Part shown: in pieces, positions 1-45,480 of the stretch
Position numbering within the stretch: position 1 is the stretch's first letter
Layout: each line of letters opens with the position of its first letter
Assembly: GCF_004684205.1 (NCBI RefSeq)
Contig: NZ_SRIO01000016.1
Coordinates: forward strand, 1 to 45,480
Reading direction: 5' to 3'
Length of the DNA stretch: 45,480 bases
DNA from: Candidatus Macondimonas diazotrophica
Lineage (GTDB): Bacteria > Pseudomonadota > Gammaproteobacteria > UBA5335
Made by a program: the position numbers and the translations under genes
The notes under the pieces: generated by a model
Databases searched by the model: none
What the model was told of the DNA's origin: nothing
The model's input: only the letters and a program-made list of their open reading frames with translations

Positions 1-25
1 GCCCGCCGATCGGCGGGCTTTCTTT
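1..25. terminator. Palindromic terminator-like hairpin at the window edge
   Basis: Positions 1-18 are a perfect 18-base palindrome (two 9-base G/C arms), followed on the plus strand by a T-rich run (19-25). It sits directly after the stop codon of the minus-strand ATPase gene ending at 24. On that strand the flank that would show a U-tract lies outside the window, so the hairpin may terminate transcription from either or both sides. Confidence 0.6.
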
Positions 26-1082
26 ATGACGAAAAGTGAATCTTGGCCTCCAGATTAGGTTGAGAATCCGCGTGAGCCAAGGCTTCATCCTTGTCGATCA
101 ATTCTTCTCGGTACAGTCTGTAAAGCACCGAATCCATATCCTGCATGCCACGGACTTTGCTGTCTTCCATGGCCGCCTTGATTTTGTCGAACTGACCCTT
201 GGCGATCAATTCGGCGATATACGGGGTATTGAGCATCACTTCGACTGCCGGCAGGCGGTGCCCATGGCGCCCCATGACCAAACGCTGCGAGATAATTGCC
301 CGCAGATAGAGGGACAGATCGAGAAACAACTGGGCATGCTGGGTGGCTGGATAGAGATTCGCAATACGATCCAGTGTCTGCGGGGCATTGTTGGCATGGA
401 GGGTGGCCATCACCAGATGTCCGGTTCCAGCCAGTTCAACAGTCGCGGCCAGCGTTTCCATGTCCCGAATCTCGCCCACCATGATCACATCCGGTGCAGC
501 CCGCAGCGCGCTTCTCAACGCCGACGCATAATCAATGGCATCGACACCGAGTTCACGTTGATTGACCACTGACTTTCGGCTTTCGAGAAAAAACTCGATG
601 GGATCCTCGATGGTCAGGATGTGCCCAGGGACATGTTCGTTGCGATGTTGCAGCGTTGCGGCCAGCGTTGTCGACTTACCACATCCGGTCGATCCCACAA
701 CCAAAATCAACCCCTGTCGCAACAAGGCCAAGTCCTGAAGGATCAGAGGCAGTTCCAAGTCTCGAATGCGAGGCAAGGCGGGCTGAACATACCGCACCAC
801 CAATGCGACCTGTCCGCGCTGGCGAAAGGCCGTGAAACGAAAGCGTCCGACCTCCGGCATGATGTAGGAATAATCAACCTGCCATCGTTGCCGAAACTGA
901 TTGCGTTCACGCTCATCGAAACTTTCATCGACGGCCCGCGCAACTTCGTCAGCTGAAAGGGGCATCCTGCCGATCGGCCGGTTTCGCCCTTCGAGCCGCA
1001 ACTGCGGCAGTGATCCCGGGCTTAGGTACAGGTCAGATGCTCGCTGCGCCACCATCATTTCCAGATAAGGTTTCAAAAGCAT
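24..1082 (-). CDS. PilU-like type IV pilus retraction ATPase, third paralogue
   Basis: A 352-residue hexameric secretion-ATPase family protein (PilT/PilU branch), expected at the cytoplasmic base of the type IV pilus to power retraction. Visible motifs are a Walker A GSTGCGKST, an Asp-box region IEDPIEF, a Walker B DVIMVGEIRD and a His box TGHLVMATLHANN. Like PilU, it lacks the AIRNLIRE motif of PilT; the equivalent region reads NTPYIAELIAKG. The C-terminus (HADSQPNLEAKI) resembles the PilU tail. The ATG at 1082 is preferred over the one at 1109 because a GGAGG precedes it by about 11 nt and because the N-terminus then matches the family. It is last in the pilT-pilU-this gene run, 34 bp after pilU. 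The cysteine inside the P-loop is unusual. It could be a second PilU with a specialised role. Confidence 0.88.
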   Translation of the reverse strand: MLLKPYLEMMVAQRASDLYLSPGSLPQLRLEGRNRPIGRMPLSADEVARAVDESFDERERNQFRQRWQVDYSYIMPEVGRFRFTAFRQRGQVALVVRYVQPALPRIRDLELPLILQDLALLRQGLILVVGSTGCGKSTTLAATLQHRNEHVPGHILTIEDPIEFFLESRKSVVNQRELGVDAIDYASALRSALRAAPDVIMVGEIRDMETLAATVELAGTGHLVMATLHANNAPQTLDRIANLYPATQHAQLFLDLSLYLRAIISQRLVMGRHGHRLPAVEVMLNTPYIAELIAKGQFDKIKAAMEDSKVRGMQDMDSVLYRLYREELIDKDEALAHADSQPNLEAKIHFSS

Positions 1083-1116
1083 CGCGAATCGAACCTCCGC
1101 AGGTAGCATCTGATGA

Positions 1117-2253
1117 TCAAGAACGCGTTTCCAGCATCGTCAAGCGCTCATCGTCCCGGCGGGAAACCTTGCCACTTTCGAGCTTGATGCGCAGGCGAAG
1201 CTCGTTCTTGGAATCGGCATTGCGCAAGGCATCCTCGTAGCTGATCTGATCATGCTCATACAGATCAAACAGATACTGATCGAAAGTACACATACCCTGG
1301 GCAATTGATTTGGCCATCACCTCCTTGATCTGGTGAACGCCTCCCTTGAAGATGAGATCTGCGATCAATGGCGTGCCGAGCATGATCTCGAAGGCGGCAA
1401 CTCGGCCGGAACCGCTGAGATGGGGTATCAGGCGCTGAGATATGATGGCTCGAAGATTGAGAGATAGATCCATCAGCACCTGCTCCCGCTTATCCTGGGA
1501 AAACAGGTTGATGATCCGGTCCAGCGCCTGATTGGCACTGTTGGCATGCAGCGTACAGAGACATAAATGACCCGTTTCGGCAAACTGCACGGCGTATTCC
1601 ATCGTTTCCCGATCCCGAACCTCGCCGATGAGGATGACATCCGGCGCTTGCCGCAAGGTATTCTTCAGAGCAACCCCCCAGCTCTCCGTATCCACCCCCA
1701 CTTCGCGCTGCGTGACGATGCTGTTCATATGGGGATGAACGAACTCCACCGGATCCTCGATCGTGATGATGTGACCCTGCGAATGGGCATTGCGATAGCC
1801 GACCATGGCGGCGAGGGTTGTCGACTTTCCTGAGCCAGTCGCCCCAACCATGATGGCCAGGCCTCTCTTGGACATCACCACTTCTTTAAGAACATCGGGC
1901 AAGCCGAGCGACTCGAAATCGGGGATCTCGGTTTTGATGGTGCGGAGCACCATGGCCACTCGACCTTGCTGGATGAAGGCGCTCACCCGAAAGCGACCGA
2001 TTCCACGCGGCGAGATGGCAAAGTTGCATTCGTTGCTGGCTTCGAATTCGCGAGCCTGTCGATCATTCATGATCGCGCGGGCTATGGTTGCCGTATGTTC
2101 GGGCAAAAACGGCTTTTCGGCCACGGGATTCATGGCACCATCGACCTTGATGGCCGGTGGAAAGCCTGCCGTGATGAATAGATCGGATCCGCCGCGGCGC
2201 ACCAACACCCGCAGCAGGTCATGCATGATGCGAACAGCCTGATCGCGATCCAT
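1117..2253 (-). CDS. pilU: Type IV pilus retraction ATPase PilU
   Basis: A 378-residue protein very close in length and motif layout to Pseudomonas PilU (about 382 residues). The N-terminus carries the SDLFITAG signature. It has Walker A GATGSGKST, IEDPVEF, Walker B DVILIGEVRD, the His box TGHLCLCTLHAN and the GTPLIADLIFKGG segment in place of the PilT AIRNLIRE motif. PilU is an accessory ATPase that acts with PilT in pilus retraction and twitching. The start is supported by GGGAGG just upstream. The gene follows pilT by 12 bp, so the two are very likely co-transcribed. A charged C-terminal extension of about 25 residues follows the conserved NADSKNELRLRIKL segment, as in other PilU proteins. 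Confidence 0.95.
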   Translation of the reverse strand: MDRDQAVRIMHDLLRVLVRRGGSDLFITAGFPPAIKVDGAMNPVAEKPFLPEHTATIARAIMNDRQAREFEASNECNFAISPRGIGRFRVSAFIQQGRVAMVLRTIKTEIPDFESLGLPDVLKEVVMSKRGLAIMVGATGSGKSTTLAAMVGYRNAHSQGHIITIEDPVEFVHPHMNSIVTQREVGVDTESWGVALKNTLRQAPDVILIGEVRDRETMEYAVQFAETGHLCLCTLHANSANQALDRIINLFSQDKREQVLMDLSLNLRAIISQRLIPHLSGSGRVAAFEIMLGTPLIADLIFKGGVHQIKEVMAKSIAQGMCTFDQYLFDLYEHDQISYEDALRNADSKNELRLRIKLESGKVSRRDDERLTMLETRS

Positions 2254-2265
2254 CGGTCCTCCCGT

Positions 2266-3300
2266 TCAGAAATTGTCTTTGTGAACCGCTTTTGCCTTGG
2301 CGATTTCTTTGGTGATCATGTTCTTGCGCACCAAATCCTGCAGGCACTGATCAAGGGTCTGCATGCCGAACTGTTGACCGGTCTGAATCGAGGAATACAT
2401 TTGGGCAATCTTGTTCTCTCGAATCAAATTGCGAATCGCGGGAGTGCCGATCATGATTTCATGGGCAGCGATGCGACCACCGGCCTTTTTCTTAAGCAGC
2501 GACTGTGAAATGACCGCCTGCAGGGACTCCGAAAGCATGGCACGCACCATGTCCTTTTCCGCAGCGGGAAACACATCGACGATGCGATCGATGGTCTTGG
2601 CCGCCGAACTGGTGTGCAACGTGCCGAAGACCATGTGTCCGGTTTCCGCAGCTGTCAGCGCCAGCCGTATGGTTTCCAGATCACGCATTTCCCCCACGAG
2701 AATCACGTCAGGATCCTCACGCAGGGCCGAACGCAACGCCTCGGCAAACCCATGGGTATCACGCTTGACTTCGCGCTGGTTGACCAGGCAGCGCTTGCTG
2801 GGATGCACGAACTCGATGGGATCCTCGATGGTGAGGATATGTCCGGCTTCATTGTCGTTGACGTAGTCGATCATCGCCGCCAGTGTCGTCGATTTTCCCG
2901 AGCCGGTCGGACCCGTCACCAACACGATACCGCGCGGTTTGAGCGCCAGCTCTTTGAAAATGGCTGGACAGGCCAGTTGTTCCAGAGTGAGGATCTTTTC
3001 CGGAACGGTGCGAAATACCGCGGCCGGACCGCGATTCTGATTGAACGCATTGACGCGAAACCGGGCAAGTCCCGCAATGGCAAAGGAAAAATCGGTTTCG
3101 AAGTATTCCTCATATTCCTTGCGTTGCCGATCGTTCATAATGTCGTAAATGAGATCGTGGGTCTGCTTCGGCTCCATGGGGGGCAGGTTGATCCGGCGGA
3201 CGTCGCCATCGACCCGGATCATGGGCGGCAGCCCAGCCGACAGATGCAAATCCGAGGCCCCGTTCTTGACGGAAAATGACAACAACTGTGCGATATCCAT
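2266..3300 (-). CDS. pilT: Type IV pilus twitching motility ATPase PilT
   Basis: A 344-residue protein, the usual PilT length. It has the N-terminal SDLHLSAGLPP segment, Walker A GPTGSGKST (residues about 130-138), IEDPIEFVH, Walker B DVILVGEMRD, the His box TGHMVFGTLHTSS, and the diagnostic PilT motif AIRNLIRE in GTPAIRNLIREN. PilT hexamers depolymerise pilin to retract the pilus. The ATG at 3300 has a GGAG six bases upstream. The reading frame stays open upstream to 3948, but that stretch overlaps yggS on the other strand and has no family homology. The gene is divergent from yggS with only 18 bp between the two starts, so its promoter must lie inside the yggS coding region. Confidence 0.97.
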   Translation of the reverse strand: MDIAQLLSFSVKNGASDLHLSAGLPPMIRVDGDVRRINLPPMEPKQTHDLIYDIMNDRQRKEYEEYFETDFSFAIAGLARFRVNAFNQNRGPAAVFRTVPEKILTLEQLACPAIFKELALKPRGIVLVTGPTGSGKSTTLAAMIDYVNDNEAGHILTIEDPIEFVHPSKRCLVNQREVKRDTHGFAEALRSALREDPDVILVGEMRDLETIRLALTAAETGHMVFGTLHTSSAAKTIDRIVDVFPAAEKDMVRAMLSESLQAVISQSLLKKKAGGRIAAHEIMIGTPAIRNLIRENKIAQMYSSIQTGQQFGMQTLDQCLQDLVRKNMITKEIAKAKAVHKDNF

Positions 3301-3318
3301 CGCCCACTCCGAAAGCCC

Positions 3319-4104
3319 GTGACTGACCCTAGAATTAGCGACCAACCCTTGATCGGCCTTGAGTCTGTCGCAGCCGCTCAGACAGGCGATCGAAATGCTG
3401 CGGTACATGCGCGGATTCGCGATGCAGCGCGCCAAGTCCAACGGGATCCATCCCTGATCAGGCTGTTGGCGGTATCCAAGGGACAACCCGTCACCGCAAT
3501 CGAGCACCTGCGTCGTGCTGGCCAGCGTGAGTTCGGCGAGAGCTATCTCAAAGAGGCGCTGGAAAAAATGGACGCGCTGGCTGATCCAACGCTGATCTGG
3601 CATTTCATCGGCCCGCTGCAATCCAACAAATGCCGGGACATCGCCCAACGCTTCCACTGGTTGCACAGTCTGGATCGTGCAGGCCTGGCGGACCGCCTGA
3701 ACCGGCTTCGCCCGCCTCACTTGCCGCCGCTGGAGGTCTGTCTCCAAGTCAAGTTCAGTGAGGAACCACGCAAGGCGGGGATACCGCCTCACGAACTTCC
3801 GCGGCTGGCCGCACATGTGGCGCGGTTGCCCCGTCTGCGTCTGCGCGGATTGATGACCATTCCCCGGGCGTCCGACGACATCGCCGAGCAGCGCGCGACC
3901 TACCGCCATCTCCGCGAACTCTTCGATGCCTTGCGCCGCGACGGCCATTCCCTCGACACGCTTTCGATGGGTATGTCCGGGGATTTGGAAGCCGCAATTT
4001 TCGAAGGAAGCACCCTTGTTCGCGTCGGCAGCGCACTTTTCGGTCCCCGCGCCCCGAATCCCGCAGCATCACTGCCGGGTTGCACACCACCCGACAGATG
4101 CTGA
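3319..4104 (+). CDS. YggS/PLPBP family pyridoxal phosphate homeostasis protein
   Basis: A 261-residue member of the YggS (COG0325, fold type III alanine-racemase-like) family, which binds PLP and buffers PLP and amino-acid metabolism without known catalysis. The PLP lysine is in LLAVSKGQP (K54 with this start). HFIGPLQSNK, LRLRGLMTIP, LSMGMSGDLEAAI and VRVGSALFG are the family signatures. The GTG start gives about 18 more N-terminal residues than E. coli YggS, and no strong ribosome site is visible; an in-frame TTG at 3349 is a possible alternative. The C-terminus is also a little longer than usual. It leads the proC-yggT-yggU cluster, as in Pseudomonas. Confidence 0.93.
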   Translation: MTDPRISDQPLIGLESVAAAQTGDRNAAVHARIRDAARQVQRDPSLIRLLAVSKGQPVTAIEHLRRAGQREFGESYLKEALEKMDALADPTLIWHFIGPLQSNKCRDIAQRFHWLHSLDRAGLADRLNRLRPPHLPPLEVCLQVKFSEEPRKAGIPPHELPRLAAHVARLPRLRLRGLMTIPRASDDIAEQRATYRHLRELFDALRRDGHSLDTLSMGMSGDLEAAIFEGSTLVRVGSALFGPRAPNPAASLPGCTPPDRC

Positions 4105-4145
4105 TCATAGATCGCCACCCCCTACGTGGAGCCTGACGAAACCTC

Positions 4146-4973
4146 ATGCACCCTTTCATCGGTTTCATCGGTGGCGGCAACATGGCCACCAGCCTGATCA
4201 GTGGATTACTTCGTCAAGGCATTCCCGCTTCGGCCCTGGGCGTTGCGGAGCCTGATGCGGAGAAACGCACGGCGTTGGCGAACACCAGCGAGCTGTTCAT
4301 GACAGCCGACAACCTGCAGATCGCCGAAAAGTCCGATGTCTTGGTCCTGGCCGTCAAGCCGCAAATCCTCGGCGAGGTCTGTCAGTTGCTGCGCGGTGGC
4401 CTGGGCAGTCATAAGCCGCTGATCATTTCCATCGCCGCAGGCGTGGATACCGGGACGTTGGCCCGTTGGCTCGGTGGTTCGCTTCCATTGGTCCGCGCCA
4501 TGCCCAATACACCTGCGATGCTCGGTTATGGCGCGACCGGTTTGTTCGCCACGCCAGCCGTCAGTGCGCTGCAGCGCCAGTGGGCAACGCAGCTGTTCGA
4601 GGGAGTCGGTATCGCACGGTGGCTGGATGACGAAGCCGACATTGATCTGGTCACTGCCCTGTCGGGAAGCGGTCCGGCTTACTTCTTTCTGTTTATGCAA
4701 GCCTTGGCGGACGGTGCAAGAGAACTGGGGATGGATCCCGATCTGGCACGGGAGCTGACCCTTCAGACGGCCTTGGGCGCAGCACAGATGGCCAAGCACA
4801 GCGGATTGGGCGTGGATGAACTGCGACGACGCGTGACATCCCCTGGTGGCACCACGGAGCAGGGGCTCAAGATCCTTGAGCGGGAAGGATTGCACCGGAT
4901 TGTTCGTGAAACACTAGAAGCCGCGCAGGCTCAGGCCCTCATTTTATCCAAAGCATTGGGAGCGTCGATGTAA
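4146..4973 (+). CDS. proC: Pyrroline-5-carboxylate reductase ProC
   Basis: A 275-residue enzyme for the last step of proline synthesis: NAD(P)H-dependent reduction of 1-pyrroline-5-carboxylate to L-proline in the cytoplasm. The N-terminal Rossmann motif is IGFIGGGNMA. The segments VKPQIL, VRAMPNTPAMLGYG and LSGSGPAYFFLF, and the C-terminal RRRVTSPGGTTEQGL (the P5CR signature), are all present. Length is typical. The stop codon overlaps the next start as TAATG, so yggT is probably translationally coupled. Confidence 0.97.
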   Translation: MHPFIGFIGGGNMATSLISGLLRQGIPASALGVAEPDAEKRTALANTSELFMTADNLQIAEKSDVLVLAVKPQILGEVCQLLRGGLGSHKPLIISIAAGVDTGTLARWLGGSLPLVRAMPNTPAMLGYGATGLFATPAVSALQRQWATQLFEGVGIARWLDDEADIDLVTALSGSGPAYFFLFMQALADGARELGMDPDLARELTLQTALGAAQMAKHSGLGVDELRRRVTSPGGTTEQGLKILEREGLHRIVRETLEAAQAQALILSKALGASM

Positions 4974-5530
4974 TGCCTGGCTACTGGCAAGATCCCCTGA
5001 TTTTCTTGTTTTCCACGCTGTTCAAGTTGGCGATCGTGCTGTTCTGGGTCCGCGTCATCGTGGTTCTGAATTCCCGGGACCGTTTCGATCCGTTGCTTCG
5101 ATCGATCGTGCAACTGACTGAACCGGTTTTAGCGCCGCTGCGGAAAATCATTCCGCGCTATCGGGGACATGAGCTGGCGGCCCTGCTGGTGCTGCTGGTG
5201 CTGCAAATCGGTTTTTATTTCGCGATCACAGCCATTTCGGGGCTTCGCATCCCGTTGCCGCTGCTCCCTCAGTTTGCCTTGGCCGACCTGACGATTCTGG
5301 TACTGAATGTCTATACCGTGGTCATTCTGATCCAGGTCGTGCTGAGTTGGATCTCCCCCAACCAGTATCCCCCCGCGGCGCTGCTGTTGTTTCGCCTGAG
5401 CGGGCCCATCCTCGATCGCGCACGCCGTATGTTGCCGGACACCGGCATGATCGATTTCTCGCCGCTTCTGGTCTTGTTGGTGATCCAAGTGCTCAAGCGA
5501 CTCATTGCGCCGCTGGGAACCGGCTTGTAA
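4973..5530 (+). CDS. YggT family integral membrane protein
   Basis: A 185-residue protein made of two YggT repeats (residues about 10-90 and 100-180), each with paired hydrophobic segments and the family-type stretches RVIVVLNSRDRFDPLLR and VVLSWISPNQYPPAA, followed by a proline-rich turn (PVLAPLRKIIPR, PILDRARRMLP). Family members sit in the inner membrane and have been linked to osmotic tolerance and, in other phyla, to division and thylakoid organisation, but the biochemical role is not settled. The start overlaps the proC stop, and the neighbour yggU follows by five bases. Confidence 0.93.
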   Translation: MPGYWQDPLIFLFSTLFKLAIVLFWVRVIVVLNSRDRFDPLLRSIVQLTEPVLAPLRKIIPRYRGHELAALLVLLVLQIGFYFAITAISGLRIPLPLLPQFALADLTILVLNVYTVVILIQVVLSWISPNQYPPAALLLFRLSGPILDRARRMLPDTGMIDFSPLLVLLVIQVLKRLIAPLGTGL

Positions 5531-5535
5531 CGACG

Positions 5536-5844
5536 ATGCCGCCCGATATGTTCTATCGGTGGGATGGACCCGATATGATTCTGGCGCTGCAGGTTCAGCC
5601 GAGTGCCCGCCGAATGGGAATTATCGGGCCCTACGGAGACCGTCTCAAAATCGCCATCGCCGCACCAGCGAACAAGGGACGGGCGAACCAGCAATTACTT
5701 CGATGGCTGGCTGAAGCCTTGGACCTGCCGTTGCAACAGTTCGAATTGGTTCAAGGTGCGACCTCGCGCGCCAAGCGCATCCGAATCCGTAACGCGCCGC
5801 CGCTTCTGGCTCAGCGTCTTCGACACTGGGACCGGATGCCCTGA
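5536..5844 (+). CDS. DUF167 (YggU) family protein
   Basis: A 102-residue small soluble protein of the DUF167/YggU family. The recognisable core is LQVQPSARRMGIIGPYGDRLKI, followed by IAAPANKGRANQQLLRWLA and GATSRAKRIRI. The function is unknown; the fold is a small alpha/beta domain. The start at 5536 lies five bases after the yggT stop. A longer open frame begins at 5347 but overlaps yggT and is not supported by homology. This is the usual position for the gene next to yggT. Confidence 0.9.
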   Translation: MPPDMFYRWDGPDMILALQVQPSARRMGIIGPYGDRLKIAIAAPANKGRANQQLLRWLAEALDLPLQQFELVQGATSRAKRIRIRNAPPLLAQRLRHWDRMP

Positions 5845-5859
5845 AAGCGCGGATCGCCC

Positions 5860-5888
5860 TTGCGTTGCCCTTTGGGCGCCACTAAACT
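5860..5888 (+). promoter_or_regulatory. Possible sigma70 promoter for metXW
   Basis: TTGCGT (5860-5865) and TAAACT (5883-5888) are separated by 17 bases in the 81-bp gap between yggU and metX. Transcription would begin near 5895, about 30 bases before the metX ATG. This is by pattern only. Confidence 0.4.
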
Positions 5889-5925
5889 CGGCCGGCCATG
5901 CTCCCCAATCCAGCACGCCTGAACC

Positions 5926-7107
5926 ATGCCATCCCGCGATACCCCTGACATCGCATCCCGGCGCACTGCCCTGCCGCCCAATTCGGTAGGTCTGGTGACG
6001 CCTCAAGAGATGGTCTTCGATACGCCGCTGGAACTCGAGGGTGGGAAACGGCTGGACCGCTACCACTTGGTATATGAAACCTACGGCACGCTCAATGCCG
6101 ACCGCAGCAACGCCATCCTGATCTGCCATGCCTTGTCTGGAGATCATCATGCAGCAGGTTATCACCAGCTCAGCGATCGCAAGCCCGGCTGGTGGGATGC
6201 CTGTATCGGCCCCGGAAAGCCATTCGATACCCGTAAGTTTTTCATTGTCTCCCTCAACAACCTCGGCGGTTGCAAGGGCAGCAGCGGCCCGACGAGCATC
6301 AATCCCGAAAACGGAAAAATCTACGGCCCCGATTTCCCGATCGTGACCGTGGGCGACTGGGTCAACAGCCAGCGCCGGCTGGGCGAGCAGCTCGGCATCC
6401 GGCAATGGGCCGCCGTGGCTGGCGGCAGCCTAGGTGGCATGCAGGTCATGCAATGGGCCATTCATCACAGTGATGCGGTTCGCCACGCCCTCATCATCGC
6501 GGCGACCCCGAAGCTGTCGGCGCAAAACATCGCGTTCAACGAAGTGGCGCGCCAAGCGATTCTTTCAGACCCCGACTTCCATGATGGCCGATACCAGGAC
6601 TTCGGGATCGTGCCGCGGCGCGGATTGATGTTGGCTCGCATGTTGGGCCATATCACCTATTTGTCTGAGCACTCGATGCGTGAGCGTTTCGGGCGGGAAT
6701 TGCGCGAAGGACGAATCCGGTTCGGCTTCGACGTCGAATTTCAAGTCGAGAGTTACCTGCGCCATCAAGGGACCTCGTTCGTCGATCGCTTTGATGCCAA
6801 TACCTACCTGTTGATGACCAAGGCACTGGATTATTTCGATCCAGCGCAGGAATTCGGGGGGAGTCTCGCACAGGCCTTTCAGGCCAGCCGCTCCCGCTTT
6901 CTGGTCATTTCGTTCACCAGCGACTGGCGGTTTTCCTCCGCGCGCTCGCGGGAAATCGTGAACGCCTTGATGGAAGTCCGAAAATCGGTGTGCTATGCGG
7001 ATATCCGCTCCACACAAGGTCATGACGACTTCCTCATGCCCAACCCAGACTACCTGGACGTCCTGAATGCCTACATGGAGCAGGTAGCCGAGGAGATCGA
7101 AGGATGA
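5926..7107 (+). CDS. metX: Homoserine O-acyltransferase MetX
   Basis: A 393-residue alpha/beta-hydrolase-fold enzyme that activates L-homoserine with an acyl-CoA as the first committed step of methionine synthesis. It has the [17 protein letters not shown] signature, the nucleophile elbow GGSLGGMQ (S168), and the acid and base in TSDWRFS (D333) and QGHDDFL (H366). Gammaproteobacterial MetX proteins of this type have been shown to use succinyl-CoA; the arginine beside D333 fits that group, so homoserine O-succinyltransferase is likelier than acetyltransferase, though this is inference. No strong ribosome site is visible. The gene ends in a 4-bp overlap with metW. Confidence 0.95.
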
Positions 7108-7718
7108 GCGCCTTACGTCCTGATCTGGAGATCATCTCCCACTGGGTTCGCCCCAGGACGCATGTTCTGGATTTGGGCTGTGGCGACGGCACCCTGTTGC
7201 GTCATCTACAGGAAACCCGCCAAGTCACCGGCTATGGACTGGAAATCGATCCTGAAAACGTCGTGAAATCGATCAAGGCCGGTATTCAGGTCGTCCAAAC
7301 GGACATCGATCAAGGGCTCGCTCCCTTCGCAGATCAATCCTTCGACTATGTGATCTTGACTCAGGCGTTACAGGTCGTCCATCACCCGGAACAGTTGCTG
7401 CGGGAAATGCTGCGCGTGGGTCGGGAAGGCATTGTGACCTTCCCCAACTTCGGCCATTGGCGGTGTCGGCTGCAATTGGCCTGGAGAGGTCGCATGCCGC
7501 TGTCGGAAACACTGCCACAGCCATGGTACAACACGCCCAACATCCGTCTGTGCACCTTGAAGGATTTTGAAATCCTGTGTCGGGAGCAAGGCTATCGAAT
7601 TCGAAGCCGTCAGGTGGTCGACTCACGTCATCATGGGAGCTGGTTGATGCACTTTTCCCCCAATTTGCTCGGGGAAATCGCGCTCTATAGCCTGACAGGA
7701 CGGAAAGGCCCGCTGTAA
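7104..7718 (+). CDS. metW: Methionine biosynthesis protein MetW
   Basis: A 204-residue class I SAM-dependent-methyltransferase-like protein. Motif I is VLDLGCGDG near residue 22. [17 protein letters not shown] and [17 protein letters not shown] are typical of MetW. It is nearly always encoded with metX and is needed for full homoserine acyltransferase activity in several proteobacteria; its own methyl acceptor is not established. The start ATG overlaps the metX stop (ATGA), indicating coupled translation. A short inverted repeat (CCCGCT/AGCGGG) spans its stop codon. Confidence 0.95.
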
Positions 7719-7781
7719 TAGCGGGTGGGCTATACTTCGAAAAAGCGGTCCAATATCGTTAGTGTGTCCAGGGAGACTACC

Positions 7782-8240
7782 ATGAAAACAGCCAGAGTCC
7801 GTTCCATGTACTGGGTCGCTGCCTTGTGCTTGCTGGCCTTGCTGGCATCCACCGTGCAAGCCAACAGTTTCGAATATGAGAACTATATCTTCCACTACAA
7901 TGCGCTTCGCACTGACGAGCTTCCCGCGGAATCGACGCAAAAAGCGGGAATTCAGCGCAGCCGTAATCGGGGTATGATCAACCTGGCCTTACGCCAGAAA
8001 CAGGCTGATGGCAGCACCACGGCGATCACCGCGGCAATCTCCGCCAGTGCGGTCAATTTGAACAATCAGTATCGCGAACTGTCGCTGCGCGAGATGCGTG
8101 ATGGCGATGCCATCTATTACATCGGCGATTTCCCGATCAACAATCAGGAAACGCTGCGCTTTCAGATCAACGTGCTTCCAGATGGCGCAAGCAAGCCGTT
8201 CAAGGTTCAATTTGAAAAGGAATTCTTTACGGGGCCTTGA
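7782..8240 (+). CDS. DUF4426 domain exported protein
   Basis: A 152-residue protein with an N-terminal signal peptide (basic MKTARVRS, then a Leu/Ala-rich stretch ending near VQANS, about residue 28). The mature part fits DUF4426: YENYIFHYNALRTDELP near the start, then NLNNQYRELSLREMRDGDAIYYIGDFPIN. This family member commonly follows metXW in Pseudomonas-like genomes. The function is unknown; it is probably periplasmic. The ATG at 7782 is chosen because GGGAG precedes it and the signal peptide begins there. A TATACT hexamer at 7731-7736 could be a -10 element, but no convincing -35 is seen. Confidence 0.88.
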   Translation: MKTARVRSMYWVAALCLLALLASTVQANSFEYENYIFHYNALRTDELPAESTQKAGIQRSRNRGMINLALRQKQADGSTTAITAAISASAVNLNNQYRELSLREMRDGDAIYYIGDFPINNQETLRFQINVLPDGASKPFKVQFEKEFFTGP

Positions 8241-8339
8241 GCAACATTTCCGCCGGCCGGCGGTGATCCGCTCCCGCGCTTCCTGAGCGATGGCCCGATC
8301 AGAGCGCCATTGCCCAATCCCAATGACAACCAGCGAACC

Positions 8340-8369
8340 GCGCTGACTGGCGGCTACGCCAGCCAGCGC
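8340..8369. terminator. Hairpin between convergent genes
   Basis: Arms 8340-8352 and 8357-8369 pair as GCGCTG-A-CTGGCG with CGCCAG-C-CAGCGC around a GCTA loop, with one A/C mismatch. It lies between the convergent DUF4426 and hspQ genes. No clear T-run follows on either side, so the terminator role is inferred from position. A separate 14-base palindrome lies at 8250-8263. Confidence 0.4.
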
Positions 8370-8387
8370 CTCAACTCCTTTGTGATA

Positions 8388-8708
8388 TCAGTTCGGCAGC
8401 CACCTCGGCTGATAGCGTCCGCTCTCGTAGCCTTTGAAGAAGATCCGTAGCGAGAGATGCTCTACAGGCGCTTCGAGATCATCAACTCTCAGCACCGATT
8501 CTGGAACATAGGTCTGATACTTGTGCCCGTCGACCAACAGCCGATACCACGGTTGGTCGCGATCGGGCGCCGGAAAGGCATCCTGCGGATACCAATCCTC
8601 GCGCCCAAGGAAACGCGGGTCTACATCCAGCACGACAGCGCGATAGCGGAGATCCCGGTGCTCAACGACGTGACCGGGAGCGAACTTTGCCTGACATACG
8701 GTCGCCAT
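8388..8708 (-). CDS. hspQ: Heat shock protein HspQ (YccV-like hemimethylated-DNA-binding domain)
   Basis: A 106-residue protein of the YccV/HspQ family. It shows KFAPGHVVEHRDLRYRAVVLD, the QPWYRLLVDG segment and TYVPESVL, which are the family hallmarks. In E. coli HspQ is a heat-shock protein that affects DnaA stability and acts as a Lon specificity factor; the domain was first described as binding hemimethylated oriC DNA. The ATG at 8708 has a strong AAAGGAG site upstream; an open extension to 8852 has no family match. It lies 133 bp downstream of moaB on the same strand. Confidence 0.9.
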   Translation of the reverse strand: MATVCQAKFAPGHVVEHRDLRYRAVVLDVDPRFLGREDWYPQDAFPAPDRDQPWYRLLVDGHKYQTYVPESVLRVDDLEAPVEHLSLRIFFKGYESGRYQPRWLPN

Positions 8709-8841
8709 GGTGAACTCTCCTTTGCTGTTTTTCTTGTTGGATCGAGGATTTAAAGAGTGGTCAACGATCAACCCTCTTTTCTCGGACACGACGGAAAGCG
8801 ACTCGTTCATTCTAACGGCGTGGAAAACACCAGCTTGAGTG

Positions 8842-9363
8842 CTAGCGCTCATTCAAGCGTGGCAAGAGCGCCACCAAATTACAGGGATGGTGGCGTGCAT
8901 CGAGCTGGAACTGGATGATTCGATCCCATCCAGTCTCACACGCATTGCGCGAACCGGGCAAACAGAAGATCACGGTCGCATTGGCCACCCCGGCGAATGC
9001 ACGGGACTCGAGCGTCGAGACCCCAATTTCCTGAAAGGACAGCTGCCGAAACAGCTCACCGAAGCCATCAATCCGCCGATCGAGCAAAGGCTCGATTGCC
9101 TCTGGCGTCCGATCCCGTCCGGTCAAACCGGTCCCGCCGGTCGTGATGATTACCTCCACGGCTGGATCCGCGATCCAAACACTGACCTTTGCACGCACCT
9201 GATACAGGTCGTCCGGCAGAAGCGCGCGATCCCGAAGACGATGACCCGCCCCCTGCAACCGCGAAACCAGAAAATCGCCCGATGTATCGGTCTGCGGTGT
9301 ACGGCTGTCCGACAGCGTCAGAACGGCGCAATGCAGTGAACGAAATTCAGCCTGAGCCGGCAT
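8842..9363 (-). CDS. moaB: Molybdenum cofactor biosynthesis protein MoaB
   Basis: A 173-residue MoaB/Mog-family protein that binds molybdopterin and, in most bacteria, is involved in or paralogous to the adenylation step of molybdenum cofactor synthesis. Evidence: [15 protein letters not shown] at the N-terminus, [19 protein letters not shown] (the MoCF signature) and [10 protein letters not shown] near the C-terminus. The start at 9363 is preferred because AGGGGTGAG lies just upstream. No other molybdenum-cofactor gene is nearby. It follows the alpha/beta hydrolase gene by four bases. Confidence 0.93.
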
Positions 9364-9367
9364 AATC

Positions 9368-10006
9368 TCACCCCTCATCCTGATAGAAGCGATGCGCAAG
9401 ATCGCGCAAGATTTTCAGTTGACCGTGGAAAAAATGGCTCGCATCCGGCACGGTAATCACGTTTACAGGCGGCACGAATTGCGCCGCCCAAGCGACCACA
9501 CGCTCAGCATCCACCACCTCATCAGCCATCCCCTGAATCAGCCACCATGGACATTCCGGAGCATGATCGGGAAACCCATCGAACCGGTTTACGGGGGGCG
9601 CGACGGTCAACAATCGCGACACCGGTGTTTGCAAAGCCACCCGCACAGCCACCCAGGCACCGAACGAAAACCCTGCCAGCGCTGGACGATGGGCCGGCCA
9701 TCGCCGAGTGGCCCAGGTCAGCACTGCCTGGGCATCATCGAATTCCCCATCACCGTGATCATAGGTCCCGTCACTGGCGCCCACGCCCCGGAAGTTGAAC
9801 CGCACGGCATGCCACCCCACGTCGACTGCGGCCCGCGCCAGCGTGGTGACGACCTTATTGTTCATCGTCCCACCGAATTGCGGGTGAGGATGGCAAATCA
9901 CGACCACGCGTGCACGGTCCTCGGCGGGCGCCATGGGCTGATCCACCTCGATCTCCAAGGCGCCAGACGGTCCGGGAATCGTGGTCAAGCGGGAATCATC
10001 GCGCAT
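9368..10006 (-). CDS. COG2945-type alpha/beta hydrolase
   Basis: A 212-residue serine hydrolase. The oxyanion region is CHPHPQFGGTMNNKVV, the nucleophile elbow is GFSFGA (S114), the acid is likely D162 in QGMADEVVD, and the base is in the DASHFFHG segment (H191 or H194). This matches the COG2945 group of short alpha/beta hydrolases, whose substrate is not known. The context (thioesterase-like gene upstream, moaB downstream with four bases between) suggests an operon but does not identify the substrate. Confidence 0.85.
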   Translation of the reverse strand: MRDDSRLTTIPGPSGALEIEVDQPMAPAEDRARVVVICHPHPQFGGTMNNKVVTTLARAAVDVGWHAVRFNFRGVGASDGTYDHGDGEFDDAQAVLTWATRRWPAHRPALAGFSFGAWVAVRVALQTPVSRLLTVAPPVNRFDGFPDHAPECPWWLIQGMADEVVDAERVVAWAAQFVPPVNVITVPDASHFFHGQLKILRDLAHRFYQDEG

Positions 10007-10015
10007 CAGGATGCC

Positions 10016-10900
10016 TCATGTGGCGAGCGTAACGGTGCCAAAGGCGTACAACCGACCCGTTTCTCGGCCGTAGACCCGGCTCTGGTTGGCAATCAAAGGT
10101 CCCGCCTTGCCGAGGCTGGTGCCCACGACGATCAGGGCTTCGTCCCTCGGAGGCGCGACAAACGTGAGCTTGAGCGCCGCTGTCGACATGCGGGTGATCC
10201 GGGCATTGAGGCCAAAGCTGGCGAACACCCCGACATTGTCGCAAGTGAGCAACTGGACGCCCGCCGACAGGGCGCCAGACGCATCGCGCATCTCCGGGGT
10301 ATTCGCGACCTCAATGACACAGCGGCCCGCACCCATTTCACAGAGCGTCAAGCCCGGCAAGCGCTTTTTCATGTTGGTCTCGAGGAGGGCACCCATGCGA
10401 CCGGCATCGACCTCGCCGCTCCAACTGCCTGCCAGTGATGGGGTTTCCGGTAACGGCCCAGCATCGACCGACTCATCATCTGAGCGGGCGAACACCCATT
10501 GCCCCTGCGCGATGAGCTGACCTTGCGGGTCGCGAGTTTCCGACGCCACAAACGCAAGTGTCCGGCCGGCGCGCAACAACTGTGCAGAAGCCACCACGTC
10601 TACCTCGCGCGCCGGTCTCAGATAAACGATCTGGCCGTCCAGCGGACGTACACCCGCCAGATCCGTAGCGTTCCCCCAGGCCGTTGCGACTTCCAGTCGC
10701 GCGGCATCAAGCAACAAGGACGCCAAGATTCCGCCATGCACCACCCCGCCGTCGGCGTTGAGCAGCCGCGTATCATAAGGAAGCCGCAATCGTTCGGCGC
10801 CATCACCGGGATTCAATTCAACCCCAAGAAAACGTGCCCAGCCATCCTGAGCGTAGGCCTCAGCCAGTTGATCCGAGACCGATTGAGATGTCCTCTCCAT
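10016..10900 (-). CDS. Tandem hotdog-fold (PaaI-like) thioesterase family protein
   Basis: A 294-residue protein consisting of two hotdog domains. The first (about residues 15-140) contains LLNADGGVVHGGILASLLLDAAR, which matches the PaaI/DUF4442 acyl-CoA thioesterase motif with HGG. The second (about 165-290) is more divergent: SAGVQLLTCDNVGVFAS replaces the HGG motif, so only one domain may be catalytic. The start at 10900 has AAGGAAG about eleven bases upstream; a longer frame to 10942 is less likely. It lies 9 bp upstream of the alpha/beta hydrolase, same strand. The substrate is presumably an acyl-CoA but unproven. Confidence 0.78.
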   Translation of the reverse strand: MERTSQSVSDQLAEAYAQDGWARFLGVELNPGDGAERLRLPYDTRLLNADGGVVHGGILASLLLDAARLEVATAWGNATDLAGVRPLDGQIVYLRPAREVDVVASAQLLRAGRTLAFVASETRDPQGQLIAQGQWVFARSDDESVDAGPLPETPSLAGSWSGEVDAGRMGALLETNMKKRLPGLTLCEMGAGRCVIEVANTPEMRDASGALSAGVQLLTCDNVGVFASFGLNARITRMSTAALKLTFVAPPRDEALIVVGTSLGKAGPLIANQSRVYGRETGRLYAFGTVTLAT

Positions 10901-10929
10901 GAGAATATGCTTCCTTGTATCGACGTGCA

Positions 10930-11463
10930 CTAGAAAGACCAATCGAGCCGCAGCAGGTGAAATTCGACGCCATCGTTCGGCGGCTGGATGCTTGCATTAG
11001 ACAGATGCTGGTAACGATAGCCCAGCGTCCACCGCCCGCTTGGTGAGCGCCATTCGACGCCGATGTGGTCGCCGAACTGAAAGGCCGAACCGAGGCGCCT
11101 GTCCTCGAAACGGACAGCCGACAGCAAATGGGCACCGATGCCGAAATTGATGCCGATCTGTCCCGCGGACACGGCGCGATGTGCCGCGAACAGCGGTGTC
11201 ACCCCGACTTCCCAGACAGAGCGGTCATACTCGCCATCGGACCACCGGCCAACAACCATCTCGGGAGTCACGTCCCAAGACCATGTCCCCGTCTGCCCCA
11301 GCGCATAAGCCCGAGGCCCCGAAATCCCCAGCCGCACCAACTCGCCGCCGGTTTCGGTTCTGCCCAGCTCGATACCAGCCATCCACGACGCCGAGGCCGC
11401 CAATGGCATCACGCCTGCCGCGACGGTCACTACCCGCCCCAAGGTCTGCAGGAGTGTAATCAT
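10930..11463 (-). CDS. pagL: Lipid A 3-O-deacylase PagL family
   Basis: A 177-residue outer-membrane beta-barrel acyloxyacyl hydrolase. The signal peptide covers about residues 1-25. The catalytic triad is visible: H153 and S155 in YRYQHLSNASI and E167 in NDGVEFH, with the same S-to-E spacing of 12 as in Pseudomonas PagL, and the C-terminus ends in phenylalanine (RLDWSF), as expected for barrel insertion. PagL removes the 3-position acyl chain of lipid A in the outer leaflet. The start has GGGAG eight bases upstream. It is divergent from the sohB-like gene, with 122 bp between them. Confidence 0.9.
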   Translation of the reverse strand: MITLLQTLGRVVTVAAGVMPLAASASWMAGIELGRTETGGELVRLGISGPRAYALGQTGTWSWDVTPEMVVGRWSDGEYDRSVWEVGVTPLFAAHRAVSAGQIGINFGIGAHLLSAVRFEDRRLGSAFQFGDHIGVEWRSPSGRWTLGYRYQHLSNASIQPPNDGVEFHLLRLDWSF

Positions 11464-11585
11464 GATGCATTCTCCCTGATGTCACGTATTCTTGCGTCCG
11501 ATGAAGCGCAATACTACCGTTTCAATACGCCTCCAATACCAAGAACGCCTATTCCGCTGCCCTCAAACGTTCAAGGACAACATCC

Positions 11586-12623
11586 GTGTGGACCGAATTG
11601 CTGGGCCAATATGGCCTGTTTGCTGCCAAGCTGATCACTTTACTCGTTGGCGTACTCGCCCTGGCGCTGATCGTTGGGGGCATGCGTCGCCAACGCCCAC
11701 CGATTCCACAAGGCGATCTGCAACTCGAACATCTGAATCGGCATTATCAGCGCTTGCGCGACGGGCTGAGCCGCAGACTGCAGCCGGCACGAAACGGTCG
11801 TTGGCAGCGTCTCAAGAATCACCGCCCATGGCGCGCCAAAGCCAAGACCCCGCCCGCTCAGACCAATGGCCGACGCGTATTCGTTCTCGATTTCCACGGC
11901 GATTTGCAGGCATCAGCGACCGTCGCCCTTCGTGAGGAAATTTCGGCTTTGCTTCAAGTCGCCGAAAATCACGATGAAGTCGTCCTGAGGCTGGAAAGCA
12001 GCGGCGGAATGGTGCATGCCTATGGACTGGCCGCTTCGCAGCTGCAGCGCCTGCGCGACCGTGGGATCGCGCTAACGGTCTGCGTGGACAAGGTGGCTGC
12101 CAGCGGCGGATATATGATGGCCTGTGTCGGACAGCGCATCGTCGCCGCACCGTTTGCCATTGTGGGATCCATCGGCGTCGTGGCCCAACTGCCCAACTTG
12201 CACCGGCTTCTCCAGCGACGCGATGTCGATATTGAACTGCACACTGCCGGCGTCTTCAAGCGCACGCTCACCGTCCTGGGAGAAAATACCCCGGAGGCGC
12301 GAGAGAAGTTCCGCCAGGAACTCGAGGAAGCCCATGATCTTTTCAAGCAATTCGTCCGCCAGCACCGCACCCGCCTTGATATCGACAAGGTGGCCACCGG
12401 GGAGCACTGGTACGGCACCCAAGCCCTTGAACTGCGATTGATCGATGAAGTTTCAACCAGTGATGACTATCTGATGCGCCTGCTCGACCAGGCTCAGATC
12501 TATCGACTGCGCTATCGCCTTGCGCGCCCCATGTCTCGGCGGCTGTTGAGCCTCGGGGGACGTCTGGGCGACACGGTGGTGTCGTGGTTGGCGAGCCGGC
12601 ACCATCTTCTCTTTAAAGACTGA
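11586..12623 (+). CDS. sohB: SohB-type inner-membrane serine protease (peptidase S49)
   Basis: A 345-residue S49 peptidase of the SohB/SppA type. One N-terminal membrane segment (about residues 12-32) is followed by a basic linker and the protease domain. The nucleophile is S173 in VDKVAASGGYMMA and the general-base lysine is K225 in AGVFKRTLTVLGE. SSGGMVHAYGLAA and VGSIGVVAQLPN are family motifs. SohB proteases act in the periplasm and have been linked to turnover of misfolded exported proteins. Start is GTG with AAGGA upstream. Its end lies just before a strong promoter-like sequence for a separate RNA. Confidence 0.92.
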   Translation: MWTELLGQYGLFAAKLITLLVGVLALALIVGGMRRQRPPIPQGDLQLEHLNRHYQRLRDGLSRRLQPARNGRWQRLKNHRPWRAKAKTPPAQTNGRRVFVLDFHGDLQASATVALREEISALLQVAENHDEVVLRLESSGGMVHAYGLAASQLQRLRDRGIALTVCVDKVAASGGYMMACVGQRIVAAPFAIVGSIGVVAQLPNLHRLLQRRDVDIELHTAGVFKRTLTVLGENTPEAREKFRQELEEAHDLFKQFVRQHRTRLDIDKVATGEHWYGTQALELRLIDEVSTSDDYLMRLLDQAQIYRLRYRLARPMSRRLLSLGGRLGDTVVSWLASRHHLLFKD

Positions 12624-12644
12624 TGGTGATCATTAACAAATGGG

Positions 12645-12692
12645 GAAATATTTTTTCAGGCAATTGACAAAATCATGATGGCTCCCTATGAT
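12645..12692 (+). promoter_or_regulatory. Near-consensus sigma70 promoter with AT-rich upstream element
   Basis: TTGACA (12664-12669) is a perfect -35, TATGAT (12687-12692) is a one-mismatch -10, and the spacer is exactly 17 bases. An A/T-rich stretch (12645-12657), resembling an UP element, lies just upstream. This is the best promoter I can read in the window. Initiation is expected near 12698, inside a region with no protein-coding gene. Confidence 0.8.
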
Positions 12693-12697
12693 TCGAT

Positions 12698-12818
12698 CCC
12701 ATCAACCGCTCGATGATTCGAGCGGGGCTGAGCAAGGTCATAGCACTGTGTCTCCTCCTGAAAGGACCCCCTCGTCCTTTCACGCACTTGACCCCCTGAC
12801 CCTCAGGGGGTTTTTTTT
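12698..12818 (+). ncRNA. Candidate trans-acting small RNA, ~120 nt
   Basis: A self-contained transcription unit between sohB and the cytochrome c' gene. After the strong promoter come hairpin 1 (CCGCTCGA 12706-12713, TGAT loop, TCGAGCGG 12718-12725), a single-stranded linker containing TCTCCTCCTG (12751-12760), hairpin 2 (GAAAGGAC 12760-12767, loop CCCCTC, GTCCTTTC 12774-12781) and a GC-rich terminator with eight Ts. Both internal hairpins have perfect 8-bp stems. The C-rich linker and loop would be complementary to Shine-Dalgarno sequences, as in several known Hfq-type or anti-SD small RNAs. It does not match tmRNA, SRP RNA or 6S RNA as I know them. An alternative reading is an attenuated leader of the downstream cytochrome gene. 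Confidence 0.72.
12792..12818 (+). terminator. Strong rho-independent terminator
   Basis: Stem CCCCCTGA (12792-12799), CCC loop and TCAGGGGG (12803-12810) are followed by eight consecutive Ts (12811-12818). It ends the candidate small RNA and isolates it from the cytochrome c' gene that starts at 12898. Confidence 0.92.
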
Positions 12819-12897
12819 GCCTGTAATCCGCCCAGAGTCAACTATTCCGCAATGTCGGGTACACTGATTGCGCGTCGAATCCGCACAGGAGACCCTG

Positions 12898-13344
12898 ATG
12901 AAGCCCTTGAGAATTGCCCTCGCCCTCAGCCTCATGACCCCATTTCTCGCGTCGGCTCATGGCGGAGACCATGCCGACCCCATCCGCTACCGCCAATCGG
13001 GCTTTTACCTGATCGGTTGGCATTTCGAACCCATGGCCGCAATGGTCAAGGGCGAAATGCCGATGGACACTAAGGACTTTGCGGCCCACGCAGCAGCGGT
13101 ATCGGCCGTAGCCCCCCTACTGACTGCTGGATTCGCAAACGGCCCCCACAAGGGCAAGAGCGACGCCAAAGCCGAGATCTGGAAAAATCCCGCCGACTTT
13201 GCAAAGAAGATGGAAGCCTTTCAAAACGAAGCCGCGCAACTGGCTGAAGTGGCCCAAGTCGGCGATACGGCCAAAATCAAGGGCCAGTTCATGAATACCG
13301 CCAAGACCTGCAAGGCTTGCCACGATGACTATCGCAAGGATTGA
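12898..13344 (+). CDS. Class II c-type cytochrome (cytochrome c' type)
   Basis: A 148-residue exported cytochrome. A signal peptide (about residues 1-20, ending near LASAHGG) is followed by a four-helix-bundle-type domain with the haem-binding CKACH at C138-C141-H142 close to the C-terminus, which is diagnostic of class II cytochromes c. It is a periplasmic electron carrier or gas-binding protein. The ATG at 12898 is preferred over 12868 because CAGGAG lies just upstream and the signal peptide starts there. It converges with a cytochrome b561 gene with only three bases between stops; the pairing suggests a functional b/c' partnership. Confidence 0.92.
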   Translation: MKPLRIALALSLMTPFLASAHGGDHADPIRYRQSGFYLIGWHFEPMAAMVKGEMPMDTKDFAAHAAAVSAVAPLLTAGFANGPHKGKSDAKAEIWKNPADFAKKMEAFQNEAAQLAEVAQVGDTAKIKGQFMNTAKTCKACHDDYRKD

Positions 13345-13347
13345 TCA

Positions 13348-14025
13348 TTACAAGCAGGAAACGACCAAGTAGACCGCCACAACGCTGATCAGCAACAGTC
13401 CAGCGGCCCGCCAGGGGGAAGCCTCCCCTTGGTGCGGCGCCACCTCATCCGACAGCAGCTTCTTGCCCGTCACCATGGGGAGCACCAGATTGTCGCCGAA
13501 GCGCCACCGATAAAAGCCGATCGCGCCCACGTGCACCGCAACAGCAGCTATCAGAATATTGATGTTGACCTTGTGCACCCCGGTCGCCCAGCGGCTGTAT
13601 TGACGCGGCACCCGGTCTGCCAACGGCCCCGATACCAGAATGTCATCGGTTGAGAATAGGCCGGTCACCACCTGAATCAAAACCAGTAGCAACAGCAGAA
13701 ACACCATGTAGCCGCCCAAGGGGTTATGGCCCACGTACACCGCATGGCGCCCCGCAGCCAATTCACGTGCGTAGCGCCAAGCGACGCCCGGCCTTGCGAT
13801 AAAACTGCCGAATTGGGCCGTTGGCGCCCCCAGGAAACCCCACATCAGCCGGAACAGCAGCAAGGCCAGGATGCTGTAGCCAGCCCAGAGGTGATAGGTC
13901 ATCCATTCCAGTCCGGCTTGAGCGGTCGACCATGCGACCACGAGCAACACCACCAAGGACCAATGGAAGAACCGCGTCGGTAGATCCCAGACCCGGACCG
14001 GTCGAGCGGCGTTCTTTTCGTTCAT
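13348..14025 (-). CDS. Cytochrome b561-type membrane protein
   Basis: A 225-residue protein with the four-helix di-haem cytochrome b fold. VRVWDLPTRFFHWSLV (first haem-ligand histidine in helix 1), MTYHLWAGYSILALLLFRLMWG (helix 2) and VHKVNINILIAAVAVHVGAI (histidines in helix 4) are visible, and an extra C-terminal helix (LLLISVVAVYLVVS) follows. Such proteins pass electrons between quinol and small c-type cytochromes in the inner membrane. The start could also be the ATG at 14037. It is convergent with the cytochrome c' gene. Confidence 0.9.
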   Translation of the reverse strand: MNEKNAARPVRVWDLPTRFFHWSLVVLLVVAWSTAQAGLEWMTYHLWAGYSILALLLFRLMWGFLGAPTAQFGSFIARPGVAWRYARELAAGRHAVYVGHNPLGGYMVFLLLLLVLIQVVTGLFSTDDILVSGPLADRVPRQYSRWATGVHKVNINILIAAVAVHVGAIGFYRWRFGDNLVLPMVTGKKLLSDEVAPHQGEASPWRAAGLLLISVVAVYLVVSCL

Positions 14026-14233
14026 CTCCGTGATCATACCCCTATGGAGTTGCTGCACCTGGCTGCGAACACCGATACACCATACCGAGAGCACATGATC
14101 ACCGAGCGCTTGCCCGAGATCAAATCCGTGTGCGCCTGTTTGCTCCGGTCTCTCCGGAACGCTAAGCTTGCCTCGCCGCCCGTGCTCGGATTGAGTGACG
14201 GGCATCGTCGATACATGATTTCAAGGAGACGAG

Positions 14234-14620
14234 ATGAAAAAGCTGGGAGTGGGCGTGATGGTAGTCATGCTGGGCAGCGTTTCCGGATGGGCTGCGGCCC
14301 AAGACGTCGTGGAGCCGATGGCGGTGGAACAAGGCGCCGCTCTGCCAGACCGCGATCAGATCTACGGATTCGACATCATGACCAAAGATGAGCGCAAACA
14401 GTACCGCGAGCAGTATGAGGCGATCGAATCGGATGAGGACCGGCGCACGTTTCTGAACCAGCACCGTCAACGGATGCAGGATCGTGCCCGCGCGCTGGGT
14501 TTCGGCACCCCAGAACAAGCTCAGGAAATGCAGAAGGAGGGATCGATGGTCCGCGGCGTGGATACCTCGAGCAAGAGCCGCAAAACAGGCCATGGCATCC
14601 ACGACTACCTGCACTATTAA
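14234..14620 (+). CDS. Small exported charged-helix protein, unknown function
   Basis: A 128-residue protein with a signal peptide (residues 1-22, ending AAAQD) followed by a mostly helical, highly charged domain. The segment IYGFDIMTKDERKQYREQY, then HRQRMQDRARALG, resembles a widespread proteobacterial hypothetical family with the pattern YG-x-x-x-M-T-x-x-E-R. The C-terminus is rich in histidine and tyrosine (GHGIHDYLHY). AAGGAG precedes the ATG. A terminator follows at 14649, so it is a single-gene unit. I do not recognise a function; the location should be periplasmic. Confidence 0.8.
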   Translation: MKKLGVGVMVVMLGSVSGWAAAQDVVEPMAVEQGAALPDRDQIYGFDIMTKDERKQYREQYEAIESDEDRRTFLNQHRQRMQDRARALGFGTPEQAQEMQKEGSMVRGVDTSSKSRKTGHGIHDYLHY

Positions 14621-14648
14621 TCAGAATGCATTTCACCCATTGATCAGA

Positions 14649-14677
14649 AAGGCGCCCTCGGGCGCCTTCTTTATTTT
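14649..14677 (+). terminator. Rho-independent terminator
   Basis: Stem AAGGCGCC (14649-14656), CTCG tetraloop, GGCGCCTT (14661-14668), then a T-rich tail CTTTATTTT. It ends the unit of the small periplasmic protein. Confidence 0.88.
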
Positions 14678-14801
14678 GATGCCGTGTATGGGTCAAGAAA
14701 TCGCTGCCCAAGCCGATCTTAAAGGCACTGGATCCGAGCAACCCAGGGTACAGGGAGCACCAACCCCGAAACGCTCTTTCCATCGCAAAAAGGACAGCCA
14801 C

Positions 14802-15206
14802 ATGAAACTGCGTCATCTTTATCCGGCCCTGCTGCTGGGACTGGCCCCGACGGCGACCCATGCCGAAATGACTCGTATGAGCTATTCCCAGCTGGCCGAC
14901 GTAGGCGGGCAGGCTTATTACATCAGCCTGGGATCGGTTGATATTCCCTTCGGCTTCAAAACCCTGGCTGAGCGCCATATCGAGATCGGCCCGCTCGGCA
15001 TCAGCGCTTTCGCCCAGGGAGTGGAAAGCCGCTCGCCCAACTTATTCGCCATTCCGCGCAATCTCCTGGTCGCCAGCTTCAACGGCATCAACACGACAAC
15101 CTACACAGCCATCGGCACCGCGCTCGAGGTGGCACCGCCGCCCGTCGGAACGCTGGGCCCCTTGCTCTGGAGTTACGTCCCCTTGGTGACCTTGAAGTTC
15201 GAGTGA
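14802..15206 (+). CDS. Small secreted protein with post-signal L-x-x-V-x-G-Q motif (family member 1)
   Basis: A 134-residue protein. A signal peptide (MKLRHLYPALLLGLAPTATHA, about 21 residues) is followed at once by MSYSQLADVGGQAYYISLG. The short motif L-A-x-V-x-G-Q recurs in three other proteins of this window (15398, 34527, 35095). The rest is rich in hydrophobic and beta-forming residues with no cysteine. I recall N-terminal motifs of this kind in DUF6160/pilus-associated secreted proteins, but this needs an HMM check. AAGGA lies 10 bp upstream of the ATG; the longer open frame from 14484 overlaps the previous gene. Function unknown. Confidence 0.75.
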   Translation: MKLRHLYPALLLGLAPTATHAEMTRMSYSQLADVGGQAYYISLGSVDIPFGFKTLAERHIEIGPLGISAFAQGVESRSPNLFAIPRNLLVASFNGINTTTYTAIGTALEVAPPPVGTLGPLLWSYVPLVTLKFE

Positions 15207-15260
15207 GATCGTCACGGAGGAAGGCCAGACGTCGAACGCATCGCTGCATTTCGATCACCG

Positions 15261-15285
15261 GTTCGTCAACACTGGATTGACGAAC
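15261..15285. repeat. Perfect 9-bp inverted repeat between two secreted-protein genes
   Basis: GTTCGTCAA (15261-15269) and TTGACGAAC (15277-15285) are perfect inverse complements around a 7-base centre. An A-run follows on the plus strand, which does not fit a plus-strand terminator. It may be a regulator-binding site upstream of the gene at 15398 or an mRNA stem-loop. Confidence 0.5.
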
Positions 15286-15327
15286 TGAAAAAACGCGGCC
15301 GAACGCTCTCGCTTCACCGAAAAGTCA

Positions 15328-15355
15328 TTGATTCCACAGAGCTCTATGGTAGGAT
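15328..15355 (+). promoter_or_regulatory. Possible promoter for the secreted protein at 15398
   Basis: TTGATT (15328-15333) and TAGGAT (15350-15355) are separated by 16 bases, 43 bp before the start codon. Only moderate agreement with the sigma70 consensus. Confidence 0.35.
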
Positions 15356-15397
15356 GAGGCTGCTTGAAAAGCCGCTCTATTGAAAAGGAGTTCTTGC

Positions 15398-15808
15398 ATG
15401 AAAAAGTTTCTGCTCCCGTTGACTGCACCGCTGCTGGCCGCCCCGCTCGCCGCGCAGGCTGCACTGCAACCGCTTGACGATGACAGTCTCTCGGCAGTCC
15501 ATGCCCAAGGCTTTTACACCCTCCGCGCCGGCGAGCTTGATCTCTACACGCTGGATACCACGACCATTGGCGCACGCAATGTTCGTGGCGTTGAATTCTC
15601 AACGGTCTATCAGGCCGCCTATAGCCGCGCGCCCAACGTAATCGACACTGCCAAAGACACCGCGCTCGAGACCACCAATGCAGCGCTCGTGCCGGTAACG
15701 GTGTCCCTGCGTGCACAGTTCGCCCTCATTCCGATCGTCGGTGATGCACTGGCCGCCCAGTACACTCCGGTTAAAGTCGAGTTCTCACCTACCATTCCGA
15801 GCACATAA
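15398..15808 (+). CDS. Small secreted protein with post-signal L-S-x-V-x-A-Q motif (family member 2)
   Basis: A 136-residue protein. The signal peptide MKKFLLPLTAPLLAAPLAAQA is followed by LQPLDDDSLSAVHAQGFYTL. This carries the same D-x-x-L-S-x-V-x-x-Q pattern seen in the proteins at 14802, 34527 and 35095. The remainder has no cysteine and looks beta-rich (FSTVYQAAY, VPVTVSLRAQFALIPIVG). AAAAGGAG precedes the ATG at 15398 by seven bases, so the upstream in-frame start at 15380 is not used. It follows the related gene at 14802 by 191 bp, which contain an inverted repeat and a possible promoter. No known function; likely exported to the cell surface or periplasm. Confidence 0.75.
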   Translation: MKKFLLPLTAPLLAAPLAAQAALQPLDDDSLSAVHAQGFYTLRAGELDLYTLDTTTIGARNVRGVEFSTVYQAAYSRAPNVIDTAKDTALETTNAALVPVTVSLRAQFALIPIVGDALAAQYTPVKVEFSPTIPST

Positions 15809-15830
15809 GCTTCTAGTAGCCCAATGAAGG

Positions 15831-15859
15831 GCGGGCACCGTCCCCGGATGGCTGCCCGC
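15831..15859. terminator. Stem-loop between convergent genes
   Basis: GCGGGCA (15831-15837) pairs with TGCCCGC (15853-15859), and the inner CCGTCC pairs with GGATGG through one G-T wobble, with a single bulged C. It lies between the secreted protein gene and the convergent bcp gene. There is no T-tract, so termination is inferred from position. Confidence 0.4.
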
Positions 15860-15890
15860 TCCGATCAGACCGAGAGGACTTATCGCCCAG

Positions 15891-16355
15891 TCAGGCTAGG
15901 CGCCCCAACACATCGATGGCCTCGGAGACGTGGCGGGTGGCGCGAAACTGGCTTGAGAAAATGTGCCCGATGACGCCATCCCGATCAATCACGAAGGTCA
16001 CCCGGCCCGGCAAGATCCCAAAGGTGGCAGCCACGCCGTAGGCCTTGCGAACGGCACCGTCCTGATCGCTGAGCAGCACGAACGGCAATCGATGCTTTCC
16101 GGCGAAACGCGCATGCCGGTCCGGCGCATCGGAACTGATCCCGATGACCTCGGCGCCGACCTGCTTGAAGTCCTCGTACTGATCCCGGAAAGCGCAGGCC
16201 TCCGCGGTACATCCGGGCGTGTCGTCCTTGGGATAGAAATACACGACGACCGGTACACCGCGATAATCCGACAGGGAAATCATCCGTCCTTCCGCATCCG
16301 GAAGGTGGAAATCGGGCGCCTTGTCGCCTACATTGAGCGTCTTGCTTGCAGTCAT
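15891..16355 (-). CDS. bcp: Thioredoxin-dependent peroxiredoxin Bcp/PrxQ
   Basis: A 154-residue atypical 2-Cys peroxiredoxin that reduces H2O2 and alkyl hydroperoxides in the cytoplasm, using thioredoxin. The peroxidatic C49 and resolving C54 lie in DDTPGCTAEACAFRD, the spacing typical of the BCP/PrxQ group. VGDKAPDFHLPD, VVVYFYPKD and GILPGRVTFVIDRDG are further signatures. CAGGAGGAG lies upstream of the ATG. That Shine-Dalgarno region is perfectly complementary over ten bases to the linker of the candidate small RNA at 12751-12760. Confidence 0.95.
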   Translation of the reverse strand: MTASKTLNVGDKAPDFHLPDAEGRMISLSDYRGVPVVVYFYPKDDTPGCTAEACAFRDQYEDFKQVGAEVIGISSDAPDRHARFAGKHRLPFVLLSDQDGAVRKAYGVAATFGILPGRVTFVIDRDGVIGHIFSSQFRATRHVSEAIDVLGRLA

Positions 16356-16449
16356 CCCGGCTCTCCTCCTGCTCTACAGGCCACTACCGACTATGTGAAT
16401 TCCATCGGGTCTGAGCCAGTATAGCCCGCCCCTGCTGCTTCAAGTCCTC

Positions 16450-16473
16450 AAAAAAAGGGGGCTTGCCGCCCCC
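16450..16473 (-). terminator. Rho-independent terminator of the MaoC-like gene
   Basis: Read on the minus strand: GGGGGC, a five-base loop GGCAA, GCCCCC, then seven Ts (plus-strand A-run 16450-16456). It lies 28 bp past the stop codon of the gene at 16501-17349. Confidence 0.9.
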
Positions 16474-16500
16474 CGTTTGGTTGAACAGGAACTGCCGCCC

Positions 16501-17349
16501 TTATTCAGGCTTGAAGGTGCATTTGGACTTGGACAACACCACGTTCCCCTTCTGGGTTTCAGCCTGGACGATCGCCACACCCGGCTCGACCACCCACAGC
16601 TTGGTGACGATGTCATCGCCGGGATAGACCTGATCGGCAAAACGCGCTTCGAAGGAGCCGAAACGCGCCGGATCACTGCCGCAAAGGGTGTGCAGAATCG
16701 CCCGACCAACGAAGCCGTAGGTGCAAAGGCCATGCAGGAACGGCTTTTTGTAGCCCGCCATCATGGCGAAATTGGGATCGATGTGGATGGGATTCGGATC
16801 ACCGGACAGGCGGTAGAGCGCCGCCTGCTCGGGCCGCGTGGGATAGGTCACGACATGATCCGGCTCCCGCTCCGGCGCCACGTTGATGCCTTCAGAGGAC
16901 GGACCACGGTCCCCGCCGAAGCCGCCTGCACCTTTCAGGAAGATCGTCGCATGCGTCGTGCAGATGGGGCCATCCTTATCCTGCACCAAACCTTCCACAC
17001 CCAGAACGGCGGCCTTGCCCTTGTCCCACACTTCGGTGATCTTGCCAATGCATTCCACCTTCGCCTGCGGGGGGATCGGACGATGCTGAACAATCGCCTG
17101 CTCGCCATGCAGCAGATTGGCAAGGTTCATCTCCACCTTACCCATCATGCCACCCAACGCCATCATACCGGGGATCACGCCATAGGTCGGGAGAACCTTG
17201 GGACCCTTCTGCTCATAGACGAAGGCAAGCTCGGTATCCGGCTGACATCCCACACCCAAGGCATACAGCTGTATGTCCTTCTTGGTCCAGGACGCCGGCA
17301 TGGGGCTAAAGGTTTCACCGACGAGATCGGGAGAGATTTTCTTGGCCAT
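16501..17349 (-). CDS. MaoC-like (R)-specific enoyl-CoA hydratase, double hotdog
   Basis: A 282-residue protein with the architecture of the hydratase-2 part of eukaryotic multifunctional enzyme 2: an N-terminal degenerate hotdog domain (about 1-135) and a C-terminal MaoC domain (about 155-280). The catalytic dyad is visible in YRLSGDPNPIHIDPNFA (D184 and H189), followed by GLCTYGFVGRAI. It would hydrate trans-2-enoyl-CoA to (R)-3-hydroxyacyl-CoA in beta-oxidation or polyhydroxyalkanoate supply. It is a single-gene unit with its own terminator. The ATG at 17349 is preferred, since the extension to 17373 is outside the family alignment. Confidence 0.88.
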   Translation of the reverse strand: MAKKISPDLVGETFSPMPASWTKKDIQLYALGVGCQPDTELAFVYEQKGPKVLPTYGVIPGMMALGGMMGKVEMNLANLLHGEQAIVQHRPIPPQAKVECIGKITEVWDKGKAAVLGVEGLVQDKDGPICTTHATIFLKGAGGFGGDRGPSSEGINVAPEREPDHVVTYPTRPEQAALYRLSGDPNPIHIDPNFAMMAGYKKPFLHGLCTYGFVGRAILHTLCGSDPARFGSFEARFADQVYPGDDIVTKLWVVEPGVAIVQAETQKGNVVLSKSKCTFKPE

Positions 17350-17475
17350 AGGAATATCCTGCTGTTCCTTCAACAGTGGAAAAAGGTTTCCAAATAGTAG
17401 GTAGGGGTCAAAGCAGCGTCAAGAAACGACGAACCGTTCGAAATTCCCGCGGTCCCACTTGGCAGCCCGGTGTCA

Positions 17476-17505
17476 TTCAGATTCCCGCGCCTGAACCGAT
17501 ATGAT
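17476..17505 (+). promoter_or_regulatory. Possible promoter for the short-chain dehydrogenase gene
   Basis: TTCAGA (17476-17481) and TATGAT (17500-17505) are 18 bases apart, 56 bp before the start codon at 17562. The -10 is good, the -35 weak. Confidence 0.3.
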
Positions 17506-17561
17506 TGACGCTAGGCGCCTGTCATCGTGGCAAATTCATTCGTCATCGAGGAGTCTCCCCA

Positions 17562-18371
17562 ATGCGCCGGACCGTTCTGATCACGGGCACTTCATCCGGA
17601 ATCGGTAAAGCTGCCGTCATGGCTTTTCACCGTCATGACTGGCAAGTCGTGGCCACCATGCGCAATCCCTCGCGCGCTGCCGACTTTGGCTGGCCAGCCG
17701 ATATTCTGGTCGAACGGCTGGATCTGAACGACCCGGAGAGCATCGAAGCTGCGCGAGCTGCCGCCGAATCGCGTTTCGGCCATGTCGACGCCCTGATCAA
17801 CAATGCGGGCTACGGTCTCACCGGCGCCATCGAAACTTGTACCTTGGAACAAGTGCGTGACTCCTTCGAAACCAACCTATTCGGCACTCTTGCAGCCATC
17901 CGTGCGTTTCTTCCCGGCATGCGCGACCGCAACCGCGGTGTGATCGTCAACGTCACCAGCATCGGCGGGCGCATGACCTTCCCATTTTATGGCTATTACA
18001 GCGCCGCCAAATACGCGCTCGAAGCAACCAGCGAAGGACTCTGGCACGACCTCTATCCCAGTGCGGTCCGTGTCAAAGTCGTGGAACCCGGCTTCACGCA
18101 GACGGCGTTTGCCGAAACCGGCCTCAAAATGGGCACGATCGACCTGCCCTTTTACCGCGAGCGAATTCAGCGCCTGACAGAGCGCCTCAAGCAAGGCAAT
18201 ACGGGAACACCACCCGACGTGATTGCCGAGTGCATCGTCCGCGCTGCAGAGGATCCGAGCCGGCGTCTGCGCTATCATGCAGGCCTTTATGCCGGCCCAC
18301 TCCTGGCTTTGCAGCGCCTCCTTCCCGGCACCTGGTTTATGACATTGCTACGGCGCAATACGGAAAAATGA
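17562..18371 (+). CDS. Short-chain dehydrogenase/reductase
   Basis: A 269-residue classical SDR. The cofactor motif is TGTSSGIG (residues 9-15), NNAGYG is near residue 80, the catalytic serine is S133 in NVTSIGG, and Y146 and K150 lie in YYSAAKYALE. VVEPGFTQTAF follows. The pattern and C-terminal length resemble the subgroup of SDRs that act on retinol, steroid or long-chain substrates, but the substrate cannot be read from sequence. The ATG at 17562 has GAGGAG upstream and begins directly before the nucleotide-binding strand; the open frame from 17505 is not needed. It stands alone on its strand. Confidence 0.9.
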   Translation: MRRTVLITGTSSGIGKAAVMAFHRHDWQVVATMRNPSRAADFGWPADILVERLDLNDPESIEAARAAAESRFGHVDALINNAGYGLTGAIETCTLEQVRDSFETNLFGTLAAIRAFLPGMRDRNRGVIVNVTSIGGRMTFPFYGYYSAAKYALEATSEGLWHDLYPSAVRVKVVEPGFTQTAFAETGLKMGTIDLPFYRERIQRLTERLKQGNTGTPPDVIAECIVRAAEDPSRRLRYHAGLYAGPLLALQRLLPGTWFMTLLRRNTEK

Positions 18372-18496
18372 GCGGTTCAACCGCGAATGCCCTATCCTGA
18401 CCGTCTCGCCTCCCCTATAATCGGCGCTGCCAAAATGAGGGCGATGAACAAATAATACCGCCCGCGTCAGGAAAACCGATCGAGAGGCCGAGAAAC

Positions 18497-18826
18497 ATGA
18501 TCCAGCGTCTAGCCGGCATCGCTGTATTGGCGATGCTCTCGGGTATGGCACTGGTTGCGAACGCCGAATCGGGCGACCCGCAACAGGGCAAGGTCAAATT
18601 CCAGGGATGCATCGGCTGCCATGCCCAGCCGCTGGCGACCAATGCCTACCCCACCTTCAAGTTCCCTAAACTGGCCGGTCAGCACCCCGAATACATCGTC
18701 GCTGCCCTCAAGGCCTACAAAAGCGGCGAACGCAGCCATAAGACCATGACCTTCCAGGCCGGCTCTCTGAGCGAGCAGGACATGCTGGACATTGCCGCCT
18801 ACCTTGCCACCCTTGACGGACAGTGA
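18497..18826 (+). CDS. Monohaem class I cytochrome c
   Basis: A 109-residue periplasmic cytochrome c. A signal peptide (residues 1-23, ending VANAE) precedes the mature domain. The haem site is CIGCH (C38, C41, H42), and M84 in KTMTF is the probable sixth ligand. FPKLAGQHPEYIVAALKAYKSGER resembles the cytochrome c4/c553-type fold. It is followed 28 bp later by a related cytochrome, so the pair is probably co-transcribed. A TATAAT hexamer lies upstream at 18416-18421 but has no good -35. Confidence 0.92.
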   Translation: MIQRLAGIAVLAMLSGMALVANAESGDPQQGKVKFQGCIGCHAQPLATNAYPTFKFPKLAGQHPEYIVAALKAYKSGERSHKTMTFQAGSLSEQDMLDIAAYLATLDGQ

Positions 18827-18854
18827 TTCCGCGCCTTTCCCGGAGATCGTGACC

Positions 18855-19181
18855 ATGCGTGCAATGAAGACTTTGACGCTGCTCGGCCTGATCTGCCTTT
18901 CTGTTCCGGCGGGCGCCGCGGGCGATGCCGCAGCCGGCCAGCAGAAGGCAACGCAGGTCTGCGCCGCTTGCCATGGCCCCACCGGCAACAGCGAAAACGC
19001 GCAATACCCCAAGTTGGCTGGCCAGTACCAGGACTATCTGGAGCATGCACTGAAGGGCTATCAGAATGGCGACCGCAAGAATCCTGTGATGACCGGGATG
19101 GCGCAGCCATTGACCGAGCAGGAAATCCGCGATCTGGCGGCGTTCTATGCTAGCCAAAAGGGCTTACGGGTCGCGCGCTGA
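18855..19181 (+). CDS. Monohaem class I cytochrome c
   Basis: A 108-residue periplasmic cytochrome c with a signal peptide (about residues 1-22), haem motif CAACH (C36, C39, H40) and a probable axial methionine at M79 or M82. The segment YPKLAGQYQDYLEHALKGYQNG parallels the preceding cytochrome (LAGQ-x-x-x-Y-x-x-x-A-L-K-x-Y), so the two look like an ancient tandem duplication, equivalent to the two halves of a cytochrome c4. The ATG at 18855 has GGAG nine bases upstream. It converges with the acyltransferase gene ending at 19218. Confidence 0.92.
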   Translation: MRAMKTLTLLGLICLSVPAGAAGDAAAGQQKATQVCAACHGPTGNSENAQYPKLAGQYQDYLEHALKGYQNGDRKNPVMTGMAQPLTEQEIRDLAAFYASQKGLRVAR

Positions 19182-19217
19182 GCGGCCCCGATAGCGCGCT
19201 TGGGTGGTGCAGCCCGA

Positions 19218-20009
19218 TCAGCCCGCCATGCGCGCTTGTTCGCGGGCGGGCATCAACACTGCCTCGATCGCTGCTCGGGACTGAATCGCCAGTGACGGCC
19301 GGTTGGCGTCCGCCGTCGGCAGCGGTGGCAAGAAAACCACCCGGGCGACCATCGAGCGCGCGCCCAGAAGCGCCCACACATGGCTCAGCAGCGTCTGATC
19401 GCCCACAAACGGCGCCAACGGATGAATCGCCGCCCCTGTCTCGGAACAGGGATAACTGATCGCGACGGGCTGGACCGGTGCGCGTGCCGACAGCGCTGGC
19501 TGATACAACCGCCCGTAGAACTTCCCGACCTGTTGTCCGTTTCCCGTGGTGCCCTCTGGAAACAGCGTGACCGCTTCACCACGCCGAAGTTGCCAGCTCA
19601 TGATTTCGATCAGACGCTGACTGCTACGCACATCGCCGCGGCGTAGAAACAACGTCCCCAACCATTCGGCCATCCAACCGATCAGGGGCCACTGCGCAAC
19701 CTCCGCCTTGGCGACGAAGATCGACGGCGAGATCGCGTTGAGTACGACGATGTCCAGCCATGAGACGTGGTTGGCGACCCGCAGCACGCGCGCATCAGTC
19801 GGTGCACCTTCCGCAACGATCCGCAGGCCGAGTTGACGCGCGAGCCCGCGAAACCAGTACATCACCACGCGGTTGCGGATCGGCCGCCACCACGGTTTGG
19901 CCAAGAGCCAAAGCGGAATCAGGACGGCCACGACCAAGCCCAGCGCATAGACGAGATGCAGTGCAAGCCGGGCCGCGCGCCCGATGCGAAGCAACCGAGC
20001 GCCATTCAT
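19218..20009 (-). CDS. olsA: Lysophospholipid acyltransferase (OlsA/PlsC family)
   Basis: A 263-residue membrane-bound acyltransferase. An N-terminal hydrophobic segment (about 15-37) precedes the catalytic H-x4-D motif NHVSWLD (H81, D86), and FPEGTT (150-155) is the acyl-acceptor phosphate/hydroxyl site motif. Because the gene overlaps an OlsB-like N-acyltransferase gene by four bases (ATGA), it most likely performs the O-acylation of lyso-ornithine lipid to ornithine lipid, but a phosphatidic-acid role (PlsC) is not excluded. Confidence 0.85.
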   Translation of the reverse strand: MNGARLLRIGRAARLALHLVYALGLVVAVLIPLWLLAKPWWRPIRNRVVMYWFRGLARQLGLRIVAEGAPTDARVLRVANHVSWLDIVVLNAISPSIFVAKAEVAQWPLIGWMAEWLGTLFLRRGDVRSSQRLIEIMSWQLRRGEAVTLFPEGTTGNGQQVGKFYGRLYQPALSARAPVQPVAISYPCSETGAAIHPLAPFVGDQTLLSHVWALLGARSMVARVVFLPPLPTADANRPSLAIQSRAAIEAVLMPAREQARMAG

Positions 20010-20761
20010 GCTGCAACCCGGAAATGTCGAGCATAGCGTTGGGCCACGCGTTGCTGGTCGAGCAGGATGAACACATCGGCCACATTGAAGTCCTCATCCC
20101 AGCACGGATCCGCCGAGATCTGCGCGCCTAGACGAAAGTAAGCCTTGAGTAAGGGCGGCATGGGCGCCGCCTGCTGATCGGCCCCATCGAAGGGCGGTAG
20201 GCGATGCCGGGCCCGGATTTCTAGACTGGCATCCAGCAGTTGCTCATGGCGTAACTGGCCGATCAATGCATGAACCGCCGCAATGCCGCGGTCGAGCCCA
20301 ATGGAGCAACAGCCGATCAGATAATCGTAGCGCTGCGATTGAAGAATCTCGGCTACCCCCATCCACAAGGTGGCGATAGTCAACCCGTTGCGATAATTTG
20401 GATGAATGCAGGTTCGCCCCAGTTCCATGAACCGCCCGCTACGGGCCAGAACGGTTCCCAGGTGAAATTCGGTTTCTGAATAGAACCGTCCTGCGCGCTG
20501 GGCATCTTCGTGCAACAGGACTCGGGTATAGCCTGCGATCATCTCGGCCGATTCATCCCATACCAAGAGATGCTGGCAATAGTCATCGAATTCATCCACA
20601 TCATGACCCGGGACCAGCGTGTGCAGCTTGGCACCCATGTCTTCCGCGAAGATTCGATAGCGCAGACGCTGGGCATCCCGAATCTCGTCCAGATGCTGTG
20701 CCATACGGACTTTGAGCGTCGCTTTCTTTTCCGGATCGTGGCTGTTCATCTGTTCGCGCAT
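20006..20761 (-). CDS. olsB: OlsB-like N-acyltransferase (GNAT superfamily)
   Basis: A 251-residue acyltransferase of the Acetyltransf_5/OlsB family. LRYRIFAEDMGAKL at the N-terminus, DEFDDYCQHLLVWD, FMELGRTCIHPNYRNG and YLIGCCSIGL are the signature blocks shared with ornithine 3-hydroxyacyl N-acyltransferases. It would transfer a 3-hydroxyacyl chain from acyl-ACP to ornithine (or a related amine), the first step of ornithine-lipid synthesis. GGAG lies five bases before the ATG at 20761; a GTG six bases upstream is an alternative. The substrate is inferred from family and the coupled olsA partner. Confidence 0.85.
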   Translation of the reverse strand: MREQMNSHDPEKKATLKVRMAQHLDEIRDAQRLRYRIFAEDMGAKLHTLVPGHDVDEFDDYCQHLLVWDESAEMIAGYTRVLLHEDAQRAGRFYSETEFHLGTVLARSGRFMELGRTCIHPNYRNGLTIATLWMGVAEILQSQRYDYLIGCCSIGLDRGIAAVHALIGQLRHEQLLDASLEIRARHRLPPFDGADQQAAPMPPLLKAYFRLGAQISADPCWDEDFNVADVFILLDQQRVAQRYARHFRVAA

Positions 20762-20920
20762 GCGCACTCCATCTTGCCGAACCCTTTAACCGACAGAGCG
20801 TAGGAAGGCGCGATGACGATCCGGTGAATGGATGATGACGGTTGGATGATGGCGATGACACGCCTTGAAGCGGTATAGTGAACCCGTGTGATCCGAGAAA
20901 AGTATGCGGGAGAATGGAGG

Positions 20921-21418
20921 ATGGCTTCAGCCGCACCGAAGAGCACGACAGCCGAAGAAACCTTGTCGGCCATCCTGCGCAACGGCATCCCGCTGACCGG
21001 GTTTATGGGCGTGACCATCCACGATTGCAACGCCGAGCATCTTCGCCTCGCTGCGCCCTATGAGCCGAATCGAAACCACAAAGGCGCTGCGTTCGGTGGC
21101 AGCTTGGCGGCGCTGGCTGTCGTGACGGGCTGGTCTGTTGTCGAGCTGGCGTGTCGGGAGCGCGACCTGGATGCGGAAGTCGTGATTGGTCGCCTCGACG
21201 TGAATTACCTCGCACCCATCACCTGCGTGATGGTAAGCCGATGTGTCCGACCGGATCCCGAAACGCTGAAGCGTTTCGTCGATAATTTCATGATCCGCGG
21301 CAAGGCGGTGATGGATTTGGAGATTATAATCGAAGGCGAGCGCAGCGCTCATTCAGTCATGAGTCGCGCACGCTATGTCGCCTTGCGGCGCAAATCAGAG
21401 AGAGACGCCAAGAATTAG
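20921..21418 (+). CDS. YiiD C-terminal-type thioesterase domain protein
   Basis: A 165-residue hotdog-fold protein of the YiiD_C thioesterase group. The hallmark is NRNHKGAAFGGSLAALAVVTGW, followed by VIGRLDVNYLAPITC and VMDLEIIIEGERSAHSV. Proteins of this type hydrolyse acyl-CoA or acyl-carrier substrates; the physiological one is unknown. The ATG at 20921 has a GGGAG eight bases upstream; an alternative GTG lies at 20888. It is divergent from olsBA and 17 bp upstream of dsbB. Confidence 0.82.
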   Translation: MASAAPKSTTAEETLSAILRNGIPLTGFMGVTIHDCNAEHLRLAAPYEPNRNHKGAAFGGSLAALAVVTGWSVVELACRERDLDAEVVIGRLDVNYLAPITCVMVSRCVRPDPETLKRFVDNFMIRGKAVMDLEIIIEGERSAHSVMSRARYVALRRKSERDAKN

Positions 21419-21435
21419 ATTGAGGAGGTTTTGCC

Positions 21436-21972
21436 ATGGCGGCGATCCTAATGGAGCAAGAAGCTCCGCGGTTTCTGGGCTTGAGTCCGCGTCAGATCAA
21501 TTTCGGTGGGTTCTCCATCTGTGTGCTACTGATGGCGTATGCCTATTATCTGCAGTACGTGGAAGGCCGCGAACCCTGTCCATTGTGCATATTTCAGCGC
21601 GTTGGACTGGTGGCGCTGGGTCTGACCTTCCTGTCCATGACCGTGTACCAACCTGGCCGCATCGGCCAGCGCATCTACGCTGTTCTGCTAGGCCTCATTG
21701 CGATAGCTGGCGCGGGCGTCGCCGGCCGACATGTCTGGCTGCAAAACCTGCCGCCTGACAAAGTACCGGCCTGCGGACCGGATCTGGCGACGATGATGCA
21801 GGCCTGGCCGTTGCAGACCGTCATTCAGAATGTACTGAGAGGAAGCGGCGAGTGCGCAATTGTGGACTGGTCGTTTCTCGGGATCAGTATCCCGGGCTGG
21901 TGCCTGATCTGGTTTATCGTGCTCGGTATTGTGGGCGTGACGGTGAACATCCGCGCCTCACTCGCCCGCTAA
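21436..21972 (+). CDS. dsbB: Disulfide bond formation protein DsbB
   Basis: A 178-residue inner-membrane quinone reductase that reoxidises periplasmic DsbA. Four membrane segments are evident. The first periplasmic cysteine pair is C48-C51 in EPCPLCIFQR, and the second is C113 (PACGPDL) and C140 (GECAIVDW), the pair that oxidises DsbA. Length is typical. A strong AGGAGG precedes the ATG. The unit ends at a long perfect stem-loop (22003-22039). Confidence 0.96.
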   Translation: MAAILMEQEAPRFLGLSPRQINFGGFSICVLLMAYAYYLQYVEGREPCPLCIFQRVGLVALGLTFLSMTVYQPGRIGQRIYAVLLGLIAIAGAGVAGRHVWLQNLPPDKVPACGPDLATMMQAWPLQTVIQNVLRGSGECAIVDWSFLGISIPGWCLIWFIVLGIVGVTVNIRASLAR

Positions 21973-22002
21973 CCCCGCCAGCGCATCGCCCCAACCGACG
22001 AT

Positions 22003-22039
22003 CGGCTGATGACGGATCATTACTCCCCGTCATCAGCCG
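22003..22039. terminator. Perfect 13-bp stem-loop between convergent genes
   Basis: CGGCTGATGACGG (22003-22015) and CCGTCATCAGCCG (22027-22039) are perfect inverse complements with an 11-base loop. The site is between dsbB and the convergent small gene ending at 22046. There is no T-tract on either side, so it may act as a bidirectional barrier or mRNA 3'-end protector rather than a classical terminator. Confidence 0.5.
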
Positions 22040-22045
22040 CCACGC

Positions 22046-22264
22046 TCACAGGTGTGCCACGATCTCGTCAACGTAAAGCGGTCCTTCATAGACCTCCTTT
22101 CCGTCGATGAGCACCTTGCCGTGCTGCCCGCCGGTAATGGGCTGCGCGACAAAGCCGTTCTTGTCACTCCATGCGGTTGCATCACCGCCATTGGTCACCT
22201 TGACGGTGACCTTGGCTTTCTTGATCGGCTGTCGATTCTGATCAACCAAGCGAAACACGAGCAT
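22046..22264 (-). CDS. Small beta-sandwich-like protein, unknown function
   Basis: A 72-residue protein without a signal peptide. The sequence FRLVDQNRQPIKKAKVTVKVTNGG, then AWSDKNGFVAQPI and KVLIDGKEVYEG, has the strand-turn layout of the carboxypeptidase-regulatory-like/transthyretin-type domain, in which a short Ig-like fold is built from strands joined by N-G and D-G turns. GAGGAG lies upstream of the ATG. It lies alone between dsbB and cysQ. I do not recognise a named family, and a stand-alone cytoplasmic domain of this type is unusual. Confidence 0.75.
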   Translation of the reverse strand: MLVFRLVDQNRQPIKKAKVTVKVTNGGDATAWSDKNGFVAQPITGGQHGKVLIDGKEVYEGPLYVDEIVAHL

Positions 22265-22369
22265 TGCAATCTCCTCATCGTTATGATCGCGATGTTGAAC
22301 ATCACCTTATTGGCAACCCGCTCGTCGAATCCCGTGCCTGAATGATCAGTGTAGCGTAAACGCCTCGAG

Positions 22370-23191
22370 TCAGGCGGATCGTGGCGGCAGGTATTGCCGC
22401 CAGTCATGTCCGCCGTCGCCAAACGCCAGAAAGTACGGATTAAGAATCTCGGCCTTGGTGTTGTAGCGCATTGGACGACCGTCCAGGTCGGTGAGCTGAC
22501 CGCCGGCAATCTCGAGTACGGCCTGCGCTGCTGCAGTATCCCATTCACTGGTCAGTCCAAGCCGTGGATAAATATCTGCCCGCCCTTCGGCCACAAGACA
22601 AATCTTCAGTGAACTGCCCATGCTGGCCAGATCACATGAACCCAGTTTTTCCAGATAGGCCGCAACCTCCGGGCTCTGATGACTCCGGCTCGCCACCGCA
22701 ACCACACGCTGGCCCGTCGGACAAGGCCGCGTTGCGATGGCATGAACTGGCCCGTCCGCATCAGCCTTGAACGCACCGCGTCCCTCGCTCGCGGCGTAAT
22801 ACACCCCGGTTGCCGGTACATGAACGACGCCCAGAACCGGCCTGTGGTTATCGATCAACGCGACGTTGACCGTGAATTCCCCATTGCGCTTGATGAACTC
22901 CTTGGTACCGTCGAGCGGATCGACCAACCAATAGCGCGACCAGCGCGAGCGTTCGGAAAACTCGGGCAACCCACCTTCCTCGGACAGAATGGGCCAATCC
23001 GGTGTCAATGCGCCGAGCCCGACCGCCAGGACTCGATGGGCAGCCAGATCCGCTTCGGTTAAAGGCGAAGTATCCCCCTTGTCCTGTACCGAGAAATCGT
23101 CTTTTTCGTAGACGGACAGAATGGCCTGCGCGGCATCGCCGGCCAGCCGGATAACCGGATCGAGCAGTGCATCAAAGGTCGACATGACCAT
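22370..23191 (-). CDS. cysQ: 3'(2'),5'-bisphosphate nucleotidase CysQ
   Basis: A 273-residue inositol-monophosphatase-superfamily enzyme that hydrolyses adenosine 3',5'-bisphosphate to AMP in sulfate assimilation. Metal-binding motifs: GDTSPLTEADLAAH, ILSEEGG, WLVDPLDGTKEFI and SEWDTAAAQAVLE. The start ATG at 23191 overlaps the stop of the upstream helicase gene as TGATG, with GGAG upstream inside that gene; an ATG at 23185 is also possible. The pairing with rhlB is positional and need not be functional. Confidence 0.93.
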   Translation of the reverse strand: MVMSTFDALLDPVIRLAGDAAQAILSVYEKDDFSVQDKGDTSPLTEADLAAHRVLAVGLGALTPDWPILSEEGGLPEFSERSRWSRYWLVDPLDGTKEFIKRNGEFTVNVALIDNHRPVLGVVHVPATGVYYAASEGRGAFKADADGPVHAIATRPCPTGQRVVAVASRSHQSPEVAAYLEKLGSCDLASMGSSLKICLVAEGRADIYPRLGLTSEWDTAAAQAVLEIAGGQLTDLDGRPMRYNTKAEILNPYFLAFGDGGHDWRQYLPPRSA

Positions 23192-24495
23192 CAATCTCCG
23201 TGAGGTGGTGTTGTCGTCGGAGCCGGACGTCGACGCGGACGCCGTCGGCGCCTTTCCGGGGATGCCGAACCTTCGGCTCCACCCTGAACGGTCGTCTTGG
23301 GCGTGGACGGGGGTGGCACATCAGCCACATCGGGCAGCTGCTCCACCGGTATCTTGTGCCCGATGTAGTTTTCGATATCCGGTAAGGCGTAACAGTAATG
23401 CTCGCAGCACAAGGAAACGGCATCACCCTGAGCGCCGGCACGGGCGGTTCGGCCGATACGGTGCACGTAATCTTCGGCATCCTGCGGCAAATCGTAATTG
23501 ATCACGAGTCCCACATCAGCAATGTGCAGCCCCCGGGCGGCAACATCGGTCGCCACCAACACCTGCACACGGCCCTCGGTAAACGACTTCAGTAGTCCCA
23601 TTCGCTTACTCTGGGGCACATCCCCGCTCAGGCGACCCACAGACAGCCCGAGCGCGCGCAGGCGCTGATCGATTTTCTCCGATGCCCTGCGGGTGTTGAC
23701 GAAGATGATCGTTCGTTCGCCGCAATGTTCGGCCAGCAGCGCCCGCAACACGGAAAGCTTCTCGTCACTCGAAACATGATAAAGCCGCTCCCGTGCACCG
23801 GCCGCTGTCATCTGTTCGGATTGCGTGCGGACCAGCTGCGGATTGTTCATGTGCTCGTAGGCCAACTCGGTCACACGATGGGACAGCGTCGCCGAAAACA
23901 GCAGATTCAGGCGACGCGCCGGTGGCGGCAACCGGCGCATCAAGTACCGCACGTCACTGATGAAACCCAGATCGAACATTCGATCTGCCTCGTCCAGGAC
24001 GACCACCTCGATCGCCTTCAGGTCGAAAACACCCTGCTTCAGGTAGTCGATGAGTCGTCCTGGCGTCCCGACCAGCACATCCACGCCTTCTTGAAGCGCC
24101 TCGCGTTGCGCATGATAGCCGGTGCCGCCGTAGACCACGCCGAAATTCAACCCGGTCGCTTCTCCGAGCTGAACAGCATCACGATGAATCTGAACGGCCA
24201 ACTCGCGGGTGGGCGCCAGAATCAACGCGCGGGGCTGGGTTTGGCTGCGCTGGGGTGAAGCCGCATGGGTCAACAGTCGCTGCATCAGCGCCAACAGGAA
24301 GGCTGCCGTCTTTCCGGTGCCGGTCTGGGCCTGCCCGGCAACATCGTGTCCCGCCAAGGCCAGTGGCAACGTCGCTGCCTGAATCGGCGTGCACTGGGTA
24401 AAGCCCACCAGCGCGGTTCCTGCGAGCAGCGCGGGATGAAGCGCAAGTTCGGAGAAGGAAACCGGAATCCCGTCGGGAAAGGATGCCGCGGTCAT
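23191..24495 (-). CDS. rhlB: DEAD-box RNA helicase RhlB
   Basis: A 434-residue ATP-dependent RNA helicase. Q-motif FTQCTPIQA, Walker A AQTGTGKT (residues 56-63), PTRELA, TPGRLID, DEAD (168-171), SAT and the [10 protein letters not shown] motif VI are all present, followed by an arginine-rich tail ([13 protein letters not shown]) likely to bind RNA. RhlB in gammaproteobacteria is the degradosome helicase, and its divergent placement next to trxA-rho is the same as in E. coli, which is the basis for the RhlB call over RhlE. It is translationally coupled to cysQ downstream. Confidence 0.92.
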
Positions 24496-24718
24496 GTGGC
24501 AACTCCCGACAGGCCGAACGAGTGGATGGGAACAACAGCCCTATTGCATTTGAGGTCGGTCACTGGGTAAGCTAACTCCGAGCAGTAAAATTAACTTATC
24601 TATTCTGCCTCATCCGGTCAGGTCGAGTCACACCCGGCTTGGTTCCCGCCGACGCAGTCCTTGCGTTTCCGGCACGAGAATCCAATTTTTCCTTTAAGTT
24701 ATCGTGGAGGTATGTTTC

Positions 24719-25045
24719 GTGAGCGGTGTCATCACCCATGTCACGGATGACAATTTCGAGCGGGAAGTACTCCAATCCCAGGTCCCGGTACTGGTCGATT
24801 ACTGGGCCGAATGGTGTGGTCCCTGCAAAATGATCGCGCCCATCCTGGATGAAATTTCCGAAGAATATTCAGGTCGACTGAAGATCGCAAAACTCAATAT
24901 CGACGAAAACCCCCAGACGCCACCGAAGTATGGGATCCGAGGCATTCCAACATTGATGCTGTTCAAGGGCGGTAACGTGGAAGCCACCAAGGTAGGCGCA
25001 CTGTCGAAATCGCAGCTGACCACATTCTTGGACGGCCAACTCTGA
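24719..25045 (+). CDS. trxA: Thioredoxin TrxA
   Basis: A 108-residue thioredoxin with the redox motif WCGPC (C33, C36), an FEREVLQS N-terminus, [15 protein letters not shown] (cis-proline) and GALSKSQL, all typical. It reduces cytoplasmic disulfides, including those of peroxiredoxins such as the Bcp in this window. GTG at 24719 is chosen because GGAGG lies eight bases upstream and the length equals E. coli TrxA; the longer frame from 24704 is unsupported. Confidence 0.97.
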
Positions 25046-25262
25046 TCATCATGGACAATCCCACGGCGGAGCCCCCGATCCATGGAGGCTCCTGCCCAGA
25101 ATCACAAAGAACTTCCTCATAAATACGAAAAGCGCACGCCGCCGAAAGCCTAAAGCGGCGCCTGATCCAGGCTTGAACGATTCCGCCGGCACGCATGTGC
25201 GGCCGGTCCCGCCATCCATCCCAGATACACCTTCCAGCGCAGCCTTTTTTGAGTACAACCTC
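25046..25262 (+). promoter_or_regulatory. Leader region of rho
   Basis: The 217 bp between trxA and rho contain no convincing gene. GGAGCC and GGCTCC (near 25063-25090) can form a stem without a T-tract, and a C/T-rich stretch (25200-25250) with low G content precedes the start codon. In E. coli the rho leader mediates Rho-dependent autoregulation through a C-rich unstructured RNA; the same is plausible here but not demonstrable. The rho frame is open back to 25173, but that extension lacks homology. Confidence 0.4.
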
Positions 25263-26522
25263 ATGAATCTGACCGATTTAAAAAAAATGCCGGCCGCTGA
25301 GCTCGTTGCCCTGGCTCAGTCCATGAATATCGAGGGGACTGCACGGTCACGCAAACAGGACATCATCTTCTCCATTCTCAAGCACGCAGCCAAAAACGGC
25401 GACGAAATATTCGGCGACGGCGTGGTGGAGATCTTGCAGGATGGCTATGGTTTCCTGCGCTCGGGGGACAGCTCGTACCTAGCCGGACCGGATGACATCT
25501 ACGTCTCGCCCAGCCAGATCCGCCGCTTCAATCTGCGCACAGGTGATACCGTCACCGGGCGGATCCGCCCCCCCAAGGAAGGTGAGCGCTACTTCGCACT
25601 GCTGAAGGTCGACGAGATCAATTTCGAACGCCCGGAGGCGTCTCACCACAAGATCCTGTTCGAGAACCTCACGCCTTTGTTTGCCAAGGAAAACCTGAAT
25701 CTGGAGCAAGGCAATGGCAGCACCGAGGATCTGACGTCGCGCATCATCGACATGATCTCGCCCATCGGCAAAGGTCAACGCGGACTCGTCGTCTCCCCGC
25801 CCAAAGCGGGCAAGACCATGATGCTGCAAAACATCGCGCATAGCATTGCAGCCAACCATCCCGAATGCTATCTCATCGTCCTGCTCATCGATGAGCGTCC
25901 CGAGGAAGTCACCGAGATGAGTCGCTCGGTGCGTGGTGAGGTCATCGCTTCCACCTTCGACGAGCCGGCTACCCGCCATGTACAGGTTGCCGAGATGGTG
26001 ATCGAGAAAGCCAAGCGGTTGGTGGAACACAAGCGGGATGTGGTGATTCTGCTCGATTCCATTACCCGCCTGGCGCGTGCCTACAACACCGTGATTCCCT
26101 CGTCCGGGAAGGTGCTTACCGGGGGTGTGGACGCCAATGCACTGCATCGGCCCAAACGGTTCTTCGGCGCCGCCCGCAACATCGAAGAAGGCGGCTCGCT
26201 GACCATCATCGCCACGGCTCTGGTCGACACCGGCTCGCGCATGGACGATGTCATCTATGAAGAATTCAAGGGCACCGGGAACATGGAAATCCACCTGGAG
26301 CGCCGTATTGCGGAGAAACGCATCTTCCCCGCCATCAACATCAATCGCTCCGGGACGCGCCGTGAGGAGTTTCTCATCCAGCAGGAAGAGATGCAGAAAA
26401 TCTGGATTCTACGCAAACTCCTGCACTCAATGGATGAGTTGGCAGCAATCGAGTTCCTGCTGGATCGCATGAAGAACACGAAAACCAACAGCGAGTTCTT
26501 CGACACCATGAAACGAGGCTGA
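25263..26522 (+). CDS. rho: Transcription termination factor Rho
   Basis: A 419-residue hexameric RNA/DNA helicase, exactly the E. coli length. The N-terminal helical segment ([19 protein letters not shown]) precedes the RNA-binding cold-shock domain ([20 protein letters not shown]), the P-loop is [12 protein letters not shown], Walker B is [18 protein letters not shown], and [23 protein letters not shown] includes the Q- and R-loops. It terminates untranslated or toxic transcripts genome-wide. The ATG at 25263 is the family start. An O-methyltransferase gene follows after six bases. Confidence 0.98.
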
Positions 26523-26528
26523 TCACCG

Positions 26529-27194
26529 ATGAGCCGCAAAACACTTTCACTCGACGAACGCCTGAACAACTATCTGTTCGCCGCTGGGGTACGTGAACCC
26601 GAGCTGGCACGCACGTTGCGGGAAGAAACCGCGACACATCCCGAATCCAACATGCAAATTGCGCCCGAGCAGGGACAATTTCTGGATTTTCTGATTCGCA
26701 GCCTGGGTGTTCGGCGCGCCATCGAAGTGGGAACCTATACGGGTTATAGCGCGCTCATCACGGCACTGGCACTTCCGGCTGACGGCGAATTGATCGCCTG
26801 TGACATCAATGCCGAATGGACAGCCATCGCGCAGCGTTATTGGTCACAGGCCGGGGTGGCCAACCGCATTCAGTTGCATCTGCGCCCAGCTCAGGAAACC
26901 TTGCAGGCGCTGATCGATTCAGGCCAGTCGGGCAGCTTCGATTTCGCCTTTATCGACGCGGACAAGACGGCTTATCCCGCCTACTTCGAAGGCTGTCTGG
27001 AACTGCTGCGCCCGGGCGGCGTGATCGCGATTGACAATACGCTCTGGTCTGGGCAGGTCGCCGACCCGGCCGTAACCGACCCGGATACGGTTGCCCTGCG
27101 CGCATTCAACACCGCCCGCCGAAGTGACGAGCGCATCGATCTTTGCCTGCTTCCCTTGGCTGATGGATTGACTTTAGCGCGCAAGCGGGCCTGA
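26529..27194 (+). CDS. Class I SAM-dependent O-methyltransferase
   Basis: A 221-residue protein of the caffeoyl-CoA/catechol O-methyltransferase family (PF01596 type). Motif I is AIEVGTYTGYSAL, GELIACDINAEW binds SAM, SFDFAFIDADKTAYPAYFE holds the metal-binding aspartates, and GGVIAIDNTLWSGQV includes the D-N pair. The substrate is unknown for bacterial members. It starts six bases after the rho stop, so it is probably expressed from rho transcripts. Confidence 0.92.
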   Translation: MSRKTLSLDERLNNYLFAAGVREPELARTLREETATHPESNMQIAPEQGQFLDFLIRSLGVRRAIEVGTYTGYSALITALALPADGELIACDINAEWTAIAQRYWSQAGVANRIQLHLRPAQETLQALIDSGQSGSFDFAFIDADKTAYPAYFEGCLELLRPGGVIAIDNTLWSGQVADPAVTDPDTVALRAFNTARRSDERIDLCLLPLADGLTLARKRA

Positions 27195-27293
27195 AGGGTC
27201 ACGCCGAAGGCGACACGGCCCGTGCCGACACCGCAGCGGGTTTCGCCGTATTGGCGATCCTTGCGAATCGCCGATTGATCGCTGCGGCGGAAA

Positions 27294-27929
27294 TCAGAAT
27301 CCGAGTCGGGCGCCGATACGCCACTCGGAAATTTCCTGCCCGCGAAGGTCGCGCTCGTATTCACCGGCCATGAACGAAGCAGTCAGCCCCAAATTGGGCG
27401 TCAACTGATACAGCGCACCGAAGGAGTAGCTCAGTAATTCGGATGTCAGGTTGTTGCGGGTGTTATCCAGTGCATTCTGCAAAACACCGAACTCAAGGGA
27501 CAACGCCTGTTGAATACCCATGCGCAGGCCACCACCGAGCCCATAGCCGTGCCACCGTTCGGTATCGAACCATGCATCATAGCGATTGAGATACGACAGC
27601 TCACCGAATAAATCCAAGGAAACGCCGTCCAGCAGTGGCATTAAGCTGTACTGCCCCCCCACCCCGGCCGAAAGGGCATCAAGGGGAAGGTTGAATGAGC
27701 CAACCTGCTGCGGATAAGGGGCATGTTGATCGGTGCTCAGGAAAAGATGGTCCCCAAGCGGATGCAGGACTTTCGACTCAAAACGCGATCCGCTCAATCC
27801 GTCGAATCCGATATGGGCCTGATAGGCGCGCTCGAGAATCTCGCCGGACAGCAAACCGGCTTCCTCTGCCTGCCCTACACCCGTCATCATTCCAAGGGAG
27901 AGAATCGTCAAGCCGATTTCTTTTTTCAT
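27294..27929 (-). CDS. Outer-membrane beta-barrel protein, YfaZ-like
   Basis: A 211-residue protein with a signal peptide (MKKEIGLTILSLGMMTGVGQA, about 21 residues). The mature part alternates hydrophobic and polar residues in repeated strands (DALSAGVGGQYSLMPLLDGVSLDLFGELSYL, read in parts) and ends in phenylalanine (GARLGF), the usual signature of an outer-membrane barrel. The overall arrangement resembles the YfaZ family, of unknown function. AGGA lies upstream of the ATG at 27929. Confidence 0.72.
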   Translation of the reverse strand: MKKEIGLTILSLGMMTGVGQAEEAGLLSGEILERAYQAHIGFDGLSGSRFESKVLHPLGDHLFLSTDQHAPYPQQVGSFNLPLDALSAGVGGQYSLMPLLDGVSLDLFGELSYLNRYDAWFDTERWHGYGLGGGLRMGIQQALSLEFGVLQNALDNTRNNLTSELLSYSFGALYQLTPNLGLTASFMAGEYERDLRGQEISEWRIGARLGF

Positions 27930-28174
27930 CAAAGCATCCTACCGTTCGCACCCTGACCATCCATATCGGTCAACGCGGGCCTTACCGCGCCGCCCGGAGT
28001 TTACCCACCTGCGCACTGCAGGAAAACCTGTCTGCGAAAAGACACTGTGGTGGCGGCTTCGCGGCCATGCTCATGGCATTGCGGCGGCCGATGAAAAAGT
28101 GGACCGTGGCCACGTTGCTGCGTGAACGTTTTCCGATCCTGCACGCCTACCCACCGCTGACGGGAACTGGTTAT

Positions 28175-28462
28175 CTACCGGCTGCTGCCGCGATCAGCAT
28201 GGCCAAGCGAACGGGTCGGATCAATGCGATCGCGCAAGCACTGCTTGATCTCCTTGGCTTCCGGAAACCGCCCCTCACGCGATCGGGACCACAATAGCTC
28301 ATCCCCCAGCCGGATCTCGAATATGCCACCGGTCCCGGGCCGCAACGCGACTTCGGACAAATCATCACCAAACGTCATGAGCAACTCTTGCGCCAACCAT
28401 GCGGCACGCAATAGCCACTGGCATTGCGAACAGTAGGTGATACTCACGCGAGTGCTTTCCAT
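28175..28462 (-). CDS. SelW/Rdx family redox protein (Cys form)
   Basis: A 95-residue thioredoxin-like-fold protein of the SelT/SelW/SelH (Rdx) family. The redox motif is YCSQCQW (C-x-x-C, with cysteine rather than selenocysteine), followed by LLRAAWLAQELL, and LRPGTGGIFEIRLGDELLWSR is the conserved core. The role is thought to be thiol redox control. GGGAG precedes the ATG at 28462. Confidence 0.88.
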   Translation of the reverse strand: MESTRVSITYCSQCQWLLRAAWLAQELLMTFGDDLSEVALRPGTGGIFEIRLGDELLWSRSREGRFPEAKEIKQCLRDRIDPTRSLGHADRGSSR

Positions 28463-29368
28463 CCGCCGATCTCCCGCGCACATCCGGCCGTTCGCGACGG
28501 TGCCCCGAACGCCCGCGCGCTTCTACTCATGTTCATTATATTGAAAAGCGTGGATCTGTCCCGCCCCAAACCCAACGCCAGTGCCCCAAAAGTGAGCACT
28601 TGTCATGCCATGGAACGGGGCGGCGGTGTGCCGCCATGACGCTGACACCATCCCCATGGGCCTTTGATTCGGCAGTGACGAGCCGGATCATGCCCGAGGC
28701 GAGGTGCGGACAAAACAACCGCTGAATTTCCACCACTCACCGGGCAAGGATCCATCGTTGCCTTGCTGCACCATGATGGCGATGAAATCGGGAAGGTGAA
28801 TTCTGCCTGGGCGACCATGGCGCAACCGGCTTCGCTCGACAGGCAGCCGCCGGCTTTGTAGGCAGAAGTTCACGAGCCCTACTGAATCGCCTTGACCGCC
28901 GCAAACAGGCAGGCCGTCTGCCAAATTGGTCAACGGTGTTTCGCCGCCCCACGCCCTGGATCGTTCTGATGGCTCTGCATCACGGCGCGCCGCCGTATGG
29001 CGCTCCATCGCCATGACCGGCACTCGAGTGTTGCTGAACTGAACTTTCGGCTGGACGCAAACGTCAACCTGGAATACGCGCTATCGTGCGGACCGATCCC
29101 GATCAACGCTGACTCGTGATACCCATATCGACGCAGGGCATCGGAAAGCTGTCGCCACGGCTTGACGCGCGGTCTTGATAGCACGCCAGATGGACGCGCC
29201 TTGCATGCCGCATTCTGACCAGAGGGCCGATTCGCGGGGCGTCCATTCGTACGCGCCTGCAAGGACAGATCTGATGCCCGAGCGGACAACGTTCATGGCG
29301 GATACAACACGTGATGCACGCATTCGGATAGGCTATCGGAAACGAGTGGCCATCTCGCAGGAGAGACC
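28463..29368. other. 906-bp stretch without a convincing gene
   Basis: I find no ORF with a ribosome site, recognisable domain or coherent composition here. Short overlapping frames on both strands (for instance 28688-29023 and 28930-29289, minus) show arginine/serine-rich shadow composition. A GGCGG/CCGCC inverted repeat near 28620-28640 is the only structure I noticed. It may hold decayed genes or an unrecognised RNA. Confidence 0.5.
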
Positions 29369-30304
29369 GTGAAATCCTTGTGCATCGGCGTCTTGGGCGG
29401 TTCTGGTTTCGTCGGCCATCATTTGCTTCCGCATCTGCATGATCAAGGGCACCACCTCCGAGTGTTCACTCGCTGGCCAGAGCGGCATCGCGACCTGCGG
29501 GTACTGCCCGGTCTGGAACTGCGCGCCGTCGATGTCCACGATGAAGCAGCCCTCACCGAGGCGCTGAGAGGATGCCAGGCCGCCGTCAATCTGGTGGGTA
29601 TTCTCAACGAAACCGGCCATACCCACCGGACATTTCGCCACGTGCACGTCGACTTGCCGGCAAAACTCGCCCGCGCCAGCAGGCGGGCCGGGGCGACACG
29701 GATCATCCACCTCAGCGCCGCCGGTGCCGATCCCAATCATGGCGCCAGTATGTACCTGCGAACCAAAGGCGAAGGTGAACAGCAGCTGCATATCAACGGC
29801 GGCGATCGCTTGGACATTACCATTCTGCGTCCTTCGGTGATATTCGGTCCCGGGGATCTGTTTTTGAATCGCTTCGCTCAACTCTTGAAATGGGCACCGG
29901 GCATCTTTCCCCTGCCATGCCCGTGGGCGCGCATGCAACCGGTCTTTGTCGGAGATGTCGTCCTGGCGTTGGCCGCATGCCTGGATCGCCCCGACACCAT
30001 TGGGCAGCGCTATTGCCTGGGTGGCCCCCATGTCCATACGCTGATCGAGCTGGTCCGCCAGACGGCGGAGACGGCCAGGATCCGGCGCGTGGTCGTCCCG
30101 CTACCCGACATGATTTCGCGTTTGCAGGCCGCCATCATGGCGTATTTACCCGGCAAACCGTTTTCCATGGACAACTATCACTCGACCCAAATCGACAATG
30201 TCTGCCCGACGAATGCATTAACGACCGTCTTTGCCCTTGCGCCGCGTAGCGTAGCGGCAATGTTGCCCACCTATCTCCCAATGCGCGGGTCACCGCGACC
30301 ATGA
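29369..30304 (+). CDS. NDUFA9-like NAD(P)-binding epimerase/dehydrogenase-type protein
   Basis: A 311-residue atypical SDR with the extended Rossmann motif [36 protein letters not shown] (Y and K of the active-site motif) and [17 protein letters not shown]. This set is typical of the family related to the complex I subunit NDUFA9 and to ubiquinone-synthesis helper proteins. The specific substrate is unknown. GTG start with AGGAG upstream. It overlaps the CCA-adding enzyme gene by four bases, so the two are coupled. Confidence 0.87.
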
Positions 30305-31458
30305 ATCGTTCCAAAACAGAAACCCTGCAAACCTATCTCGTCGGGGGCGCCGTCCGCGATGAGCTGCTCAGCCTGCCCGTGCGGGAGCGCGATCACGTCG
30401 TGATTGGCGCCACCCCAGAGCAAATGCGCGCCCACGGCTTCCGCCAGGTCGGCCGCGACTTCCCGGTGTTCCTTCATCCGCGTACGGGTGAGGAATACGC
30501 ACTTGCGCGCACCGAACGCAAAAGCGGCCCTGGACATCGGGGGTTCGTGGTCCACGCCGATCCCGACGTCGATCTGGAAGAAGACTTGCGCCGGAGAGAC
30601 CTCACCATCAATGCCATGGCGCGCGCCGCCGACGGCACGCTGATCGATCCCTACGGAGGACAACGTGATCTGGCCGCACGACGGTTGCAGCATGTCTCAC
30701 CGGCCTTTGTCGAGGACCCACTGCGAATCCTGCGTGTCGCCCGATTCGCAAGCCGCCTCGCCCCACTGGGCTTTTCGGTAGCGCCGGAAACACTCGCGCT
30801 GATGCGCCAGATGGTCGAACAGGGAATGCTCGCCGAGTTGACCGCCGAACGGGTCTGGCGGGAGTGGGAAAAGGCCTTGGAACAACCCGTCCCTGGCGTG
30901 TTCTTTACGGTCCTGCACGCCTGTGGTGCCCATCAGATGCTCTGGCCCGAGCTTCCCTGGCCCGACCGGGATCCACCGGTTTGGCGTACGTTTCTCGATG
31001 ACTTGGCATTACGCGAATCACGCCCTCGATTACGGTATGCCGGCCTCTGGCTCGCCGCCGCTGTCGTCCCGACTGCGCACGCCGCGGTCGCCCGGCGCTA
31101 CCGGATTCCGGTTCGCTTCGCCGATCTGGCCAATCTCGCCCTGGGTCCCGGTGCATCCCCACCTGCAGGAACAGACGCCGAAACATGGCTGGGCTTTCTG
31201 GAAGACACCGACGCCCTGCGCCGGCCAGCGCGATTCCTGGAATTCCTCGACTTGCTGGCCGAATGGGAACATTTTTCGCAGGCCCGATCTCCAAGCGCGG
31301 CCTGCCTGCGGCGCGTGTTTCAGCAGGTGAACACGGTATCCAGTGATGCCCTGCGCCAGGCCGGGCACAGCGGATGGGCCCTCGGCCAGGAAATTCGCAA
31401 CGCCCGCCGACGGGTGATTCAGGATGTGCTCTGGGAACGTCAGAATCAGCCTGACTGA
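30301..31458 (+). CDS. cca: CCA-adding tRNA nucleotidyltransferase without HD domain
   Basis: A 385-residue class II nucleotidyltransferase that adds or repairs the 3'-CCA of tRNA. It begins with [12 protein letters not shown], then [57 protein letters not shown] and [14 protein letters not shown], all close to E. coli Cca. Two oddities: the metal-binding D-x-D reads E29-R-D31, and the HD phosphohydrolase motif (HDLGKG in E. coli) is absent, so this is the type without the phosphatase domain. The start overlaps the stop of the preceding gene (ATGA). Confidence 0.94.
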
Positions 31459-31541
31459 CCGCCCTTGCCGTCGTGCGGAATAGTCGACCCCGTGCCTCGC
31501 ACGTCATAATGACGCCGTTTTTCCCGCAGGAGCCAACCTGG

Positions 31542-32330
31542 ATGTCTGCCTACCTCGCCGCGCTCGTTCTGGGCATTATCGAAGGGCTAACCGAGTTCCT
31601 TCCCGTATCCAGCACCGGCCATCTGATTCTCGCTGCTGAATGGATGGGCGTACATGACGAGAAGGGCAAGCTCTTCGAGGTCGTCATTCAGTTGGGCGCC
31701 ATCCTGGCCATCTGCTGGGAATATCGCGCGCGACTGGGCGGCGTCGTGGGTGGTCTTTCGAGCGATGCCCAGGCGCGGCGCTTTGCCACCAACGTGATGA
31801 TCGCCTTTCTGCCCGCCGCCGTGCTGGGCGCGCTCTTCATCGGCCCCATCAAGTCCGTGCTTTTTCAAACCCCCATCGTCGCATCAGCCTGGATTCTCGG
31901 CGGTATTTTCATCCTGTGGACTGAACGGCGGATGCATGAAGTGCACGTTCATGAGGTGGAGGACCTGCGCCCGGTGGACGCGCTGAAAGTGGGCCTGGCC
32001 CAGACCTTGGCGCTGATTCCCGGCGTCTCCCGTTCCGGCGCCACGATCATTGGCGGGCTATGGTTCGGCCTCTCGCGCCGTGCCGCGACGGAATTTTCCT
32101 TTTTTTTGGCGATCCCGACCATGTTCGCCGCCGCTTCCTACGACCTCTACAAACATGGCGCCCTGCTGACTGTCGAGGATATTGGGCCATTCGCGGTGGG
32201 ATTCGCCGCAGCCTTTGCCAGCGCTTTCATTGCCGTCCGTGCCTTGCTGCGCTACATCCAGCGCCATGATTTCAGTGTGTTCGCCTGGTACCGAATCGTC
32301 TTCGGAATCCTGATCCTCGCCGTCGGCTGA
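31542..32330 (+). CDS. uppP: Undecaprenyl-diphosphatase UppP
   Basis: A 262-residue polytopic inner-membrane enzyme that dephosphorylates undecaprenyl diphosphate, recycling the lipid carrier for peptidoglycan and other glycans. The two active-site blocks are EGLTEFLPVSSTGHL near the N-terminus and LIPGVSRSGATIIGG. The start at 31542 has CAGGAG upstream and begins directly with the first helix; an open frame from 31473 is not needed. It lies 83 bp after cca on the same strand. Confidence 0.96.
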   Translation: MSAYLAALVLGIIEGLTEFLPVSSTGHLILAAEWMGVHDEKGKLFEVVIQLGAILAICWEYRARLGGVVGGLSSDAQARRFATNVMIAFLPAAVLGALFIGPIKSVLFQTPIVASAWILGGIFILWTERRMHEVHVHEVEDLRPVDALKVGLAQTLALIPGVSRSGATIIGGLWFGLSRRAATEFSFFLAIPTMFAAASYDLYKHGALLTVEDIGPFAVGFAAAFASAFIAVRALLRYIQRHDFSVFAWYRIVFGILILAVG

Positions 32331-32690
32331 CTGCCTCTGCGCCCGGCCCCGATCAGCGCTTGAAACCTGTCGCATCATCCCCCGCCGTCCTGTACAGACA
32401 CTGACGAGCTCGCCCATCTCGTCTCGATCCCAAAGGACGATGGGCCACGCTTGTCTCAGATCGCGATATCGCTTCCGGATATGTGGGCATGCTCGCCGGT
32501 ATTGGACATAATGGTTGCCTCCTCCGATACCGTTGCCATCCTGTCCACAATGGCCTGACTGGCGATCAGAACGAAAGCGGCGATCCGGGGCGCCCGGTCG
32601 CCCCCGCGACACATTACCGCCGCATCATCCCGATGCGCCGTGGTGCGCTGTACGCCGAATCCGACACCGTCCGAGGCATTGGAGATCGTC
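32331..32690. other. 360-bp intergenic region, no convincing gene
   Basis: Between uppP and the cytochrome gene. A minus-strand frame 32456-32740 contains several start codons and one with a GGAGG upstream, encoding a 15-residue peptide ending at 32456, but it lacks homology. I see no terminator after uppP. Confidence 0.4.
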
Positions 32691-33182
32691 ATGACGCCAA
32701 GATCGTGGTTTGCCTGCGCAGCAGCAACTGTCATGGGCATCGTAACCCCCGCTGGAGCAGCACCGCCTGCCGCATCAGCGCACCATTCAATGGCCGGCCT
32801 TCATGCGGATACACGGATCTCGCTGCCGGTCAGGCCGGCCCTAGCGCGGCATCAGAAACAGAACATGCGCGAACACCTCGAAGCCGTCCAGGCGATCGTC
32901 GCAGGCCTGGCCACCGGCGATTTCACAGCCATCGAAACAGCCACCCAATGCGAGCACATGGGCGCGGACGCGCCGGGATTCGCCGAGCGCGCGATTGCCT
33001 TTCACAAATCGGCCGATGAAATCGCCGCAGCAGCGCGCCGAAAGGACATCCAGGATGTCACCGCCAACCTGAGCCGTACATTGGTTCAATGCGTCGGCTG
33101 CCATGCGACCTACAGGCAGGACATCATCGGCAAACGCAGCCACGATCGTCTTGTCGAGCCGTTCATCGGCAGCCATCACTAG
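32691..33182 (+). CDS. Exported monohaem cytochrome c, C-terminal haem motif
   Basis: A 163-residue protein with a signal peptide (about residues 1-25). A histidine- and methionine-containing linker (SAHHSMAG) is followed by a helical region and the haem motif CVGCH (C134, C137, H138) near the C-terminus, as in class II cytochromes. The sequence RPALARHQKQNMREHLEAVQAIV could form the first helix of the bundle. It differs from the other cytochromes in the window and stands alone. The ATG at 32691 has GGAG six bases upstream. Confidence 0.82.
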   Translation: MTPRSWFACAAATVMGIVTPAGAAPPAASAHHSMAGLHADTRISLPVRPALARHQKQNMREHLEAVQAIVAGLATGDFTAIETATQCEHMGADAPGFAERAIAFHKSADEIAAAARRKDIQDVTANLSRTLVQCVGCHATYRQDIIGKRSHDRLVEPFIGSHH

Positions 33183-33837
33183 ATCCGAATGACGCTTCGA
33201 CGCGGGTCGATAGGCGGCAAATCCCCAAATCATGCTGGGGCACCCAGCCACCTCGCATCAATCCCCTGCTTGCGCCGCGACCAGCGATGCCGACCGTCAA
33301 TGACGGGCACGACGCCCTTCGAGCTGCGACTGCACGATCATCGCCCATCATGGCCCCGATTTCAGCCCATCCGGCACGTCAATGGTGCGCCGAGCATTCG
33401 ACGGACGTGGATTCCTGCCGGTACCAACCCGATCAGCCCACTACTTGCCTGTGTTGTTCAATATGGTACCGGCATGCCTCGCTTATGCAGCCGAAATCAG
33501 CCCCAGACTCGGGGCCCTTCACCTTGCGCCCAGACCCGAATCCCCCTCTTGGCTCACGGCTCACCTCCTCGCGCATAGCCGCGAAAACCAGGAACCACAT
33601 GGCCGCATCCTCCGAGTGCGGTGAGGCACAACAGCATCCGTATCTTTACCTGCGGCCGTTGCTCCCTCCGCAAGTAGGCGGATCCGCTGGATGCGCCTCC
33701 ACTGGCCTTCGGGTGCAATGAGACTGCAATGCTGAATGACCATTCGATCGACTTGGACTGTTGGAAACGGTGGGACCGAAAACGGCAAGACGCCCGACCC
33801 GATATATGACTGCTTGGAGTCAATCTCTGACATCGCG

Positions 33838-33866
33838 TTGTTCTTTTAGTATTTCTTTGGTATTAA
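33838..33866 (+). promoter_or_regulatory. Possible promoter in AT-rich region
   Basis: TTGTTC (33838-33843) and TATTAA (33861-33866) are separated by 17 bases. Transcription would start at about 33873, inside the inverted repeat that follows, and run toward the small ORF at 33923. Confidence 0.4.
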
Positions 33867-33870
33867 TCAC

Positions 33871-33893
33871 AACACCATAATTAGAATGGTGTT
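33871..33893. promoter_or_regulatory. Inverted repeat, operator- or attenuator-like
   Basis: AACACCAT (33871-33878) and ATGGTGTT (33886-33893) are perfect inverse complements around a 7-base AT-rich centre. The position, immediately past the -10 of the preceding promoter-like site, is that of a repressor operator. As RNA it would form a weak hairpin followed by three more Us. Confidence 0.45.
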
Positions 33894-33922
33894 TTACGCG
33901 CTCCTTGATGGAGATGTCAAAG

Positions 33923-34183
33923 ATGACTCACCAACAGAATAAACCCGTTCCGAGCGATCCTATCGTTAGTCACTCTGTAACATTCAAGCGCAGAGCGACC
34001 CCGGACCCCGACGGAATAAATCATCATGTCCGCTCTGGACATCGCATGGCCACGGGGGAAATTCTCGATCGCATTTGCCTGTTTCTCCGTTCCGGAAGCA
34101 AGACAATCATGCCCGGACGAGTACATGATCCGGTTTCACCAGCGCGTCAAATAAGCAATTATCAATTTGATATAAAACCATAA
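33923..34183 (+). CDS. Doubtful small ORF, 86 residues
   Basis: An 86-residue frame from an ATG with GGAG nine bases upstream, located just after a promoter-like site and inverted repeat. The product is basic and polar (HSVTFKRRATPDPDG, HRMATGEILDRICLF), without a signal peptide or recognisable domain. It may be a genuine orphan gene or chance. Nothing follows it on the same strand until the secreted protein at 34527. Confidence 0.25.
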   Translation: MTHQQNKPVPSDPIVSHSVTFKRRATPDPDGINHHVRSGHRMATGEILDRICLFLRSGSKTIMPGRVHDPVSPARQISNYQFDIKP

Positions 34184-34526
34184 AATATAGATCGATCCCG
34201 GACTGAACAGGAGGCGCGCGCAGAACGTCCTTGATTCGCCCTCAATGCATGTGTGCATCGACTCATAAGAGGATAGCAAGTCCCGAGGATGACGGATGGC
34301 TCATTGAACCGTTTTCTCTCACCGCCACGATTTCCACTCAGAGAAGGAGCTGAATACCCAGTCATACGATTAGCTTAATTAACCAGATTACAATTTTGTT
34401 GAGCTTGAATGAATCATCAATCGAGCGAGCTGGCTTTGCACCAACTGAAACATATTGGTATGCATCATGCATTCGTGAAAGCCGCCTCATCTGGTTGAAA
34501 ACTCAATATCCAAGGGAGTCTGAGCA

Positions 34527-34982
34527 ATGAACAAAACCATTACCTTGACCGCGTTGATGGCCTGCTCGATGGGCACTCATGCCAGCATGGTGGAAATGCA
34601 GGACGCCGAATTGTCCTCAGTCCGAGGACAGATCAATTTGGTCAGCGTTGTGAATGCAGGCATCTTCAGTGACAGCGTATTCAGTCTGGTGAGCGGCTTC
34701 GGCGCTGACAGCCTGGTGTCCGGTGCCCAGATTCTGGGTGGCCGTTCCGTGTTGACCGGCGCGACAGTCCTTGCCAGCGGCTGGCTCTCCGCAGTCAACG
34801 TCGCGGGGCTCGCGCCCATTGGGACGCTCTTCAACCTGGGCGGTCTAGCCACGTTCTCCGGCGCCAACACGCTGGGCATTTCCGCATTCTCCGGTGTCAG
34901 CCTGCCTGTAGGGGCAACTGGGGCGAGTGTGGTAACCCTGCCGTGGACCTTCAACGGCTTTGGGGTCTTCAACCTGTTCTGA
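34527..34982 (+). CDS. Small secreted protein with E-L-S-x-V-x-G-Q motif (family member 3)
   Basis: A 151-residue protein. A signal peptide (MNKTITLTALMACSMGTHA, about 19 residues) is followed by MQDAELSSVRGQINLV. The rest is strikingly rich in Gly, Ser, Val, Leu and Ala in alternating patterns (LVSGFGADSLVSGAQILGG, SVLTGATVLASGWLSAV), without cysteine and nearly without charge, and ends PWTFNGFGVFNLF. This suggests a beta-solenoid or aggregating surface protein. The neighbour at 35095 is a paralogue with the same beginning and end. GGGAG precedes the ATG. Function unknown; secretion route beyond Sec is unclear. Confidence 0.8.
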   Translation: MNKTITLTALMACSMGTHASMVEMQDAELSSVRGQINLVSVVNAGIFSDSVFSLVSGFGADSLVSGAQILGGRSVLTGATVLASGWLSAVNVAGLAPIGTLFNLGGLATFSGANTLGISAFSGVSLPVGATGASVVTLPWTFNGFGVFNLF

Positions 34983-35094
34983 TCCTCTGATCCGGCATTG
35001 ACCATGGAAGTCAGCGATCGCACCGGTCGTTGGCTTCCATGCCATATCGATCAAGCCGTGGTTTGGCAATCCACTCGCGTAAGGAATGCACCAG

Positions 35095-35496
35095 ATGATG
35101 ACGAAAACCGAACTGGGCGTTTTGCTGTTCAGCGCAACTCTCGGTTATGCCGGTATGGCCCATGCAGACCTCCGGTCGATGGGCGATGCGGAACTCAGTG
35201 CGGTCCATGGCCAGCTGGCCATACTCCCGGGGCTGGTGAATGTGGGTCCCCTGTTCAACCTTCCGCTGACCGCCTTCAACCTGTTTGGGGCCACCAGCCT
35301 TTTGTCCGGCGTGAATATCGGGGCGCTGAGCGGCGGGACGATGCTGAACATCGGCGGCGTGACGGGCGTCTCGATCACCAATACCCTTGGACTCTCGCTT
35401 TTCAGCGGGTTTAGCCTACCGTTGGGAATCACGGGCGTTTCGGTCGTTTCGACGCCGTGGTCGATCAACGGACTGAGCGGCTTGAACGTCTTTTGA
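35095..35496 (+). CDS. Small secreted protein with E-L-S-x-V-x-G-Q motif (family member 4)
   Basis: A 133-residue paralogue of the preceding gene. After a signal peptide (about residues 1-23, ending GMAHA) comes LRSMGDAELSAVHGQLAIL. The body is a low-charge Gly/Leu/Ser/Asn-rich sequence (LFGATSLLSGVNIGALSGG), and the C-terminus PWSINGLSGLNVF matches the PW-S/T-x-N-G-x4-N-x-F end of the partner. AAGGA lies nine bases before the chosen ATG; 35086 and 35098 are alternative starts. It follows the paralogue by 112 bp, probably in the same transcript. Function unknown. Confidence 0.8.
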   Translation: MMTKTELGVLLFSATLGYAGMAHADLRSMGDAELSAVHGQLAILPGLVNVGPLFNLPLTAFNLFGATSLLSGVNIGALSGGTMLNIGGVTGVSITNTLGLSLFSGFSLPLGITGVSVVSTPWSINGLSGLNVF

Positions 35497-35616
35497 CCCT
35501 GCAGGCGCGCTGACCCGCTTACGGCGCGTCGGCGGCCTGCACCCAAGACGCAAGCGCGCAGCGCAGCTCTCCCCCCGAGCGTGCATTGAGCGCTTCGGCG
35601 TCAGCCTTGGCGGCGG

Positions 35617-36825
35617 TCATACGGTCGGCCAGAGCCGGGCGCGCTGATCGAGCAACTCGAAGGCGATCGGGCTTTCGATGCCACCCTTGGCGAGAGCCAT
35701 CACCTTGAAGGCCTCGCCCATTTCGCCCGGCATGAGCAGGCGCTTGGTGCGCTGCAGAAGATTGTAGTCCGCCACCAGATCCAGCCGACCCAGATGCGAC
35801 TCGATGCCGGCGCCGATCAGGAACGCGGCCTGCGTCGTGTAGCCGTCCACCCGCCAGCCGGCAGCCTGGGCGGCCTCGGCAAGCGCAGTGAAATCGACCC
35901 AGGCAGTGATGTCCTGCAAGCCCGGCCAGCAGTAAGGGTCATTGTGAGCACGATGGCGATAGTGGCAGCGCAAGGTGCCACTCACCCGCTCGGGGTGGTA
36001 ATACAAATGGCGCGGCAGACCATAATCGATCCAAAGCATGGCGCCACGCGAAAAGCTAGCGCCCAACGATGCCATCCAGGCCGGAAGCCATGGTTGGAGC
36101 TCGGTGGTGTAGCCGGGTGGCAGAACCCAGCCCAGCGCCGACTCGATCGCCTCGAGTTGAGCGATGAGCGCCGGCGAGGCCGGTGCCTGAGCATCCGCAA
36201 AGCCGCGTGCTGTGTCCCCACCGACCTGAAGCTCCGTCCAACCCGAGCCGTTCTTGTACGCCCTGACGACAGGCAATGCATCGAGCACCTCGTTGGCCAG
36301 AAGCACGCCCTCGATCGGCACTGCGGGCAGCACATCGAGCCAGCGCACCCGGTTGAGCAACTCGGGTACACGGCGGCGCAGCATCGCCCGCTGGCGCTCG
36401 CGCAGCTCAGCACTCCGCTCGAGGATCGCGTAGGTTGCCGGCAGTTGACCGCACTGCGCCAGAGTCTCCAGCAGGTCCGCAGCGAGCGCCCCACTCCCGG
36501 CCCCCAGTTCGAGCAACCAGGCCTCCGATCCCAGTTGTTCCAGCCAGTGCGCGCACGGGGCAGCCAGTGTGCGGCCGAACAGCGGCGTCAACTCGGGCGC
36601 CGTCACAAAATCGCCCTCAGCACCGAACTTGGTGGCGCCGGCACTGTAGTAACCCAGCCCGGGCGCATAAAGCGCAAGCTCCATGTAGCGGTCGAAACCG
36701 ATTCTGCCGCCGGACTGTGCCACCTCGGCGGCAATATGTGCGCAGAGCCGAGCGCTATGCGCCAGCGCGGCCTCGGACGGAAGGGGAAGATCGGAAGCTG
36801 AAGATCCGGTTACCATGAGCCGCAT
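35617..36825 (-). CDS. MidA/NDUFAF7 family SAM-dependent methyltransferase
   Basis: A 402-residue protein of the COG1565/NDUFAF7 family. Key stretches: GGRIGFDRYMELALYAPGLGYY at the N-terminus, GDFVTAPELTPLFG, LLELGAGSGALAADLL (SAM-binding motif I), VLLANEVLDALPV, and WIDYGLPRHLYYHPER. The mitochondrial homologue methylates an arginine of the complex I subunit NDUFS2; the bacterial role is inferred only. It is divergent from the pteridine reductase gene; the starts are 26 bp apart. Confidence 0.92.
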   Translation of the reverse strand: MRLMVTGSSASDLPLPSEAALAHSARLCAHIAAEVAQSGGRIGFDRYMELALYAPGLGYYSAGATKFGAEGDFVTAPELTPLFGRTLAAPCAHWLEQLGSEAWLLELGAGSGALAADLLETLAQCGQLPATYAILERSAELRERQRAMLRRRVPELLNRVRWLDVLPAVPIEGVLLANEVLDALPVVRAYKNGSGWTELQVGGDTARGFADAQAPASPALIAQLEAIESALGWVLPPGYTTELQPWLPAWMASLGASFSRGAMLWIDYGLPRHLYYHPERVSGTLRCHYRHRAHNDPYCWPGLQDITAWVDFTALAEAAQAAGWRVDGYTTQAAFLIGAGIESHLGRLDLVADYNLLQRTKRLLMPGEMGEAFKVMALAKGGIESPIAFELLDQRARLWPTV

Positions 36826-36851
36826 TGTGTCCCAAAAGAAAAGGCGCCACC

Positions 36852-37595
36852 ATGGCCCGGAACAATCCGCCCTGTGTCCTCATCACCGGCGCCGCCCGCC
36901 GCATCGGCGCCGCCATTGCGCGGGAGCTGCACGGACGCGGCGCGCATGTCCTGATCCACTATCATCATGCCGCCGAGCCGGCCCGGCTGTTGGTGGATGA
37001 ACTCAATACGCAGCGGCCAGACAGCGCACACTGCCATGCCGCGGACCTGCGCGAAACGGCTCAGCTCAAGGCACTAGCCGATGCCGCCTGGCACCGCTGG
37101 GGGCAGCTCGACGGTCTGGTGAACAACGCCTCGACGTTCTACCCGACGCCTATCGGGTCCACGACCGATACGCAATGGGAGGACCTCATGGGCACCAATC
37201 TGCGCGCGCCGTATTTCCTCACCCAAGCCCTGACGCCAGCGCTGCGCGCCACCCAAGGGGCGGTGGTGAACCTGGTGGACATTCATGCGGAACGGCCGCT
37301 CAAGGAACATTCCGTCTATTCGGTCGCCAAAGCGGGCCTCGCCATGATGACCCGCTCACTCGCGCGTGAACTCGCGCCCGACATCCGGGTGAATGGCGTG
37401 GCCCCTGGCGCCATTTTGTGGCCGGAACGGCCCATGTCGACGCTGGCACGCGAGCGGATCGTGGAACGGGTCGCACTGAAGCGCCCTGGCACCCCGCAAG
37501 ACATTGCCCGCACCGTAGCCTTTCTTTTGTTCGAGGCACCCTATGTCACGGGACAGATTCTGGCAGTGGACGGGGGTCGCAATCTGGGGCATTGA
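36852..37595 (+). CDS. Pteridine reductase-type short-chain dehydrogenase (FolM-like)
   Basis: A 247-residue SDR. The NADPH motif is GAARRIG (residues 13-19), NNASTFYPTP is typical of pteridine reductases, and the position of the usual catalytic serine is an aspartate in LVDIHAERPL. Y156 and K160 lie in YSVAKAG. This D-Y-K set is that of PTR1/FolM enzymes, which reduce dihydrobiopterin or dihydromonapterin to the tetrahydro form. AAGG lies seven bases before the ATG. Its last 50 bases overlap the convergent glycosyltransferase gene. Confidence 0.9.
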   Translation: MARNNPPCVLITGAARRIGAAIARELHGRGAHVLIHYHHAAEPARLLVDELNTQRPDSAHCHAADLRETAQLKALADAAWHRWGQLDGLVNNASTFYPTPIGSTTDTQWEDLMGTNLRAPYFLTQALTPALRATQGAVVNLVDIHAERPLKEHSVYSVAKAGLAMMTRSLARELAPDIRVNGVAPGAILWPERPMSTLARERIVERVALKRPGTPQDIARTVAFLLFEAPYVTGQILAVDGGRNLGH

Positions 37596-39192
37596 ACCAG
37601 GACGGATCGATGCCATCCACGCTTCCGGTCCGAACCAGCCAAAGGTACTCATCGCCGACATTGAATGCACAGTGCCCGATCACCGGCGCCGCTGCGAGCA
37701 AACTGTGCACCCCGCGCGCCGGCGTCAGCACCCATTGGGCCCGTAGGCGATGCAGATCCGGTGCATGCTCGGCCCGTGGGATCGGACGGTCGAGGTAGTA
37801 GACCAGGTTCGTCAAATCGGTCCGCCATGACACGAGTGGCTCTTCAGGACCCACCAGGCGGGCAAGTCGCACCGCCTCCGCGCGCTCGGCATAGCGATCC
37901 ATGCCCCACATCTGCGGAATATAGGCCACGCTCGCGGTGGTGGTCATGAACAACGCTGCGGTGATGAGTATCCACCCGGGCAGCGACAACCCTCCCGGGC
38001 GACGGTTCTGACGCCAAGCCAACATCGCCAGAGCAAGGATGGCCGTGACACCGAGCAGGGGCCAGCGCGCCGAAGGCGCATACATCAGCCCAATACCGCC
38101 CACCAGACCCAGCATGAGGATCCCGTGACTGAGCAGCCAGGCCGGCATCCACCGCCGCAACCGGTGCGGATGCCAGAAGCGATCTGCCGCGAGCGCCAGC
38201 AGGACGCATAACGCGGGCAATGCGGGCAGCATGTAATACCAGCGTTCCTGGGGTCCGAAACTGAGTGCCACGGCGGGTAGTACCACCACCAACGCCAACC
38301 AGGTCAGGGCAGGCCGCTGGTGCGGCTCTAACCGGCGCAAGACGATCAGGGCCGGCAGCAAACCCACCCACGGCAGCACCAGCTGCCAGGTTCGATAAAA
38401 ATAATAGGGGTTCCCATCCAATAGACGGGGTCGCAGCAAAGCCCCGCCGAGCTGCGAATTCTCCAGGGTCGCCATGCCGACACGCTCACCGAGCGCGTAC
38501 CACCAAGGCACATTCAACGCCAACAGGATCAAGACGCCCGATAACGGCCGGAGCAGCGCCAAGCTGTGTGGACGCAACGGCACGTGCAGACGGGTGAACG
38601 CGGCGCAGGCTAAGATCAGCATAATGGGCAGCTGAGGACCCTTGGTCAGACACGCCAAGGAGAAAGCCAGCCACATCGCGAGCACCCAGCGCCACCGCAT
38701 CGACGGTTCCTCGGCACGCCAGGCATAGACAAACCACAACAACCCCACTGCGCAAAAGAAGGCGTAGAGCATCTCGGGGCGGGCACTGTGGGTGTAATAG
38801 AACGTGCCGTAAGACGAAGCAGCGATGGCTGCGGCCATGAGGCCAATCTGGGGGCTCGCCAACGCTACGCCCAAAAGCCCGGTCACGGCCACCAACCCGC
38901 CGCCGGCGAGTACCGACACCAATCGTCCTTCCCACGGCGCGACCCGGTGGAGATCATTGGCCAGTTCGCCAACCAGCGCAGTCAGCCAGTAGTTCAGCGG
39001 GGGTTTGTTCAACCGGGGCACGTCATTCAGATAAGGCACGACCCAGTCGCCGCGATCATGCATCTCCTCGACCGTGCGGACCACGTAGGTCTCATGCGGC
39101 TCCATCGGTAAGTCAACCATGTTGGCCAAACCGACGAGGATCGTCAGGATCACAAGCGCCCAACGCCAGACGGCCATTTCACGACGGGTCAT
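37546..39192 (-). CDS. GT39 (PMT/ArnT-like) membrane glycosyltransferase, copy 3
   Basis: A 548-residue polytopic protein with about eleven hydrophobic segments and a C-terminal periplasmic domain. The ArnT-like first loop reads METHE-like: LPMEPHETYVVRTVEEM, followed by DWVVPYLNDVPRLNKPPLNYW. The pair of acidic residues usually written D-E in ArnT is altered here to E-P-H-E, so acceptor or donor chemistry may differ. CLTKGPQLPIML and FGPQERWYYMLPALPAL are family blocks. The start overlaps the stop of the previous gene (ATGA). It uses a polyprenyl-phosphate sugar to modify lipid A or another glycan by inference. Its end overlaps the pteridine reductase gene by 50 bp. Confidence 0.88.
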   Translation of the reverse strand: MTRREMAVWRWALVILTILVGLANMVDLPMEPHETYVVRTVEEMHDRGDWVVPYLNDVPRLNKPPLNYWLTALVGELANDLHRVAPWEGRLVSVLAGGGLVAVTGLLGVALASPQIGLMAAAIAASSYGTFYYTHSARPEMLYAFFCAVGLLWFVYAWRAEEPSMRWRWVLAMWLAFSLACLTKGPQLPIMLILACAAFTRLHVPLRPHSLALLRPLSGVLILLALNVPWWYALGERVGMATLENSQLGGALLRPRLLDGNPYYFYRTWQLVLPWVGLLPALIVLRRLEPHQRPALTWLALVVVLPAVALSFGPQERWYYMLPALPALCVLLALAADRFWHPHRLRRWMPAWLLSHGILMLGLVGGIGLMYAPSARWPLLGVTAILALAMLAWRQNRRPGGLSLPGWILITAALFMTTTASVAYIPQMWGMDRYAERAEAVRLARLVGPEEPLVSWRTDLTNLVYYLDRPIPRAEHAPDLHRLRAQWVLTPARGVHSLLAAAPVIGHCAFNVGDEYLWLVRTGSVDGIDPSWFNAPDCDPRPLPESVP

Positions 39193-40856
39193 TCGTTGGC
39201 GTCTCCGCAAGTCCGGGCGGCTGCCGGACCAACCAGATACCATTGCTCCCGATGGGCGTGGCCCACGAGGGTAGCCAGTCGCGGTTCGAAACAGGGCACC
39301 AGCCGCTCTTCGGGCAACAGAACCCAGCGACCGGGCCGGGCCCGCATCCATTCGATCGCCTCGGCAGCCTCGCCAACGCGGTCGGCGCGGCGGTAACCAA
39401 ACGTCGCAATCGGGCGGTCAGCCTGATAGAGAAACTGCTCCTTCCAATCCACCATGCCCAACTCGGCCTGCGGATCAAGGCGATCGACCACCTGACGCAT
39501 CAGTACCCGCCCAGACCGCACGTCATCCAGCATCGGGGCGCCCCAGAAGCCATAGACCCACCAACCGACCAGCAGGGTCATGAGCAGCGCCCGATAACCC
39601 CGACGGGGACCCAGCCAGGCCGCCAACCCGAGCGTCGCCACGGTCATGATCGACAGCGGTGCCCATGGTTGAATCCGATAGCGCAGTGCCAGCTCCTGCA
39701 CCAACGCATCGTCGATCCAGGCCAGATAGAGCCATCCCGCCAACAGCCCCAGACCGAGCAGAACAACCGCACTCCAGACCACGAGCTGCACGGTTTTCTT
39801 GCGGAGCAAGCCCGGCAGGAGGGGGGCGCACGCCAGCGCAAAAGCAGGCAGCGCGGGTAACACATACAGACCCCGCTTGCCGCTGCTGAGGCTGAAGAAC
39901 ACCACCACGGTCACCACGTAACCAAGCAACAAAAGATAACGTGAATCGCCCCTTGCCAGGCGGCGGCGCCAAGCCGGAATCAACCAGGGAAGAAACAGAC
40001 TCCCCGGCAACCAGAACAGCGGAATCACCTGCACCAGGTAGTACCAGAACGGTTCGCGATGTCCCCAGGCATCGACATAGCGGGTGACCGTCTGCCGCAG
40101 CAGCAGATCGTCCCGATAGGCTGCCAGAGCCGGGTCCTGCATGCTGACCCACAGCATGGGCCCCACCCAAGCGAGCAATATCACGCCGAACAGGATGAAA
40201 CCACCCACGAGATGACGCAACGGGACTCCGAACAGCTCGACGCCCGCTCGACGGCGCAACAATGCCGCAATCGGCAGGACGATGAGTGGCAAGAATGCCA
40301 CCCCCTTGGTCAGGATTCCCGCCGCAATGGCGAAAAATCCCAAATACAGGGCCGGCAGATCGGGGCCGCGCAACAGATGTCGCAAAAAACCCCATAGGCC
40401 CAGTGTGGTCCAGAAACAAAGCAGCGCGTCGATCTGCGCCAATCTGGCCTGAAGCGTGAACTGCACGGTAAAAGCCAGCAGCAAAGCGGCCATCATACCG
40501 ACGCGTGGATTCCACAGCCGCCGTCCCAGGTCGTAGGTCAACAACACAGTGGCCAGCGCAGCAAAGAGAGAAGGCAACAAGAAGGCCAGCCGCGGGCTGC
40601 CCGTAATCGCCTCGAAGCCGGCGATGGCCCAGAAAAAGACGGGCGGTTTGTCGGAATAGGGATGACCACCGATATGTGGAATGAGCCATTGCCCGCTGGA
40701 CAGCATCTCGCGCGCGATCTGCGCGAAGCGCGGCTCATCCGCCGGCCAAGGATCGCGCAGACCCAAACCGGGCCCGAACAAAACGAGTCCGACCACGAAC
40801 AGGACGAAGCGATCGCGTCGCCGATGAGCGGCGCGAGTAATCTTTGCGTCAGTCAT
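39189..40856 (-). CDS. GT39 (ArnT-like) membrane glycosyltransferase, copy 2
   Basis: A 555-residue polytopic protein closest to ArnT-type lipid A glycosyltransferases. The first periplasmic loop contains PADEPRFAQIAREML (the D-E pair), then QWLIPHIGGHPYSDKPPVFFW. GILTKGVAFLPLIVL and FSLSSGKRGLYVLPALPAF follow. Such enzymes move an aminoarabinose or other sugar from undecaprenyl phosphate to lipid A in the periplasm; the sugar here is unknown. It overlaps both neighbours (TGATG with the LAB_N gene, ATGA with copy 3), so all are translated as one operon. Confidence 0.92.
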   Translation of the reverse strand: MTDAKITRAAHRRRDRFVLFVVGLVLFGPGLGLRDPWPADEPRFAQIAREMLSSGQWLIPHIGGHPYSDKPPVFFWAIAGFEAITGSPRLAFLLPSLFAALATVLLTYDLGRRLWNPRVGMMAALLLAFTVQFTLQARLAQIDALLCFWTTLGLWGFLRHLLRGPDLPALYLGFFAIAAGILTKGVAFLPLIVLPIAALLRRRAGVELFGVPLRHLVGGFILFGVILLAWVGPMLWVSMQDPALAAYRDDLLLRQTVTRYVDAWGHREPFWYYLVQVIPLFWLPGSLFLPWLIPAWRRRLARGDSRYLLLLGYVVTVVVFFSLSSGKRGLYVLPALPAFALACAPLLPGLLRKKTVQLVVWSAVVLLGLGLLAGWLYLAWIDDALVQELALRYRIQPWAPLSIMTVATLGLAAWLGPRRGYRALLMTLLVGWWVYGFWGAPMLDDVRSGRVLMRQVVDRLDPQAELGMVDWKEQFLYQADRPIATFGYRRADRVGEAAEAIEWMRARPGRWVLLPEERLVPCFEPRLATLVGHAHREQWYLVGPAAARTCGDANE

Positions 40857-41155
40857 CAGGATTTCAGGTGTTGATCAAGCGATGTCAGCGAATCATCTTC
40901 ACGGCGCACCCAGTACAGATTGCGGGCGTAAACGAACAGGCCGCTGGCCTGACCCACAATGAACACCGGATCGCGCTTGTAGATGGCATAGGTCAGCAAT
41001 GTGAGGCCACCGGCCACACTGAAATACCAGAACTGGACCGGGATCACGCTGCGCTTGGCTTTCTCGCTGTAAAGCCATTGCACCAGAAAACGCATGGAAA
41101 AAAGCGCCTGTCCAGCAAAACCGACACCCAGCCAAATAGTTTCAGTCCAGTTCAT
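40856..41155 (-). CDS. Lipid A biosynthesis N-terminal domain (LAB_N) membrane protein
   Basis: A 99-residue protein with three hydrophobic segments. WLGVGFAGQALFSMRFLVQW, SEKAKRSVIPVQFWYFSVAGG and DPVFIVGQASGLFVYARNLYW match PF07578 (lipid A biosynthesis N-terminal domain). The domain occurs next to GT2 and ArnT-like genes in many bacteria and is suspected to assist polyprenyl-phosphate-sugar synthesis or translocation; no activity is proven. The start overlaps the GT2 stop (ATGA) and the stop overlaps the next start (TGATG). The upstream open frame to 41410 is a shadow of the GT2 gene. Confidence 0.93.
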   Translation of the reverse strand: MNWTETIWLGVGFAGQALFSMRFLVQWLYSEKAKRSVIPVQFWYFSVAGGLTLLTYAIYKRDPVFIVGQASGLFVYARNLYWVRREDDSLTSLDQHLKS

Positions 41156-41892
41156 GAATCTTCCCTCGCCTGAAAGTCCAGGCGCCCACGCCGCCGCAAC
41201 CACATCACCCCAAACAGGTCGACCAGACCCGCCCAGAGCCGGTTGTTGAGCCCGTATTTGGATTTCCCGCCACCGCGGGGCCGGTGATTGACGCCAATGC
41301 ACTGCACCGCGGCACCCGCGCGCAACGCGAGTGCTGGCATGAAGCGATGCATATGGTCGAAATAAGGTAGTTCGAGATAGAGCGATCGCGGCAACAGTTT
41401 GATACCACACCCACTGTCCGGCGTCTGGTCCTGCAGGAGCGCGGCCCGCACCGCATTGGCCACACGGGATGAAACCCGCCGGAGCCAGTCGTCCTCGCGT
41501 CGTGTGCGAGCCCCCTGGATCAGCACACGGGCCGGCGGATCGAGATCGATCTGCGTGCGGCCGAGCAGTCGGGGCAGATCGGCCGGATCGTTCTGACCAT
41601 CACCGTCCAAGGTCGCAATCCATCGACCTCGCGCCGCCCGAACGCCGCTGGTGATCGCGGCACTCTGACCGGCATTGCGAACGTGGCGCAGAATCCGCAA
41701 CCGGCTGCCAAACGCGTCTTTCAACTGCACGAGCTGATCCACCGTGGCATCGGTGCTGCCGTCATCGACGAAAATCATCTCAAAGGGAATCACCCCATCG
41801 AGTACTTGGCCAATTTCACGCGCCAAGGTCGCAACATTGGCCGCTTCATCCTTGACAGGAATCACGACAGAAACCAGTGGATCAGCTTGCAT
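41152..41892 (-). CDS. GT2 polyprenyl-phosphate glycosyltransferase (DPM/ArnC-like)
   Basis: A 246-residue GT-A-fold glycosyltransferase: VSVVIPVKDEAANV at the N-terminus, MIFVDDGSTDATVDQL, ATLDGDGQNDPADLP (the D-x-D region), and RPRGGGKSKYGLNNRLW near the C-terminus, the pattern of dolichyl-phosphate-mannose-synthase-like enzymes. It lacks the two C-terminal membrane helices of ArnC. It likely attaches an activated sugar to undecaprenyl phosphate, giving the donor used by the adjacent GT39 enzymes. GGAAAG precedes the ATG. A 101-bp gap separates it from the upstream GT39 gene. Confidence 0.93.
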   Translation of the reverse strand: MQADPLVSVVIPVKDEAANVATLAREIGQVLDGVIPFEMIFVDDGSTDATVDQLVQLKDAFGSRLRILRHVRNAGQSAAITSGVRAARGRWIATLDGDGQNDPADLPRLLGRTQIDLDPPARVLIQGARTRREDDWLRRVSSRVANAVRAALLQDQTPDSGCGIKLLPRSLYLELPYFDHMHRFMPALALRAGAAVQCIGVNHRPRGGGKSKYGLNNRLWAGLVDLFGVMWLRRRGRLDFQAREDS

Positions 41893-41993
41893 GCAGACGT
41901 CTTTCCAGAATGAGTCGAACAGTCGAGCAGGGGTTTAGCATAGCCAAGCAGTTCATTGTAACCGCAGCGCGGACCGGAGAATGCATTGCCCCA

Positions 41994-43616
41994 TCAGGGC
42001 AAAGCGTTGACATCGCTGAGCACCCGAATTTGCGCCGCTTCTCGCAGCACCAGGTAATGACCCCGATAGGGTCGGCACAACAGACTGGGCGGGACGATGC
42101 AATCGCGTTCCCGATCCACCTCGTCGATCAGGATGCCGGCGGGATTCTGCGCGGCCCAAAGCCGTCCCGCCTCGTGGTCTTTCAACAATGCCGGCGTCTG
42201 TTCCAGACGACCGAGAAACTGGAACTGGCCGCGATAGGTCCCCACGAAAGCCAACGGATGTCCATCCCGCTCCAGCGCGCCGAGCATACGACTCACTTCG
42301 GTCAGATCGAATCTCGACCGCGCTTCACGGATCACGGACAGGTGCCCGAACACGAGCATCGAAGCCATCAGCATCCCCAGCAGCGGCACCTGTCGGGCGA
42401 ATCCCGAATGCGGCATGCGCCAGATCAGCACCATCAGCGGCAGCACGCTCAATCCCCACAGTGGAGACAGATCGGCAACCCAGCTGGTATCGCCGCGCAC
42501 CCGTGTCCAGATCGGCGCCACCGTGAGCGCCACGGCAATCACGGCCAGTGCGCCCGCCATCGGGCGCAGGGAAAACGATTGCGGCGCCGCCACCATGCCG
42601 CGTGCCGCCAATAGCATCAGCGCCGGCAACAACGGCAAAAGGTAATGTGGCTGCTTGCCACTCACCATGGAGCAAAGCACCACGCCAGGCAGGAATGCGG
42701 CGAGGCAGAAACGCACCCCACGATCGATACCAGTCTGGGCCACAGCCCTCGCAACGGCGCGATAAAACGCCGGAAACAGCGACCAGGGCAGCACCATCAG
42801 CGGCAGCACCGGAAGATACCACCACCATGGCCGACGATGCGCAAAGGACTCGAGTGCCCGCCCCGCGCTCTGGCGCCAGAGCAGATCGGCCGCGTAGGAC
42901 TGCCCGCCCAAGAGTGCCGCCGGCAACGCCCAAGCAAGCGCAATGAGCACCATGATCCCGATGGCCCGCAGCAGCCCCCTGCCCCACACCGCCCATCCCG
43001 GCCACATTGGATGCCACCAGGGCGCCAGCACGGCCGGGGGAAAGACAAAAAGCGCGATGATCGGCCCCTTGGTCAGCAGGCCCAATCCCAATGCCGCCCC
43101 CATCCAGGCGAATCCGGCGCGCGGCCGTTGCGTCGCCTGCCACAGCCCCGTCCACGCCAGCAGTGTCCAGAGCACCATCAGGCCATCGAACATCAACATG
43201 CCATGGAAGCCGGCCCAGTAAAGACCGAACAACAGCAGCCACGGCAACAGCCAGGCAACCGGCGCATGTTCCGGCCAGAGCCGGCGCGCCAGAGCGCGGC
43301 CCAGCAGCGCGCTGGCCAGTCCCGCTAGCGGCGCGATCAGTCGCGGCCACAGATCGTTCACGCCGAACGCCATCCACCCCAGGTGCATGAGCCAGAAGAG
43401 GATCGGGGGTTTATGCGGGTAGGGCGCCCCATTGAGATGAGGGACCAGCCATTGCCCGTTGTGCCACATCTCCCAAGCGACAGTGGCATAGCGCGTCTCG
43501 TCGATCGGCCATAGCGTCCGCGTCGATGCGGCAACGGTGATGAACAATGCCCATACGAAAAGCCATCCCCAGTGCGCCGACCACCGAATCGCGCGCACCC
43601 CGCCATGTGTCTTCAA
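41994..43616 (-). CDS. GT39 (ArnT-like) membrane glycosyltransferase, copy 1
   Basis: A 540-residue polytopic protein with the clearest ArnT signature of the group: WPIDETRYATVAWEMW, then GQWLVPHLNGAPYPHKPPIL, LLTKGPIIALFVFP and MVSGKQPHYLLPLLPAL. About twelve hydrophobic segments precede a C-terminal soluble domain. ArnT adds 4-amino-4-deoxy-L-arabinose to lipid A, but no Ara4N synthesis gene (arnA, arnB, arnD) is in the window, so the sugar may differ. The first codon is TTG and the ribosome site is weak, so the start is uncertain; an in-frame GTG lies at 43598. First gene of the five-gene operon. Confidence 0.9.
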   Translation of the reverse strand: MKTHGGVRAIRWSAHWGWLFVWALFITVAASTRTLWPIDETRYATVAWEMWHNGQWLVPHLNGAPYPHKPPILFWLMHLGWMAFGVNDLWPRLIAPLAGLASALLGRALARRLWPEHAPVAWLLPWLLLFGLYWAGFHGMLMFDGLMVLWTLLAWTGLWQATQRPRAGFAWMGAALGLGLLTKGPIIALFVFPPAVLAPWWHPMWPGWAVWGRGLLRAIGIMVLIALAWALPAALLGGQSYAADLLWRQSAGRALESFAHRRPWWWYLPVLPLMVLPWSLFPAFYRAVARAVAQTGIDRGVRFCLAAFLPGVVLCSMVSGKQPHYLLPLLPALMLLAARGMVAAPQSFSLRPMAGALAVIAVALTVAPIWTRVRGDTSWVADLSPLWGLSVLPLMVLIWRMPHSGFARQVPLLGMLMASMLVFGHLSVIREARSRFDLTEVSRMLGALERDGHPLAFVGTYRGQFQFLGRLEQTPALLKDHEAGRLWAAQNPAGILIDEVDRERDCIVPPSLLCRPYRGHYLVLREAAQIRVLSDVNALP

Positions 43617-43837
43617 ATCTCTTTATGCCCGGTCAGATCGTGGAAAGCTGCGAAACTAGACCGCACACCTTAACCGATTATTAAAAGCTTGCCACTGACC
43701 CACTTTCAAAACATGCGGGCATCCACGACCCGTCCGGGTGCCGCTGCCCATTCCGCGTTGCGCGAAACTTCAGCGTCGTCATCCTGACGCATTCATCCAT
43801 TAGACTAATCGCAAGCATCCCCCGCCGATTTAGACCA

Positions 43838-45358
43838 ATGCCGATCGACATGGACAGGTTCCGTCCTGGCATCCGCGCCGCCCGCTCGCCCTGCCACCAG
43901 TCCGCCTTGCCGGCGTTTCCCTGCAACAGTCGGTGGCTGGCCCTCGGTCTGGCCGTTTTCTTTATCGGGCAGACGGCGATCCGCCTCGCTTTTCCGCATG
44001 CCTTGGAAAGCGACGAGGCCCAGCAGGTGCTCTGGTCGCAATGGCTGACCAAGACCTACCCCGGCCAGCCCCCACTCTATACTTGGATCGTGATCGGACT
44101 CGGCCGGTTCAGTCCATCCCCGATCTGGACCCTGGCGGTGCTCAAGAACACGCTGCTGCTGATCTTCCATCTGTCGGTTCTAGCGGCCGGAAAACGCTTG
44201 TTCGCGGACCCCTTCCGACCTGTCCTGGCCACCGTTTCACTCTTCCTGATCCCCCAGATCGCCTGGGAATCACAGCGCGATCTCACCCATAGCGTCCTGG
44301 CCATGAGCCTTGCCGCCATGCTGTTCGTGACGACGCTCGACTTGCTACGCCATCCGGCGCCGTGGCGAGCCGGATGCTGGGGCGTGTTGGCCGCTGCGCT
44401 GCTGCTGGCGAAACTCAACGGCCTGTACGTTCTGATCGCCATCAGCCTTGCCGCCGCTTGGACCGCCCGAAACGCCCAAACTCGCGCCGCCCTGGCATTG
44501 GCCTGGCTGCCCGCCATGCTCATCGCCGCCCCGGTCCTGCTGGCCCTGCCGGCCGAGCTCTCCGATACCACAGCGGCGCTCCGGGCCGATGCCCATTCCA
44601 GCCTCGGCGGCAGCCTGCAAAGCCTGGTGCTGGCCACCATCAGCTTCGTGCTGCCCTTTACACTGGTCTGGACGTTGTGCTTCCGGCCTTGGCGCTCAAA
44701 GTCGCCATCGTTGCGCCAGAATTTCAGTTTCTCATTTTACTTCAGCACATTGCTGGCCACCTTGATCTTTTCGGCGTGGGTGCTCAGCTTCCCCCATTTC
44801 AAGGATCGGTGGCTGCAACCGCTCTTGTTTCTCGTGCCCCTGTGGGCCTTTTCCCACACCGGTGACGGCTGCCTCGCTGCGGCCCGGATGCGACGATTCC
44901 TGCGACTGAGTGCCACGATAGCCTGGCTGATCCTTCTGCTCATGCCACTACGCATCCTGCTGGGCCCGGCGCTCGCCGACCCCAACCGCATGAATGTCCC
45001 TTATCCCGCACTCGCCGCCCAACTCGAGACTCAAGGCTTCCAGAACGGCCGCATCCTCGCCGCCGATGCGCTGACCGCCGGCAACCTCAAGTTGCAGTTT
45101 CCCGGCAGCGCCGTGGTCGACCCGGTCACACTGGCCCGTCTGGGATGGCCCGACGGTGCCCCCGCCGGTCCATGCCTGTGGGTCTGGCGGGCAACAGCCG
45201 AGCGCAGCGCCCCACCGGCATCACTTACCCGGCTTGCTACGACGGACGATCTGCCGCTGAATCCTCAGCCGCTCTACTGGGTGCCGACCTGGCCGGCCAG
45301 TGACGCCGCCTTCGCGTTCGGCTATGCCTTGACGCAAGATTGTCCGGACGCGGACTGA
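43838..45358 (+). CDS. GT39-family membrane glycosyltransferase, divergent copy 4
   Basis: A 506-residue polytopic protein, divergently oriented from the operon on the other strand. The first periplasmic loop reads HALESDEAQQVLWSQWL, then GQPPLYTWIVIGLGRF, a variant of the PMT-type D-E motif with the following P-P-L-Y-T-W block found in the PMT_2/glycan-transferase group. About eleven hydrophobic segments and a C-terminal soluble tail follow. No Shine-Dalgarno site precedes the ATG, and an internal ATG at 43850 is possible. It may act on a different acceptor than copies 1-3. It is followed by a bidirectional terminator. Confidence 0.87.
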   Translation: MPIDMDRFRPGIRAARSPCHQSALPAFPCNSRWLALGLAVFFIGQTAIRLAFPHALESDEAQQVLWSQWLTKTYPGQPPLYTWIVIGLGRFSPSPIWTLAVLKNTLLLIFHLSVLAAGKRLFADPFRPVLATVSLFLIPQIAWESQRDLTHSVLAMSLAAMLFVTTLDLLRHPAPWRAGCWGVLAAALLLAKLNGLYVLIAISLAAAWTARNAQTRAALALAWLPAMLIAAPVLLALPAELSDTTAALRADAHSSLGGSLQSLVLATISFVLPFTLVWTLCFRPWRSKSPSLRQNFSFSFYFSTLLATLIFSAWVLSFPHFKDRWLQPLLFLVPLWAFSHTGDGCLAAARMRRFLRLSATIAWLILLLMPLRILLGPALADPNRMNVPYPALAAQLETQGFQNGRILAADALTAGNLKLQFPGSAVVDPVTLARLGWPDGAPAGPCLWVWRATAERSAPPASLTRLATTDDLPLNPQPLYWVPTWPASDAAFAFGYALTQDCPDAD

Positions 45359-45394
45359 CCCGCTCGTCCAGCACAGCAAACGACCGCTGGCGTG

Positions 45395-45425
45395 AAAAAG
45401 GCGACCCTGAGCGGGTCGCCTTTTT
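45395..45425. terminator. Bidirectional rho-independent terminator
   Basis: AAAAAGGCGACCC (45395-45407), a five-base loop TGAGC and GGGTCGCCTTTTT (45413-45425) form a perfect 13-bp stem with an A-tract on one side and a T-tract on the other, so it would terminate in both directions. It follows the GT39 copy 4 gene by 37 bases. Confidence 0.93.
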
Positions 45426-45480
45426 CAGCCGAGCCGGCCGCCAGCGATCGGTTCGGTGCGCTTCAGGCCTCAGCCATGCT

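Follow-up and report, generated by a model that had tools for sequence, protein, structure and literature searches.

The window, by which we mean the whole stretch of 45,480 nt that was analysed, carries a complete putative sRNA gene at 12664-12818 on the + strand, comprising the promoter TTGACA-N17-TATGAT, three stem-loops, a UCUCCUCC linker and an intrinsic terminator. Its upstream neighbour is sohB (peptidase S49; 11586-12623, + strand), and the next coding sequence downstream is the gene for cytochrome c' (12898-13344, + strand).

The locus between sohB and the cytochrome c' gene

The sigma-70-type promoter (12664-12692, +) is made of TTGACA at 12664-12669, a spacer of 17 nt and TATGAT at 12687-12692; it matches the consensus at 11 of 12 letters and is the sole sigma-70-like site within 1.5 kb (shuffle mean 0.5). 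The transcription start is predicted at about 12698-12700. An A/T-rich tract 5' of the -35 box (12640-12662, +), with comparable tracts in relatives, may act as an UP element. The earlier note had described a complete transcription unit at this place, with an AT-rich tract upstream and without an ORF, and this observation was confirmed: all its elements were located, and no ORF of at least 80 aa is present on the + strand inside the gene.

The first hairpin, SL1 (12706-12725, +), has a stem of 8 bp, CCGCTCGA-TGAT-TCGAGCGG, with the loop TGAT, as read from the sequence and the predicted fold. The C/U-rich linker TGTCTCCTCCT (= UGUCUCCUCCU) follows at 12749-12759 (+) and is the presumed anti-Shine-Dalgarno (anti-SD) seed. 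The second hairpin, SL2 (12759-12782, +), is formed by TGAAAGGAC-CCCCTC-GTCCTTTCA, with the loop CCCCUC in the RNA. Two perfect 8-bp hairpins had been proposed, which is right for SL1, whereas the stem of SL2 has 9 bp. The spacer CGCACUUG (12783-12790, +) is predicted to be mostly single-stranded, and its CGCAC is near-invariant in almost all members of the family. The intrinsic terminator (12790-12818, +) consists of a 10-bp stem and eight Us, with the hairpin at 12790-12812 and the eight Ts at 12811-12818, which sets the 3' end of the sRNA near 12818. The predicted fold of 12696-12820 has an energy of -53.1 kcal/mol (z = -5.2), and 0 of 200 shuffles were equally stable.

The reading as an unannotated sRNA with an anti-SD-type linker and of no known family was also supported, as the Rfam gathering threshold was not reached anywhere in the whole window, nor by any family member scored. 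No further DNA copies of the gene were found within its own genome. About 70 nt 5' of the predicted start, at 12621-12638, the sequence CTGATGGTGATCAT is weakly FNR/CRP-like and appears as TTGAT-N4-ATCAT in two other genomes of the order (G002 and G003); since the sohB stop codon overlaps the left half of this site, its conservation may be coincidental.

Conservation and covariation of the RNA core

In a DNA search, five other genomes of the order matched the 3' 70-95 nt of the sRNA, with identities of 89-98%. With R1, a covariance model built on the sRNA core, the core was found in 7 of 9 genomes of the order, that is in all those keeping the sohB locus; the two genomes without it (G001 and G007) are 80-86% complete and have no sohB match either, and the only R1 match in G001, a weak one, is a separate RNA (L075). 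The synteny sohB - (diguanylate cyclase) - sRNA is seen in most of the order: the sRNA is directly 3' of sohB in G002 and G003, about 0.5 kb beyond it in G006, which has a second full copy elsewhere in the genome, and separated from it by a diguanylate cyclase gene in G004 and, it appears, in G005. Copies distant from sohB are found at G006:C20 and G008:C126. TTGACA is perfect in all 8 intact copies of the order, and the spacer measures 16-18 nt; G004 and G005 carry in tandem a second core without promoter or terminator, which looks decayed.

The conserved core comprises the linker, the SL2 stem, the CGCACTT spacer and the terminator. SL1 varies in sequence and place, with different yet foldable hairpins in G002 and G003. 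The anti-SD-type linker pointed out in the earlier note is part of the core. The same note had the SL2 loop also pairing with SD sequences, which is not supported as a family trait: the C-rich loop is restricted to the window's own family and one neighbour, and other members have TAAC, TCTG, ACA and others in its place.

Both-sided changes were observed at 13 of 15 base pairs, namely at 7 of the 9 pairs of SL2 and at all 6 model pairs of the terminator, with 95.5% of cells pairing in an alignment of 19 distinct sequences that is model-fitted and hence leans towards structure. None of 500 shuffles reached 13 of 15, and structures slid along the alignment gave 1-4 such pairs. A loop-free hand count of the SL2 stem over 16 sequences found 123 of 128 cells paired (shuffle maximum 111). 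The both-sided changes indicate that selection acts on the two 3' hairpins at the RNA level. A search for compensatory changes in both of the upstream hairpins had been suggested in the earlier note as a check; such changes are found in SL2, along with the terminator, and SL1 is not conserved in sequence. At the level of sequence, the comparison establishes that promoter and terminator, strong and conserved, belong to the gene itself, and that its two 3' hairpins are kept as RNA.

In predictions over 59 relatives, CUCCUCC had a mean unpaired probability of 0.77, compared to 0.46 for the whole transcripts. In the minimum-energy fold of the window copy, 5 of 8 linker bases form weak pairs with the 5' part, so that an mRNA or a chaperone would have to open the linker.

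Distribution, the phaR locus and candidate function

A scan of 84,980 genomes with an exact pattern (CTCCTCC, GAAAGG...CCTTTC, CGCAC) gave 65 stretches, nearly all from Salinisphaera, Nevskia, Solimonas, Hydrocarboniphaga, Sinimarinibacterium, Panacagrimonas and kin (Nevskiales/Salinisphaerales), from unplaced Gammaproteobacteria and from MAGs of the window's order. Single matches are titled Rhodospirillales, Lysobacteraceae and Endozoicomonas, and may be misnamed. Since the stem letters were fixed by the pattern search, this set was left out of the covariation evidence. Searching 369 genomes of the class with R1 added members beside a phasin gene (G120, G236) and elsewhere (G033, G046); weak matches there, with E about 1e-5 to 1e-2, were excluded from the family.

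In Nevskiales and Salinisphaera, the sRNA gene is commonly located between phaR, upstream on the same strand, and the convergent pnp gene. The PhaR N-terminal motif is encoded within 3 kb upstream in 44 of 66 members, several others being cut by the end of the locus, and a PhaR-type operator, TGCRNYGCANMA, is present in the 160 nt upstream of 52 of the 66 (expected 0.008 per region). In 49 members the operator overlaps the last base of the TATANT box, 16-18 nt after TTGAC, the putative PhaR-controlled promoter being the one with TATACTGCACYGCAACA. These members are found in L113-L177, with the operator over the -10 box (e.g. L148:6000-6200). The published PhaR consensus is TGCRNYGCASMA, and the listed sites include TGCACCGCAACA and TGCATTGCAACA (PMC6201568). 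In Sinorhizobium, the CU-rich sRNA MmgR is repressed by PhaR (AniA) through the TGCACCGCAGCA site in its promoter, and MmgR in turn lowers phasins (PMC12542648, PMC8401924). Our comparison suggests that Nevskiales and Salinisphaera may have a phaR-sRNA module, with the sRNA probably under PhaR control, paralleling alphaproteobacterial MmgR; a literature search of incomplete coverage gave nothing relevant on an sRNA associated with phaR in these groups.

The window's order is different in this respect, as PhaR is absent from all 9 genomes and its operator is absent upstream of all 8 copies of the sRNA gene, which argues that the window copy is wired differently: the RNA is shared, the switch is not. 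PhaC is present in 1 of the 9 genomes, and given these absences we rejected a PHA role of the sRNA in the host of the window.

Taken together, 12698-12818 very probably encodes a free-standing, trans-acting anti-SD sRNA of about 120 nt, a reading that includes the mechanism proposed here and the PhaR control in Nevskiales and Salinisphaera. The independent promoter and terminator that mark the class are both in place. In the proposed mechanism, SL1 would protect the 5' end, and the UCUCCUCC linker, held between SL1 and SL2, would pair with the purine-rich ribosome binding site (GGAGGAGA) of selected mRNAs and block their translation, with an RNA chaperone probably binding at the U-tail. In Nevskiales and Salinisphaera, where the operator overlaps the -10 box of the phaR-adjacent promoter, titration of PhaR by PHA granules would probably free the sRNA promoter. 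The window's order lacks this operator, and a simple strong promoter seems to drive the sRNA there.

Candidate targets were looked for in the window's own genome, where AGGAGGAG-N2-9-ATG occurs 11 times, compared to 4 times for the reversed pattern. Three of the 11 sites read AGGAGGAGACA, the full 11-nt complement; two of these belong to genes for an AmoC/PmoC-family monooxygenase subunit and for a membrane hydroxylase with the Pfam domain FA_desaturase, AlkB-like on our reading of its motifs, and the third to a gene for a protein of no assigned family. A complement of at least 9 nt near the start was present in about 9 of 50 other homologues of the two candidates in the order, compared to 1 of 91 control genes (Fisher p about 4e-4), an enrichment that is a lead rather than a result, since homologues do not count as independent observations, the start is uncertain in some cases, and strong SDs may simply be a feature of such genes. 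Membrane hydrocarbon monooxygenases with the ribosome binding site AGGAGGAGACA are named as candidate targets in the window's order in a suggestive sense only. The sRNA segment GUCUCCU is the complement of AGGAGAC (12887-12893), the ribosome binding site of the cytochrome c' gene; this gene was discarded as a special target, a complementarity of 7 nt being ordinary for an SD. The window's genome (G000; e.g. L219, L248) carries six AmoC/PmoC-family and at least six AlkB-like genes, which suggests a hydrocarbon-oxidising host.

Three other explanations of the region can be weighed against a free-standing anti-SD sRNA. The promoter begins only 40 nt past the sohB stop codon, in the same direction and with no other terminator between, and the sohB synteny is kept in most of the order, so the region might be taken for no more than the untranslated 3' end of the sohB mRNA with its terminator, giving no RNA of its own. 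This is very unlikely, as no intact copy lacks the perfect TTGACA promoter, the diguanylate cyclase gene intervenes in G004, the copies of G006:C20 and G008:C126 lie elsewhere and those of Nevskiales follow phaR instead; moreover, a terminator alone would not require the conservation seen in the linker and SL2. A role of the sRNA as leader or attenuator for the cytochrome c' gene, the start codon of which is about 80 nt beyond the sRNA end on the same strand, is hardly credible: a strong terminator precedes that gene, no conserved alternative pairing was found, the next gene is on the other strand in G006 and pnp is convergent in Nevskiales. The earlier note had itself raised a mere leader as what would overturn its reading, and the conserved promoter and the copies away from both sohB and the cytochrome gene speak against it. 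We also give little credence to a sponge or decoy sequestering another small RNA or a protein rather than repressing mRNAs. The strong promoter and the several copies in some genomes would suit such a role, and the Caulobacter CU-rich alpha-r8 RNAs are bound by a sponge, so that RNA-RNA circuits with such motifs exist (PMC12559287); known CU-rich RNAs of the same plan, however, repress mRNAs at the SD (NmsR).

For the free-standing anti-SD sRNA, a wider scenario is conceivable, although we regard it as doubtful: a new gammaproteobacterial riboregulator family would couple carbon storage to translation through the phaR-sRNA module of Nevskiales and Salinisphaera, in which PHA granules titrate PhaR, having evolved in parallel to MmgR and been rewired in the PhaR-less lineage of the window to repress PmoC-like and AlkB-like mRNAs with the ribosome binding site AGGAGGAGACA. 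These findings suggest that control of CU-rich anti-SD sRNAs by the PHA sensor PhaR, as in Sinorhizobium MmgR, may be a wiring that recurs across proteobacteria; were it recurrent, the link between carbon storage and translational control would be directly testable.

Relation to known CU-rich RNAs

The nearest Rfam family is RF02278, the Betaproteobacteria toxic sRNA, which comprises CU-rich double-hairpin RNAs such as ncS03, ncS05, ncS27 and ncS62 of B. cenocepacia; these double-hairpin RNAs have paralogous copies, and over-expression of ncS27 slows growth (PMC5688073). A diverged member of RF02278, rather than a family of its own, is a possible identity for the window RNA, compatible with the anti-SD sRNA reading, though we consider it unlikely. 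RF02278 is the best match, aligned over the full length and with UGUCUCC aligned (26.9 bits; relatives 28 bits), and the window RNA has its plan of a CU-rich stretch, a short hairpin and a terminator, with paralogous copies in both. Three RF02278 matches, one above the threshold and two below it (L179, L190, L195), likewise have PhaR-like sites upstream. On the other side, the score is about half of the gathering threshold of 50, and no genome of the order has a match above it (the best, of 29.2 bits, is a different RNA, and several sub-threshold matches are apparently other terminators or coding DNA). Scored with our own model, the two RF02278 loci that pass the threshold (L178, L179) reached only 15-18 bits, compared to 44-99 for family members. 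Most RF02278 RNAs have only two hairpins, and RF02278-type matches carry CUCCUCC-AUCCUCC...GGUGG, with the CU-rich motif inside the hairpin and no CGCACUU spacer.

RF02278-like RNAs themselves (L178-L207) typically consist of CTCCTCCATCCTCCTTTGGTGG and a terminator, have their own promoters and match in 77 of 369 genomes of the class, only two passing the Rfam threshold; RF02278 is probably wider than its name. Near such an RNA, two genomes carry a small CU-rich RNA-like element, GAGCTCAAGTAAGAGCTATCCTCCTGTCCCCAATATTG, with a terminator (L190:2471-2532, L195:233-294). Another CU-rich element, TGTCTCCCTCCGACTCCAACC followed by a terminator, is common to two genomes (L038:1351-1580 in G006:C110 and L040 in G007:C50; RF02278 25-29 bits). 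A further conserved CU-rich sRNA-like element, GATCCTCCACGATCTCCCTCTCTCGCACTT with a terminator, is found in the window's own family (L080:1430-1565, that is G000:C12:47886-47950, and L083, L084, L081 and L075); a sigma-54-like GG-N10-GC (TTGGCGTAATCTGTGC) lies upstream of it, and in G003 it adjoins a phoU-like gene.

The suhB/MmgR family, RF00519 (alpha-r8; Sinorhizobium), and Caulobacter SisA-D share the UUUCCUCCCU anti-SD stretch (PMC12542648, PMC8401924, PMC12559287). For the Nevskiales members, the same control by PhaR as for MmgR would apply, whereas the window copy has no PhaR site. MmgR/suhB is alphaproteobacterial and has a two-hairpin layout; the window gave no match to RF00519, and the best Salinisphaera member reached 29.7 bits against a threshold of 41. 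Anti-hemB (RF02837; Burkholderia) is likewise a CU-rich sRNA with a terminator, aligned weakly at 19.5 bits, far under its threshold of 49.5. The RNA would act in the manner of NmsR and of the double-hairpin RNAs, but as RF02278, RF02837 and RF00519 all fail on score, we describe the RNA as a new family of a known anti-SD kind. It adds a family absent from Rfam 15 to environmental gammaproteobacteria, several carriers of which are cultured (Salinisphaera, Solimonas, Hydrocarboniphaga).

In layout, compared as published, the window copy corresponds to NmsRA and NmsRB of Neisseria meningitidis, the nearest example with a worked-out mechanism; these have three stem-loops, with UC-rich sequence both in the linker that joins SL1 to SL2 and in the SL2 loop, and they repress through SD pairing (PMC5362039). 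The tandem cores of some order-mates are a further likeness. NmsR does use its own SL2 loop for SD pairing; among the present RNAs, only the window's family and one neighbour retain this second anti-SD. The host and the neighbouring genes are different, and the targets of NmsR are TCA and methylcitrate genes. The best reading of these likenesses and differences is that the window RNA would represent a separate, unlisted family with the three-stem-loop plan of NmsR.
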